Shown: positions 1 through 64,000 of the stretch, in pieces
Layout: each line of letters opens with the position of its first letter
How positions within the stretch are numbered: position 1 is the first letter of the stretch
DNA from: Utricularia gibba
Lineage: Eukaryota > Streptophyta > Magnoliopsida > Lamiales > Lentibulariaceae
Direction: 5' to 3'
Assembly: GCA_002189035.1 (NCBI GenBank)
Contig: NEEC01000013.1
Location: 1,550,001-1,614,000, forward strand
Length of the DNA: 64,000 nucleotides
Notes under the pieces: model-generated
The model's input: only the letters and a program-made list of their open reading frames with translations
Database searches by the model: none
What the model was told of the DNA's origin: nothing
Program-made: the position numbers and the translations under genes

Positions 1-671
1 ATGAACCCTTCTGTGGCGCTGGAAATCCCCATCGGAAACCAACACACGCCTGAGGTTCAGCCACGCGGCGTCATCATCTGCGAAATGCAGATGGAGTCAA
101 ACAAACCAGGCATCTCGACTTGTCACGCCTTCATTTTTTTAAAAATCTTCAAACTTGGCTAGGTTAGGTAGCCTATTGCATCACGACATGTATGCACGAC
201 ATTTCGAGGCTAATCATACCTACCCCACGCCAAATTGGGAAATTAAGCACCTTAGAGAAGCAACCTCCCAATTAAAGGAATTCCAAGTCTTCTTCTTCAT
301 GCTTCATTGAATTTCATTGTATAGGAAAGTTTTTCTTTTTTTGTGTTGGTGCGGTTCCAGCCCTTGAAATTTCATCCACAGATTGATCTGAGTTTATGGC
401 ACTGCGTTTTTTTCAGAGAAACAGATAAATGTAGTTGGTATTCAGATCATGCTCAATGATAACAGAAGGGAGATTGAAGCTGCTGATGTACTACTGCACC
501 TGCTAGATGGTGGCTGTTCAGCTCTATAGTTACTTGGGTACAAAAAGGGAAGAGCAAAAGCATGTAGCCCTGTTCTTAGGCAAGGCAAGGAAACAGGGAG
601 CAACCGTCTTCTTTGCCAGACACAGACTGCAGTGAAGGTTGTTTGAAGTGTGCTCAACAGTTCTTGTTTCA
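1..671. other. Left edge: short GC-richer open stretch, then intergenic and DEX1 3' flank
   Basis: The first 120 bases are richer in GC than what follows. On the plus strand they are open from base 1 to a TAG near 160 (about 54 codons), and on the minus strand there is also an open stretch, so this may be the edge of a neighbouring gene. I recognise no family in either frame. Bases 160-670 hold no convincing coding sequence; the part nearest 671 should be the 3' UTR of DEX1, which is transcribed leftward. Confidence 0.25.
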
Positions 672-3600
672 TCAGTCTGTATTGCGAGAAAAGGATGGCA
701 GGGGGATGTCTTCCTGGGGCCGCAGGATGATGAGGATGCCAAACGCTCCAAGCATCGGGAGAACCAGAAGCCATTTCAGTAGTTTGTAGTAGTGCATGTG
801 GAAGGTAAGAGAGAAGTCGTCAGAGAAGTAGAGTCCATTCCTGTCAACCATCTCCACCAGTACGGTTCCTGCTGTTCTTACTCCCACTGTGGGGAGCTTG
901 ATCCTATGAATCCCCGGACGGTCGAAGATTTGGTTATGTCTGATTGTTCTTTCCCCCTGGTAGTTACCGGGAACCAGCAAACTAACCTGTGATGATTGAT
1001 TGTAAGGAAAACGAGATAATGATGCATTTTGTAAGAAGATTTTGATATGAACAGGGGAAGATGGATCCATACCGTGACATTATAAGGCACTTGGGTGCCA
1101 GAAGGGAACCTGTATTTGTCCACAATCTCCACTTCAACCCAAAAGTTCTTTCCTTCTTCATCTCTGAATGCACGGGATGAGGGTGTGAAATAAATTCCTT
1201 GGCGATTGAACCGGGAAGCTACATTGTTTCTCCCCTGATTTTGTGATCTCCAAGTCTGCGATAATCAAACTCAGAAGTACGTACACTGCATAAACCAGTA
1301 GTGAAACAAGAAAATACTCTCTGTCATATCCTACCTTGAGAGGATGATGGGGTGAAGGTGTTGAGAAACAGAAAACATTTCCATTCATGGTGGTCACCAC
1401 AAGATCTAGGTCATCCCCACCGTCCACATTGTCTGCCAAGACCATACTGTATCTGCCAGTTAGGAGAAGATATCGTCAGGTGAAGGCCAAATGAGAGCAC
1501 ACCAGTGGCAAGGAAATGAATCGGACACAGGCTTACGAAGTTTCTCCAATATCGACAACATCCGCACATGATGTTGGCCCATCAATGAGGTATAAATACC
1601 CATCAAATGATGTGGTAACAATGGTAAGTCCCTTCTTCTCCCCATGTTTGCTCAAATCAACCAGAAGGACTTGATTCATATTTCTACCGTGTGTTCTAAA
1701 AGGATAAGGCCTTACGATTGATCCATCTTTGCCACTAAGGACATAAATGTTACCAGACATGGTTGGAACAACAACATCAGTGTGGCCATCCCCATCCACA
1801 TCTCCAATACTGGGACCCTGGAGCGACAGGAACTATGTTAGCTTCAAAATCATGAAGCACAAGTCAACATATCTCATACGATGATTACCTGGGGAACAAG
1901 GCTCTTAATATGTGTCTCCCAAATTTCTTTTCCTTGAGGCGTCCAAGCAGCAATATTTCCATGGACATCAGCTGTCACTAATTCAATTTTTCCATCATCA
2001 TTTATATCACCGGCAACTACTGCACCTTGAATTTCAGCCATTTCCAGCGGAAACTTTTCTCTCGTTTTGCCTGGATCAGGGGTATCAGAAAATCAATTAT
2101 GGACACAAAAAAGAATAACGGAAAAATCATAAAAAAGATTACCCACCCTTATGGTCCAAGACATAAAACAAGCCAAACGAAGTGCCAACCAGAATATCCA
2201 AATTTCCGTCACCATCCAGATCAACAACTGAAGGAGCTGAATATATGTATGCACGATATTTAGCATCGTCAGTGCTCATATCCAACTGGGTTGTCCACTT
2301 AACTTGTTTTGTGTCCAGATTGAAGACAACAATTCCACCAGCAACATATTTACCAATATCAATACCCCAAGTTCCTTCGAATGTTCAGGGTTATCATAAT
2401 ACCTGCAATACCTCAGAATAATAAGCTGAAAATACATGAATATGAGAGTTACAGCTTAATAGATGATAACCTATGCTTTTATCAAAATAAGCTTCTCTAA
2501 TAATGCTTTGCGAATAAACACAAAATAAATATAAACCAAAAAGATGATAAAGAAGTAACTCTATATATTGAACATCTGCAAAACATGTAGCAGATAAGCG
2601 TAATCTTACTCGCGGTCAAAGAAGTAAGAAACAGCAACAATCATCTCCGAAATCCCATCATTGTCTATGTCTGCTATAACCTGCAGAAAATCAGAGGAAA
2701 TTTAGATGAAAAGGTTTAGGAAAGCATGTCGTATCAATCTGACTTACCGGAGTGGATAACACATGTGCATCAATTTGAACATAATCCTCTAATTTCTCAT
2801 GCTGTATTTCAGCCCATTCCTCATCTCCCCACATAGATTCATCGACATAATCATCATAATCATAATTATATTCATCTGCCAAATCATTAGAATCTCTGAG
2901 CAATTCAAATGATGAGTCTGCATCAGCTTCTAGATCTCCATCATTTTCCACTGTGGCCGCCTGGGCTTTAGTATCACTTCCGGACTTTTGATCTTCAAGA
3001 AGCCTTCTTTGAACACGTTTCGTACCCCCATCATCTTTCACGTTCTCAGATTCAGACCCAGTAACAGAATCATTGGTGCTTAACTGCGTTCTGATCTCTA
3101 AATTTCCAGATGAAAGAGAAGAAGTATCATTTTTTGTCCCTTGGGTCTCTAAATGAGATGAATTATTAGTGCTCAGCTGTGTTCTGGTCTCTAAGTTTTC
3201 ATGGGAAACAGAAGAAGTATCATTTTTGCTCCCTTGGTTTTCTAAATGAGATGCATCTGGCTGGTCATGTCCAATATATGCAGAAGTAGTGTTTTTGGAT
3301 GTAACATTCTGATTTGCTTCAGAAACCATACTTGATGAATTGGAAGAATTTGAGGAATTCTGTTGACCTGCAGGAGAGTCAAGGCATAGTTGTTACAGGA
3401 TTGTTTATGAGTTCATCGTCATTTTTTCCTAAAGAAATCAGAGAAAGTTTCAACCATTGCTGAACACAATGGTAATACAGTAACATATGAAAGACTAGTA
3501 AGTCACCTGCATGAGCTAAGAAATCCATCTGAGCTTCCTTGATCAACAATTCATCATCAACATCAGGATGCAAACGATCCACATGATTTGGATGCAACCC

Positions 3601-4759
3601 CACATACCAATCCTTTTTAACCTTCAACCTTGGAATCACAAGTTTCTCTGACATCATGTAGCCTGATGCCCTTTTTTCCAGTTTAGAGGATAAGTCGGTC
3701 ACTTTTTATGACATGGAAAAATATTTCAGATACTAGACTGAAGTTACCTGAAAAAGAGCACATCACCATTGTAGGTAGCCAGCGCAATTTCCCTGACACC
3801 ATCTTTGTCAATGTCATACAGAAGAGGGCTAGAATGGGAAGTTGACTGATGGAAAGCTGGCCATCCTGATACAAACACAACTAGTGTTCGTAAGCCGTAA
3901 ACAAGAGATAACTACAATTAACTTGAATCTTTAACCATATTACGTATGTGCACATTATATTGGAATATTGGCAGCAAGCATAGCCAAACCAATACACTAC
4001 CTGGCAATTTGTCTCCATCAGAACCCTCGAGAACCTCCAAGTAATGCACAAAGGAAGGTACAACTACTTCAAGCTTCCCATCACTGATTAGCACATAATA
4101 AATCAGAGAGTAAAAAATAGGTGAAAAGACTGCAGCAGATAGTGAGAATTTTCAATATAAAGAGTGCCTCACTACAGCCTATTTCTCTAAGGAATGGTAA
4201 ACGAACGCAGCATAGACACGTTCACGTTCATCGTAGAATTTTCCACACACATTCTTGATGGGAACGAAGAAAAAAACTGTAGCATACAAGATCAGCATTA
4301 CCCACCTATTAATATCAGCAATCAATGGTGATGCATATATGCTAGAACTCACTTCATTCTGCCATCTTAGCTCCAGACGCTGAGGGCATTGGGTGTTTAA
4401 TAGCTCATCTTCATCCCTACGCACCAAAAAGCCATGTGATACAGCAATTGCAATGTTTTAATCGAAGATGTGAATCAAAACCAACAGCACGATACACATA
4501 TTTGCTACAAATTTTTCATCCCAGCACGCAATAGTTACGAAAGGTCAATGCTTCAAAACTACGGGAAATCATTCTAGGGCAAAATGCGAATAAAAAATCT
4601 AAAGTTCACTACTCACAATTCTGGGTAACCAGCTGAATCATCAGTTGCCTCGCGCTCTCGAAACTTGTTCTTTTTCGCCTCCTCCGATTGTGAAACGCCA
4701 TAATCGAGACACAGACCAGACAACGTGAGCAGAAGAAAAAGGAGACACCAGGTTTTCAT
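672..4759 (-). CDS. DEX1: DEX1 (DEFECTIVE IN EXINE FORMATION 1), FG-GAP calcium-binding membrane protein; one-base frameshift in exon 8
   Basis: In Arabidopsis DEX1 is an ER/plasma-membrane protein needed for primexine and exine patterning of pollen. Thirteen exons can be read on the minus strand: 4759-4617, 4416-4306, 4083-4001, 3865-3748, 3670-3507, 3367-2748, 2680-2610, 2402-2147, 2070-1889, 1817-1537, 1452-1335, 1255-1073, 986-672, all with GT/AG ends and matching phases. The start gives a hydrophobic signal peptide ([15 protein letters not shown]). FG-GAP/EF-hand-like loops follow ([27 protein letters not shown]), with an acidic Ser/Asn-rich insert encoded by exon 6 and a C-terminal transmembrane helix ([20 protein letters not shown]) before a short tail. 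In exon 8 the G run at 2365-2368 is one base short: Asp-Asn-Pro-Glu-His...Lys-Glu-Leu-Gly is followed by a shift, and the unshifted frame hits a TGA about 30 codons on, while the shifted frame resumes the conserved protein. I judge this a sequence error. Identity is certain; functionality of this copy is inferred. Confidence 0.95.
3066..3251 (-). repeat. 93-bp tandem duplication inside DEX1 exon 6
   Basis: Two adjacent 31-codon units (3251-3159 and 3158-3066) encode near-identical peptides beginning [14 protein letters not shown] and [14 protein letters not shown] and ending RTQLSTN. Both keep N-x-S/T glycosylation sequons. The repeat lies in the low-complexity luminal insert of DEX1, which is length-variable between species. 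Confidence 0.85.
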
Positions 4760-6280
4760 GAATTAACCACAGAAACAGAGGGACTTCCACAATCTCAAAA
4801 ACCGAGAAACCTACAAAAAATTAGAAAAACTCCCGAAGAATTCAAAGCCCTAATTCAGGGTTTGAAGATCATGCCTGATTAGAAACCAGAAACTCCCCAG
4901 AATTTCAAGCAGAACACCAAATAGTGGTCAACCAAGTAATCCACAAAATGCAACACTACGAAACCTAAGAGGCGTACATGAACAAACAAAATTTACGAGG
5001 ACTGAAATTACAATTCCCAGAAATACAAGGACTGCGCATAAGATTTTTAGAAGGGTTAATATCTTCTCTTTTTTTTTCAAATGGGGTTAAATTTTACATA
5101 ATGTTACAAACATTATGTCCCACGTTTGAGTATAACGTAAAAAGTTGTGATGTTTTGTCCTCATGATATTTCTAATTTTTTAAATTCAACAAATAAAAAA
5201 ATTTATTGATAAAAAAAAATTTTGATGTTTGATTCATTTAGGGTGAACTTCCCCACCATTCTAAACCCTAAACCAAAATTTAATGTCTAATAATGTAAAA
5301 ATTAGTAGTAGTACACAAGAACTACATGATGGCCATTTCTTAGTCCAACATTCAATACTCAACGAGTTTAATGTGACATGGAATTATTAAATATAAAAAA
5401 TTATTGCATATTAATCATTACTCCTATCTCCATCGAAGTATATAAGAACTCAAATTGATGGAATGGATATCTAAGCATAGTGAATTTCTCAACCAAAGGA
5501 GGCATCTTGGGTGGGACAAATCTTGACAATAATATTAAGATCCAGTTTGAAATAAACAATAATGTTTACTTTGTAAATGTATTTTTAAAACGGTTATGTT
5601 ATCAAATATGAATAATTTATATTTTAAAAAGAATATAATTTATAATTATTTCCTGTTTTTAAGAATTTATAGATCCTAGATTAGTATTTTATTAGAATCA
5701 TTTTTCAAAAAAATATTTTTCGAAAAATGGAACTAAATAAAACCTAAATTTTCAAAAATGTCAAACGTTTATGATTTGGAGATTAAATAAGATTATAGTA
5801 CGAATTTTGTAAGAGCACTTTTTTCGACTATAATGAATCTTTTTTTAATACGAGATCTAAATTAAGAATTTTATGATTAAAAATAATTATGTAATTGTTT
5901 TATAAATTATATTTATATTAGAGTTTAAAATAAGGCTGCCAAAAGATGGCCAGAAAATTAAAAAGAGACGTGTGTTTTGGTGAACGGATGATGCGACTGG
6001 TGGAATGGGACAAGTACAGCGAAAGGAAGTTCATGCATCTGGCTACCAAACCGGGTTTTTTTTTCCTTCTACAAAAACCGGGCACATGGGTGAGAACCGG
6101 CGCCGTAAAAGAGACGGTGATCCGCCGGAGCCAACGCTACTAGCTTCTTAAGCCAATCCGATTCAGTTCACCCTGATTTTGCTAACAAACAAACCTATAT
6201 ACTGCATATTTACACAGCAAGTTTCAGGATAAGAACCAGAGCTGCGAGTCAACGCTCGAAAGCAATCCGGATCTGATCCG
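4760..6280. other. Intergenic, includes DEX1 promoter and 5' UTR
   Basis: About 1.5 kb between the DEX1 start and the 3' end of the next minus-strand gene. The first 200 bases should be DEX1 leader and promoter. From about 5160 the sequence becomes very AT-rich and carries no convincing open frame. A short plus-strand frame at 5946-6143 (65 codons, basic) resembles no family I know and is probably chance. Confidence 0.5.
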
Positions 6281-6544
6281 TCAGCCATGAGCCCAGCAAT
6301 TGAGGTACATGACGTCCCGGAGAGAATCCTCTGGTTTCGGAGACCTTAGTCTAGAATCCGGATCGGGATCGGAGTTGAGAATACCGCCGGAGGAGGCAGG
6401 GCGGCAGAGATCGACATCGAATCGGTTACTCTTGCGATGAGCGATCGAATCGAGTCCCGATTTGAGCTTCTGAGAGTGGTGTGAGTGGCCGGTGTTCACC
6501 ACAGCGACGCTGGCTGCGATCCACAGTCTGTTGACGACGTTCAT
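6281..6544 (-). CDS. Wound-responsive family small protein (DUF3774)
   Basis: A single-exon, 87-codon gene. Members of this plant-specific DUF3774 (wound-induced polypeptide) family are short, basic proteins induced by wounding and stress. The family signature is at both ends: an N-terminal hydrophobic start (MNVVNRLWIAASVAVVNT, compare the usual SRAWIVAASVGAVEALKDQ) and a C-terminal block EDSLRDVMYLNCWAHG, matching the canonical ESLRKVMYLSCWGPN. The middle, rich in Ser, Arg and Asp, is variable, as usual. The length is normal and the frame intact. The start is the only Met that gives the conserved N-terminus. It lies alone between DEX1 and the lectin gene, with no sister copies here, although this family often occurs in tandem. 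Confidence 0.8.
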   Translation of the reverse strand: MNVVNRLWIAASVAVVNTGHSHHSQKLKSGLDSIAHRKSNRFDVDLCRPASSGGILNSDPDPDSRLRSPKPEDSLRDVMYLNCWAHG

Positions 6545-7639
6545 CTTCTCAGTCGCTGGTTCTACAGAATTGTGCTCGTTGTGACGAAGGGGAGGTGTTT
6601 ATTTGCGATAACCAGGGAGTGGCGTGGCATCCTCATCCTAAAGTGTCCCCGCACTCTCGTCATACATACGTGTCCCCATCTGCCCGGACCCGCTGCCCGT
6701 TCAAATGGATTGGAAAATTTTTAATAGAAAATGTAAAATAATAAAAAGAAAAGGACATTGAGGCTAAATAACAACATTTCAAGACATATACCAAATTATT
6801 TAATTACATTTCATATTATCGTTTTCTTATCAACATATGGGCAGTTTTGTCCTATCCGGATATTTCGATGTGACATTTTAATGAGGCTTTATTCTTGAGT
6901 GTTTTATAATAAATTAGAATTCAATTCATTATAAAAAGTGAATTTTTTTAAAAAATTTAATACTTTTAATTTTTTTTTTATAAAAACTGTAAGAAATTTA
7001 CCTTAAATCCCGTATTTTAAAACACTGGTTACGATGCCTTATCTCGTAACCTCGGGGTCATCGAAGGTAATTGGAGTTTTTGTGGATCGGCTTTCCGGTA
7101 AGGATTCGTCGCCGGGGCGGCGATGGAAGTGGAAGTGGAAGGTACAGGATTTCCCAGAGACGGGTTTTTTGACGGGCTAGTTGACCGGAGTACTTTGAAT
7201 GAACACTGTGGGAGGCATCTCAGAATGTATTTTCCCCGTAAGCTTTCTTCATTGGTAATCAAAGTGCAAGGATGACTTTCTAATTCTATTTCATCATCGA
7301 TGCCATTCCTCACCGGAAAACCAGAAATCAAAAAAAAAAAAACGAAAACCCCAAATCGGAAGACGAATAAGAAGACGCAAAGATTTACGGATCTCAGTAG
7401 GGTGAAATGCTATCTTCAGTCCAGAAAGAAGGAAATTCAGATAGATAACGCAGTAATCTCTAACCATCACTGATCCGAATCGCAAAAGTGAAAGTTTACA
7501 CGCAATACTCGGGTTGCAAACGGCAGAGGAAGGCGGAGACGCCGACGGCGATTCCAAGACTGGGTAAAACAAAATGTAGAATACAGGATGAATCGAAGAG
7601 TAAATAAAAAGCCCTAGACATGTGTAACGACGTCGTTTA
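6545..7639. other. Unresolved interval with low-confidence minus-strand frames
   Basis: The right end carries two overlapping minus-strand frames, 7029-7331 (100 codons; begins MISGFPVRNGIDDEIELES, Pro/Ser-rich end) and 7294-7572, plus a plus-strand frame beginning MEVEVEGTGFPRDG near 7121. The GC-rich stretch 7060-7260 looks more coding-like than its surroundings, but I recognise no family in any frame. It could be a small gene transcribed leftward from the TGGGCC-type boxes near 7650-7680. Bases 6730-7010 are AT-rich with no coding signal. Confidence 0.25.
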
Positions 7640-8644
7640 CTAGGCAGATGGGCTGGCCGAAGCCCATTTTACATGGCCCAAATGTCCGTCACCCTTGAAC
7701 AATGCATTTACCTTCTCAGGTTCAAGAACCTCTGGCATCACCGGAATCCGCCGTGCGCCAACGTGCCGCCATACGAACACGACAAACGAGGCCGTAATCG
7801 CACCGGAGACCGCCCCAAGTATCAGGGCGAACAGAATTCTAGCGCCACAGTCGCTCTTCCTATCCTCTTTTGGTCTCCCTGCAAACTTATCTGTATTCAT
7901 AGGCACAGAATGCAGCAAATTTGTTATGTCTCTTGATCCGAAACTCCATGAATGCACATTTGTTTTCTGTGAAGAATTCCCACTTGATGACCTCAATCCA
8001 ATCACGACATCTTCCTCTTTCCATATTGCTGATAAGTCAATCTTATGAGAAAGCAGCTGCCTGTAAGAATCATTACTCCCGAACTTTCTCAGGCTCAGTT
8101 CTAATCTTTTCCCAGTTGCTTCGTAATTGATCCATGCCTGCAGCTTTCCCCAGCTTCTGTACATCTTCAAGCTGATGTAAGAGACATTCCTCTGTGTGTT
8201 GCTTCTCGGAAAGGGATCAAACTCTAGAGACAAACGCAGTTTGTGTTTCTCTGATGCAACCCCATGAATCCCAGAACCAGACAGATTCAATGGAAAACGG
8301 GCAGGAACCATGAAGAAGCCCAGTCCATTCCCATTTTCTTTAGCCATGGAGAAGACAAAAACACTTGAGAAAGCCATTGCGCTCGTCGAATTGCTAGATT
8401 TCAAGCGAAAGGGATCCTTACAAACCACACTACCAGCACTAAAATTACCTGAACCAGATAATTGAACGCCTCCATCGACAAACTTAGCATTCCCTAAAAG
8501 GGCGAGCTGGGAATCCAATCTTGAGGTTCTACCAAAGTCTTTGAAAGAGAAATCGACGGTTGCATCCGCAATTTGTTGATTCAGGAAGAAACAACACATT
8601 ACAGAGAGACGTAATAGGTAGGCGTAGGATAGAAACGTTGGCAT
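7640..8644 (-). CDS. L-type (legume) lectin-domain membrane protein without kinase
   Basis: An intronless gene of 334 codons. It has a signal peptide (residues 1-28), then a legume-lectin-like domain (about 29-245) with typical strands: VDFSFKDFG, FSSVFVFSM, GLGFFMVPAR, LRLSLEFDPF, LQAWINYEATGKRLELSL and a closing WSFGS. A juxtamembrane stretch precedes one strong transmembrane helix (about 268-292) and a short cytosolic tail of about 40 residues. There is no kinase domain, so this is a lectin-receptor-like protein rather than an LecRK. The EFDPF position lacks the full Asn/Asp calcium site of true legume lectins, so sugar binding is doubtful. Arabidopsis has similar kinase-less ConA-like lectin proteins, some linked to salicylate-dependent defence. 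The frame is intact and the start is the only Met giving the signal peptide. Confidence 0.85.
   Translation of the reverse strand: MPTFLSYAYLLRLSVMCCFFLNQQIADATVDFSFKDFGRTSRLDSQLALLGNAKFVDGGVQLSGSGNFSAGSVVCKDPFRLKSSNSTSAMAFSSVFVFSMAKENGNGLGFFMVPARFPLNLSGSGIHGVASEKHKLRLSLEFDPFPRSNTQRNVSYISLKMYRSWGKLQAWINYEATGKRLELSLRKFGSNDSYRQLLSHKIDLSAIWKEEDVVIGLRSSSGNSSQKTNVHSWSFGSRDITNLLHSVPMNTDKFAGRPKEDRKSDCGARILFALILGAVSGAITASFVVFVWRHVGARRIPVMPEVLEPEKVNALFKGDGHLGHVKWASASPSA
7649..7680. promoter_or_regulatory. Cluster of site II-type (TGGGCC/T-like) boxes
   Basis: Within 32 bases there are three motifs, ATGGGCTG, AGCCCAT and TGGCCCA. These resemble the site II elements bound by TCP factors in promoters of ribosomal and housekeeping plant genes. 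They sit at the very 3' end of the lectin gene and upstream of the unresolved minus-strand frames at 7029-7572, so they may drive a transcript there. The motifs are seen; the function is inference. Confidence 0.3.
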
Positions 8645-10185
8645 TTTTGGAGCTTGTTTTTTGTTCTGCTAACCCGAATGGCTTCTCGGGAAAACCAGTT
8701 TGAACACCAATAAATCACTGCTCAATCGAAAACGAAGAAGACTTGGGAAATGGGATCAACGTGAACTTGAATGCCTCTACAGTTGCTCCATTTGCTCTCT
8801 TACTGGTTTTCTGTTGCTGGCTGACTGTGACTGAAGAAGACCTGTGACACAAGTCTCTTCAGATTTAGATTTGTAAACGACACAATTAAATACTCCCTTC
8901 TTCCTCTCCGTCAAAAAGTTTTCATGCGTCCCAAACTCTCCTCGATCCATGGCTTTCTCAATATAATAAATTATCTTGCAACTCATACAAGATTTGATCT
9001 TTCTCAACTCTTATACAAGAAAACAGACAAAAAGGTCCTCTACAGGAATGGGCATGTGATAATCAATCAACCCCACATCATCTTTTTCTGTGGGTCGTCC
9101 ATCTGCTTGAGCAACTCTGGGTACACAGACCTCCTCAGTGCTACCAAAGCTTCCCCTATTCAGAATAAACAGCGCAGAAATCACCAAATCCTCCATAAAT
9201 ATTACCATTAAATACCACAGCCACCTACCCATCTTCTTGGCATGCAAATAAACGATTAATGAAACCGTAGCAAATTCATTCTCAAATGAAACTGAATTGA
9301 ATTGTAGCCTACCGCATATTCCTTACCCGCTCTCCTCTGTAAGAAAAAAAAGTACCCGTTGACTTGAAAAAGAATTGTGTTCACGGGTTGGCCAATCAGA
9401 ACAAGATTAATGTAAAAAATGTTTGAACTTCACATCTCAGGGTTCACGGACAACGAAGTCTCCCAACAAAACAAAAACAGTGAGCGACTCTTCCAGGCTC
9501 CCCTGTCTTTTTGTTTTTTATTTATTTAAACAGAATACGACAAAAAAGGTCATTTGGAAAAGGCTCGATCTGACCAAAAAAGTAACTTTTTTGTGAGAAA
9601 AAGTCGCACGGTGCGTATCTTTTCGTTTTCTATTTTACGGGGAATATTTTTTAAAGAAATTATTTTCTCTATTAAAAATAAATTAGAAATTCAAAATTAA
9701 CTATTTAGGCCACAACATAATTAATCCAGCCCAATACAAAGTATAGGCCCAGACTATAAACAAACCAGCCGCATTGGTGGATCAGCCCATTTTCATTCTA
9801 AATATTATAAAAATTAAAATTAATATTAGTAAATTTAAAAGAAAATTAATTTTTTACATAAAGTATTGAATATAATCCAAAAATTATGAGTTCGAATCGA
9901 AATTTTAAAAGACCGATGAAAATACTATATTAAATCATTTAATATTATATTATATTTAGTAGAGTAAATAACATTGATTTTATTGCGACGGGAACAAAGA
10001 AGGTGATGAACAGCTAATCAAAATTAGAACGGGACTTCGTTGGCACAATGCCCCACTGTAAAAAACAGGTTTGCAGAATATCCGGGTTCTAAAAGTATTG
10101 GCCAAATACCCATCTATTGATTTTTTTATTATTTTGTATATAAATATATTAAAAAAATATTTTTTTGATGTATAAATGTTATTTA

Positions 10186-10228
<43 letters not shown>

Positions 10229-11019
10229 CAAAAAATTAAAAATAATTATTATAAAAACATAGAAATAACAAATAATTCAATAAAAATCATTTGAGATAAT
10301 GTTTTTAAAAATGTAATTAAAGATATATTTTATTCAAAGTTTTAATTTTGAATTCAATTTTGATTTCAAATTAATTCAATACTTTATGAATTGTAAAATC
10401 AAAATATTTTTACAAAAATATGTTTTTACTATAATCATAACTAACACCTATAACAAATACATGGTATAATCATATACTATTTTAACTATGGATTACATAG
10501 ATATGAATTAAATAATAAATATTTATAATTTAATTTCTTACATGTGATTTATGCACATATAAGTGTAAGATAAGCTTTAGTTTATTTATTTAAATTATAT
10601 TTTATTAATATATGATTTATAATGGAATTTATGTAATCGATTTATGCTTTACTTAATTTAAAAAAATTGTATGTAACCTAATTTATAAAGTTTATTGAAA
10701 ATATAATAATAAGATAGAATTATTGATCAGATTATTATTTAAAAACCATACTTCTATAAATGTATTAATAAATTCAATTGAAAATATAACAAAATAAATT
10801 AAAATTTATTTGAAAAAATATTTGTATAAATATATTTTTACAAATGCATGATTTATTTTTCATATATTATTCATATGTATTTTTTACTATTTTTTCGTAT
10901 GAAAACTAGATTTATTCAACAAATAAAACAAAAAGGTAGGGTATTCTACAAAGAAATTGAAAATACGGGGTATTGAGAAAAGCAGATTTTTACAGTCGGG
11001 TATTCTGCCAAATTACTCA
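8645..11019. other. Intergenic AT-rich region, lectin promoter at left
   Basis: The 8645-9300 part is of mixed composition and should contain the lectin leader and promoter. It also carries short minus-strand frames (9247-9011, hydrophobic start MGRWLWYLMVIFMEDL; 9007-8777) that I cannot assign to a family. From 9500 to 10990 the DNA is extremely AT-rich, without coding signal, and includes a TA microsatellite. Confidence 0.45.
10191..10225. repeat. (TA)n microsatellite
   Basis: About 17 uninterrupted TA units in an AT-rich intergenic stretch. Length is probably polymorphic. Confidence 0.95.
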
Positions 11020-11743
11020 TTAGAACGGCGAGGGCGAGGGGGCGTGTCCCACGTCAGCAGAGAGCGGAGCCTCCGCGGCGGTGACGGTGGGATCGACGGC
11101 GCCGTTGCTGGTAACGCCTGCTAGCATGGAACGATGGGGATTCGCCCTGTGCTTTTCACACATGGCAGGCAGATAAACTCCTGCATGAGTATAATTTTTA
11201 ATTAAATCATTGACATATTCAGACGACCGTGGTCTACGGAGGAGGCTCGGCTGACGCGTACCTTCGCCGGCGGCGAGATCGAAGTAGAGGTCAATTATGT
11301 TAGGGCAGTCTCGGTAGCACGCATCCGAGCATAGTCTGGAAACGAAGGACGGCGCAAGAAAGGCGTCGGAAGAGATCCCAACGAAGTTCCGATCGACCCC
11401 ACAGGCGGCGACGCAGCTGTCGGTCTCGATGTGGCCGGAGATCCTCTCAACCACCACCTCTGATGTCTCACACGCGTAAACAAGCTCTCCCTTTTTCCGG
11501 TGCACGTAGCTCTCCAGCACGCATCTCTTCCCCGATGAGGCAACGGCGAAGGAGCACAGATTCACCGGCAGCCCCTCACATATCACCTCAGCTGCAAAAT
11601 CTCCGGTCACAAAGACGCCAAATTTACACATGAACAAACCTTATAGGAATATCAGGAGATCAAAAATACCTACCCAGTGCTCCTTGGGCAGCAAGGGAAC
11701 AGACAACGAACACTATCAACGGAAGTCTTGCAACTGGAGCCAT
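11020..11743 (-). CDS. PAR1 (photoassimilate-responsive) family secreted protein
   Basis: Three exons: 11743-11674, 11591-11262 and 11180-11020, with phases that match. The protein starts with a signal peptide (MAPVARLPLIVFVVCSLAAQ) and continues with the Cys-rich PAR1 core: VICEGLPVNLCSFAV, SSGKRCVLE, ACETSEVVVERISGHIE, CVAACGVDRNFVGISSD, LCSDACYRDCPNIIDLYF and LAAGEGVYLPAMCE. Cys spacing is conserved. Tobacco PAR1 transcripts rise when soluble sugars accumulate; the biochemical function is unknown and the protein is presumably apoplastic. The C-terminus is longer than the core family and ends in an Ala/Pro/Ser-rich tail (APLSADVGHAPSPSPF). A stop-free extension of exon 2 into the second intron can mislead gene finders. 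Confidence 0.9.
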
Positions 11744-12321
11744 GCTTTGTCGTCTCTCTTGCAGTGGTGGCACTGGCCGTTATTTATGCCAGAACTAGAA
11801 GGGGAAGTTATATTTTTACACTGATTAAAAATAGAGACGGATGTAATAAAAAATAATTAATTAATTGGGATAGTAATTGAAAATAGAGGTTTATTAATTA
11901 AATAGACCCCGTGCGTGACTCAGTCTCGTTACCAGAACATTCAGGCACGACTCGACGACTTTGAATTGGTTCTCCCGCGTTCTAAAAAGGCTCTTTTTCC
12001 TCAACCCTATTCGATTTTCTTGTGGAAAAATGATACAAAAAATATTTTTTATTAAATATAAATCGAATGAATATTTTGAAGATTTTCAAATTATATTTTA
12101 TTAAATGAGAATGGTATAGAGCTTTAATGGATAATTGACCGTGTTTCCGAAATGCCTTTTGGGCCGGAGAAAGGAAATGTGAGCCCAATAACGCTGTTGC
12201 TTCCCTCACACGATTGCGACTGGCGGTTTTGATCCCCTGTCTATCTCTCTGGGTGTGCGATTTCTCCTGAAATTCTGGGTTTCCTCGGCATATTGCACTT
12301 GGTTTAGGGGTGTTGACGGTT
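11744..12321. other. Intergenic: PAR1 promoter and a TGGGCC-box promoter for the next transcript
   Basis: Left part: PAR1 upstream region. At 12155-12190 there are GGGCC and GCCCAAT motifs followed by a pyrimidine-rich leader-like stretch, consistent with a plus-strand promoter feeding the small frame at 12322. No protein-coding sequence is recognised. Confidence 0.35.
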
Positions 12322-13072
12322 ATGGAGGCAGTGAATTTCACGACTATGTGTTTCAAGCATCGGGAGTATCTACAAGGCGGCGAATCTGACGATGGTGTAC
12401 GTAATGAGATGATGAAGTTTGTTTTAGGTTTCTGTGCACTTTCCTGAACATTTGATTGGCTTCTTAGCTGCGCCTTTTGTTATCCTAGTTGCTTGATTGG
12501 ATTGTAAAGCTATTCTTTTGCATCATACAGCCTGGCGTTTGATTTTCTATTTGCCATGTTTTCCGGAATTCATTGTCATGGAACATTATTTTAAATTTAG
12601 CTTATTAGGTGCTGCAATTTGATCGACAGCTCCATATGTGAAGAAAGCAGGACATGATGGAGAGAGCTTTCTGCGTCGATTTCATTTTGTTTTGGGTTGT
12701 TTCTTGCTCTCCGGATTGTTTGATTGGATTCGCCATTGAATTAGACTAGACTCCCGAGGGGCATTGGCTTGCTGATGTTGATTATTTGATCTCGCGCAAT
12801 GTCCATGGGTGTAGATAGGCAAGTGAAGAGAATATGAAGAAAGAGGAATGTAGGCACCAGGTTTATATGCTTAATACCCAAAATAGAGACTTTGTGCTTT
12901 TCTTATTTATGTCACACAAGTCTCTGAATTTTGTCATGATCCTTGTTTCCCGGTTTGATTGCAGACAACTCTGGTTTCTAGAGAGCACCCACATTCAAAT
13001 TGCAGCATTGGGCATTATCCATCTATTCTTTGTTGTAAGAAATCCAGGTCACTTTGCAATAGCAGTGCATGA
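12322..13072 (+). CDS. Candidate two-exon microprotein (60 codons), unrecognised
   Basis: Exon 1 (12322-12396) starts at an ATG and reads MEAVNFTTMCFKHREYLQG, then GESDDG, ending exactly at a strong donor (GGT|GTACGT). Exon 2 begins after a good pyrimidine tract and TTGCAG at 12965 and continues in phase with a Cys-rich stretch (NCSIGHYPSILCCKKS) to a TGA at 13070-13072. Upstream TGGGCC-type motifs suggest a housekeeping promoter. I recognise no family. Alternatives are a non-coding transcript or a 5' part of a longer gene; several other unassigned frames follow up to 13560. Splice sites are seen; coding status is inference. Confidence 0.3.
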
Positions 13073-14051
13073 TTGGTTGCTTGGAGATTCTCTGCCGATT
13101 TCACATGGTTGAAAATCAAGGTATGCTTCCTTTTTGTTGAAGAAATATTTTCCAGGACATCGGTTTTTTTTTGTTTCCCTAGTGTTGTTTTGCTTGTGGT
13201 ATCCGGGACTTCAATGTTTTTCGTGCCTGCAGCGCATCATATGTAACTGTTCACTTTTCAGGGCCGCCTGCAGCGTTCCCAACCCCTCCCACCGTCGTGA
13301 TTTTCACCACTCCGTTCTTCGACCTACGTAGTCCTTCCAAATCACACTGCTAACGTACCCATTGATCCAGAAATCACATTCTCTGTATTTAAGAGAACGT
13401 TCAGGAGCCCGAGAAGCCGTAAGCCCAGGAATGAGTTCCCAAGCTCCGGTGAGAAAATGTAGAGAGATAAAAAGGCGCGGTCCCAGAGCAAGCAGGTCAA
13501 AGAAAGAGAAGAATAAAGAAGGCCTCTTCGATAAACTCCACAAAGTAGGCTTTTGATGCTAAATAAACGTGTGTTTGGCCAGACGCAGCGACGGCGAGTG
13601 GTTCACACGGCGGTGGGAGCCGGCACCTGAAACCAGTGGTGAGATGTGGGTCCGTCCTCCGATGGCTCTCTTATCGCAGCGATGATTGCCGCCGCCCTCG
13701 AAACGGACATCAAGAAACCTCAACATCCATCTTGTTAGGTAAACAACACCAAGGCAATGACGTCACTCATCATATTCCTGATCTAAGCACTCTAATCCAC
13801 TCACATTGAGCGTCAAAACTAAAGCCCCGGCGGCTTCGTAGTTTTCCGAGCACCAGTCCACTGTTTTCTTAGAGAAGAATTGCATGCGCTATTTTGGTTA
13901 AGTTGTGTGATGGTGTGCATGTTATAATTATGCGGTGCTGCGTGTCTCTTTAGTTTAGGACACCGCCCCTCACTTTTCTTTTTCTTCTGGTCTACAGGAA
14001 CTCCACTCTCGGACAGTAGCGGTTGCCTTTCCTGTTCACCGTCTCCTATCG
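13073..14051. other. No supported gene; oxidase upstream region
   Basis: Short unassigned plus-strand frames (13134-13331; 13362-13556, with a Lys/Arg-rich end) show no family resemblance and could be 3' exons of the transcript starting near 12.2 kb. The final 300 bases should hold the promoter and leader of the oxidase gene. Confidence 0.35.
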
Positions 14052-15664
14052 ATGTCTCCGGCGGACAAGATTCCGTTCCTCGCACTCCTACTCCTGCTAC
14101 TCTCCGTAGCTCCTTCCCACGGTCAGCTCCCTGGAGAATGGCAGCTTCTGGTCGCCGACGCCGGAATAGCCTCCATGCACACGGCGGTTACGCGCTTCAA
14201 CACCGTCGTGCTCCTGGACCGGACACGCATAGGCCCGTCGAGAAAACCGCTACCAGACAACCGCTGCATCGTTAACCCGGTGAATGCTCGCCGGAAAGAT
14301 TGCACCGCTCACTCTGTTCTTCTGGATTTGGAAACGAACGCGATCCGCCCATTGACGATTTACACCGACACCTGGTGCTCCTCTGGCCAGTTCATGCCGG
14401 ATGGAACTCTGATTCAGACCGGCGGCGATTTAGCAGGATTCAGGAAGGTTAGAAGATTTGTCCCCTGCGGAAGGGGGGAATTCTGCGATTGGGAAGAGCT
14501 CGAGGACCCTAAATTGTTTCAGGGGAGGTGGTACGCGACGAATCAGATTCTGCCCGACGGAAGAGTTATAATTGTCGGCGGGAAAACGGCGAACAGTGTG
14601 GAATTCTTCCCGGCGGCGAAGGGTACCATAGCCGCTGTGGATTTTCCTTTTCTAAGTGAAGCTGCCGACAATCAGATGGATAATTTATACCCTTACGTTC
14701 ATCTACTTCCCAACGGAGAACTCTTCATTTTCGCCAACAACAAAGCTATATCCTACAACTATGAAGCAAACGCCATCACCAGAACTTTTCCGGTGCTCGA
14801 AGGCGGCCCTCGGAATTACCCATCTGCTGGTTCCTCCGTGATGCTTGCCCTTACCGGCGATTACTCTTCCGCGACGGTGGTCATCTGCGGCGGAGCAGTT
14901 TATGGGGCGTATTTAGAGAGGACGGTGGATACTCCGGCGAGGGGCACCTGCGGCCGAATTGAGGCTACCGGACAAGAACCCAAATGGGAAATTGAAAGCA
15001 TGCCGTTCGGAAGAATAATGGGAGATATGGTGATGCTTCCCACCGGAGAGGTGTTGATCATAAACGGAGCCCAGGCTGGAACTCAGGGATTTGAATTGGC
15101 TTCAAATCCGTGTTTATTTCCGGTACTCTATCGACCGGAGCAACCGTTGGGGCTCCGGTTTATGACTCTGAATCCTGGTACAGTTCCGAGGATGTATCAT
15201 TCCACGGCGAATTTGTTACCGGACGGGAGAATTTTAATCGCCGGAAGTAATCCCCATTACTTCTACAAATTCACCACGGAGTTTCCTACGGAATTGAGGA
15301 TCGAAGCGTTTTCGCCGGAGTATTTATCGTCGGATAAAGCTAATATACGTCCTTATCTGCTGGAATTGCCGGAAAGGGTCACCTACGGCGCCGCCTTCGA
15401 GGTGTTGGTGACGGTGGAGCTTCCGGTAGTGGATTTGTAGAGGTGAATCTTGCGAGTGCGCCCTTTGCAACCCATTCGTTTTCGCAGGGACAGAGGTTGA
15501 TTAAACTAGCGGTTGAAACCCCGGCGGTGGAAGACGGCGGTCGTTACCGGATAAGATGTGTGGCTCCGCCTACCGGAAAAGTGGCACCGCCGGGGTACTA
15601 CATGCTGTTCGCTGTCAACCTCGGGGTGCCAAGTGTGGCCAAGTGGATGCAGTTGGTAAACTAG
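14052..15664 (+). CDS. Aldehyde oxidase GLOX-like (galactose/glyoxal oxidase, copper radical oxidase); one-base frameshift near 15431
   Basis: Intronless, about 537 codons. The secreted protein starts with a signal peptide (residues 1-24), then a glyoxal-oxidase N-terminal seven-bladed propeller with repeated PDG-R/L blade motifs, and a C-terminal DUF1929 beta domain. Copper-radical residues are visible: Cys109 (TDTWCSSGQF) and Tyr161 (GRWYATNQ), the pair that forms the cross-linked cofactor, and Tyr382-His383 (PRMYHSTANLLPDG); the last His ligand is in FATHSFSQGQ near the C-terminus. These enzymes oxidise aldehydes or galactose-type substrates with production of hydrogen peroxide, and act in cell wall, tapetum or defence. 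The frame breaks at the GG at 15431-15432: read literally, it stops at 15438-15440, but one additional G lets the conserved C-terminus run on to the TAG at 15662. That end contains a catalytic ligand, so a literally truncated protein would be dead. I regard it as a sequence error. Confidence 0.93.
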
Positions 15665-16405
15665 TCCAAAAATGGTCTCATCCAAATCAAATTAAAAGAA
15701 AAAGAAAAAGGAAAAAGAAACAAATTGCACTTCTCCCCTCTTTACAATCTCTTAATTTCGAAACGTGCCCTGTATTTCTTAGTATTTCACAATATGCCCA
15801 CATTTTCTTCGTATTTACAGGAATGTTTGTTTCAGAAATAATTTGCATATTCACCACGGATTCAAGTCTTTATTTCTCCAACATTATCAAAATAATTTTA
15901 GAAAAATGAAAATAAAAAAATAAATGAATTCATGTTACATATGTTAAAAAAATATTCCTACTTGTATTATTATATTCTATTAAATAAAATATATTTTTAA
16001 AATGAAAAATAGATATGTTTGAAGGAGTATTAATTTATTATTTTAAGAAAAAATATATTGATGTTCAAATTCATATCTGTTGGGCCTACTATTGGGCTTA
16101 TTAATAGGCCTGTTATAAAATAGGACATTTATAAGAATAAGCCCGCGCTAATCAATAAACCCGCCTTGCGATCGTCGTCTTGAATCCGGAGGCGGAGGTG
16201 AAAACCGCCCTCTGTCGATCAACATCGTTAGGAGGACGAGTTGAAGTAATATTCCTTATTCAACTAGAAGAGTTAACTAGGTTTTTTGTTTCCATCGACA
16301 ACTTGGGTGGATATTCGTAGCTGATATGGCTGGATTTGGTAATGGGTGGTGAAGATTTTGAGATATTTCATTCGGATTTGGTTGTTTTGTTTTCTTTGAC
16401 GCTCG
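15665..16405. other. Intergenic between oxidase and carrier
   Basis: AT-rich oxidase 3' flank, then from about 16080 a GC-richer stretch with GGGCCT/GGGCTTA and AAGCCCG motifs (site II-like), probably the carrier promoter and leader. No coding sequence is recognised. Confidence 0.45.
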
Positions 16406-18233
16406 ATGGATGCTACCGTCTCTGTTGACGGTGGCTCCGCCACGAGGAAGATATTGCATCATCGCCCACAACGGCAATCGCAAGTATCGCAGATTGGTAC
16501 GGTTCAGCAGCTGGTTGCTGGAGGCGTCGCGGGTGCCTTCAGCAAGACGTGCACAGCTCCTCTCGCTCGATTAACGATTTTATTTCAGGTTTTTCTACTT
16601 CTTTTTTTCTAGACTGAATTAAAAAAGGAGGACTTTTTGTTTGTTTTTACAGTCCCATTACTTTATTAGGTGCAAGGAATGCATACAGGTGTGGGGGCGA
16701 TGGAGCGTACTACAATTTGGCGTGAGGCTTTGCGTATAGTGAATGAAGAAGGTTTTTGGTCGTTTTGGAAGGGAAATTTGGTTACAATAATGCATAGGAT
16801 ACCTTATTCTTCGGTCAGCTTCTATGCTTATGAGAAATACAAGAGCGTGAGTATTGTGTAGTCTGTTATCTTGTTATTGATCGTGGATGCCGAAAAGACC
16901 GCATATTCTTATGTTGTGCATGCTTGCAGATATATAACTCAATTCCAACGCTTGCTGTTGCTAGCTGGAACAATCCGCATAGTGAGATTTTCGGGCATTT
17001 TGTCTGTGGGGTTTAGCAGGAATGACGGCCGCAACTGCTACATACCCTCTGGATCTAGTCAGAACACGTCTGGCTGCCCAGGTGCTGCACATTCTAGGCT
17101 TTTTGTAAAAGTGTGTTTGAAAAAAAAAAAAAAAAAGAAGAAGAATCAATTCTTTGGAGCATGTTGGTGAGTGTTGGAATCATGTCTTTTTGTCCCTGCC
17201 ACCGAAGAATTTCATTGTATGTTGGTCCCAAGTGCTATGATCGATGTTTGAAAAAAATAATATTGTTCTCAAGAAGAAGCTCTCTCTTGAACCTTAAAAT
17301 ATGTTTTTTGATTTGAGTTGGATGGTTTAAACTGTACTGAGAAGCAATGATCAAATCGCAATGTATGTGATTGTGTCCTGTTGAATATGTGACGTCTCTC
17401 TTTTTATCCATCTTCTCCGGACTGCGTTGTTGAAATGATTTTGACTGATTGCTCATCTGTGGTTTGTTTGGAAACCTGTAGAGGAAAACAATGTACTATA
17501 AGGGCATAAGGCATGCACTTCATACCATCTGTAGAGATGAAGGTTTTCTTGGTCTGTACAAAGGGCTAGGAGTAACGCTAATGGTACTAATTTGAATTCG
17601 TTCGAAATCCGACGTCTCCAATTTACTTTTTACTGGCCGATCTTATATTAGGCTCATCTGTTCTGGCTTTCAGGGTGTTGGACCTAACATAGCAATAAGC
17701 TTTTCTGTTTACGAGGCATTGAAAACTCAATGTTTGTCTCACAGGTTGGAAGTAACTATCAAGGGCTATTCTTTTTGTTATTTTTTCAGACGCTAGTAAC
17801 TTAACAGTTCCTATTGTATCAGGCCAAACGATTCAACAGTGATAATAAGCCTGCTGTGTGGTAGTCTCTCCGGCATGGCTTCCTCAACAGGTGTGATTTT
17901 CAATTCTTGAAACAAAAAAAATGATCCTTTCCTGGTGCAGCTGCTCCAAATAAAGTTCAGGTCGACATTACTTGGTGAATTGCATATGCAGCAACATTCC
18001 CAATTGACCTTGTAAGACGAAGAATGCAGCTGGAAGGTGCTGCTGGTCAAGCCCGCATATACCACACGGGGTTGTTTGGAACGTTCAGGCAAATAATCCG
18101 CAAGGAGGGTCTGTGTGGCTTGTATAGGGGAATCTTGCCTGAATACTACAAGGTCGTCCCTGGCGTAGGAATCGTCTTCACAACGTACGAGATGTTGAAG
18201 AAGATGCTGTCTTCCAATGGGCCTTTTGGCTAA
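16406..18233 (+). CDS. Mitochondrial carrier family protein (SLC25, At3g53940/At2g37890 type); one-base frameshift in exon 3
   Basis: Seven exons: 16406-16588, 16670-16846, 16930-17081, 17482-17583, 17674-17744, 17823-17890, 17992-18233. The protein has the three carrier repeats with their signatures: TCTAPLARLTILFQ in repeat 1, TYPLDLVRTRLAAQ in repeat 2 and TFPIDLVRRRMQLEG in repeat 3, each followed by the second-helix motif (GFWSFWKGN, GFLGLYKGLG, GLCGLYRGILPEYYK). The ending SNGPFG is at 18233. It should sit in the inner mitochondrial membrane; its closest Arabidopsis relatives fall in the nucleotide/CoA-like carrier group, and the substrate is not established. In exon 3 the G run 17007-17010 (FGHFVCG...) is one base short: read literally, a TAG follows immediately, while one more G restores the conserved GLAG motif and the rest of repeat 2. 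I judge this a sequence error. Confidence 0.92.
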
Positions 18234-18589
18234 CCCCCTTGGTAAATGTTCTTAAACTAGGATATACTCATTGGCGTTAGCCTTACTTCAGTAGCCTTTC
18301 CATGTATATAGATTCTTGATGCCTTGTTCTAAGCATCTATGGAGGAAACACATGCGTGATTGATACATGTCAGGATTTGTTTAATAAAGAGTAACATCTT
18401 TTCAAGAAATTTGTTTTGCTGTCTGTAATGTATGTGTTGTGCTTTGTAAATGAAACACAAGGAGATGACAACTCAACTTTATTAGTAATTTATTAGTTCA
18501 ATCCTTGTAAAAAATAATTATTATTTCCCAAAAATTTTAAAATTATTGAATCCAATTTAATCTATTATGTGCTTATTTTGTATTTTGTA

Positions 18590-18790
18590 TTTCTAATTTA
18601 TATTATGTAAAATAAAATAAATTTTGAAATTATGTGAATATAGTCAATTTAATATTATAAAACTGTTTTATGAGATAATATAATATAATATTTATAAAAT
18701 TTTATAATATAAAATATCTATTATAAATTTAATATATTAAATTACTATATAATTTAATTTTATGATATAAATATATATTTTAAATATATA
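18590..18790 (-). repeat. AT-rich dispersed repeat, copy D (reverse orientation)
   Basis: Read on the minus strand it shares an ordered series of words with the copies near 34.7, 46.0 and 63.0 kb: TTTAATATATTAAATTTA, then a block of TATAAAATTTTATAAA type, then AATTTATTTTATTT and ATAATATAAA. It is probably a fragment of a non-autonomous, dispersed element. Confidence 0.45.
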
Positions 18791-19049
18791 AATAATATAA
18801 TTTTAAATTAATCTATTATTTAACCACTAAAACATATATTCATGAAATTTAATAATTTCACTAGTTAATTCAGAAAACTCAAACTTGCTTAGAAATTCTT
18901 GATTGAACTTATCTTGACATGGAAAAACTCCTTCAAGAATTAATGTAAATTTCTAAATCTATCATGTCAATATGTCTTTCAATAATTCCTTGAATTTGGT
19001 AATCAAATTCAAATCATTATCTATGTTGCATGTCGTTTCCTCAACAAAT

Positions 19050-20150
19050 TTTAAATATTTATAAAACGTAAAACACCAAAAGCGTAGTACGAGTATCGAT
19101 CTCAGGGAGTTGTTTTTCGTGAAAAGTGTTTATAAAAAACTTTCACAAAATGTCACAGTTATGCAAAATGAGGTTTTTGAGATACAAAAATAAAAGTTAC
19201 AACGTAAGTGATGGACCTTGACTACGGGACGCAGTTCCTGGGAATAAGATTCCGTCTCCTTCCTTTGTCAATCTTTGCTTCGATTTTCACTGATTTCTTC
19301 TAAATAGCTGGTTATAGGAGCAATGAATAGGCTACTCTCCCTTACTCTTTGATTGACAAGGAGGCACGGGAATAGCTTCATGTGATTTCCTCTTGAACGA
19401 TTAGGAAGACAAGAAGATTGACTTCGATTGCTTTCATAACCGAATTGCGCGTGCGTGCCCAGTTGTTGCCAATGGCCAGTGGCAGGTCCAAGGTCACAAC
19501 CTGTCCATTGTCGCGGTACCTAGGCCACAAACAATCTGCTACTTTCCTCAATCGGGCAGGGTTGGAGTTGGTGCTCTTCACCTTGATATTCATCAAAATC
19601 CGCGAGGAGTGGCCTGCTACTCATGGACTTTGACTAGGAGTCGTTACAGAAAGACTACAACAATACCCGTGGAAGTATGCAGAATCCAAATTGAATTCAG
19701 CAAAGAACCGACTTGGAATTAAACTTCATCTTCTTCCAGAAACTAAAAGGTTTTTAGCCACAAAGGGGCATGAAAACAGAAACGAAAATTAAGATTAAGT
19801 TTTCTTCCTCCTTGAGGGGAGGAAAAACTCAAAAATTCTAAGTTTAAAAAGAAAATGGCAAAAAGTCCGAAACTAAGTGTTCTAAGTTGCTTTTATATCA
19901 CTCACCACGTGCATTAATTCCTTTGGGTCTCATTCCCATCATTCTTTATGTCTTGCGTGCGTCAGCAGCTTTCATTTCCGTGCAAGTTAGCGCTCAATCA
20001 TTTCTGCAGACTCTGACATGCCGTAAGTCAGGAACCTTGACCAGTGTCAGTCTTCCGACCGCAATCGTTCCAAATCATGTACAAGTCACAAAAAGTCAGA
20101 GTCTGACCACCTGCAATACTCCACGACAGTCTCCTGACATTTCCTGATCA
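19050..20150. mobile_element. Possible retrotransposon-derived non-coding remnant
   Basis: This block is clearly richer in GC than its flanks and has no sustained frame. It contains AGTACGAGTATCGATCTCAG (19085-19104), a phrase I associate with non-coding parts of plant LTR retrotransposons. I could not delimit LTRs or target-site duplications. The assignment is inference. Confidence 0.3.
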
Positions 20151-22011
20151 AAATGCACGAAAAAAGATAGAAAATATACACATAATAAGAAAATAAGATT
20201 TTTCTAAGGAAATACAATTAATTATCAATATAATTTCTAATTGGACGACTTAACACTAGATTAATACATAATAATACCTAATAAATAACTAGAAAATGAC
20301 ACTTAACAATCTATAATTATGATATCATCTACATAGATCACGACTATCATAATTTTATATTTATCTTGTGGAAGTGTGAATAGAGTACCCTCATTTTTTG
20401 TTTTTCTCAAAACCAAAATCAAAGTAGTACTTACACCGAATTTATACTTTTAATAAAACGGTTAAAGATTATAATTTTTAAAAATTAAATAGAATCAATT
20501 TAATAAATTCAGTATAAATAGGATTAAATCTATTCAACTCTTTTGTTAAAATTTATACGCTATGATTCCATTGCCGTACGAGGGTCTAATTAAATTAGAA
20601 GCTCTATGCACGCACATTAATTAAGACCCGGTTCACAATGAGTAAACCGATCTGGGGTTCTATATAAATTATTGCGCCCTGTTCCATTTAGGCCTTTTAA
20701 ATCAAGTAGGTGCCTAGGCATGTTCGAACGTGTCACAACACATGTGTCGATTGACTTACGGATATTATTATAATATATAGTAGTTGTGAAATCTGTGACA
20801 ACAATTCAATTTCACCCGCCTCCTTATCTTTTACTGAGCATTTCACCATCAAAAGCTTCTCGCCACGTGCGCATGTAGAACGTAGTGTTCAGCAGGAGTG
20901 GTCTTGGCCCCTCCCCAAGAAAATAAAAAAAATAATTATTAATTAATAATTATTTAAAAATTTCAATACTAATGGCAAGAACGAAATCAAGGAGATATGA
21001 TGCCCTTATAAATCATAGTATTTCATTCTAATCTTTTAATCATACATATCGTCTAAAGTTTTCAAAGCTTGTTTCGGGCAAATCACGTTTATCCCCAAAC
21101 TCCTAATTATGTGATGATTCATTAGTATTAAAACAAATAATCTCATATCGGGAATTGAAATTAAAATAGCCAAATATACAAAAAAAAAAAATTATAATAA
21201 TTAATTGAATTTAATTTTTTCTAATGTAATCCATGTTTTTCATATATCTGAGCTTTATTTGTACTCGTGAACACCTCGTTTGAACATTGTGAGTCAGGTG
21301 CCCTTCAAAGATTTTCAATCCCATATGAAAGTCATTGTCTAAAGAAATGTGATGATTGAGATAGTAAAAACCTATCTAAATAGAATGATAGAATTAATTT
21401 TGTTTGAGATTTTTTCTTTTAAAAAAAAATACGTAAATTTATGAGGATTGAATATCTATAACGAACCCGTATCATACAAGATTAGTGTAGATTATTCACA
21501 AGGGTAAATAATGTTTCACAGTGGGTGCAATAACAAAAGGACTCAAGGGCTAGGGTAACATCACCACTATTATTTCTTGTTTTGTCCGTACAATGGAGGG
21601 GATGATAAAGGCTATGGAGCCCACTCAGGGGTGTTTCGTCCCTCTCAATCCCCATTAGAAAAATATAATAATATAATAATAAAAATCGACGACGTTGAGC
21701 TCCAACACTGAAAATGCTGAAATCTGCGTACGATTTTTTACCTATGTGCGCGATTCCGAATATGCCCTAGAAAAGGGGAAGGCGTATGGGAGGAGAATGA
21801 AGTGGGGAAGAAGGGTATATTCGTCATTTCCTAGGGGAGAGGATAAGGAAACCCTACAAGAGTTTTGTAATAATAGGGCTCGATGTCTAGAGCACTCTAA
21901 CTCCGACATCCAGCCCTAATTTTTATACAATTTGACCAGCACTCAGATCTGTCGCCAGATCCCAACAAAACTTACTCTGAATCTCTGCTCCTCCTCCTGC
22001 TCCTTGATGAT

Positions 22012-22597
22012 ATGAGCGTCCGTCCTTCCGATCAAGAACCCTCTGAACAGATGATCTCGTGGGGCGGCGGCGTTGGGGCGGGGGGAAAGAGGTCGCTTCT
22101 TCCGGTGCAATTTCTGCAAGAGGGGTTTCTCGAACGCGCAGGCTCTAGGAGGGCACATGAACATACACCGAAAGGATCGCGCCAAGCTGCGGGAGTTCTC
22201 TGAAGAGAATCTGCTGTCTTTGGACATCTCGAAGAGTAATGATTATGATGAGAAGAAGAGATCGGAGGATTTGAAGGAAGAAAGTCGTGTTGCTGATGTT
22301 GTTGTTTCTGCTGCTGTTTCGGTCGAGGAGGAGAATCTGATACCGCTTCTGGGAGACGATCCGGTGATCGGCTGCGATCGGAGGGTTTTCTTGGAGGAGA
22401 ATGGTGAGCTGAGGAAGAGTGTTGTGGGGGAGTTGGATCTTGAGCTTAGGCTTGGGATGGAGCCTCCCGGGTGGAATCAAAGGAGGTGCTGTGACCTGGC
22501 TTTCCGAACATCAATGGCTTCCATGGAGGTTCTGAGCTCTCCATTTGTGTTAAGTGTAACAAGCATTTGCAAATTCGTAATGTCTGATTGGAGGTGA
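22012..22597 (+). CDS. Single C2H2 zinc-finger regulator (SUPERMAN/TAC1 type) with EAR motif; frameshift at a G run
   Basis: The start at 22012 gives [18 protein letters not shown], the usual N-terminus of small QALGGH factors. After a frame change inside the G-rich stretch 22075-22085 the protein continues with the finger [20 protein letters not shown], ending in [14 protein letters not shown], one plant-type C2H2 finger with the QALGGH DNA-contact motif. A Glu-rich linker leads to the EAR repression motif [11 protein letters not shown]1/SUPERMAN-like factors repress or modulate transcription in development. The frame switch needs one base fewer, or two more, in the G runs; the second frame has no ATG of its own before the finger and has a TGA at 22052-22054. 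About 35 residues run beyond the EAR motif, longer than usual. Intronless. Confidence 0.82.
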
Positions 22598-25179
22598 TTC
22601 GCATAGGATACAAACTAAGTCGATTTAGTGGAATCCAAACAAGATTTCCCTCACTAAATTGCTCTCGGTTTCTATGACCGAATCCAAGATGAAGAGTCTG
22701 TCAAGATTGTCTGTGCAGTGTATGGAAGGTGAATAACCAAGAACCACAGTTCACAATATGTGTTTCTTCCACCTTTCTTTGCTTCCTCCAAATCCAAGAA
22801 TCTATCTCAGTATACCAAAATCAAACACAGAAGCCATACCCAATATCACCCAAAGACATGCACACTTGTCTGCTCACAGGTACACATGGACCATTCATGT
22901 TCAAAATACTACCATCCTGCACTATCATCTGGAATTCGAACGTAGGACCTTTTCAAATGCTAGCCATTGGTACAGGCAATGCATAAGGGAAGACTGAAAA
23001 CTAAAGAGGCAACCTGAAATCCATGAGGCCCTAAAGGTTCGACGCCCTTACCTTCCCTGGTTCTATCACGCCCCTGGTTAATTCTCATCCAAGGGAAGAA
23101 ACCTCGATAAGGATCACGGAAAGTGAGAGAGATCCAGGTATTGGGAGACTGCTACGAGATGGGATAATGGAAAAATCTATACCAATGCTTCATGAATTTA
23201 TTGTAACAGCGCCTGAATGCACATGTGTGAAAGCTATCTGGAAAACGGTAAAGGCGTCGATATTTCCCTTTCACCATACCAAAAACCCATGTTACCCAAA
23301 GGTGAAATTTCACAAGTTTCACCTTCACATCTTCTCAGGAATAACGAAATGCATGCCATCACCATAACCAAGCTGAAGATCGAACTTGCAGTAGAGGTTT
23401 GGAGCTCGAAAAGGCCCCCAGAGGAGACACTCCTGGTGCTACAACCGAATGCGACCCGAGTTCGAGTTTCGTTGTATTGTTACTACAGATGCACTAAACA
23501 TATACCGGTTTTTGTAGGAAAAAGACAAGAAGAGCCAAAAACACTCGGTGGGTCCGAGGTGAACAGCTGTGACGTGGACCATACATCGAAGAAATTGATT
23601 ACGTGGACAATCTGCGTCAGAAATAAGATTCATTATTTTCAGAACGCCACCAGGAAGTCCAGTTGTTGTTGGGCCTTCAGGCAGGAGCCCAGTCTGCTAT
23701 TCCCATGCCCGATCCCTATGCTGTCGAACATTTACGCAGCGAATGTTGGAGGAATTTTGTTTAGCAGTGCTGAATCTTGTTTTGTGTCTCTGAACTTGCA
23801 GGTTTTTGGGTGGGTCGTGGAGCAAACAAACGTAAGATCAGTGATCAAGAGTTTTGCACACCAACTGTTTGACAAAATTCTTCAAAGGAAGATATGCAGA
23901 ATTTTTCTTCGTTTTTTGGTAGTAACTTACTTCGTCTTCCTATTCGTATCTAGAGTAATTGTCCAGCAGTTTAAAAGGAATCATTCTCAAGTGAAGTTCA
24001 TCGTTTTCCAACAGGGAAATGCTGCGTGTCGTGTGGACTCCCCTCCCAGTCCCCCTCCACCTGTCGTGTTCGCGCTTTTGGGACACATGCGATGCTGCCA
24101 TCCCCCCTTGTTTTCTATCCCGGGGGCTCGGCACCGATGCAGCACCCCTCTTCACCCGGCTCCGATCCATCCCCGCAGTTGCAGACCACGCAGCCTTATT
24201 TTCGTTACCCCAAGCACAGGTACAGCGTTTAATCATGGAATGAAGATTTGGAGACAGCCCCTGGATATCTTGATGTGACTGTAGAGCGGTTTCGGGTGGT
24301 GGGTGCGTGGCAGCTAGCTATCCTGATGGAACAAGAGAAGAGGGGTTCGTGAACTTGAATCCAAAACACAGCTCAGAAGACTTTGACATGCCCTACAACA
24401 CATGGGCTGCCTCCCTCCTGCCTGTCCGACATACACACCCTACGCGTTTTCTACCTGTCCGGACAAAAACCCGTCCACCCGGAGCCTCTGGTTCAGTTTC
24501 CTGATTAGCATATGGGATTTCGCCTAAGTTCATAATCACTCGATTATTCCTCATCATTATTGCTATTATAAGCTGGATCATGGATTTTTACTTGGTACAG
24601 TAACAAGGGTGACGTTGGTCGTGTGATGGGACGACTATTACATGTAACATGCAGATATGAATAGCTGGTGGGGGACACATCCATCATCTTGTTAATATCT
24701 AGTATAATATAGAAGATTAATATTTAATTTTATATATTTAATATTCATTTAGAATATTTGATAGTTTAAATTTACACATAAATTGAAATGATTAGATAGA
24801 TAACACTTATAAATAAATATAATCTTAATAGTATCCGAATTGTATAACGAAGTCTGATGATAACTAACTATTTCATCTGTAATTTTATTAATAAATAAAA
24901 GAAAGTATAGTATTTTATAAACCAAGGACTCTTATCTTAGGCTGGGATCAAAATACATGATGTTTCAAATTAATTATCTTTGTTTAATTTAATTGATGGG
25001 GAAAATTAAAACAAATGAGTGTCATAAGTGCTAATGACAAGACGTATATATTATGATCAGGCCTAATGTAGGGATCAGCGGTGCAAAATGAGTAAATTAC
25101 CATCCAGTCCCCGTGGTACCTCCTCCCCGCACCGCCAATACGTACGTACAGGAAAATGACGCGCGATCTGCGATCATGC
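22598..25179. other. Uncharacterised 2.6 kb; contains a long orphan open frame (23217-24278)
   Basis: A plus-strand frame of 353 codons is open at 23217-24278, with smaller overlapping frames. Its translation is Cys/Ser-rich, ends Pro/Arg-rich (SPPSPPPPVVFALLG) and resembles no family I know. In another frame 23641-23760 reads VQLLLGLQAGAQSAIPMPD, which looks more protein-like but is also unassigned. Possible explanations are a degraded gene, a lineage-specific gene or a long non-coding transcript. The 24650-25080 end is AT-rich with no signal. Confidence 0.35.
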
Positions 25180-25512
25180 TCAGGAGGCGTAAAATTGGGC
25201 AAGCTCGTCGAGCGATTCCGGCTGGAGATCGGAATTTTCGAGCATCCAAAGGAGGTGCTCGAACAGCACCACCTCGCAGCCGACGGTTATCGACGCGGCG
25301 GCGGCGTCGTGGTGGACGAGTTCTCGGAAAAGCGGATTTTCCAATACATCGGAAGAAATGAGGTACCGCCGCCGCGATTTGCCGACGTAGACGATGTGAA
25401 GATCCTTGGCGGTCGATTCGGATGCCGGAGGGGAGGCGCCGCGGCCGAGCTTCATGAACTGTATTCTCTTGAGAACCGACTTGAGCTTTCCGAGCTTCCC
25501 TCCTTTTGCCAT
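25180..25512 (-). CDS. SAUR-family auxin-responsive small protein
   Basis: Intronless, 110 codons from the chosen Met (MAKGGKLGKLKSVLKR); an in-frame Met seven codons upstream at 25533 is less family-like. The basic N-terminus is followed by the SAUR core: LHIVYVGKSRRRYLISSDVL, then NPLFRELV and an acidic/hydrophobic segment (ITVGCEVVLFEHLLWMLEN). SAURs promote acid-growth cell expansion by inhibiting PP2C.D phosphatases and are quickly induced by auxin. It belongs to the longer-N-terminus SAUR71/72/76/78-like group by its GKLGKLKS start; the subgroup is inference. The frame is intact. A (TG)n and TATATATA stretch at 25536-25560 lies just upstream of the start, in promoter position. Confidence 0.85.
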   Translation of the reverse strand: MAKGGKLGKLKSVLKRIQFMKLGRGASPPASESTAKDLHIVYVGKSRRRYLISSDVLENPLFRELVHHDAAAASITVGCEVVLFEHLLWMLENSDLQPESLDELAQFYAS

Positions 25513-25806
25513 GTCGTGAGAAACGATGACCAAACCTGTGTGTGTGTGTCCCTATATATATGAACTCCAAAGCAGGTAAATAAATATCCACCGAATTGAA
25601 ATCTATTTGAATCCGACGGCCGACAGGGTTTTTCACCAGAAATTATTATTATAATCCGATAATTAAACAATTTTTAATGGATTTTTAACTCCATTTTTAC
25701 AGATCACGTGTTGCTCAGGAGGGAGGGGGCAATCCCTAAGTGCCAACAATGGCGAAAGAAGCTCGAGTTTATTGGCCAGAGAAGGGTCTTGAATCCCGGA
25801 TTCCGG
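25513..25806. other. SAUR promoter / intergenic
   Basis: Contains TGTGTGTGTG and TATATATA just upstream of the SAUR start (likely the core promoter); the remainder shows no coding signal. Confidence 0.4.
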
Positions 25807-26990
25807 TTATTCCGAGGCGGCGGGGAGCTGCTGCCTGATCAAGGCGGAAGTTCGGTCTTCCACAACACTCTGGGTTGTCGATGAAGAAATTGGGGAAGGT
25901 TCATGGCTTTCCGGTACTGGGGTGCGTAAAACATTTCGAGGTATTTCTTGATCCCCTTCTGATCGACATTGGAAGCATGTTTTGAGTGAGCGTACGTATA
26001 TTCCGGCCAGTGTCATTAGTTTGTCTGAGTAGATCTTCCATGTGAACCTGGAAGAAGGACGTGGTATACGTTTCGCTGGTGTTTTGAGTGGAAACAGAGC
26101 AGGGGACTCCTTGCTTCTCCTGGATTGGTTTGAGGCCACTAGCAGCAATGGCTTCCCAGTAAGAGGGATTAATTCTTCTGGCATTTCTCAAAGAAGTCGA
26201 CGAGAATCTGAGCGACCTGGTCACCATTGTAAGGATCGATGTGGAAATCAGACGCCCTGTGGACGATGATCTCTGCCGGGCCGCCGTGAGGAGTGGAAAA
26301 GGTAGGCAGCCCAGAGGCCATGACTTCGATGAGAGTCAGGCGGAAAGCCTCGTAGAATCCAGTCTGCACGAAGATGCCATTGGTGTCAGCAATGCACCTG
26401 TACAGTTCGCCATTCCCCAAACGGTTCATTTGTGAAGAAATCCATCCATCTGAATTGGCCATTCAGTTTGTGCTTCTCTATGAGCTCATCTCAGGGTCTT
26501 CTCACTTTCTAATTTCAGCAAGAACACCCCTGTGCAGTATGCGAGCCACATAGCATTCACAATGCTTGGTCCTCCAGGTCTTTGGATTCCTTCCTCTTGT
26601 CTCCTTAATCCAGGCATTGCGAATGCTGTCTGGCTCTCATACTGTACAGGGGTGTTCTTGCTGAAGTTAGAAAACGAGAAGAAGACCCTGAGATTCAAAA
26701 CAGAGACAGATGATTCATCTTCTCGAATACAGAACCAGAGAGCACTGTCCGGCTATCGCTTGGAATGTGCTGGTGATGATGAAGTCAGTGTGATTCATTG
26801 CATAGAGATCGGCGCTGAATTGGCTTGAAAAATGATACTTCTCATCAAATTTTTTCCAGTATGTATCTGAATCCACGTTGTTTTCTCCAGTGCCTGTGCA
26901 ATTGTACACTTGAAGAAAAAAAATTATTGTCTTATCCAATTCACATGAGATCAAGTAAGAACATCGGTACAAAATTATTGTCTTATCCAC
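25807..26990 (-). pseudogene. Sucrose synthase pseudogene (SUS6/7-like), rearranged and frameshifted
   Basis: Minus-strand pieces are collinear with the GT-B domain of plant sucrose synthase, which interconverts sucrose and UDP-glucose. In order: [15 protein letters not shown] and [13 protein letters not shown] (about 26900-26750); intron remnant; KNTPVQYESQTAFAMPGL (about 26660-26610); GDKRKESKDLED (about 26600-26570); an inverted copy of the previous exon; then [14 protein letters not shown] and ISSQMNR (about 26485-26430), [40 protein letters not shown], and after further shifts FTWKIYSDKLMTLAGIY with a long tail ending at 25807. About 90 residues are deleted between PGL and GDK, an ATGG duplication breaks the frame at about 26445, and further shifts occur near 26170 and 26090. 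The N-terminal half is absent. The tail after LAGIY is longer than in SUS1-4, hence the SUS6/7-like guess. Non-functional as a protein. Confidence 0.88.
26488..26694. repeat. Inverted repeat (foldback) made from a duplicated sucrose synthase exon
   Basis: Left arm 26488-26569 (82 nt) and right arm 26610-26694 (85 nt) are reverse complements with about nine mismatches and one 3-nt gap, around a 40-nt loop. Both arms contain the 3' end of a SUS intron and the start of the next exon: the right arm reads QYESQTAFAMPGL on the minus strand and the left reads QYASHIAFTMLG on the plus strand. The loop is also SUS coding sequence (KRKESKDLED, minus strand). Confidence 0.92.
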
Positions 26991-27818
26991 GTCTTTTAAA
27001 ATACACTTAGTTAAAAAAAGTTAATAGATTACTGACATTTAATTATATTAAATAATATATTTAATTACATATTTGATATTAATGATATTTAACATTAAAA
27101 ATTAAATAATCAATCAATTTTTTTATTTAATCCGATATTCATGGTGATAAAAACAATTTATTAGGTAAGTTTAATTAATTTTATGCGATAAATATTGTAT
27201 TACTCTTATTATTTTTATAGAAATTTCTCCAATTTTGTATTATGCATATTTTAGTAATATTGTATATAATTTTAATTAATGATAAATAAATTTTAATTAA
27301 ATAATTCAAATCGTTTATGTTTATATAAATTAGTTATAGTATTCTTTAATATTGAATAAATTAATGGGCTGAGTATTTGCATTGGCATATGAAAGAAGCC
27401 TGGGCTGGTAGGCCCATCATGAAAAAAGATACAGGCTCATCATGAAAAAAGATACATAGGCCCATTTACATGCTCCAGTGGCCCAGTTAGATTGACAGCT
27501 ATGAGTACACTACAGTACCTGTGCAGCTATAAAAGTGGCTTCATCTCCCAATCTTACTCTCTGCTTTGTCTTCGTGGAGTTGCCCCTGAAGCAGAATGAA
27601 ATGGTTCAGAAAGAATTGATAGCTCAAGTTTATTATTTATATACACCCTCGCCCAAGTCTCCGACTGGCAGCCAAACATGCGAGCATTGGAAATGGAAAA
27701 ACAAGGCTAAACAATGGAGGATCTCAGACAACTTGTTTCAAGATGCTGAGTTGATTGCAGGGTGCTTGCTTCCTTCTTGCTCAGCAGGTAGCCAAGGAGT
27801 TGAATGTGATTGAAACAG
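26991..27818. other. Intergenic; SAC 3' flank at right
   Basis: AT-rich with no coding signal to about 27350. Around 27360-27490 there are several GGCCCA/GGGCT-type motifs and a near-duplicate pair (CATGAAAAAAGATACA twice, 27418-27455). From 27500 on it should be the 3' UTR of the SAC gene; small plus-strand frames here are antisense to it. Confidence 0.45.
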
Positions 27819-30800
27819 TTAATGGAAAAATGCTTCTCCGTGGGCTACCCATTGCACAAAACTGTCTGAAAATCCATCAGGGACTTCGTTGTCGGTTGTT
27901 TCACACAACCCAACTTCAGTTTCAGGGCCATCACTCATCTACAGATGCATGAAGGTGGCATTATGAAGCTGGGGATTCATGTCAGAGTGATCAAAATATG
28001 TAGACTTGCCTGTGGCTGTGTTCTGGAGATGGAATCATTGGTAGATGGTGTTATTTCGTGGACCGGCACGTTGATAACATTTTCCGATGACATCCTTGAT
28101 GTTGCTGGAGTCCCTCCCAGGAATGATCTGATGACGAAAAATAAACATCTTCAGAGTTTTTCTTTTTGTTCATTCCACTTTCAGCCTGTTGAGCTGTATG
28201 TTGCTTGGGAGATAACCATATTGTACATACATCTATGCTACAGTTTCGAATGTCAGTTTTCCAATCAATCCCAGTGGCATAAAATTTCAAGCTTTATAAA
28301 AAAAAATCAAGTATATATATGAAGGAATTCAGAAGAAGTACCTTTCAAATAACTCTTCGTCGAATGAGTTTCCAGAGGAAGAGAGCCAATCCAAGTCCAC
28401 AAAGTTTGAGCAGGTGATTGGCTCCCCGGGTTCATTCTCAGAATATCTATCTCTGCGCATTTCCGCAAGAAGCACCCTTGCATGCATCGAAGAAATGCAT
28501 CTTCACATGCACAATCCAAGAGCAATGAGGCAAAAGTAAGTAGGACCAAGTTTGGGATTCGAGTTTTCAAATTTAGACAACATAACCGGAAGGGGTATCT
28601 AAATGGGATATGTAGATAGAGCCAAATCCAGACGAGGTAAGAGAAGTCCCGAACCTTGAATATGCCAACCCTCTTTGGGATGCGGATATTTCAGGTGCAG
28701 ACTCGAAATTCTCCCTTTGTTCTGACGCATCCAAGAAAGCAGCACCAGGGAAATCCTTGTTATTGTCTGCTGTTGATGAAGGTGAGTTTTCATGAAGAAT
28801 ATTGCCATCTGAAAACGATCTTCTGAAAAGTGACCTACCATATATGCAAATGAAGATGAGACAGAAGAAAAACCGCCTTTGCTTAAAGCACAAATTCTTC
28901 AAACGACTTAATTGCAGAGATAAAAGGAAATAAACGGTGTATATGAGTACCAATGGAAGTTGAGTTATTCCAACAGAACTAAAAATTTTGATATTCCTAT
29001 TTCCAGGTAGAAATAAGAATATTCATAGGGTTCGTACCTTCTGGTTTTATCGCTGATTGGCAGTTTTGGTTCTCTGATGCCATTACCCTGCTCAGCACCA
29101 GATCCCCAAGGATCTGTTTTATTAGGCTTAGGCTGCAAATTACCTAGAAAACTGCCCGAGTATTGAACTCCTATCAATGCCCACATTATAAGAAACGTGC
29201 AGAAACATGTAAGCCGAGCAAAAAATCATGCTTGCAAAGAATCCAGCTCCAAGTTTAGATGGACATTTATAAGGGAGGAGGCACAAGGTCAATCCAGGTA
29301 CACATAAAGGCATATATGATACTAAGTACCACTGCAACCAACTCACACGTTAATGGCCCTTTGTTTATCTGGATCCACATAAGAATTGCTGTAATATCTT
29401 TGAAGAGTTCGCAAAAACTCCAGGGAATGTGCCGCTGCTTTCCACTGGCCTCTTCGCTCCGAGAAAATCTATTATGTAAATATTAGATATATGAGAAGAA
29501 CGGGGCATAGTTCACATGAATGACAAATTGTGACTAATAAGAGTTCAAATATGAGAAATGGCATTTTCTTTTACCTTGTTGTGGGCAGCAGATCCACTAT
29601 ATTGCTGCGCAAGAGTATCACCCATCTTTTCATAATAACGTATGAGTTCTTCAACCAAAGGATCTTCGAGGTTCATCTTTGTTGAGGATCTTAAGCCTAA
29701 GGTGTGCAACTGATGCCCCAAAGCAACCAAACCATATGAAAATTGTGCTACATTTGTCCTATCCAAACAATCAATACAATTTGTCCGAAGCACACCCTTT
29801 TGCGTCAATAGTGGCTTCACAGAAGGATTGATGTCACCAGTACTATTAGTCCTGCTGGACTTTTCATTTGAGCCGACACCGTTGGTCTCCTTTTCATTGG
29901 GTTCCAAAGCATCAATGAAACTGTAAGCTGAACCAGACATGCTGGGAGCAACAAAATTCCAAAGACACATCAATGATAGTTCTAGAAATAGTACCTATTC
30001 ATGACTAAAATGTAATGAGAAGGCCATAAATTAAAGACAAGACGCTTATTGTAACTATTTTTTAAAAATAAGATGCAAGATCTCGTTAACTATAAAACAA
30101 ATTCTGAAGAAGATACGGAAGGATACTGCTGGTTTGGTTGACATTTTTCACAGAAATTTTTAATTCAGTATAATAATCTCTTTTTCTTCTGCTACAGAAA
30201 AAAAAAAAATCTCTGTTTCTTGCAGGCAGTTGTTGCTTTTAGGGAACAACATGCATGGACAAGAGCAAAGGGGATTAAATAGTGGTGCCATAAAAAAAAA
30301 GGGAACTGAAGGACTTCAAGGAACTCACTCGAGAGTAGACCATTTAATCCACTGATCAGATAGCATGCCAGGTGTGATTTGGAAACAGAAGAATCCGGTT
30401 AGTGTCAAAGCATAGGCAGCCACCTTCCCCAAAAGAAGTAAAGCATCTTTTGACTTGCTGCTGAAAACCAGAAAGAACCAACAATATTAGGCTTTATACA
30501 GCAAAAAGATGAATGACAGAAAAAAATATATTCCAAGTACCTGTTCGAGTATTTATGCAGGTCCAAATGTACAAATCTAAGTTGGCTTTCTTCAGATAGA
30601 TCCTTATTAATGGCTTGAATAGCATTAGAAAATTCTGCACGAAGGACGGATTCTCTAGGTTTTTTCTCAGTTGTCTGTAGACAAAGAGTAACAAGATCTC
30701 TAGTATTCAGCACAGTTGGTGCATCAATTAAAAGCAGGGCTATAAGCCTCCCACCTTAATCAAGTTGAAAATTATGATGGGGTTTCCATATCGCTCCACC

Positions 30801-33460
30801 AGATTTTCAAAATGCATCCTGGTAGCTTCATAAGTTTGGTCCTTCTTTGACACTGAAAAAGAGAAACTGATATTCAATTTGATAAAAGAAGGATGTTTTA
30901 GCACAACAAAGGAGAAAAATGTGCTGGATTAATCATACATATGATATCAGGCTTCAGATTTAAACGGGAAGCTTCCTGTGACCAGAATAGTGGTATTGAT
31001 CCACGATTTTGGATGACTGAGCTAACTTGCACGGGGATGCCTTCAGGAACATCCTCCATCACAATCTGCTCGATCTCAACATCATTAGCCACTTTTCCCT
31101 TTTCATTGACACCACGTTTTAGATATCTGCAGAAGCAAGCATCTAAAGTCAGCATGCAACAGCGGAAAAGCTAACTGGTGATGAAACAACTTGCTAGATA
31201 CTCTCTTATGATATCCATAAGTGTGAGAAGAGGTGAGGAGATAACAGATCAGCCACAAGGCCATAGAAATCTTAGAACAAAACCCCGTCAACATTATATC
31301 CTCATAAAATATCTTAAGACATAATGGAACGTTTTAGGAATGGTTCAAAATTAGATGATGAACTTTCTACGAAAAGTCACTAATAATTATGAAAAAAAGC
31401 GATGATGCTACATGGAATTCACCTAGCATCAGCTGCTGAAGAAGACAGAAGAAACAAATTTTTGAAAACTACATCCAGAAAGTGAATAGCAGTAGCCTAT
31501 GCCCAGAGATGCCATATTATGGTATTGTGATTTCCATGTCTACTTAGTCCTTCGGAGATGATTCTTGGATAATTATTATTCATATATTACAGAAAGAATT
31601 CAACAAAGAAAAGCTATTCAATATGCACTCAGTTTACTAAAAGATTGTCATTTTATCAGCCCAACATTTACCTGGTCCCTGCATAATGTCTTGAACGTCT
31701 GGCAATGAGAGTCAGTTTGACGTCTCTTCCCGACACAGAAATAGTATCCTGTATTGAACATTTTATGGCATTCAAAATTAAGATATTCGAACTTCAAAAA
31801 CAGACCCATCCATTCACGGACATGGAAACATGAAGTGTAACTCTCAGCAACAAAACATTTCAAAATAATATCCATCAAAGAAGGCGCATATGGATAGTTA
31901 AAAAAAGCATGAGAGGGAAATCCACCGAGAGATATGTATACCCCATGATTCATACCCTGATATAAACTTCTTAGTTCTGAGATTGAAAAAAGGAAATGGC
32001 ATCTCACGATAGGAAGAAGTTCACCTGCTTAATAAAGCCGTACACCAATGCCACAGTCCATATGGTATTCTGAAGAATACTTCGTATTCCACGAGTAAGA
32101 AATTCATTCCACACGAACATTGTTTCATACAAGATTTTTCCCTTCTCGACGTCACAAATATTCTTTTGTAGACTTCTCATCACATTATATGAGTAACTAA
32201 AGTAGAAGTCCTTTGTCAGATCCACCATGCATAAGAGCTTCTTGTATCTGTCCGTGAAATCATGCTGGTCAATATTAATCATGACAAAAATTGGTCCAAG
32301 AAAGAACGAAAAGATATAAATAACTAGCAGAGCATGCAATTCTGGCGTTAGCTAAGACTGAACGAAACATACTCTGCTCACAAATGGTTTTCAAATAAAT
32401 AGTAGTAAAGAAATGGATGGAGCGCCATTATCCCTTAATGACTCAGGATCTAAAATAGCATGCACTGGTGGAGTGCATTCCAAAACAGTGGAAACGTTGG
32501 GCCAAAATATGATGAAGGCAGAAACTGCAGAGCAGGAACTAAACAGCAAGCCCACCAAACACATTGCCTCCAATCTTGACCCAATCCTTGAATATGTTCC
32601 AATCCCCCAACCGTTTTATGTTTTACTCCTAGTATCATGCTTTCCCACTCTCATCTGCCATTTTCATCACTTGATAATATAGTAATTTTTAATAAAAATC
32701 CCACATAATATTTGCTACAAAAGCATTAAAAACATAAAAAAAGAGAACAGGAGATATATATCATCTAACCTGTTTTCAATCCGACTGTTGATGCGGGTGG
32801 ATCCTAATGCTGAATTTGACAGTGGAATCACTGCGCTCTTTGAGATAGTATAGACATCATGACCACAAATTCTACCAACCGCGGTTTTCTTTGTAATAAT
32901 CAACATATAATAAGGACCAAGAAATTTAATGAATCCTGAAAGGTGAGGTTAAGGGATTTGAAGTATAATCAGGCCAAGGTTGTCTAACTGCACATAACAA
33001 GTTAACAAAACATACCAACAAGACCATAGCAAGTAGTAACAAATTTGAGTCCTCCGGTAACCTTGTTTCCTTCATTTATCCTTCTCAATAAATCGGAGCA
33101 CTCCTTTTCAGTATATGTTGTGGAGTCTTCACGTATATTAAGCTCCGATGGCTCTGACCTATCAATTTTCAAAACCTTCCAGAACGCTCTGCTTTTGTCC
33201 CTACCTACAATATAGAAATTCTGGAAAACAAAAACAAAAACACTTCAAACAATCATCTACAATGCCTAAACTTGAAGACCCATCAGGTCCCATGAACTAC
33301 AGTAATGCTCTATGAATCATAAACTGGAAGGTTAGTATGATACCGATCGTGTCTCGTACAGCCTGAATTTCTGCATAAACCCATCAGGTGGGGGCAAGCA
33401 TTCGGAAAATCGTGGAGAATGAATCCCTTGCTGCTGTTCAGCTTCCAAAACGCTAGCCAT
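27819..33460 (-). CDS. SAC-domain phosphoinositide phosphatase (SAC2-SAC5 group)
   Basis: A large multi-exon gene. The start at 33460 gives [18 protein letters not shown]. Exons follow near 33344-33460, 33010-33220 ([19 protein letters not shown]), 32770-32900 ([14 protein letters not shown]), 32010-32280 ([31 protein letters not shown]), 31680-31745 ([10 protein letters not shown]), 30940-31125 ([11 protein letters not shown]), 30540-30700, 30330-30450, 29570-29950 with the catalytic CX5R(T) loop [12 protein letters not shown] at about 29757-29789, 29390-29460, 29020-29140, about 28590-28834 (FRRSFSDGN), 28342-28530, 28010-28127 and 27819-27938. The ending [19 protein letters not shown] is typical of this group. 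In Arabidopsis these proteins dephosphorylate PI(3,5)P2 at the vacuolar membrane. The 28010 donor is GC rather than GT. Phases between 28590 and 28480 fit only if the G run at 28475-28477 is one base short, as in other genes here; that point is inference. Confidence 0.92.
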
Positions 33461-35022
33461 TGGTTTTGGTTATCCCAACTATCCCCGAGCACACGGCTCG
33501 GGATCAATCACGTTTGCATTCAACAGAGGCCCTCTTATCTTCTCGCAACATCATCAAACATCGACCACCATCCCACAGGTTGCTTCAAAAAACAGCATTC
33601 CCCAACTGCTGAAACCAAAAATACACAGAAAAAAAAAATCCAACTTTATCTTTGTCAATCCTCTTCCAGTTTCCAAACCCGCAACAGTTTCAACACAACA
33701 CACAACACCCCATTCCGATCTCCATAATTACCCAACAAAACAGTATCAATCTGTTAAGTAAATGAAGCTGAAACGTGTCGGCAACTCTTTTTCAAATCAA
33801 ATTTGCAGGAAACATCAACCACTTATACTGAAATGCGTAATGTACTGAAAACAATAACCAGATTAAAATTAAGCAACAAAAGAAAAAAAAATGATGAGAA
33901 GAGACTGCAAGAAAGAAGTTAGGAGACAGGTTGGATCTGCAGAGAGGCATTACCATAGCCGTAAACCACATTCCATTCCAATAAACGAACAGCCCTCTTC
34001 CCTGATCAGTTTTGGAACACACATTCAATCATCCGTCAATCCTAAATCACCAGTTGCATTCCATTTATATGTATGGCTCCATGTTTTTCCACCTCTACAA
34101 GCATTTTTATTTTTTTGGGAACCACCATTTTAACAGCGATTTAGGCGCAATTTAAGGTTTTGCGCATTGAAGTGAATAAGCTGATTAAGAAGTGAAAAAA
34201 AACAGAATATTGGGCCGATAGCTTGGGCCCAACGCAAGGCGACCCAGAAATTTCTCCACGCAATTAAACTAAAATAATATAATTTATTTTAAAAATATTA
34301 TTCTTCATCCTCAATATTTTAAAATCTAAAAAATTGGTCCTTATAAAATTAATCCTCACTATTTTGATAAATATTTTTTTCTCAAATTAATCCATCTTTT
34401 TATTTAATTTATTAATAATTCCTATTTGTTAGGTATGTTTTATTTCAATAATTTTTAAAATGATTCTATTTAATTTTTAAAGATAACATTTTTTAATTAT
34501 TCTATACTAAAATCAGAAATTTAGATTTTGTTATTAATTTTAAAAATTATTAAATTTCTTAAATATCTGTTTAATTAATTAAATAAGAAATCAGTTAGAA
34601 AAATCATAATACTCATTTTTTTATCCATTTTTAAAATTCATTTATATAATAATGATAAATTATAAATAATTTAATATATTAAAAATTATAATGTATTTTA
34701 TTTTATTAAATTATATAATATAATTTTATACTATTCATAAAACAATTTTACAATTTAAAACTATTTTATTTACATAATATCAATACTAATTATTGATATT
34801 TTATTCAGTTTAAATCACAATTTTAAATTAGGTTCGAATGCTTCTGATATCAAAGATTATTGTAATTAATAGGTTGGCCTAATTACCAATTTTATTTTCA
34901 TTTTTTTATGAATATATTGTTCAAGAGCGTACGAACGAGGCTAAAAATTATTAATTACAATCGAAAAAGGTAAATGGTGTGTACTGTACAGACAGTAGCC
35001 TACTGCGAATAAACAACATCCT
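33461..35022. other. Intergenic: SAC leader/promoter then AT-rich repeat DNA
   Basis: 33461-34140 should be SAC 5' leader, possibly with a leader intron; GGGCCGATAG, TTGGGCCCAA and similar motifs at 34210-34235 resemble housekeeping promoter boxes. 34270-34930 is very AT-rich and contains a dispersed repeat copy (separate entry). No gene is recognised. Confidence 0.45.
34430..34830 (+). repeat. AT-rich dispersed repeat, copy A
   Basis: About 400 bp collinear with 62755-63090: both have TTAATTTTAAAAATTATTAAATTT-like words, then AATTAAATAAGA, ATTTATATAATAATGATAAATT, TAATTTAATATATTAAA, then TAATTTTATA and a TTTTATTTA block, and end near AATCAC-A-TTT-AAATTA. The order of words is preserved over the whole length, beyond what AT richness alone explains. 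Confidence 0.6.
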
Positions 35023-35511
35023 CTACAGAAGCAGATCATCTCCGAAGAAGTAGAGCATCCGCTCCACCACCCAACTCGGCGGCTCCGGCGGCCGTGGATT
35101 CGAGGGCGGCGATCTCGCCGGAATAAGAGACGCCCGACAAAGCGGACACGACATTCGATTGTCGCAAGCCACCCATCTCTCCAAACACTCCTTATGAAAC
35201 ACATGGCTGCAGTTGATCAGCTCCCAAACTTGGCTGCTCTCCTTCAGCTTGTTGAGACAGACTGCACACGACGAGTCCTGGTCTTCGGACTTCCGGCCTT
35301 TGATGTTTCCGAGAGTAGTTAGCACGATGCTCTCCGCGATGATCTTCAAGTTGGATGAACAACAAGCAGGAGATGAAGAATAAACAGTCTGTGAAGATAC
35401 AGAGGAGGCGAAGCTCATTCTGAAGAGTTTCAGAGCGAGAGATAGGAACCATCTTGAGACTGCGAAGATCAAGGCTGCTTTACAGACAACCAGTTCATCA
35501 CAAACAGCCAT
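35023..35511 (-). CDS. RING-H2 finger E3 ubiquitin ligase (RHA/BRH1-like)
   Basis: Intronless, 162 codons from the chosen Met (MAVCDELVVCKAALIFAVSRW); the frame is open upstream to 35625, but that part looks like a leader. An N-terminal hydrophobic segment probably anchors the protein in a membrane. The RING-H2 finger has all eight ligands in order: SCAVCLNKL, INCSHVFHKECLERW, SCPLCRA, with the conserved Trp after the sixth ligand that contacts E2 enzymes. A Pro-rich linker and the C-terminal WVVERMLYFFGDDLLL follow. This layout is that of RHA1/RHA2/BRH1-type ligases active in hormone and stress signalling. The substrate is unknown. Confidence 0.85.
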   Translation of the reverse strand: MAVCDELVVCKAALIFAVSRWFLSLALKLFRMSFASSVSSQTVYSSSPACCSSNLKIIAESIVLTTLGNIKGRKSEDQDSSCAVCLNKLKESSQVWELINCSHVFHKECLERWVACDNRMSCPLCRASLIPARSPPSNPRPPEPPSWVVERMLYFFGDDLLL

Positions 35512-38134
35512 TGAAACCACTACTGGAGTGTGTTTCTTGACGCAAGAAGTAGTGAATGACGAGGGAATTGGAAGGTGGGTGTATATAAAGAAGCACAAAA
35601 GCGAGATCCAACCAAGCTTTTGCATAGTGGGTGACGCCCTCTTTGCCCCTTATGTTGCTTTAACACCTCCCAAATAAACAGCGAAATCGGTGGTGGGTGA
35701 TCATTTTAACAGTAAAAAAAGACATTGTTTGAGTAAATAAGCTGTGACTATGCATCCTCCTCGCACCATATTCTTGGTTTTAATCCATATCAGTTGGTAA
35801 CGAGCTCATAACTTGCACCTCAAGGTGGGTCTCCTCTCTTCCATCTACTATATCTCTTTGTATCTTGATATCTCTTTTTGCTACTATGTGCACGGAACAG
35901 TAACACATACTATTAAAACAAATGATCGTAAATGAAATTATAATGGTCAAGTATATAATAAATTAAACATCATTAGTAATTCATGGAATCTAAACTTTTT
36001 AATATAATCCATACTCGACATATAATATCTTTAATTTCAATATAGTATCATATTATTTAACTTGCATTGGGTGATCAATATGAGTTTTCGTATTGGTTTT
36101 AATTATGATTTAAAAAAACAAAAAGATACATTGGATTTAGACAACAAAAATTAAATTAATTTATAATCTAATTATTAACTACAATTACACAAAAAAATCT
36201 TAATCGTATTAATAGTAATCAATTGTATCTAACCTTTTGATTGAGTTAATAATCTCGTCGTGCTACCATTGTCATGGGTAACGATCATGTTCATTTGGTG
36301 ATTAAGCAAAAGGGTTAAGAAGCGAGCGCAGAAAAGCAGAGACATCAAGATCTTGAAGGTGGAAAGTGGGTGGAGATGTCTGGAACACCACATGCTCAAG
36401 TTGTGGCCCTCTTTACAGATACGCAAGCTTTTCCTTTAGGGTTCTTTTTGTAAGATAATCCTTTGCCTGAGCGATCACGCATCGTCCATTTTCCCACCAG
36501 AAACCTCACCAAGCAACGCCCCATCACCCTTCGGCGTGATAAAGCAAAACGATCAGGTCATAAAGCCACCCTCATTACCAACTCTACCCAAAAGACCAAA
36601 AGCTACTTACCCGATAGCACAACTTGCAGAAGACCAGAGTAACCTCTAAGATTGCTTATGACCATGGAAAGAAATTATACGAAAATTGAAATCAAACTTC
36701 ATGAACCAGAAACAGAAAGCCCCACCGTATCCTTTGTTTTTATTTCATTAATATGTTAAAGTAAACAACCTCACATCTTAAAATGAAAATGAAATAACTA
36801 AATATATAATAAAATACAGATCAATTAATTGATTGGACTTAATTTTTTATAATGTAATTTACATTTCTTATGTTTGGGCTTCATGTCTGCGTTTGTCTAA
36901 TCCATCTGATCTTGAATTTCAACAAAGCACAGTATAGAACCCTGATTTCTATAACACCTTATGTTTTTGATCTTCTGTTTTAAAAAGATAACGAAATAGA
37001 ATCTCAGTTTTCAGGAGATGAGCAAAGGGCTCAGCAACTACGTGGTCATCCGGCATCCGAGCAAGAAAGCGAAGCAAAGATCCACCCATACACACTATTT
37101 TGTGGCAAGGGTTGCGAGTTCTTTATCTTTAAGCTTCTAAACCTGGTGCACGGCTAAGTTAGGTGACAAATGTCATACTCTGGTAGTAGCTTCATATGAG
37201 GTGTCGGTCTCTTTGGAAAATGCATCTAATAATATGTATATGAAAAAAATGATTATTTTCAGAATAAAACTGTTGAAAAGTGATGATACAATGAAATGAA
37301 CAAGTATTATAATAAACAATTTAGATTTAAGAGAGAAATAAAGTATATCAGAAAATAGAGATGAATATTAATGAATTAATCTTAATTTTTTTAATGTAAT
37401 TTACATTTATTATGTATTTAGATTTTACATGTATTTATATAACTTATGGAATTCTTAATTTCAACAAAATAAAACTCTCAAGTTTTAAATTCAACATCAT
37501 TTTTTTTTTATTTTACTACAGCATCTAAGCTCCTCCATTAGCACGATTTGCAACTCATACCTTCAACCAATAATTTCTGGGTTTTCAGCTACTGATGGCG
37601 GCTAACCCCAAACGAATAGATGTTTGTTTGGGTAAATCAACCTAATCCCTGATCAATAATTAAACTGCCTGCTGCACTTTGCAAGAGGCCATTTAAGTGC
37701 ATTTACTTGTGTAACTTATTGACATTGGCTATGGGTAATTAATGTCGCTAAGCATGTGGGAGGTTTTTTAATTAGATTAGGTTTTAACGTTTTGTGGCGG
37801 CAGGGATTTTCAACCCTAGATTCATTTTTTAATGTTCATTTTTTTTTCAAAGGGGTGGATTGATGTTCAATTTGACATTCATTTTGGGTTCTGTTTTGAA
37901 TTATTCAACAACCTCTGAGCATTTGTATTATTGTTGGGAGTTGATGTTTTTAAAGGTCAAAACTTTATGAACATGGTGTTCTGAATTATTGTTAGAAAGT
38001 AAGAACATAAATCCTTGTACATGCAATAAAACCCTTGTCATGGTTCTGGCTCCAGACTGAATTTCACGAAAAATGAGCTGCTATTTGTCATCAATCAATA
38101 TCTTGCCTACGCCTAGGGGACTCTCTCTGCTCCG
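35512..38134. other. Long intergenic region with repeated AT-rich modules
   Basis: No gene is recognised over 2.6 kb. Two related segments, about 36780-36950 and 37330-37480, share TTAATTTTTTTAATGTAATTTACATTT-like cores followed by TTATG...ATTTCAACAAA, and a third version lies at 21200-21270. They may be fragments of one dispersed element. A minus-strand frame at 36229-36426 is unassigned. Confidence 0.45.
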
Positions 38135-38362
38135 ATGGGGTGTGTGAAGTCCGTTCCCCGGAGGGAAACAGTTCCCACTGCTTCCCACCAACCCTACGTA
38201 CCCTACCCTATATCTTTGCCTTTAAATTCTAGGGTTTGCATCCCCGAATCCCAAGCTTCAGATCACACCTTGAATTCTTCCCATTTTCCCTTGCATGAAA
38301 TTCTCATACTTGATGGAGGACAAGGGCATCTGTATGGGGAGCAGTCAGCTGGAATGGAATGA
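38135..38362 (+). promoter_or_regulatory. Possible upstream ORF overlapping the SBP-box start
   Basis: A 75-codon frame (MGCVKSVPRRETVPTASHQP...) starts upstream of, and overlaps in another frame, the start codons of the SBP-box gene (38295 or 38313). If in the leader, it would act as an overlapping uORF lowering translation. The MGC start would be an N-myristoylation signal if translated. The transcription start is unknown. Confidence 0.25.
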
Positions 38363-39479
38363 TGTTGTTGTGCACGATGGAAACCAGAAACAGATATGTT
38401 TCTCAGTTTCGCGATCGAATGATCATGGAGCAGCTTGTTGTTCTTCTTCTTCTTCAAACTATCTTATGGCAACCCATCAGATGGGATGCTTGCCTCCATA
38501 TAAGAAACCCAAGTCTTCTCCCCTTGCTGTTTCCCCAAGAAACCCAAGATTTCGAGTTCTGCTCATCATGCTGGGAATCCTTGCTGTCAAGTTGAAGGAT
38601 GCAGTGTGGATCTCAAAGAAGCCAAGGGCTACCATCGAAGGCATAGGATTTGCGAGAATCACTCCAAGAGTCCTAGGGTTATTGTGCAGGGGATGGAGAG
38701 CAGGTTCTGCCAACAATGCAGCAGGTACACATCTCCTAGTTTTGCGTTTTTCCCGTGTAGCAGTCATGGCTTGTAATTTTCAACTGGTGGGGGGAATGTG
38801 TTGATCTTTCGAAGGTTCCATGCGTTATCTGAGTTTGATGATAAGAAAAGAAGCTGCCGGCGGCGCCTTTCCGATCACAACGCAAGGCGGCGGAGGCTGC
38901 ACGTGGAGACAATCCGGCTTCGCCCTCCACACGCCTCCTCTTCCTTCTACGGTCTCTTTTTTTAAAATCTCCAGAAATTCATAGCCTTCTTTGCTTTCAG
39001 TTTTCTATTGGATTAATCTGAAAAAAAATGAAGTATTTTGATTAATGGCTTTGTACGGGCAGACCTGATGAAAATGGAGCAAAACGGCTTGTTGAACCGG
39101 CTCCCATTCTCACCGCCCGAACCGCTCGATAGGAGAACCATATGCTTTTCTAGTAATGAGATGGAGAGTCCAGTCTCTGACCACATGATCTTCCTCAACG
39201 CTTCATCTCTTCTGTCAACCAATTCGGGGAGCACAACCTATAACCCGGCCACCGCGAGGGAGAGTTTTTGTCATGGAAACACCGTTTTTGCGACCGGAAG
39301 CACCGGTTTTCCGGCGATGAGCGGGACAAGTAGGTAAGGAACGTGGGGATCGGAGATGCATGGACTCCATTGGAGTATCTTCCTGAAGTTAAATGTAATA
39401 TCATTGCAGCCAACTAGTAATAAAAGCCAAGTTCGAACCGGAGTTCGGTATGCATCATACAAAACGGTTTAGAAAATGA
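38313..39479 (+). CDS. SBP-box (SPL) transcription factor with degenerate miR156 site; one-base frameshift in exon 1
   Basis: Exon 1 38313-38724 (an in-frame Met at 38295 is possible), exon 2 38815-38951, exon 3 from 39063. The SBP domain is split by the first intron at the usual place: [41 protein letters not shown], then [21 protein letters not shown] and the basic NARRRR, giving both zinc sites and the bipartite nuclear signal. N-terminal residues ([18 protein letters not shown]) are in a frame one base off from the SBP domain; one extra C in the run at 38533-38536 joins them smoothly. Exon 3 ends either at TAA 39335-39337 or splices at 39333 to 39410, with a stop at 39479; phases fit the latter. 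SPL factors control phase change, flowering and organ growth. Convergent with cycloartenol synthase. Confidence 0.88.
39198..39217 (+). promoter_or_regulatory. Degenerate miR156 target site in the SPL coding region
   Basis: ACGCTTCATCTCTTCTGTCA encodes ASSLLS exactly where miR156-targeted SPLs encode ALSLLS. The 12 bases pairing with the miRNA 5' half are perfect; five of the eight at the other side are changed. Weakened targeting is inference. Confidence 0.6.
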
Positions 39480-39786
39480 TAATAAAAGCCCCATGGCCAA
39501 AGCTCTAAATAATTCGCCATTGTGAACTGTCAAAGCATCCCAACAGTGTGACCAAGGAGCATCGACATGGGATGCTCTCTCAGTTAGCACTCGTTCATCC
39601 GCATGCATTACAGATGAGGGAAGAGCGCGGACAGTCGATTCTAAAAGGGATTTAGCATGCAAACATCTCCATGGATTAACACAGCAGCTGCACAGCATGC
39701 AGATTGATAGAGAACTCAAGAAATGGCTTACTCTGGCTGCTGATCACTTTGCGAGGAGCGTTTCACCTGATAGGGGAGGGAGTTCA

Positions 39787-42700
39787 TCACTGCGCAAGTA
39801 GGACATGCGATCGATATTCTCCGAGAGCCCAGATTGGAAATATATTTCGGTATGCAGCATATGTGATCATGCAATTTCTGTTGAACACTCCCATGATTTC
39901 CTGAAGAAAAAAACAAACAAACAAACAAACAAACAGCAGAAATTAGAGAGAGCTTCTGAGACGGAGTGTGACAAGGAAAGCCAGGTTTTTCAAGCGAAGA
40001 ATCAGACTTGCTGAGGAAAATCTCCATCTTCACATTGACAGTTTATAAGGTCTTTAGCAGCTCGGTGGAGTGGCAACGGATCTCTCTCCGCCTTCACAGA
40101 GAGACGAAAGAGAATGCAGAATTTACATCATGAAAGACTTTTGAAGTGGAAAACTCGGAAAAGCTAATTTCAAGGTTAGATGCCAGAAGAGTATACCTGC
40201 CCGGCTGCAATGAGAGACAGCATTGCCCATGCTGTGTTCACTATGTGAGACCTGTCTCCTTCTAAATTTGTATAAACCTTCATAGAGAAAGTTCCACTTC
40301 ATCACTTTCTCAACATGGAACAACATAAACGAATAAACTGACTAGGATTCTCAGCACATTGCAACACGCTCATCACGTACTCAAAGAAATTGGATTCAGA
40401 TGGTTGGAGTTCTCAAATGAAAAACAGAAAACTAATCAACAACATGCAGTTGAAATTTACGCCGTACACAATAAATAGGTGAACGCAAAAGAAGTTGATC
40501 CAGAAATGAGATAGATCCTTGACCTTGTTTTGGCATGAAAGATAACTCTCCCCCCAGCCACCACTAGGAGTCTGCTTAGAGAGAAGAAACTTGCAGGCCA
40601 TACGAATAGCAGATGAATTGGTGAAGTTCCTTCCAGCTGCCACGAGGCCTTTTACACCAAACCAAATAGCATAGGTGAAGCAAACCGCCCATGAACCATA
40701 CCTGCAACAGATTTGTAATATTAAAAAATAATAATAAATTCAAATGTTAAAAAAACAGACATGTGGTAAGAGGTCACTGAAGGTAGTGATTAGAGTGACT
40801 AACTGAGGGGAGAACATGGATAGAATAAGAAAATTAAACATTCATCATAGTTCCACAAATTAGAAGAATGCCATGGAGTAAAGAGGGAAAGAGACCAGGA
40901 GCCGTCAGATGCCTGAATTCTCTCGATAAATTTTGCAGCATTTTCGATACAGGATTGGACTTCCTCCTTCCGGTGCTGAGGATACAATTCTTTAAACGCT
41001 GTTAATGCTTGAATTGCAGCTGAAGTGCATTCAACATATCTACACCGTCACAAAGTTAAGATAAGCAGAAACTTCGAAAAGAATATTGCCTACAACTGGA
41101 AGGACTGGCTTGCGAAGTTACATACGGGGTAGTAATAAATGCCAAAAGAATGCTAAACTTGGAAAAGAGATGTCTTACGGATAATCAATGACTATATCGC
41201 CAAAGGTTTCAGCTGGATTAATCAACTGTTACAAAAGCATAAAGAAAATTAAAATGTAATAAGCTTGATGCAGAAAAAATCACAGAAAAAACATGAGTAG
41301 GCTTCAGATTACAGATTCACATGACAGGCATTGAACAATTCATAATTACAAAAACTGTGGAGTAAAAATGTGTTCCGTGCATTACTGAAGATCATTACTG
41401 CAAAATAAGGCATCTAAATGGCTCAGCATAAAAGCACAGCAGGAAAAAGCAAAAATGTAGTTCACTATTCCATTGATCCAGCAGGAAGCCATATGCCACT
41501 GTTTCCATCAATCCAAATGGAAATTTGGATGAAGTACGACCTTGCAGTGTCTGCTTAAGGCGTACTCTACTATTGTAATGAGAAAAACCCAAGATTTAGG
41601 TGGCCAGTTCCAATAGACTAAATTGAATATACCTCCAACCAGTCATAGGATCTTGTCAGTTCATATGTTGCAAAGCCGCCATCTGGATTCTGCAGAATAG
41701 CACATTATGGGTTAATTGATATAAAAAATACGAAAAATAACACCACCATTAGTGGCAATTTATCCAGAAGCTTCATAATGTATTGAAAAGCATGTCGCAT
41801 GCAATATAATGCTTAGCCAAAATAACTCAACAGTAAATGCTTAGTCCTTGAAACCTTATAATTTAATCTCAGATTAAAAGGCAGGCACCTGAAGAGAGAG
41901 AATAACGTTAACTGCATCATATAAACGCCTTGACTCCACTGGGTCACCTACCAGTTCCCTAGGCAACTTTGACAGCAAGAGGACTGCCTAAAGATTTATA
42001 GTTTGGTTAGCGTGAGTGAACCTGGCATATATATTGTGGTCAAACAGAAATGGAAAAACCGATTCTTGGAGTTACTTACTTTCGCTCCCTCAGCAGTGCA
42101 ATCTGAAATAGGCCACCCATGATCTGCTGTCGAGAATGGCCAAGCACCTTTAGAAATGTGGCGGTGCCATTGTGCTAAATTTCCAGGGCAATCGTCTAAG
42201 ACCTTAAGATGATATTCAGGATGGAGGATAAAAGAAGCACGAACTTTCGAAGTAACCAGATAAATATGGAACAGCATCACGGAAAATGAAAGTTAACCTG
42301 TGACTTTTTTAAGTATTCATGAGCCCGTTTTAATGTTGGGCCGAATTCATTCACAAGGTTTGAAGAAGCTATCGCTTGAACTGCAAAAGCAGTATCCCAC
42401 AATTGACTTCCGTTGTATCCCTTACAAAAAAAAAGGTACAGAATAGCAGAGTCAGAAATGCAGCTTTGCTTCATAAGTATCTATCACTGCATTGCCAACT
42501 GCGGAACTGCTGCTAGCTCACCAAAACACATACAAAAAATTTAAAACGAACCCAAATTATGGTCAGAAGGAATGCAAAACACATTAAAGACACTTAAGTG
42601 TGAAGCGCTTTTAGCCAAAACAAAACAGAAATTGAATTTAACCATGCTCATAGAGACAACACCCCCCCCCCCCAAAAAAAAAAACAAAAAGATTCAAACT

Positions 42701-45176
42701 CTATTCCATTATCATGCAAACCTGCATTTTCATGCCATCTTCTGCAATCCACAAGTAATCATAGACTCTTGGAAGATGTAGCTTAAAAGCTTCTGAATTC
42801 GGATCTTCCACCCAACAGCAAAGCATATTAAGCACCTACAAACATTTAATCAAATGTTACATCAGATGTTAACAAACTGTAGATTTATATCTGTGCACAA
42901 TGGAGCACTTGGCAAACGGCTTCACAGTGAATAGTTACATAGTAGTTTAGTTTGAAAAGGACAATGAAGCATAGAATACCTTCCTAAGGGTATAATAACT
43001 GTTAGAATATCCTATAATATATGGAATCCCAATTTCAATTTGTTTTGATGTCGCAATATAAAAATTGTCAGAAATACCTTGTTTACAGGTCCTATGCATA
43101 TGTAACGGGTATTTTCATCTTCATAGTGAATATGCTCCATAGTCATAGATAGTGCGTGATCTCTCAACTTCTTCCCTGGCCAGTTCATTAAAACAGGTTC
43201 CACAACTTTATGAAGAAGGTCCCAAAGTATATCCTGTACAAAAGGGTGTGGATAGTATAGGTCTTCCTGTACAAAGAGAGAATATAAATAGTCAGCATGG
43301 AAATTAAGCCAGAAAAATAATGAAAAATGAAGATTCTGGATGACCTCAGACTGTTAATCTTTTAGAGGTTGAATTATAAAACTATAAACAGGAATACTTT
43401 TTTAACCTTTGCACACTCATTACGGGCTCTATTCCAATCAACATCGTGGTATGGAACCGTATAAAGCTCCTTCCTCAGTGATAAGACGGTTGGCGTAATG
43501 GGCCCTACGAGCCGTTTCCCATATAAGTAGGACATAGGGAGATACACCATTCGACAATGGCACCACATCCTTCCTGCCATGCAACGAAGTGCTTCTTGTG
43601 AGTGGGAGTAGTTTATTATAGCTACCAATAAAAAGTAACATCAAAAAATAGGGTGAAAAGTTATATGTGCGTATATGAACAAGGGAGGCAATAAAACCTG
43701 GATGGAAAGGAAGAAAATACGGAAGCAGCCACGTCTCAGGTGGCAGAGGATTGTTTCCAGACCAATCAAAAACCCCGAGTACCTAAACAAATCGAAAGAA
43801 AACCATAATGAAAAGAAACAGAGAGCACCTCACAGATCAATACATTAAAATATTTAAGAGGTAATTTTAACCGAGAGCCACATCTTTCCCCAGGATGTGA
43901 TTGCTGTAACTCCTCCATGATTTAAAATCCAGTCCCGGGCTTTCTCCATTGCTCCATCTCCATCGTTTGCTCCCTCTCCAAGCAATCTCAGTGTAACATA
44001 GTTCAAAGCAGAGCCAAACATTGTGCTTGGTCCTTCAATATGAAGGCCCCATCCACCATCTTTGTTCTGTTGGAAATGCAAAACTATGCGTCATCATCTA
44101 ACTCTAGAATGCTTCAGGAAATATTATAAATTACAACATAACTCCAAGCCAACGGCTGCTGATAACATCTAACACAGTCGTCACCTGATGGTTGTAAAGG
44201 TAGCGACAGATCTCACGCCTGTGCTCTTTTGACAGAATGGCATTTAATGCCCCAGTGATAGACAATGTAATAACCTATTGCAAGAGGAGGGGAAAAAACA
44301 TAAGTAATGTACACACGTTTCCATAGCTTGCTCTGAATATCTCAGAATAATATTTGGGAGCCAAAGAGACTGAGATTCCACGATTGATTTCAGATGAAAA
44401 TCATATGAGTTAATTCTTGGTGCCAACCAGTGAAAATAACGGGAAACCTCGTTTTCTTTTTACTATATGGGGCTAATCACATGTTCATGCATATTGGGCT
44501 TATTTCCAATATGAAGAGTAAGGATGCAGGGATAATTCAAGCTGAATTGCGTGCACCTCCTCATTTGGCCTGACAGAGTGGAACAGAAAAATGAAATGTC
44601 AACACGTACCAGGCCTGGTAAAAGAAACATCGGACCAGCATAGTCTCCAGGCCAATGACCGTCATGAGCCTGCAATGTTGAATGGAAGCTGATGGCTCTC
44701 CTCAAAGTATTAGCAACTTTATCTTCTGTAATATCTTCAATGTTTTGCACATATTCTTGAGGCAAATTCTTTTCTCCTGGGTTCTCCTTCCGTAACTATT
44801 ATTCAGAAGATAGACTTATGAAGATTACTTCATAACCACAACCTACTTCTTTGTGCGGAACTTTTGTTTCAGAAAATACAAAGAACCAAAAATAGAATCA
44901 GAGCAAACTTCAGAACATGGAACATGTTATTTTAAGAACCTCAAAAGAAGTTCAAGTGCATATAGTTGGCTCACTGAACTTGAAGCCTCATGAGAAGATC
45001 TGAGGAATGTTTTTTCTCGAATCGCGTGCTGCGGAATTGATCTCGCATCTTCTCAATCTCCGCGAGCTCTTCAGGTGAACCAACATTAGGATCAAACTCC
45101 CAAACTTGACGTCCAACATGCTCATTCAACGTCCGCAACCATGGGCTTGACCCTCAGCGATTTTCAACTTCCACAT
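39787..45176 (-). CDS. CAS1: Cycloartenol synthase (oxidosqualene cyclase); one-base frameshift in exon 1
   Basis: Cyclises 2,3-oxidosqualene to cycloartenol, the first committed step of plant sterol synthesis, on the ER. The start at 45176 gives MWKLKIAEG. Later exons show [19 protein letters not shown] (44640), [20 protein letters not shown] (44040), [19 protein letters not shown] (43560), [16 protein letters not shown] (42400), [22 protein letters not shown] (42110, catalytic Asp of DCTAE), [14 protein letters not shown] (40540), [19 protein letters not shown] (40250) and the end [21 protein letters not shown] (39790). The cycloartenol-specific residues are present: Tyr in GYNGSQLW and His/Ile in HGWPISD; beta-amyrin and lupeol synthases differ at these. 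QW motifs are intact. After AEG the frame breaks: the G run at 45151-45153 is one base short, then [20 protein letters not shown] follows in the next frame. Probably a sequence error. Long introns contain homopolymers. Confidence 0.93.
39910..39935. repeat. (AAAC)n microsatellite in a cycloartenol synthase intron
   Basis: About six AAAC units next to the last-exon acceptor region. Confidence 0.9.
42661..42684. repeat. C-run/A-run homopolymer in a cycloartenol synthase intron
   Basis: Around thirteen Cs directly followed by about ten As. Length is likely unreliable in the assembly. Confidence 0.9.
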
Positions 45177-46443
45177 TGTGCTAATAACTAATGGAAAGGC
45201 TGAAATGAAAATTTTTATCCAATTCCATCAGAGCAGAACAAAGGCTAAAGCTTTTTAGAGAAAAAAAAAACTAAACTGCAGTGATAAAAAAAAAAAAAAA
45301 AAAAGAAAGAACGAAAAATCCAACGAAACGAAAAAAACTGCAGACGACATTACGTTCTGTGGTATAGAGCGTCCGTACAATAACTATCTACAGGAAACTG
45401 ATTCCAATGACTTTCATCACCATAGCTACAGCTTGTTTGGCTAACAGGAATTCACATACAGGGTAAAATACAACTTAAAAGACTAATTCACACAGCACGA
45501 CGGCCAGAATCGCCACCATCGTTCAAACATTTTACATTAAAATTCGATTTCGAATCATCTTCACCGTAGCTACGAGCAAAAAATCAATGCACTTACACCA
45601 GAGACGTAGCGGATGACGCCTGCTGAGATCTAGAAGACAATGAGTTTGTAAAGCAAGAAACTGTCAAAATCAGAGCGCGCTGGCGGAGAACAGCTGGTAT
45701 CTTTATTCATTTATTAATTAATATCCTTAATAAAGCCACTGGAACACACGTAATCCATTACGCCCATTAATTACAATACGTAACAGCCCAGCCCATATGA
45801 AAATGTCACAGTAGCAGGATTGAAATGATCTCTTATAATATTTCTACAATAAGTTAAACCTAATTCAATCCATTATGAAAAATATTAACTCAAAATCACG
45901 AGTAATATTGATTAAATAAAAAATTAATTAAAAAATTATATTTATATAATAATTTAATATATTAAATTTACAATATATAATTTATGTTATTACATTTTAT
46001 AATATTTTATAATATTTTATGAAATAATTTTATAATTTCAAATTAATTTTATTTACATAATTTCAAAACTAATTTTTATTATACGTAACAATACATTATC
46101 ATCCACTCATTCACCTTGAAGAAATAAATACCTCCCTTTGTTCTAGAAGCATAAATTACCTCCCTTTGTTCTAGAAGCATTGAGCCCAACTCAACAATGA
46201 TTCCAGGCCCAAGCCTGGATCCAGAAAATCGATAATAAGTACCCTGCAGGCCCATTTTAAAGAAACACATCTGTGCTAACGAGAATCGCATGGGGCTTCT
46301 CAGACGAACGTGATGAGCAAGGAGCCAACTTTATGTAGTCTCTCCGATGTTCCTCGTGTGCCACTTTCTTTTTCTCTCCATACATGTATATAGAGATATG
46401 CAGCTTAGTAAAACTATACCTGTAGTGCAAACTTCATTCAACC
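45177..46443. other. Intergenic between cycloartenol synthase and the GAG/beta-glucosidase locus
   Basis: 45177-45700 should hold cycloartenol synthase leader and promoter, with A-runs at 45251-45304 that may mark a leader intron. 45830-46080 is AT-rich repeat DNA. A short direct duplication, CCTCCCTTTGTTCTAGAAGCAT, occurs twice at 46131-46181. A TATA box (GTATATAGAGA) lies at about 46386-46396, some 50 bases before the ATG at 46444. Confidence 0.45.
45930..46080 (+). repeat. AT-rich dispersed repeat, copy C
   Basis: Shares the ordered words TTTATATAATAATTTAATAT, ATTAAATTTA, TTTTATAATTTCAAATTAAT and TTTTATTTACATAAT with copies A, B and D; truncated at the left relative to copy A. Confidence 0.5.
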
Positions 46444-47118
46444 ATGTTGTTGCCTGACTTCATCGCCCGTTGCTTGAATCGCTTCACCGACCTGCAGCCA
46501 GAAGAAAAGGGTGAGCATCCTGATGATGGTTGCGTCGTTGCAACTCCGGTGAATGGAGTGGACGCTTCGTATGTTCGAGTTCTTGAAGTTACGCATCAGC
46601 TTTACAGTCTTGAACAGGGGGATATGGCGACAACAGCGTACCTGCACAAGGCCAGGGCGTTGGCTGATCAGATGGCGGCGGCTGGCAGGCCAATTACGCT
46701 TTCAGAGTTCAATATCTTTGTGTTGAAAGGGTTGAGATCGGACTTCAGGGATATGGTGACGACGCTGGCTGCGCAGTGGGTTCCTCTTTCTTTCCCCGAA
46801 CTCCATAGTTTGCTCCTGAGTCATGAGTTCATCCATGGCAACCAAGTAGACATTTTGTCGAGCACCTTACATCCGCGTTGTTCATCAAGCTGTACTGCGA
46901 AATCCTCCATGATCACGTCGTCTGATCAATTGGTCAGTAGGGATCATCAGTCTCCACTCAGACACTACATGGCTCCGGAGTTTCGAAACTGCGGCAACCA
47001 TAAAGATCAAATTGCAGACATTTCGTCGAACATCTTACATACCAGCTGCTCTCCCCACAATACCGAGACATCCCCTTACTTTCAGCTTCCACGATCGACA
47101 TTTCGGATTATTTCGTGA
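46444..47118 (+). mobile_element. Ty1/copia GAG-like frame (UBN2 type), truncated
   Basis: A 224-codon frame from ATG 46444. Residues 50-135 match the GAG capsid-like region of plant copia elements: LYSLEQGDMATTAYLHKARA, LADQMAAAGRPIT, FNIFVLKGLRSDF, PLSFPELHSLLLSHEFIHGN. The usual N-terminal part of GAG and any zinc knuckle, protease, integrase or reverse transcriptase are absent, so this is a fragment or a domesticated GAG. The tail carries a duplicated segment (separate entry). It stops at 47116-47118, only 84 bases before the beta-glucosidase ATG. A TATA-like box about 50 bases upstream and a sound ATG context suggest it may be transcribed as a host gene. Identity of the domain is firm; its role is unknown. 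Confidence 0.75.
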
Positions 47119-47188
47119 ATGGGGATCATCAAACGCCACCAAAAACCTACATAAACCAACCGGATTTTCAAAGCTGCGGCAACAATCC
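46847..47188 (+). repeat. Diverged tandem duplication of about 170 bp in the GAG tail
   Basis: Unit 1 starts GACATTTTGTCGAGCACCTT and unit 2 (about 168 bases later) GACATTTCGTCGAACATCTT. Both end with GGATCATCA...CTACAT...TTTC-AA-CTGCGGCAAC. At the protein level unit 1 has DQLVSRDHQSP...FRNCGNH; unit 2, read in the beta-glucosidase frame, has DYFVNGDHQTP...FQSCGNN. Divergence is about one third. Confidence 0.75.
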
Positions 47189-47201
47189 TCGCCCTGAGGC
47201 A

Positions 47202-49702
47202 ATGGCTGTGAGCAAATCCATCAAGGTGGAGAACAAAAATTTGGAACAGCAGAAGGATCAAGATGACAATACTTGGATCAGACGTGATGATTTTCCAGGA
47301 GATTTCGTATTCGGAACAGCCACTTCTTCGTATCAGGTTCGTGAAATCACCGCCATCTTCCATGCAAGCACAAGTTAAGGTCCCCCAATCATTACCGGCT
47401 ATATATCTTTTCAAATTTCAATTATCAAGTCCTCCAAATCTTCTATTATTGCGGATCTACCCACAAACCTTACTTTTTTATTATTTTCAGCCCATTTATA
47501 TGGGTAAACTTGTCATTTCCCCTAGAAAATAATGATATATTTTGCAGTTTGAAGGAGCAGCAGCACAGGGTGGGAGAGGCCTTAGTGTGTGGGATATCTT
47601 CACACTGGAGACTCCTGGTCACTCTCATTCCCTTAACCATTTCGATTTCAAAAATGTATTCCCATCGGAGCTTATTTAACCCTGTGTTCATTCAGATCGG
47701 ATCTTCGACGGATCCAACGGAAACACCGCAGTCGATATGTACAACAGATACAAAGAAGACATTGCCATGATGAAGAAAATGGGGCTTGATGCTTGCCGGA
47801 TCTCAATTTCATGGCCAAGGGTCTTGCCTGGTAGTTGTCTGTAACAAAAAGAAAACTATGGTTTTCGATCTGGAGTTACATGCATTCGTTTCCCTCATCA
47901 GGTGGACGGCTTACTGCTGGGATCAGCAGGGAAGGAATCAAGTTCTACAACGACCTGATAGATTGCTTTCTTGCCAGCGGCATAGAGCCTTATGTTACCT
48001 TGTTTCATTGGGATCTTCCCTATTGCTTGGAAAAGGAGTATGGGGGGTTTCTCAACCAGAAAATTGTGTACGCCTTTTCTTAACGTGCGGATCTTCCCTA
48101 TTGCTTGGTATATTATGTATGAGATCATGCATGTTTCAGAGAGGATTTTCGCGACTTTGCGGAGTTATGCTTTTGGGAATTCGGTGATCGTGTGAAGTCA
48201 TGGATAACTTTGAACGAGCCATGGAGCTACTGCACTTCGGGCTACGTTACAGGGAAATTCCCGCCTAGCAAAGCTGTGGCCTCTGCTGAGAAGATTGGGA
48301 AGAACTTCACTACTTATAGAGCCATTCATGATCCCAAGGTCCATGTTCCAACTTCAAACCTTGGATCGGATCAAGCTAAGGATGCTTACATCGTTGCCAA
48401 GAACCTTCTCCTCGCACACGCAGCTGCGGTTCACTCTTACCGAACCAAGTTTCAGGTACTAGGAAATTGTTCCTTGTCGTTTTTAATATGATCAGAGATC
48501 ACGTCGATGTGGGGGGTTCTTTTTTTTCAATGTTAGGAGCATCAAGAAGGAAAGATTGGAATAGTTCTGTGTTGCCAATGGTACGAGCCCTACGTTGCGA
48601 GCTCCACAGACGACATCGTCGCCTCGAAGCGAGCCATGGATTTCATGATGGGATGGTAATCTCCAAACTCCCATGCATTTCTCTTGTTCTAAATCTTCTC
48701 GTCTAAACTTTGTCGAGTTTCAGGTATCTGGAGCCAGTGTTGTACGGAAAGTATCCACAAAGCATGACAGACTTTGTGCCGTCGTCTAACCTACCGGAAT
48801 TCTCAGAAGAGGAATCGGAGTTGCTCAAGGGATCCATCGATTTTCTCGGTCTGAACTACTACACGGCGAACTACGTTGCCAACGACAACCACCCCAACTC
48901 GGAGCAAGCCTACTACAAGGATCAAAGGGTTGCTTTCCACAGTAAGTTCAGAAGCCTCTCCTTCTTCAGATTGAATGCCAAGTAACTCGATCTTCCTTTT
49001 CCCCTTCCCAGCTGAAAGAGATGGAAAACCAATCGGAGCTCTGGTGCCTACTGTTTCCTCCCCAAAGCTTCTCTGCTTTTCTCTACCAATCATCTGAAAC
49101 ATGATCGTCTCTCGTTTCATCGCAGGGAGGTTCCACATGGCTGTATGTGGTTCCATGGGGAGTACACAAGCTCCTCACTCACATCAAGAACACATATCCA
49201 AACATTCCTCCAATTTACATCACAGAGAATGGTACACAATCTACCTCATCTGATCTACAATTTACAGTACATTCCTTCTATCTTCATGTATCGAATCCAA
49301 CCGCACACAGGCTTGGATGAGAAGAGCGATTGCAGGCTTACAGCTTACGATGTCTGTCGAGACAAGATGAGGGTGAAGTATCACCAAGACCATCTAGCAT
49401 ACATCCTCAAAGCAATACAGTAAGCTTCCCACAACTCCCCCTCCATGATCACCTCTCCTTCTTCTTCTCCGCCACTCTGCGTGCATCACAGGGAAGGAGT
49501 TGAGGTGAAAGGGTACTTCATCTGGTCCTGGTGCGACAATTTCGAATGGTACGAAGGGTACACGGTTCGGTTCGGCATCGTCTACATCGATTTCATCAAC
49601 AACCTCGCCAGATACCCTAAAAGCTCCGCCGTCTGGTACGCCAAGTTCCTGAAAAAACGAAGCGGGAACAGAAGCAGCAGGAGCATCGTCTCCTCCGAGT
49701 AG
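47202..49702 (+). CDS. GH1 family beta-glucosidase
   Basis: Eleven exons: 47202-47336, 47548-47617, 47696-47830, 47902-48067, 48140-48455, 48537-48655, 48724-48941, 49012-49043, 49126-49231, 49311-49419, 49492-49702; the total is 539 codons with stop and all phases agree. Hallmarks: [19 protein letters not shown] near the start, [29 protein letters not shown], the acid/base Glu in [31 protein letters not shown], the nucleophile Glu in PIYITENG, and [20 protein letters not shown] for sugar binding. It hydrolyses beta-glucosides of specialised metabolites. No signal peptide is seen from this Met, unlike secreted or vacuolar relatives; the cytosolic/nuclear strictosidine- and raucaffricine-glucosidase group is similar in layout, and the aglycone is unknown. 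The insert between acid/base motif and LLLAHA is unusual in sequence. The frame is intact, in contrast to several neighbours. Confidence 0.92.
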
Positions 49703-50860
49703 AAGACATGGATGGAACTTGAAGAATGCCGCTTGTATCTTCTTGTCCCCTGGATCACTCTACACGTTGATGCAGCGGATTGCATGGAGTGTGAGATCTT
49801 ATCTTATCTCATCCACACCAATGAATAATCTTGGATAATTTCCACCGCAAAGACTCAAAAGGAGATTTTTTTTTTTGAAAAAAAATTTATATTTTTCTAT
49901 TTTTATATGATAAAAATAATTAAAAATATCTAATTATGAGTACAAAATGTAAATGATATACATTTTATATAATTATTTAAAATATTAAATGGATAAAATA
50001 TTCACTTATGTCACTTTAAATCATCAAATATATTGATTTATCACAACTGATATAAGTTTTAACTTTTGGTAATTTGAATGATGAATATTTGTTTTATTTT
50101 ATATTTATGACAGTTCACTAAAATGAATAATGTAAGTATATTAGATAAATTTTATATCGGTTATGAACGAGTTAAATGTACAACATATATAGAATAAACT
50201 TCTTTAGTTTTGTATGAAATCTTTTTTTCAAAAGAAAAAAATGTAAAATTATAATAATTATATATTTGAAACGAATAATATTATGTAAGATAAGAATTAA
50301 TCATTACATTCGATTTTGGATAATTTAGAGTATAATATATGAAATAATTTTTATAAATATTACACAATGAATGTCATCCAAAATAAATTAATATTTTCAC
50401 AACAAAAAACAATTAATAAAAAAAACTTTAGTTTGTGTAGGTGGATGCCAAAGGGCCACTTGGGCTTATCGTCAAGGGATGGGGACACCAAGGGGGGAAA
50501 AGGTGGGTATGTATTTATGATTGCTTCTTAATTATTATCATTATATTATTTACAATTGGTAATATACAAAATAAATATATTATTAATAAAAAATAAATAA
50601 GGGTGTCTGGTTTTGGTAGGCGACCGGGGCTCCGCCGAGGAGGAGTTCCTAAAAATAGGGGAAATTTCGTGCTAAATAAAGAAATAAAGGTGGAGTAGGC
50701 TACTATTCTTAGCATCGGAGGGGCTTATTTATCTTATCGGAAGCATGAGACGGGGATGCGCCTTGGCCTGGCTTCTTTCTCTATATATACCGGAGGCAAA
50801 GCCTGGGTGGGGGTGACGGAATGGGATTGGGAGTGTGTGGCGTGAGAAGGAGGAGACGGG
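49703..50860. other. Intergenic, AT-rich, with a core promoter at the right end
   Basis: 49850-50620 is AT-rich without coding signal. From 50620 the composition changes and CTATATATACC at 50781-50791 is a good TATA box, about 75 bases upstream of the ATG at 50861. Confidence 0.45.
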
Positions 50861-51124
50861 ATGGCAGCCAAGGATGACTTGCCGGAGTACGATTCTCCGG
50901 TGGCCGGCGACGGCCATTGTTTCCGGCCAGTTGTCCTTGGCTACGATTGGGTTTTCCCTTATCACTCCACGCTCTCACCATTCTTCTTCCGGACCTGCTT
51001 TCTGCTCCCGGCTCTTCTTCCACCACATAAAATGGATCTAATCCTCTCAGCTTTTGGGTCCTCCCTCAATAAAAAAACCACCACCGCGCTTTCATTTCAT
51101 GTGAACAACACACCAGGGTTTTGA
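50861..51124 (+). CDS. Hypothetical small protein, unrecognised
   Basis: An 87-codon frame, beginning MAAKDDLPEYDSPVAGDGHC, in GC-rich sequence downstream of a TATA box. The N-terminal third looks coding-like (acidic, in GC-rich DNA). I recognise no family. It may be truncated by a frameshift, since other genes here have such breaks, or be the first exon of a longer gene. Confidence 0.3.
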   Translation: MAAKDDLPEYDSPVAGDGHCFRPVVLGYDWVFPYHSTLSPFFFRTCFLLPALLPPHKMDLILSAFGSSLNKKTTTALSFHVNNTPGF

Positions 51125-51944
51125 ACGGTAGTCTACATTGCAAGCTGATCTTCAAACACAGTTCCAGGGCTTGGGTTTTATTCAGTGCATATGTTTGTAC
51201 TCCCGGCATTTAAGGCGTGTTCCTCAAATAAATTATTCTATAATTTCATTATCATCTACGACACATTCATCTTCTTATTTTCGCATTAAACTCTCATCCA
51301 AATTTCAAGAAAATTTTACAAGTAAAAAATAAAGGTAGAACCCCAAATTATTATAAGATTCTGAATAAAAACCTTAAAGATATGTTTTGTAAATAATGTT
51401 TGATTGGTTTTAGAAAACTTAAAATTAATGTTAGATATATATAATCATAAAACAAAATAATAATTATATTTTATATTAAATATAAAATACGATATAAATT
51501 GCAAATTTAAATTTGCAAACAATAGTTTATCTTAAACCAAATTTTAAACATACGACAAAAGGGCACTAATTAATCCAACATAATGTTAACACCATGGTTT
51601 GGGTGTTTCGAAAGATGGCTGCGGGAGGTGATAATGCTATTTATTTTAGTGGACAGACATAGAGATGAAGTGATAATGCTATTTTCGCCTCCTTCGCTCT
51701 ACAGTTTCCAGCTCATAATTGGATTTTATTATATTAACCTCACTTAAGAGTATTAATAAGCTATTAAAAACTAATCAACTTTTTTTATTCCATGTGCTAC
51801 ATCAGATAATACTCAAATAGCAACTAGAAAGCCTTTCCAAGATGAGCTGCTGCCTTTTCCTAAAAGCATTCTAATCATGTAGCAAAAGGAAAGGAAACCA
51901 CTCTCGTTTCATGGGGTCACTAGGCGCATTATTCATCTACTTGG
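51125..51944. other. Intergenic, no feature seen
   Basis: AT-rich, no recognisable gene. A short duplication (AGTGATAATGCTATTT near 51670 and GGTGATAATGCTATTT near 51628) is present. The right end is the HERPUD-like 3' flank. Confidence 0.45.
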
Positions 51945-53508
51945 CTAATCAACGTGATGGAAATCAGGGAAAAGTGAACTAATGAAGCCAAAGACGAACA
52001 GCCTTATCTCTTTTACCAGTGCCCGCCAGCGGTTGCCTGCTTCGTCTTGGGGAGGTTGTCCACCGGGATGATTACCCCTAGAACCATCGTTCTGCTGATT
52101 CCCTTCTCCTATAAAATGAAGCATCAAGTGTAGTTTAGATAAGCATCGGTTCTGGTTCAAGGGCGGGGCTCAAGAAATTTCAAAATCTATGTGGTGCAGC
52201 ATCAGTCTGGTAACAGTTATTTCTTAAACTATGTGGATACTTTTACAGATGCCGTGCAAGAGATGAGGGTCTTGTGGCATGGTGGATTCAGTAGTGGGGT
52301 TTAAATTCCGAAGGAGGAATAACATGCATGTGTGCTAGACTAGATACGTACCTGCAGCATTTTCATTGCCTTGTGCCCCTACAGCATCTATATTCTCAGC
52401 TCGACCTGGAGCCATGGGCGGCCGGGGAGGCACAGCTGGACGTTGTTGCATGCCTTGTGACAGCCATCGCAGAAAAGGTGTGAGAGCTCCAGTTTGATAA
52501 CTGTGCCAAGAAACAGAAGGATTGAGTAAGCAGAATTCAAGGTAAACGAGCAGAAACTAAACACTAGCTACAAGAAGCTATTACTCACAGGTAGACAATG
52601 ACAGCTAGAAACACCAGAAGAGCGAGTCTTTGTTTGGATCCATCATGGTTGAACAAGAAAATAACTGCCATCAATTTCAATATAAGAAATAAATCAATCT
52701 GGAAAGCAACTTGAAATCTTCTAATCACGACTCGTCTTTGAGGTCCAGCTTGTTGTTGCTCTCGGGGTTCCTCCCCAGCTCGCACCTGCGCACCACCGGG
52801 CTCACTGTTCCCCGTGGAAGTAGGCTGTCTGATAAAACACCAAGAACAATCAATATTGATTTATAAAATCTCCCAGGTTCACAAGAAACACTAAATGCAG
52901 CGAGCCACTAATTCAAAAACCGCATAATTCTTTTCGAAACCATGCATATTCCAATATTCAACAAAGGGTCGATCAGAATCTAGGATAGTTTTAACAATCC
53001 ATAAAGTTGTACCACAATGCAGGAAACATACGTAGGCAAGTTGTAAGTAAAAGGAACTAGTGTTGGGGTCTGATAATCCCCAGCCGCACGCATAAACGGA
53101 TTAACAGAAACAGCGTAAAGACCACGGCCTCGATTCATCTGCTCCTGATCATGTTGCGGAGTCGCTAACCAAGGAAAAAACTCAGGATACACGATCGGCA
53201 TACGAGGAAAATCAATATTTCGAGATATCGAATCATCAGATAAATTCCCCTGCATCAAGAAAAAGCTATACCGCCTTAGGTAAATGAAAAAACCGCAGGA
53301 TCTTAAAACTCAATATACAATTATACCAATCAGAAATGCTGTTTCCATCAATTTCCTTTCAAATCACAGAACATCCACCTCGTTGAAGGCCTACTGAACT
53401 AAAAACAAATAAAAGAATCAATACCTGAGACTGGTCACTAGAGTTCTCAGAAGCAGATTTCTCCGGCGAGGATGAGGTCGAAGGTTGAAATTCAAGCCCT
53501 TTCTCCAT
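51945..53508 (-). CDS. HERPUD-like ER membrane protein
   Basis: Five exons: 53508-53425, 53249-53032, 52828-52589, 52500-52352, 52108-51945, giving 284 codons plus stop with matching phases. The start is MEKGLEFQPSTSSSPEK. A Pro/Tyr-rich cytosolic part (PRMPIVYPEFFPWLATP, NRGRGLYAVSVNPFM) leads to the diagnostic hydrophobic hairpin: RRVVIRRFQVAFQIDLFLIL, KLMAVIFLFNHDGSKQRL, ALLVFLAVIVYLYQTGALTP, as in human HERPUD1/2, then a Gly/Asn/Gln-rich loop and the end WRALVKEIRLFVFGFISSLF. Unlike animal HERPUD there is no ubiquitin-like domain at the N-terminus, which is usual for plant versions. By homology it may scaffold the HRD1 ERAD complex. The frame is intact. Confidence 0.85.
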
Positions 53509-54251
53509 TCCAAAGATCTCTCCGGTGAATCGAACAGCTAAGATTCAGTATCTCTCGCTCTTCAACTGTTTTCTCTTCACCTCTTCTCGAATTTCTTGTT
53601 ATTCCTTTCCCTATCACTCTAGACAGCAAGAAACCCTACGTGGCTCCTCGCTCCGCAACCAATCTCAGATTGCCACGTCAACGGACAAAACGCAAAGGTA
53701 CAACGATTGGAGCACGATGTACATAAAACAGCACTGCTTATAATAAAAAGATTATGAGTTGACTAAACTGCATATTGGAACTGAATCACATTAAATTCCT
53801 TTTCATTTAATATTTTCCTGTTACAAAATATTGCTTTTTTTTTTTTTTTTCTTTTTGCGCAATGGCAGAGTTGCCTTTCAGAAGCCTTTGGTGTGCATTT
53901 TCTGCGGCTAGAGCAGGGAATCAGGCCATTGGAAACAACTGAGTTCCATTAAAATACATAGTTTATCTGCTAGTGATGCAGAGCAGATGCCAAGGAGGAG
54001 TTGCATCTCCCAGTTCCTTCTTCCTTCATCATCGTTCTCTTGTTACGCCTGATATTTACAACTTGACAAACAGCACACAGATGAGAGGTTTCATTAGTAC
54101 AGGAATGCAAATGGATCGAGAGCACAAACTGAACAAATCGGTATAAGTTGCTGCTGACAACATGAGAAGAGTTGGGAGATGGAGATTGATGATTCGTATT
54201 AGCAGAAAAAGAACATATGACTCACCCCAGGAGATGGAAAATGATGTATCC

Positions 54252-55281
54252 TTACACCTCCCCAGATGTCGAAGATCCATCCACATTGTCTTTGTCCTCT
54301 TGAGCCTCAAGTTCCATAGCTGGAATTGGATGGACAGGTGAAGCGCCTGTAGGGAAACCATGAACGTGGTGAACATGAGCACAACAACAGTAGTTTTTCC
54401 TAGTTCCTCAAAGCAAAATACATGTTTCAGATAGTACATGCGGGAGAAACTCTTTTGGTTAACCACATGACCATATCATATGCATTACAGGAATTTACAG
54501 CACCTAGCTTGAAAGCTGAAGAATGCCCATGAAGAAGTGCATTCATACAAAAGCAACAAGCTTGGATATCTAAGGGGAAATACTTAAATCGATCTGATAG
54601 GAACTTTTGATAACTTCCAGTCTAAACACTTTAGTCTATCCGGTGTAAAAGGAATCCTTTTAACCATCAGCGACCACATTCTAGAATTCAAATAACTAAA
54701 TGAGAAATCACCGACTGCATTTCACTGAAACATACGTGACAAGGGGAAATAGGAAGTTGCAAGCTTTTTATTTCATCATCAAAAGGCCATCCCTAGCAAA
54801 GAAACCAAACCAAGAGAACAATCACAAATAAATCATCACCTTCAATGAACACAGCCGACGAGGGCCAGCCCTTGTTTGACGTAAGCGACATCTGTTGATC
54901 ATCTGATAATTCATGGGTTAGATTCCTCGCCTCACCAGGGGAACCCAATTTGCAAATCACGTCAACCATTTTCATGGCGTGACGATTATGCAAGGCGGAT
55001 GGTCTCGCCGGCACCCAATACGAAAATCCAGGAAGAAAAGGCAGCCAATCTGGTGCTGCTCGGCGTATTATTATCCCTTGAATCGTGTCATCAAGCCTGT
55101 TGAGTCCAACAGAGATTACCTCCCCCATTAAATCGCCTGAATCTTGCTGGGATGAAGACACGTCCACTTCGATAATCTGACCCTGGGGCGTTTTGGTTGA
55201 TCGGTGGCGCAGGTGGCTGATGAGGGCAACCGGTTGCCGGAGAGGAGTTCCGCGTACAGATTCCGAGAGAACTCTTGACAT
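54252..55281 (-). CDS. Conserved plant protein of unknown function
   Basis: Two exons, 55281-54840 and 54346-54252, 178 codons. The start MAMSRVLSESVRGTPLRQPV is chosen because upstream in-frame Mets (55287, 55314) extend beyond the likely start. The N-terminus is Arg/Ser-rich and short of acids, as in organelle-targeted proteins. A Gln/Asp segment, RRAAPDWLPFLPGFSYWVP, GWPSSAVFIEG, and the end ASPVHPIPAMELEAQEDKDN look like a conserved land-plant family I cannot name. There is no enzyme motif. The tail is acidic. The next transcript to the right, if any, would be divergent. Confidence 0.65.
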
Positions 55282-56590
55282 GGCCATCAAAGCAATGGAA
55301 TCAAATGATCCCAATTATCACAAGAAAATGGTTTCCATGGAGAGCAGAATCAGAGGAGTAGGTCAAAGTGGGCCGGAGGTAGATAGCGGGCTCAGATCAT
55401 TTGGGTGCATATTTGAGCCGAAGAAACAATGTCAGCCTCAAGTCAGAGCACGCTGAAGCTCCATCTAGCCCAAGATAGGCGAACCCTACAACCCCAACGC
55501 ATTTGTCAGTCATAACACTCCTGTTAGAGTGGAGATTCTCTGAACGGCGACCATTTCTCCGCCGCGAGATTGTTGCTGATCCCCTCGTCGGCGTTCAGGT
55601 ATGCTGCTTCCTGATTTCTCCTTGTTTTAAATATACGACATTCATTTATGAGATTTCTCTTCAAGGTTCGGATCGCTTGGTTTGTCTATGCTTATTGAAC
55701 TTTATTTTGTAGGAAACACTAAATAATAAAGAATCAAAATCCTCTAACGTTGAAAAAATCTCGAATCTTTGAATTACTATACATGCATAATGTTGTTTGG
55801 GCTCTCGATTTCATTAAACAGAATGCAGAGAGTTCTAAAATCCCAATCTACATCAAGAATTATAAAATCCTCTGCTTTCTCTTTGGTGACATCGAGAGCC
55901 CAAACAATTATGTATATCAAAAAATTCAAAGATTTGATCTTTCTAACAATATAAGTTTTGGCCATCTACAAATCGTGAACACCAAAGGTGACTTGCTACA
56001 AATAGACGGATGCATATGGATTCTAAATAGTTTAAAAGGTCCATCTATAATGAAATTTTGGTATATGGAAATTAATCAAACACATTGAATATATGGATGT
56101 TTAATTTTAATTGATTTGTTCATATACTAGAGGTTTTTGAGATCGAATTTGCATCCTCCTTCCTTACATGCAAAGCCTTTTGGGTTTCACATATTTTCTA
56201 GAAACCTAAATCAATCTAATAAATTAGACTTTATACACAAATGACAATCATCTCATCTTCAAACCTATTAAGGCTTTGTTCATCTTCAATCCAATGAAGG
56301 CTCAGCTCATCCTCTAAGAAGTTGACAGTCAAGAAATCAAAAGCATATTTTGGGAAATATATGTAATAACAGGTCATTTAACTTTCATTCCCATATTTGG
56401 TTTTGGCTTTTCCCAGTGTTAGGCTGCCTAATCATCAGGATACTTGGGTATCTTTCTTGAAATTTAACAGCATCTTCTTGTTCATGAAAGTTAGATCAAT
56501 GCTATGCACCCATGAACCAAGAAGATTCTGCAGCTTCTGTGACTTGGACAGGTATTTTTCTCACGGATGTAGACTTTCGTGGTGATCATC
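55282..56590. other. Intergenic with a foldback element
   Basis: No recognised gene. 55282-55520 is the upstream region of the minus-strand gene. 55764-55934 is a foldback (separate entry). 56390-56590 contains unassigned sequence just before the RPL7 remnant. Confidence 0.45.
55764..55934. repeat. Imperfect inverted repeat, possible MIRNA-like foldback or MITE
   Basis: Left arm 55764-55830 and right arm 55870-55934 are reverse complements with a 2-nt bulge, a few mismatches and a 39-nt loop. The best paired block is TGTTTGGGCTCTCGAT (55794-55809) against 55891-55906, 16 perfect pairs. Unlike the 26.5-kb hairpin, its arms match no gene I recognise. Confidence 0.8.
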
Positions 56591-56599
56591 TGTTCAACG

Positions 56600-57103
56600 C
56601 CATGAACGATCTCCCATTCAGATCCTCAATGGTGTATGCATGAAAGTGAACAAGCCTGCAATGAACATGTTGCACAAAGTCGAGCCTTATGTTAGCTACG
56701 GTGACGTATCTTCTGGCTTTCAGCAATGAAACTTGACATCTCTTGCATTAACCAAATCTTTGCTTGGTTCCAGGTACCCTTATCGCAAGGAACTTGTTTA
56801 TGGAAAGGCAAACAAGCAGGAATCGCATCAGCAAGTGATTCATCTGCAGCATGGGAAGAACCTGAACTCTTGCCTGAGTGATACCACACAGGTTCTGGGC
56901 AACTGGGAATAATCTGTACAGAAGATCTCATACACGAGATTGGAAATGTCGGCTCGCATTTCAAGCAAGCAAGCAAGTTATTGTGGCCGTTCCAGCATAA
57001 AGCCCCTCTGGGTGAATTGAAGAAGACAAATCACTACGTGGAAGGTGGTGATGCTGGCAACCGCGAGGATTACATCAACGAATTCATCAGAAGGATGAAC
57101 TAA
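56600..57103 (+). pseudogene. 60S ribosomal protein L7 (uL30) pseudogene, 3' part
   Basis: The reading matches the C-terminal half of RPL7: [28 protein letters not shown], then an intron-like gap (about 56703-56774), KELVYGKANKQ, and [60 protein letters not shown] and a stop at 57101-57103. Frame changes and internal stops lie in the middle, and the N-terminal half is missing. The retained intron shows that it arose by DNA duplication and not by retroposition. Confidence 0.85.
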
Positions 57104-57228
57104 CCATCTTGAACTCGCTAGTTCTTTAATTCTCTTTGATTCTCAACAGAAACACAAGTACAATTTTGATACACGGGAGATCCGTTCCAGTGTAATGGTT
57201 GATAGAAAGAGAGAAAAGCAAAATGTTT

Positions 57229-57447
57229 TCATAGATGATAAAGCCACTGGGATGACAAAACCAAGCGTTTGGAGCAGAGAGCGCAGAAATACTTCGTCTT
57301 GAAACTGAAGCATACCGTGAAACAGAAGCAGCATATTCCGGTGACCTTAAACTCCACCGCCTCCACTTCGCCGCCGCACTCCGGGCATCTCCCAGCCGCT
57401 TTCTTCCTCCCCACTTCCCTCTCCTCCTTCCCACACAACTTCCCCAT
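57229..57447 (-). CDS. Small zinc-ribbon protein (two CxxC pairs)
   Basis: Intronless, 72 codons: MGKLCGKEEREVGRKKAAGR, then CPECGGEVEAVEF, a Cys/Phe-rich hydrophobic stretch and KYFCALCSKRLVL. Two CxxC pairs about 35 residues apart form a probable zinc ribbon. Short plant proteins with this layout (CPxCGG...FCxxCxRRLV) are common and uncharacterised. The hydrophobic stretch VTGICCFCFTVCFSFKTKYF might be buried or membrane associated. Three ACGTG cores lie 250-310 bases upstream of its start, suggesting ABA or stress regulation. Confidence 0.6.
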   Translation of the reverse strand: MGKLCGKEEREVGRKKAAGRCPECGGEVEAVEFKVTGICCFCFTVCFSFKTKYFCALCSKRLVLSSQWLYHL

Positions 57448-58188
57448 CGCCCCCGCTCCTTATTTCCACCGCCGTCACATAAAATGTAGGTGCTTTGTAT
57501 AAAAATAACCGCACCCGTTTTCCCCAAAAACGAAATATGACATGAAATGAAGAAAATCAATCATTTAACCAATCCGGTCTGACCGGACCCGATGAGGTCC
57601 GATCTCCCGGGTCATTAGGTTGGGAACGGGTACGCGTGGTGCTCTATGGACGAGAGACCGGACATGCATGGGGGGGTTACCAATGATTGGATGACACGTG
57701 TTGCATTATTACTCAATGGAAATAACACGTGGTTCATCGTGTATCCACGTGTTGAAATTAATTGCGGCTTAATTAATCCTCATGAAATTTACACAGACAA
57801 GGCGCTTTCCAAAAGTGGAAGAAAATAGTAGATCCTGTCTGCATGCAGTATGCACTAAAGTGACCGGTCAACACATTTTGCCACCCAAATAAAGTTTTCT
57901 CCTCCCACCTGCTTCAAAAGCAGCTCTACTGCAATTCAAAAGAAACATGTTACCTATTTTTTTTTCAAGGGGGGAAAAAGTGCTTTCACTGTATGAACTA
58001 GAAACATTTTGACCCAACTGATTCGGTCAGTTTTGAAGTTATGGCATTTGGAGAGGTGTTCAGAGATGTATGTGGGAGTGTGGAGCCACTAGTTGAAACA
58101 TAGAAGTGGAATTGGAAAGCGTTCATCATTAGTGTACACCCCAAGAAAATGGAACACAGGAACCAGGAATATGTTAGAGCCAAGTGTT
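57448..58188. other. Intergenic: zinc-ribbon promoter and SMXL 3' flank
   Basis: GC-moderate. Contains the ACGTG cluster (next entry). The section from about 57900 should be the SMXL 3' UTR. No gene is seen. Confidence 0.45.
57694..57752. promoter_or_regulatory. Cluster of three G-box/ABRE-like ACGTG motifs
   Basis: ACACGTGT (57695), ACACGTGG (57726) and CCACGTGT (57746) occur within 60 bases. Repeated ABREs are the classic ABA-responsive arrangement bound by AREB/ABF bZIP factors. The likely target is the minus-strand zinc-ribbon gene at 57447. Confidence 0.5.
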
Positions 58189-61100
58189 TTAGCCTGTCCA
58201 GGAAACTTGGATCCTTTTAGGAAGATTTGTCCCCATGAATCCATCATCTGAACATAGCCCCTCTCCTCCTTTACCCCCTAAACCAAGACTAATGCTAAAC
58301 CGTTTCCCCTCTGTATCTATTGTCCGGAAACTCGGCCTGAAAGCTTCCTCCAGCCATTGTTCAAACAATGTGTTGAGATAAAAACCGCACCCCTTGAAAA
58401 TTTCATCTAAAACTGTCTCATGGATGTTGAAGCTAGCGATGTTTCTGTTGCCACTGACCTCCTCATGGAAGGACCTCTTGATTTTTGATGCGAACATTTG
58501 TGTAGCTAGAGTTTCCTTGTCATTGTTCATCTCGAGCATGATTTGGCTCTTGATCATTTCCATGATTCTGAGCGATCTGCTCCTCGGAGTAGGAGCTTCG
58601 TCATCATCAGCTCTGCGGTTGAGGTCAAGGGTGTTGCTGTTCGTTTTCTTGGTCCTGATACCTTCTCCCCTGTTGGTGTCATAGTCATTTGGTGGGATCT
58701 TTTCAAACTCCAGTTTTCTTTGAGACTTGCTCACAGTTTGAGCGTCCCAGCCGGCCTTTCGTTTATGGAGCTGATCACTGATCCCATTGTCCATTGGAGG
58801 AGCTTCACTGATGACCAGTTTCATCTGGATCACAGAGTCCATCTTTTCAGTCTCTCCATCTACGCTTAAAATGAATATTGTTCTCTGGTCTTTCGTGAGC
58901 TTTTTGTGCTCAAAGATGTCAACGAGGAAGTTATCGAACTCCGGATCAGCAGAATCCACATCTTCAATAAGAACAACAAGCTTTTCATGGTGCCTCAATG
59001 CTTTCTCCAACACATCCTTTCCCAGAATTGCTGCTTTTGTATTCTCCCGCATTTTCATGTGAAAAATGCACTCGGAAGATCCGAAGTAAGACTCCGCAAT
59101 TCCGAGAGCCAATCTTCTTTTTCCTACTGAATCATTCCCTTGAATCAAGATAAACTTATCTTCAACAGGTGTACTGAAATCAGCTAGTAGCTGCAGAATC
59201 GAAGGGATGCTTTCACATTGCCATGGGACGTTTTCTTGAAGCATCAGGCTCAGATCCCCACCTAACTCAAGCTTCTCACTGGATACCTCATCAGCATACA
59301 TCGAGTTCCCGAGAGCCAGTGAAATCTTTACTTCCTTATCATCAGTCACTCTAAGGGAATCCAGGTTCGGTTCAAATGGTTGGTTTTTTGAACTGAAACT
59401 GAACTCTATGTGGCAAGACTGCTGTCTTCTGAACCATGGCAGAGCACTTGCCACTTGAGTCGGTTGGCACAATGAAACACCAAGTGGGATTGTTTCAGAA
59501 TCGGAAACGATGCTCTTCTTGCTTTGCCAAATTGAATACATCGTAGAATGATTCTGATTCCTCCATGGATAGGATTCTCCATCCATATCAGAAGTAAAGA
59601 TGTCCCTGTCATTGCTTCTTTGGTGGAGATTGCTGCACAGTTTGTTGTATTTTTTCCTCAGCTCCTGACAGTTGAAAAAAAAACAACAAAAGGAATCTTA
59701 GTGCATGTTAGAGCAAAGACAAAGAACCCCTTCTTGTACAACAGAACCACTTAGATACATAGGCATGCAATACCTTCATAGATGCCTCAGCTTCTTGTGG
59801 CTTCAACCAGAATGGTATTGGAGATGAACCATTTTCTTTAATATTGCTTGAGGAATGCAATGGAAAGGATTTAAGTCTAGCTTCCTTTTCATAGTTAAAC
59901 TTGCAGTCTTGGCAACAGGTTAGGATATCATCTTCCTCATTGAAACACAAGGATTTTCTGTCAAAATCTTGAGACTGGTTCTGAGGAAAGCTGATTAGTC
60001 TTGAATCCTGACCACTGAAGAAGAGTAATGGAAACAAATTAAACAAACAGTAAGTAGTGCACAGAATTTGAAAAATTGATAAGTTACACCAAACCATAGA
60101 AAGAATTTTCTTTGTCCTGTCATAGTCTGTTTATAACCAAATGGGAAAAACTTTAGAGTTTTGTCATTTTCTTAAATGGTCAAAAGAGCAAAGGATCCAA
60201 GAAAAAACAACATGACAATCTCTCTCTATCTCTTTCCATCTCTATTTGTCTAATCATGCTGTCAAGATGGGACAAAACCCGTGCTGGAACCACCATTCTC
60301 ATGAAGAATTTGCCCACTTAAATCTTCACCATAATGAGTTTCAAAAGAAAAAAACTCAAACATATTCAGCACCAAGAGTTGGTGGAGTTCAGAGATCAAA
60401 AGTTCGTTAAAAAAAGCTAGAAAATAAGCGACAAACCTTGTTGCATTGAGGGATAGTCCACTAGAAGGTAGATAAACTGGGTGAAGAGTCCATTGAAGAT
60501 CAAGAGGAGGTTTCCTCATCTGGCATTTCAAATAAGTTTGGTAACTAGCAGTAGCCATTAACCAAATCCTTTCACTGTACGAGTTGTAGGAGGAAAGCAA
60601 CTTAGCAATCTCAGAGACCAAATGATCAACAGGGCTGTAAAAAATGGCTTCTTTGACAAGACAATCGTCTTCCTTTTCAACTTCGCAGCTTTCAAGTGTC
60701 CATTTTAAGTCGCCTGTGTAGATAAGAACACCACCATCTGATGCAAAAGAATCAATTTTCCTTTTAAGATCAGAGATACTCACTTCAACTTCTTCTCTTT
60801 TCATGACCCTGAGAGGGAGTGATGAAAATTGAAACTTGATCAGATGGGCAGATTTCAATTCGTCGGGGACATCTCCATTCTCCAGTTTACCCATGAATTC
60901 TGCAATAATCCCATCAACCATGGATTGTGAATCACCAACGATGACTAATTTTCTCCCCCTTTTCCTCAGCAGAACATCAAAAACCACCTCAATTTCTTCC
61001 TTAAACAAGTAGGAACCAGAGATGGGGCTGGTTACAGGCTTGTTCAAAGTTGAAAAACTGAAATGGTTTTGGTCGGAGAGTAACCGGGAATGCCAGAAAT

Positions 61101-61713
61101 TTCGAGTGTTCAGGACTTCCTTTTGAGGTTCATTTGGAGGAGAACTGGGTGTGGAGTAAATCCCACCAACAGAATTGTAATACTGGAAAACAGAAGAAAA
61201 CGAGTTAGAATCTTCCAAGCAGTTCTTCACAAGTGTGCTGGAGAAACCAGCTTCCCTCATGACCCTGCTAACGCTAGGATCATCCAAAATAGACAAAATC
61301 AGCTGCTCCAGTTCAACTTTAACGGCGACTATAGGCTGCTGTTGCTGTTGCTGCTGCTCTATACAACCTCTTCTCTGATGAGCCTGCGCCCTTTTGAGAG
61401 CAGCAACAAGGGCATTTGACAACGAGGGCTGTGCGTGGAGCAGGGGAGACGCCGTCGCGGGAAGTCGGGTAAGAGCAACATTGAAACAGAGGTCAAGAGC
61501 TCTGCATTGAAGAGGATGAGAAGATTGATGAGGCTGAGATTTGAGACAGGCCCTTTTCAAAAGACTCGTCTTTGAACCCAATAAGGTGGCAGCGACATGC
61601 AGCGGCGTCACCTGCGCGTGGCCGCGCCGCCGCGCGAGTGTCAAAGAGTGTTTCAGAACCGAACCCGCCTCCGGCGAGAGCGTTTGCTGCGCTGCACAAG
61701 CTCCTGCACGCAT
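58189..61713 (-). CDS. SMXL4/5-type SMAX1-LIKE protein (Clp-ATPase-like repressor)
   Basis: Three exons: 61713-60437, 60014-59774, 59664-58189, 997 codons plus stop with matching phases; intact. The start MRAGACAAQQTLSPEAGSVL is preferred over an upstream Met at 61734. The double Clp-N domain spans residues 1-190 (SLTLARRRGHAQVTPLHVAA, RALDLCFNVALTRLP, SILDDPSVSRVMREAGFSST). A poly-Gln tract near residue 120 is encoded by CTG/TTG repeats at 61331-61358. A degenerate first ATPase domain (KLVIVGDSQSMVDGII, YTGDLKWTLES) and a second with a weak P-loop (ILIQGNDSVGKRRLA) follow. The EAR-type LDLN is at 58618-58629. The RGKT degron of SMXL6/7/8 and SMAX1 is absent, as in Arabidopsis SMXL4/5, which act strigolactone/karrikin-independently in phloem formation. 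Proposed role: nuclear corepressor-recruiting protein. Confidence 0.92.
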
Positions 61714-63874
61714 AACTTGGAACCAAATCCCCACCCCCCAAATCCCCCTTCTACGATCTCACAAAACACAACCACAACTACTACAAAACTCCCCTTCTCC
61801 AAAGTCCCTAACAAGTTAACAATTCCCCCTCCCAACTCTAGAAACCAAGGCCCGTTTTCCAATAGGCAGCAATGCTTCCTCAACGAACGATAATGGCTTC
61901 ACCCCCTGAAACTCCTTAAAAGGGGAATAGCTAGTGGACGCTTTTGGGTAGCTGGATAGTGCGCTTTAACTTGAACCTATAACTAACTGTTGATCACTTT
62001 TTCCCCTCAACCATCCAAAACCCCTTTAAAATGTCTTCTGCATCTCCCAAAACTTCTTACAGTCCATTTGCGCCCTAAACTCGGACCACACTAAGCCATG
62101 ACAAACAATGCAATCACCATACAAAACCTTAAATCACCCAAAAAAATTGCCATTGATCGATCAGAAGGGTGCCGACATTTCTTTTTACTTTTTTCAAATA
62201 AACAACGCACATACAAATAAAATCAATGGGGGTGGTGGGGGGAACAAACACCAAAGGGCAGTCCAGCGACAGAGAAACAGGGAATGAAGGATATTCAAAA
62301 AGCAGCCAGTCCTCATAATAAAGAGCAAAAGGTGGGAATGAGCAGATAAAAAGAAGGAAATATTAAAAAGCGAGAAAAAAAAAGTATAATTTATTTATAT
62401 AATAAATTAATTATTTATTTGTCCTCCTTTTCTTTTTAGCCCTTTGCATGTAAATCCGAGTCTCCCCTCTTTTGACGCCAACCTCATCAAGTTTCTATTT
62501 TCTCGAAATTCGTATTACTTTTTTTTATTTCTACAAATAAATAAATAATCCAGTTTTTTGTTTTTTATTTCAACGGTAGATTTGATTATCAAAAAATTAT
62601 TTTATATTAAATAACTCACGCATGCTAATCATGTGTTTATTACATAATTATATTTAATACTATAATATATATTTAAATAATTTTTTATTTAATACTATAT
62701 TAATAATGATATAGTGAATTTAATTAATTTTATGATTATGAAATATAGGACTTGTTGTGTGTAAACAACTTTATAAAATAATTCTGTTTAATTTTTTTAA
62801 GATTCTAATATTTCATTGTTTTATAAATTTAAATTATGTAATTAACTTTAAAAATTATTAAATTTACCATTTTGTAATTAAATAAGATATTAATTCTAAA
62901 AATTATAATATTCAATTTTTATCTGTATTAAAAATATATTTATATCATAATGATAAATTTTACAATATAATTTAATATATTAAATTTATACTATTTTACA
63001 AAATAGTTTTATAATTTTAAAATTGATTTTATTTATATGATCTTAAAATTAATTTTATTTTATATTAATCACGATTTCAAATTACCCGAACGTTCCCATA
63101 ATATCAACTTTTTTAGTCTAAAAAAATTTTCTCTTATGAATACTTTTTTAAAATAATAATCTCTACAATATATATATATATATTTGTGTAAATAATCCTA
63201 CTTACATTTAGTTTGGATAAATTAAAATATTAGATTAAACGAAGGGTTGGATCTAGGGTTTCATGACCGGTTTATGGGAGACTGGTGATATTTTTGCACA
63301 AAATAATTAATTAATTTATTTGTCTTATAGATTAAAAATAAAAAAAATATGGAAAATTCTGAAAGCAGTCTAAAAAGCAACCCTGTGTCCTCTGGTCTCT
63401 CGCTCCTATTATTCCCTCGGCTTTTGTACCTTTTAAATCTGTCATTTTTGTTCTTATTTTTCCAGTCCCCCACTACATTTTTCTTTTTACTTTTCTTTTC
63501 TTTTCTTTCCTTTTTTTTATTTAATCAAAAGAGAACATAATCTTATTTCTAGGCGTGCTTCGGGATCGGTGAGATTTGTTTACTGAGACATCCATAATAT
63601 TTTAATATTTTCATTTTTTAAACAAAAATAATAATAATATGAAAATAAAAAGGAGTTTTTATTGATCCAATAAAAAGAAACACTCACCCCCTTTATTTAT
63701 ATTTTTCTTTTTGAAAAAAAAAATTACTATTCTTAAATGTTTCTTGATTTTTACCACTTGTGTTAATTATTTTGTTGACGTGGCTTCCTTCTTTCTTGAT
63801 ACAGTAAAGATTCTGGCATTCACCGCCTGGCTGATTTGGTACGGTTTTTTTACAGCAACTTTTTTACCAGGAAA
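61714..63874. other. SMXL upstream region and AT-rich intergenic DNA
   Basis: 61714-62450 is C/A-rich leader and promoter sequence of SMXL on the minus strand. 62480-63300 is AT-rich with a dispersed repeat copy. 63340-63560 contains a pyrimidine-rich stretch with an unassigned 63-codon frame. No gene is recognised. Confidence 0.45.
62755..63090 (+). repeat. AT-rich dispersed repeat, copy B
   Basis: Collinear with copy A (34430-34830) over its whole length: AATTCTGTTTAATTTTTTTA, CTTTAAAAATTATTAAATTT, ATTAAATAAGA, ATATCATAATGATAAATTTT, TTTAATATATTAAATTTATA, ATTTTATTTATATGATCTTA and an end near AATCACGATTTCAAATTA. Confidence 0.6.
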
Positions 63875-64000
63875 ATGGAAATGGAGAGAAGAGACAGGGT
63901 GATGAAGCCTCTCATCTGCGCTTCTTTCTTCACCTTCAACTTTTTATTGCCTGACACCGCCACAGTGATGCAAAGAAATTTACCTGGCGCTGGCTGCTCC
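63875..64000 (+). CDS. Possible 5' end of a gene running off the right edge
   Basis: An ATG at 63875 opens a frame (MEMERRDRVMKPLICASFFT...) that remains open to the window end, 42 codons, with a hydrophobic stretch resembling a signal peptide or anchor. It lies at the transition from AT-rich to GC-richer DNA. No family is recognised, and the rest of the gene is outside the window. Confidence 0.3.
   Translation, partial: MEMERRDRVMKPLICASFFTFNFLLPDTATVMQRNLPGAGCS

Follow-up and report, generated by a model that had tools for sequence, protein, structure and literature searches.

Fold-back inversions at breaks in yeast involve imperfect inverted microhomology (10 bp) and a loop of 41 nt; they copy 2 to ~150 bp, and the median microhomology on rejoining is 2 bp (PMC11724301). 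Stem-loop extension by Pol theta, the source of inverted templated insertions, can begin from two terminal base pairs, and templated insertions are found in plants according to the same paper (PMC11292364). Template switching makes RNA hairpins in one step (PMC8794818). In rice, inverted pairs of pseudogenes give siRNAs from the pair, while none were detected from the parent gene (PMC2708354), and the inverted-duplication model derives MIRNA genes from adjacent inverted duplication of gene fragments (Allen et al. 2004; pseudogene update PMC3237417). A literature search for sucrose synthase (SUS) of Utricularia gibba yielded nothing on the SUS pseudogene locus described here. The hairpin in this pseudogene is of a kind already known and constitutes a well-resolved new instance of it. 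Very probably, it is a mutational relic of a fold-back (intra-strand template-switch) DNA synthesis accident in a decaying SUS copy.

The window, i.e. the whole 64-kb stretch of DNA that was analysed (C375:1550001-1614000), belongs to a genome of 100,091,633 bases in 516 contigs. L027 denotes coordinates on the SUS sequence of contig C142 (L027 2858-2862 = C142:298357-298361). The features of the locus are the following:

26488..26569, plus strand: arm 1, a non-native inverted copy of the pseudogene's intron-exon junction, which breaks the colinear homology to C142
26570..26609, minus strand: loop, a native SUS segment, the minus strand of which contains GDKRKESKDLEDQ
26610..26694, minus strand: arm 2, the native end of an intron and start of an exon of the SUS pseudogene, reading KNTPVQYESQTAFAMPGL
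26563..26568, minus strand: junction 1, putative priming microhomology, loop-native CAAGCA against CAGGCA of the inverted arm 2, with the partner site at 26611-26616
26488..26489, no strand assigned: junction 2, a 2-bp AT microhomology where SUS colinearity resumes, with ~16 bp lost relative to C142
25906..26918, minus strand: SUS pseudogene, by blastn and tblastn against five SUS loci, with Pfam GT-B_Sucrose_synth and Glycos_transf_1 remnants
25183..25512, minus strand: SAUR gene (Auxin_inducible, Pfam PF02519), the 3' neighbour of the pseudogene
29545..30755, minus strand: part of a SAC-domain phosphatase-like gene, the 5' neighbour of the pseudogene, with a Syja_N remnant under the Pfam cut-off

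A scan of the window for inverted repeats returned the arms and the 40-nt loop at the very positions given in a preliminary description of this DNA. Its account of 82-bp arms of about 89% identity is fair, as is its wording of a head-to-head duplicated exon: the arms measure 82 and 85 nt, and global alignment of arm 1 with the reverse complement of arm 2 gives 73 identical columns of 85, made up of 82 ungapped columns with 9 mismatches and one 3-nt indel (89% identity over ungapped columns, 86% with the indel counted). RNA folding, which the preliminary description had named as a check on the stem, assigns the region 26488-26694 a minimum free energy (MFE) of -135.8 kcal/mol (z = -17.5); dinucleotide-shuffled controls average -53.5 (sd 4.7), and 0 of 200 reach the value of the hairpin. 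The stem is predicted to be strong whichever strand is transcribed, and the long, near-complementary arms are those of a stem-loop precursor. The same blastn scan at fourteen other places, amounting to 140 kb of the same genome, found no inverted repeats with arms of at least 40 bp, so the hairpin is not a common background feature. It is single-copy in the genome, and its genomic matches are SUS loci only; a MITE or other transposable element, from which dispersed copies would be expected, is thereby rejected as its origin.

That the hairpin lies within a SUS pseudogene, as described before, is borne out by the blastn and tblastn homology and the Pfam remnants. A search with the Pfam SUS model identified five other SUS loci in the genome (C142, C414, C3, C413 and C1), of which that on C142 is the nearest to the pseudogene (~80% DNA identity, introns included); positions 26918-25906 are the homologue of the second half of the C142 gene. 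The pseudogene carries a 5' truncation, frameshifts, 4-bp insertions, a ~379-bp deletion and the fold-back insertion. Its introns are retained, which rules out origin as a retrocopy. A homology search found no SUS exons of the 5' half elsewhere in the 64-kb window. Separately, the C142 SUS gene shows a 1-bp frameshift at C142:298357-298361 (L027 ~2858-2862), GGG-TC for the expected GGGGTC, in IADTKG^VFVQ, which is either a homopolymer sequencing error or pseudogenisation starting in the C142 copy too. At 27410-27455, upstream of the pseudogene, lies a tandem pair of the 23-bp unit AGGCCCATCATGAAAAAAGATAC, the two copies being 96% identical.

The surroundings of the pseudogene bear on its origin. 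Across 22055-30755, the best paralogues of a zinc-finger gene, the SAUR gene and the SAC-like gene each adjoin a different SUS locus. That of the zinc-finger gene (22055-22597) is situated at C414:2853 kb, ~3 kb away from SUS on that contig; that of the SAUR gene is at C142:319358, at a distance of 21 kb from SUS on C142, and that of the SAC-like gene at C3:933037, ~4 kb away from SUS on C3. Because these paralogues adjoin the C414, C142 and C3 SUS loci, we infer that four SUS loci, those of C375, C142, C3 and C414, belong to related blocks, a pattern to be expected when a genome duplicates as a whole and then loses genes. The pseudogene is probably a whole-genome-duplication leftover.

As the preliminary description had proposed, both arms derive from one and the same SUS intron-exon junction (C142:297744-297812), which they match in opposite orientations, and the loop derives from a different SUS segment (C142:298192-298233). 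Identity of the arms is 88% with the C142 SUS gene and 81-83% with the C414 SUS gene, again in opposite orientations. Arm 2 is the native copy, because 26918-26606 is colinear with C142, running contiguously with L027 1994-2313 through an upstream exon, an intron and the start of an exon. The loop segment codes for GDKRKESKDLEDQA; positions 26563-26604 match L027 2734-2693 at 93%, and the loop is colinear with arm 2 once the ~379-bp deletion relative to C142 is allowed for. Arm 1, being SUS-sense on the plus strand, runs opposite to the pseudogene. Along the minus strand the order is therefore upstream exon, intron, arm 2, ~379-bp gap, loop, arm 1 and resumed colinearity.

Both ends of arm 1 carry short homologies. 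Loop homology stops at L027 2734, and SUS colinearity picks up again at L027 2751 (26489 downwards), where the AT of junction 2 is found. At junction 1, where the loop segment ends, the SUS copies of C142, C414 and C3 all read CAAGC(A/G)GAGATGA, and since these functional copies carry this motif there, the CAAGCA of the pseudogene is native to the loop. Immediately after CAAGCA, the pseudogene switches to the reverse complement of arm 2, in which the matching bases are CAGGCA. A comparable priming site was seen in 17% of trials with shuffled arms, and the loop-side microhomology thus backs a fold-back model but proves little alone and falls short of proof.

The template of arm 1 was the pseudogene, already separated from C142, rather than any functional SUS gene, as judged from derived states which the arms share and which the other SUS genes compared do not have. 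Over 54 exon columns, two states (columns 18 and 40) are common to both arms and absent from C142, C414 and C3. In the intron, both arms share differences from C142, including the absence of an 8-bp stretch. These states reject a functional SUS gene as the donor; read from the sequence comparison, they point to the same locus as the source, not strictly to the same DNA strand. Private changes in the exon are balanced, with about three per arm, one of those in arm 1 being the loop-native primer base. The Jukes-Cantor (JC) distance between the arms is 0.11-0.12, compared with 0.18 between the pseudogene and C142, its nearest SUS relative, outside the arms, which suggests that, measured against the age of the pseudogene, the inverted duplication is not a recent one; with such small counts the estimate is rough. 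Of the earlier proposal of a young inverted duplication taken from the functional target gene, the inverted duplication of a SUS fragment is confirmed by the anatomy; its youth and its derivation from the functional gene are contradicted by the distance between the arms and by the shared derived states.

For the strand-level course, the polymerase activity and the order in which truncation, deletion and fold-back took place, we infer the following. A 3' terminus lying in the loop segment, with CAAGCA as its last bases, would have folded back on its own strand and paired with a near-complementary exon site ~40 nt upstream, with one mismatch, so priming synthesis. Extension over ~75-80 nt would have copied first the exon and then the intron in reverse, and the new end would have returned to the original locus through 2 bp of matching sequence, with the loss of ~16 bp. 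The outcome would have been a near-perfect palindrome, subject thereafter to neutral decay in both arms. The loop-native A retained at junction 1 is as expected if CAAGCA annealed and primed. It is more likely that the ~379-bp deletion preceded the fold-back, or that both were one complex event, because the loop comprises 40 nt and not ~420 nt.

What a fold-back origin predicts is found at this locus: an inverted copy of directly adjacent sequence between colinear flanks, inverted microhomology on the loop side with a short rejoining microhomology (CAAGCA/CAGGCA and AT, with the 17% chance level to be kept in mind), and a source in the same locus rather than in a paralogue. In its imperfect inverted microhomology, its ~40-nt loop, the inverted adjacent copy and the rejoining at ~2 bp, the hairpin resembles the yeast fold-backs (PMC11724301). 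Experimental fold-back insertions, in contrast, are mostly under 14-34 bp, whereas the SUS hairpin is an evolved relic of ~80 nt. With template-switch hairpins it shares the formation of a near-perfect stem in a single local event; the stems so described are for the most part short and situated in rRNA genes, whereas the SUS hairpin is long and belongs to a plant pseudogene (PMC8794818). The second fold-back of like layout in the window, at 55761-55937, also speaks for this origin. Against the fold-back reading it has to be said that ~80 nt is a long tract by the standards of fold-back insertions and that two separate processes, a deletion and then an inverted insertion, may be required. The fold-back signature is explicable without any function, and the hairpin presumably has none.

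Other explanations of the structure have to be weighed against this one. Long reads can carry inverted artefacts, and the source assembly is likely a long-read assembly, so that a palindromic or missed-adapter PacBio read, or a misjoin, might be suspected of having produced the hairpin. Such an artefact would give near-identical arms, yet the arms differ at 9 sites and by a 3-nt indel, one of the mismatches falls on the junction base that is native to the loop, and unique colinear sequence flanks the inverted copy on both sides. As both arms have diverged since, neither a recent origin nor a missed-adapter read is likely, and an assembly artefact, rejected by the substitutions, the indel and the colinear flanks, is highly improbable. 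MIRNA genes arising from juxtaposed inverted pseudogenes have been described (PMC3237417), and by analogy the hairpin could have arisen when an insertion from a second SUS gene placed two independent SUS fragments in inverted arrangement. The nearest other SUS copies lack the derived states shared by the arms, however, and the genome search revealed no better-fitting copy elsewhere, which makes inter-locus insertion extremely improbable.

A different question is whether the hairpin, once born by fold-back, has been retained or is at least active as a source of small RNAs. It would then be transcribed, diced to 21-24-nt siRNAs as a proto-MIRNA or hpRNA, and dampen functional SUS mRNAs in trans. 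In favour of this are the strong stem predicted on both the plus and the minus strand and the conservation of DCL1 and AGO1 in U. gibba (PMC8333044). There are, moreover, precedents in pseudogene-derived MIRNA genes of rice and Arabidopsis (PMC3237417) and in the siRNA-producing inverted pseudogene pairs of rice, with their 83%-identical duplex of 185 nt (PMC2708354). High complementarity to functional SUS transcripts, anticipated in the preliminary description, is supported by the homology of both arms to the C142 and C414 genes and by low target scores: a simple plant target scoring on genomic sequence, with intron and native-loop stretches included, placed 66 21-mers from the plus strand and 40 from the minus strand at a score of 4 or below against the C142 SUS gene, and fewer against C414 and C3. 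The intron stretches among these placements would be absent from mRNA, and the native loop on the plus strand is antisense to SUS with 0 mismatches over 26 nt. Complementarity to SUS is, however, an automatic result of homology and not evidence for function. The 5' half of the gene is missing from the window, the two arms have accumulated changes independently of each other without any indication that pairing was maintained, and only 2 putative species-specific miRNA loci are reported from U. gibba (PMC8333044). Small-RNA libraries of U. gibba are deposited under BioProject PRJNA526734. Among the known MIRNA families of Rfam 15, none reached its gathering score (best MIR2600, 26.6 bits vs 98), and identity with a known miRNA is rejected accordingly. 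Taken together, a small-RNA role for the hairpin appears unlikely.

With the rice pairs the hairpin has in common that it is an inverted repeat of pseudogene sequence with a duplex of similar identity, but its stem is less than half as long and its loop measures 40 nt instead of 1,283 nt; small-RNA reads identified the rice loci, the DNA sequence the SUS hairpin (PMC2708354). The inverted-duplication model of MIRNA birth (Allen et al. 2004; PMC3237417) likewise involves an adjacent inverted duplication of a gene fragment with complementarity to the family. The SUS hairpin differs in that its source is the pseudogene itself and its arms are already well diverged, and any transcript or small RNA from it would be hypothetical. 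That a fold-back accident in a whole-genome-duplicate leftover gave rise to a working siRNA hairpin which tunes the surviving SUS homeologues is very unlikely. If true, it would mean that fractionation itself yields new regulators of retained copies, in a plant for which a truncated DCL3 and a scarcity of 24-nt siRNAs have been reported.

Under the preferred fold-back reading, the locus offers a clean case in which the generating event is legible in the sequence as a native arm, a retained primer base, a copied arm and a rejoining point, and the step so legible is the one left open by the inverted-duplication model of MIRNA birth. Should small RNAs be found, leftovers of whole-genome duplication would be linked to new regulation of a surviving gene; without them, the hairpin is an ordinary, well-resolved mutational scar.

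Fold-back inverted duplications number two in the window and none in the 140 kb elsewhere, figures too small for any rate claim. The second, an inverted repeat at 55761-55937 (RNA fold z = -13.8), has both arms matching one locus, C2:2191430-2191528, in opposite directions. Pfam searches with 24- and 32-aa pieces of its source gave no match, the pieces being short; by eye, this source resembles the remnant of a retroelement gag (FDGQNFRCWK). Homology to C2 carries on beyond the right arm, which is the native one; the left arm is the inverted copy and starts, on the loop side, at the inverted microhomology GGGATT/AATCCC, so that the layout is the same as that of the SUS fold-back.
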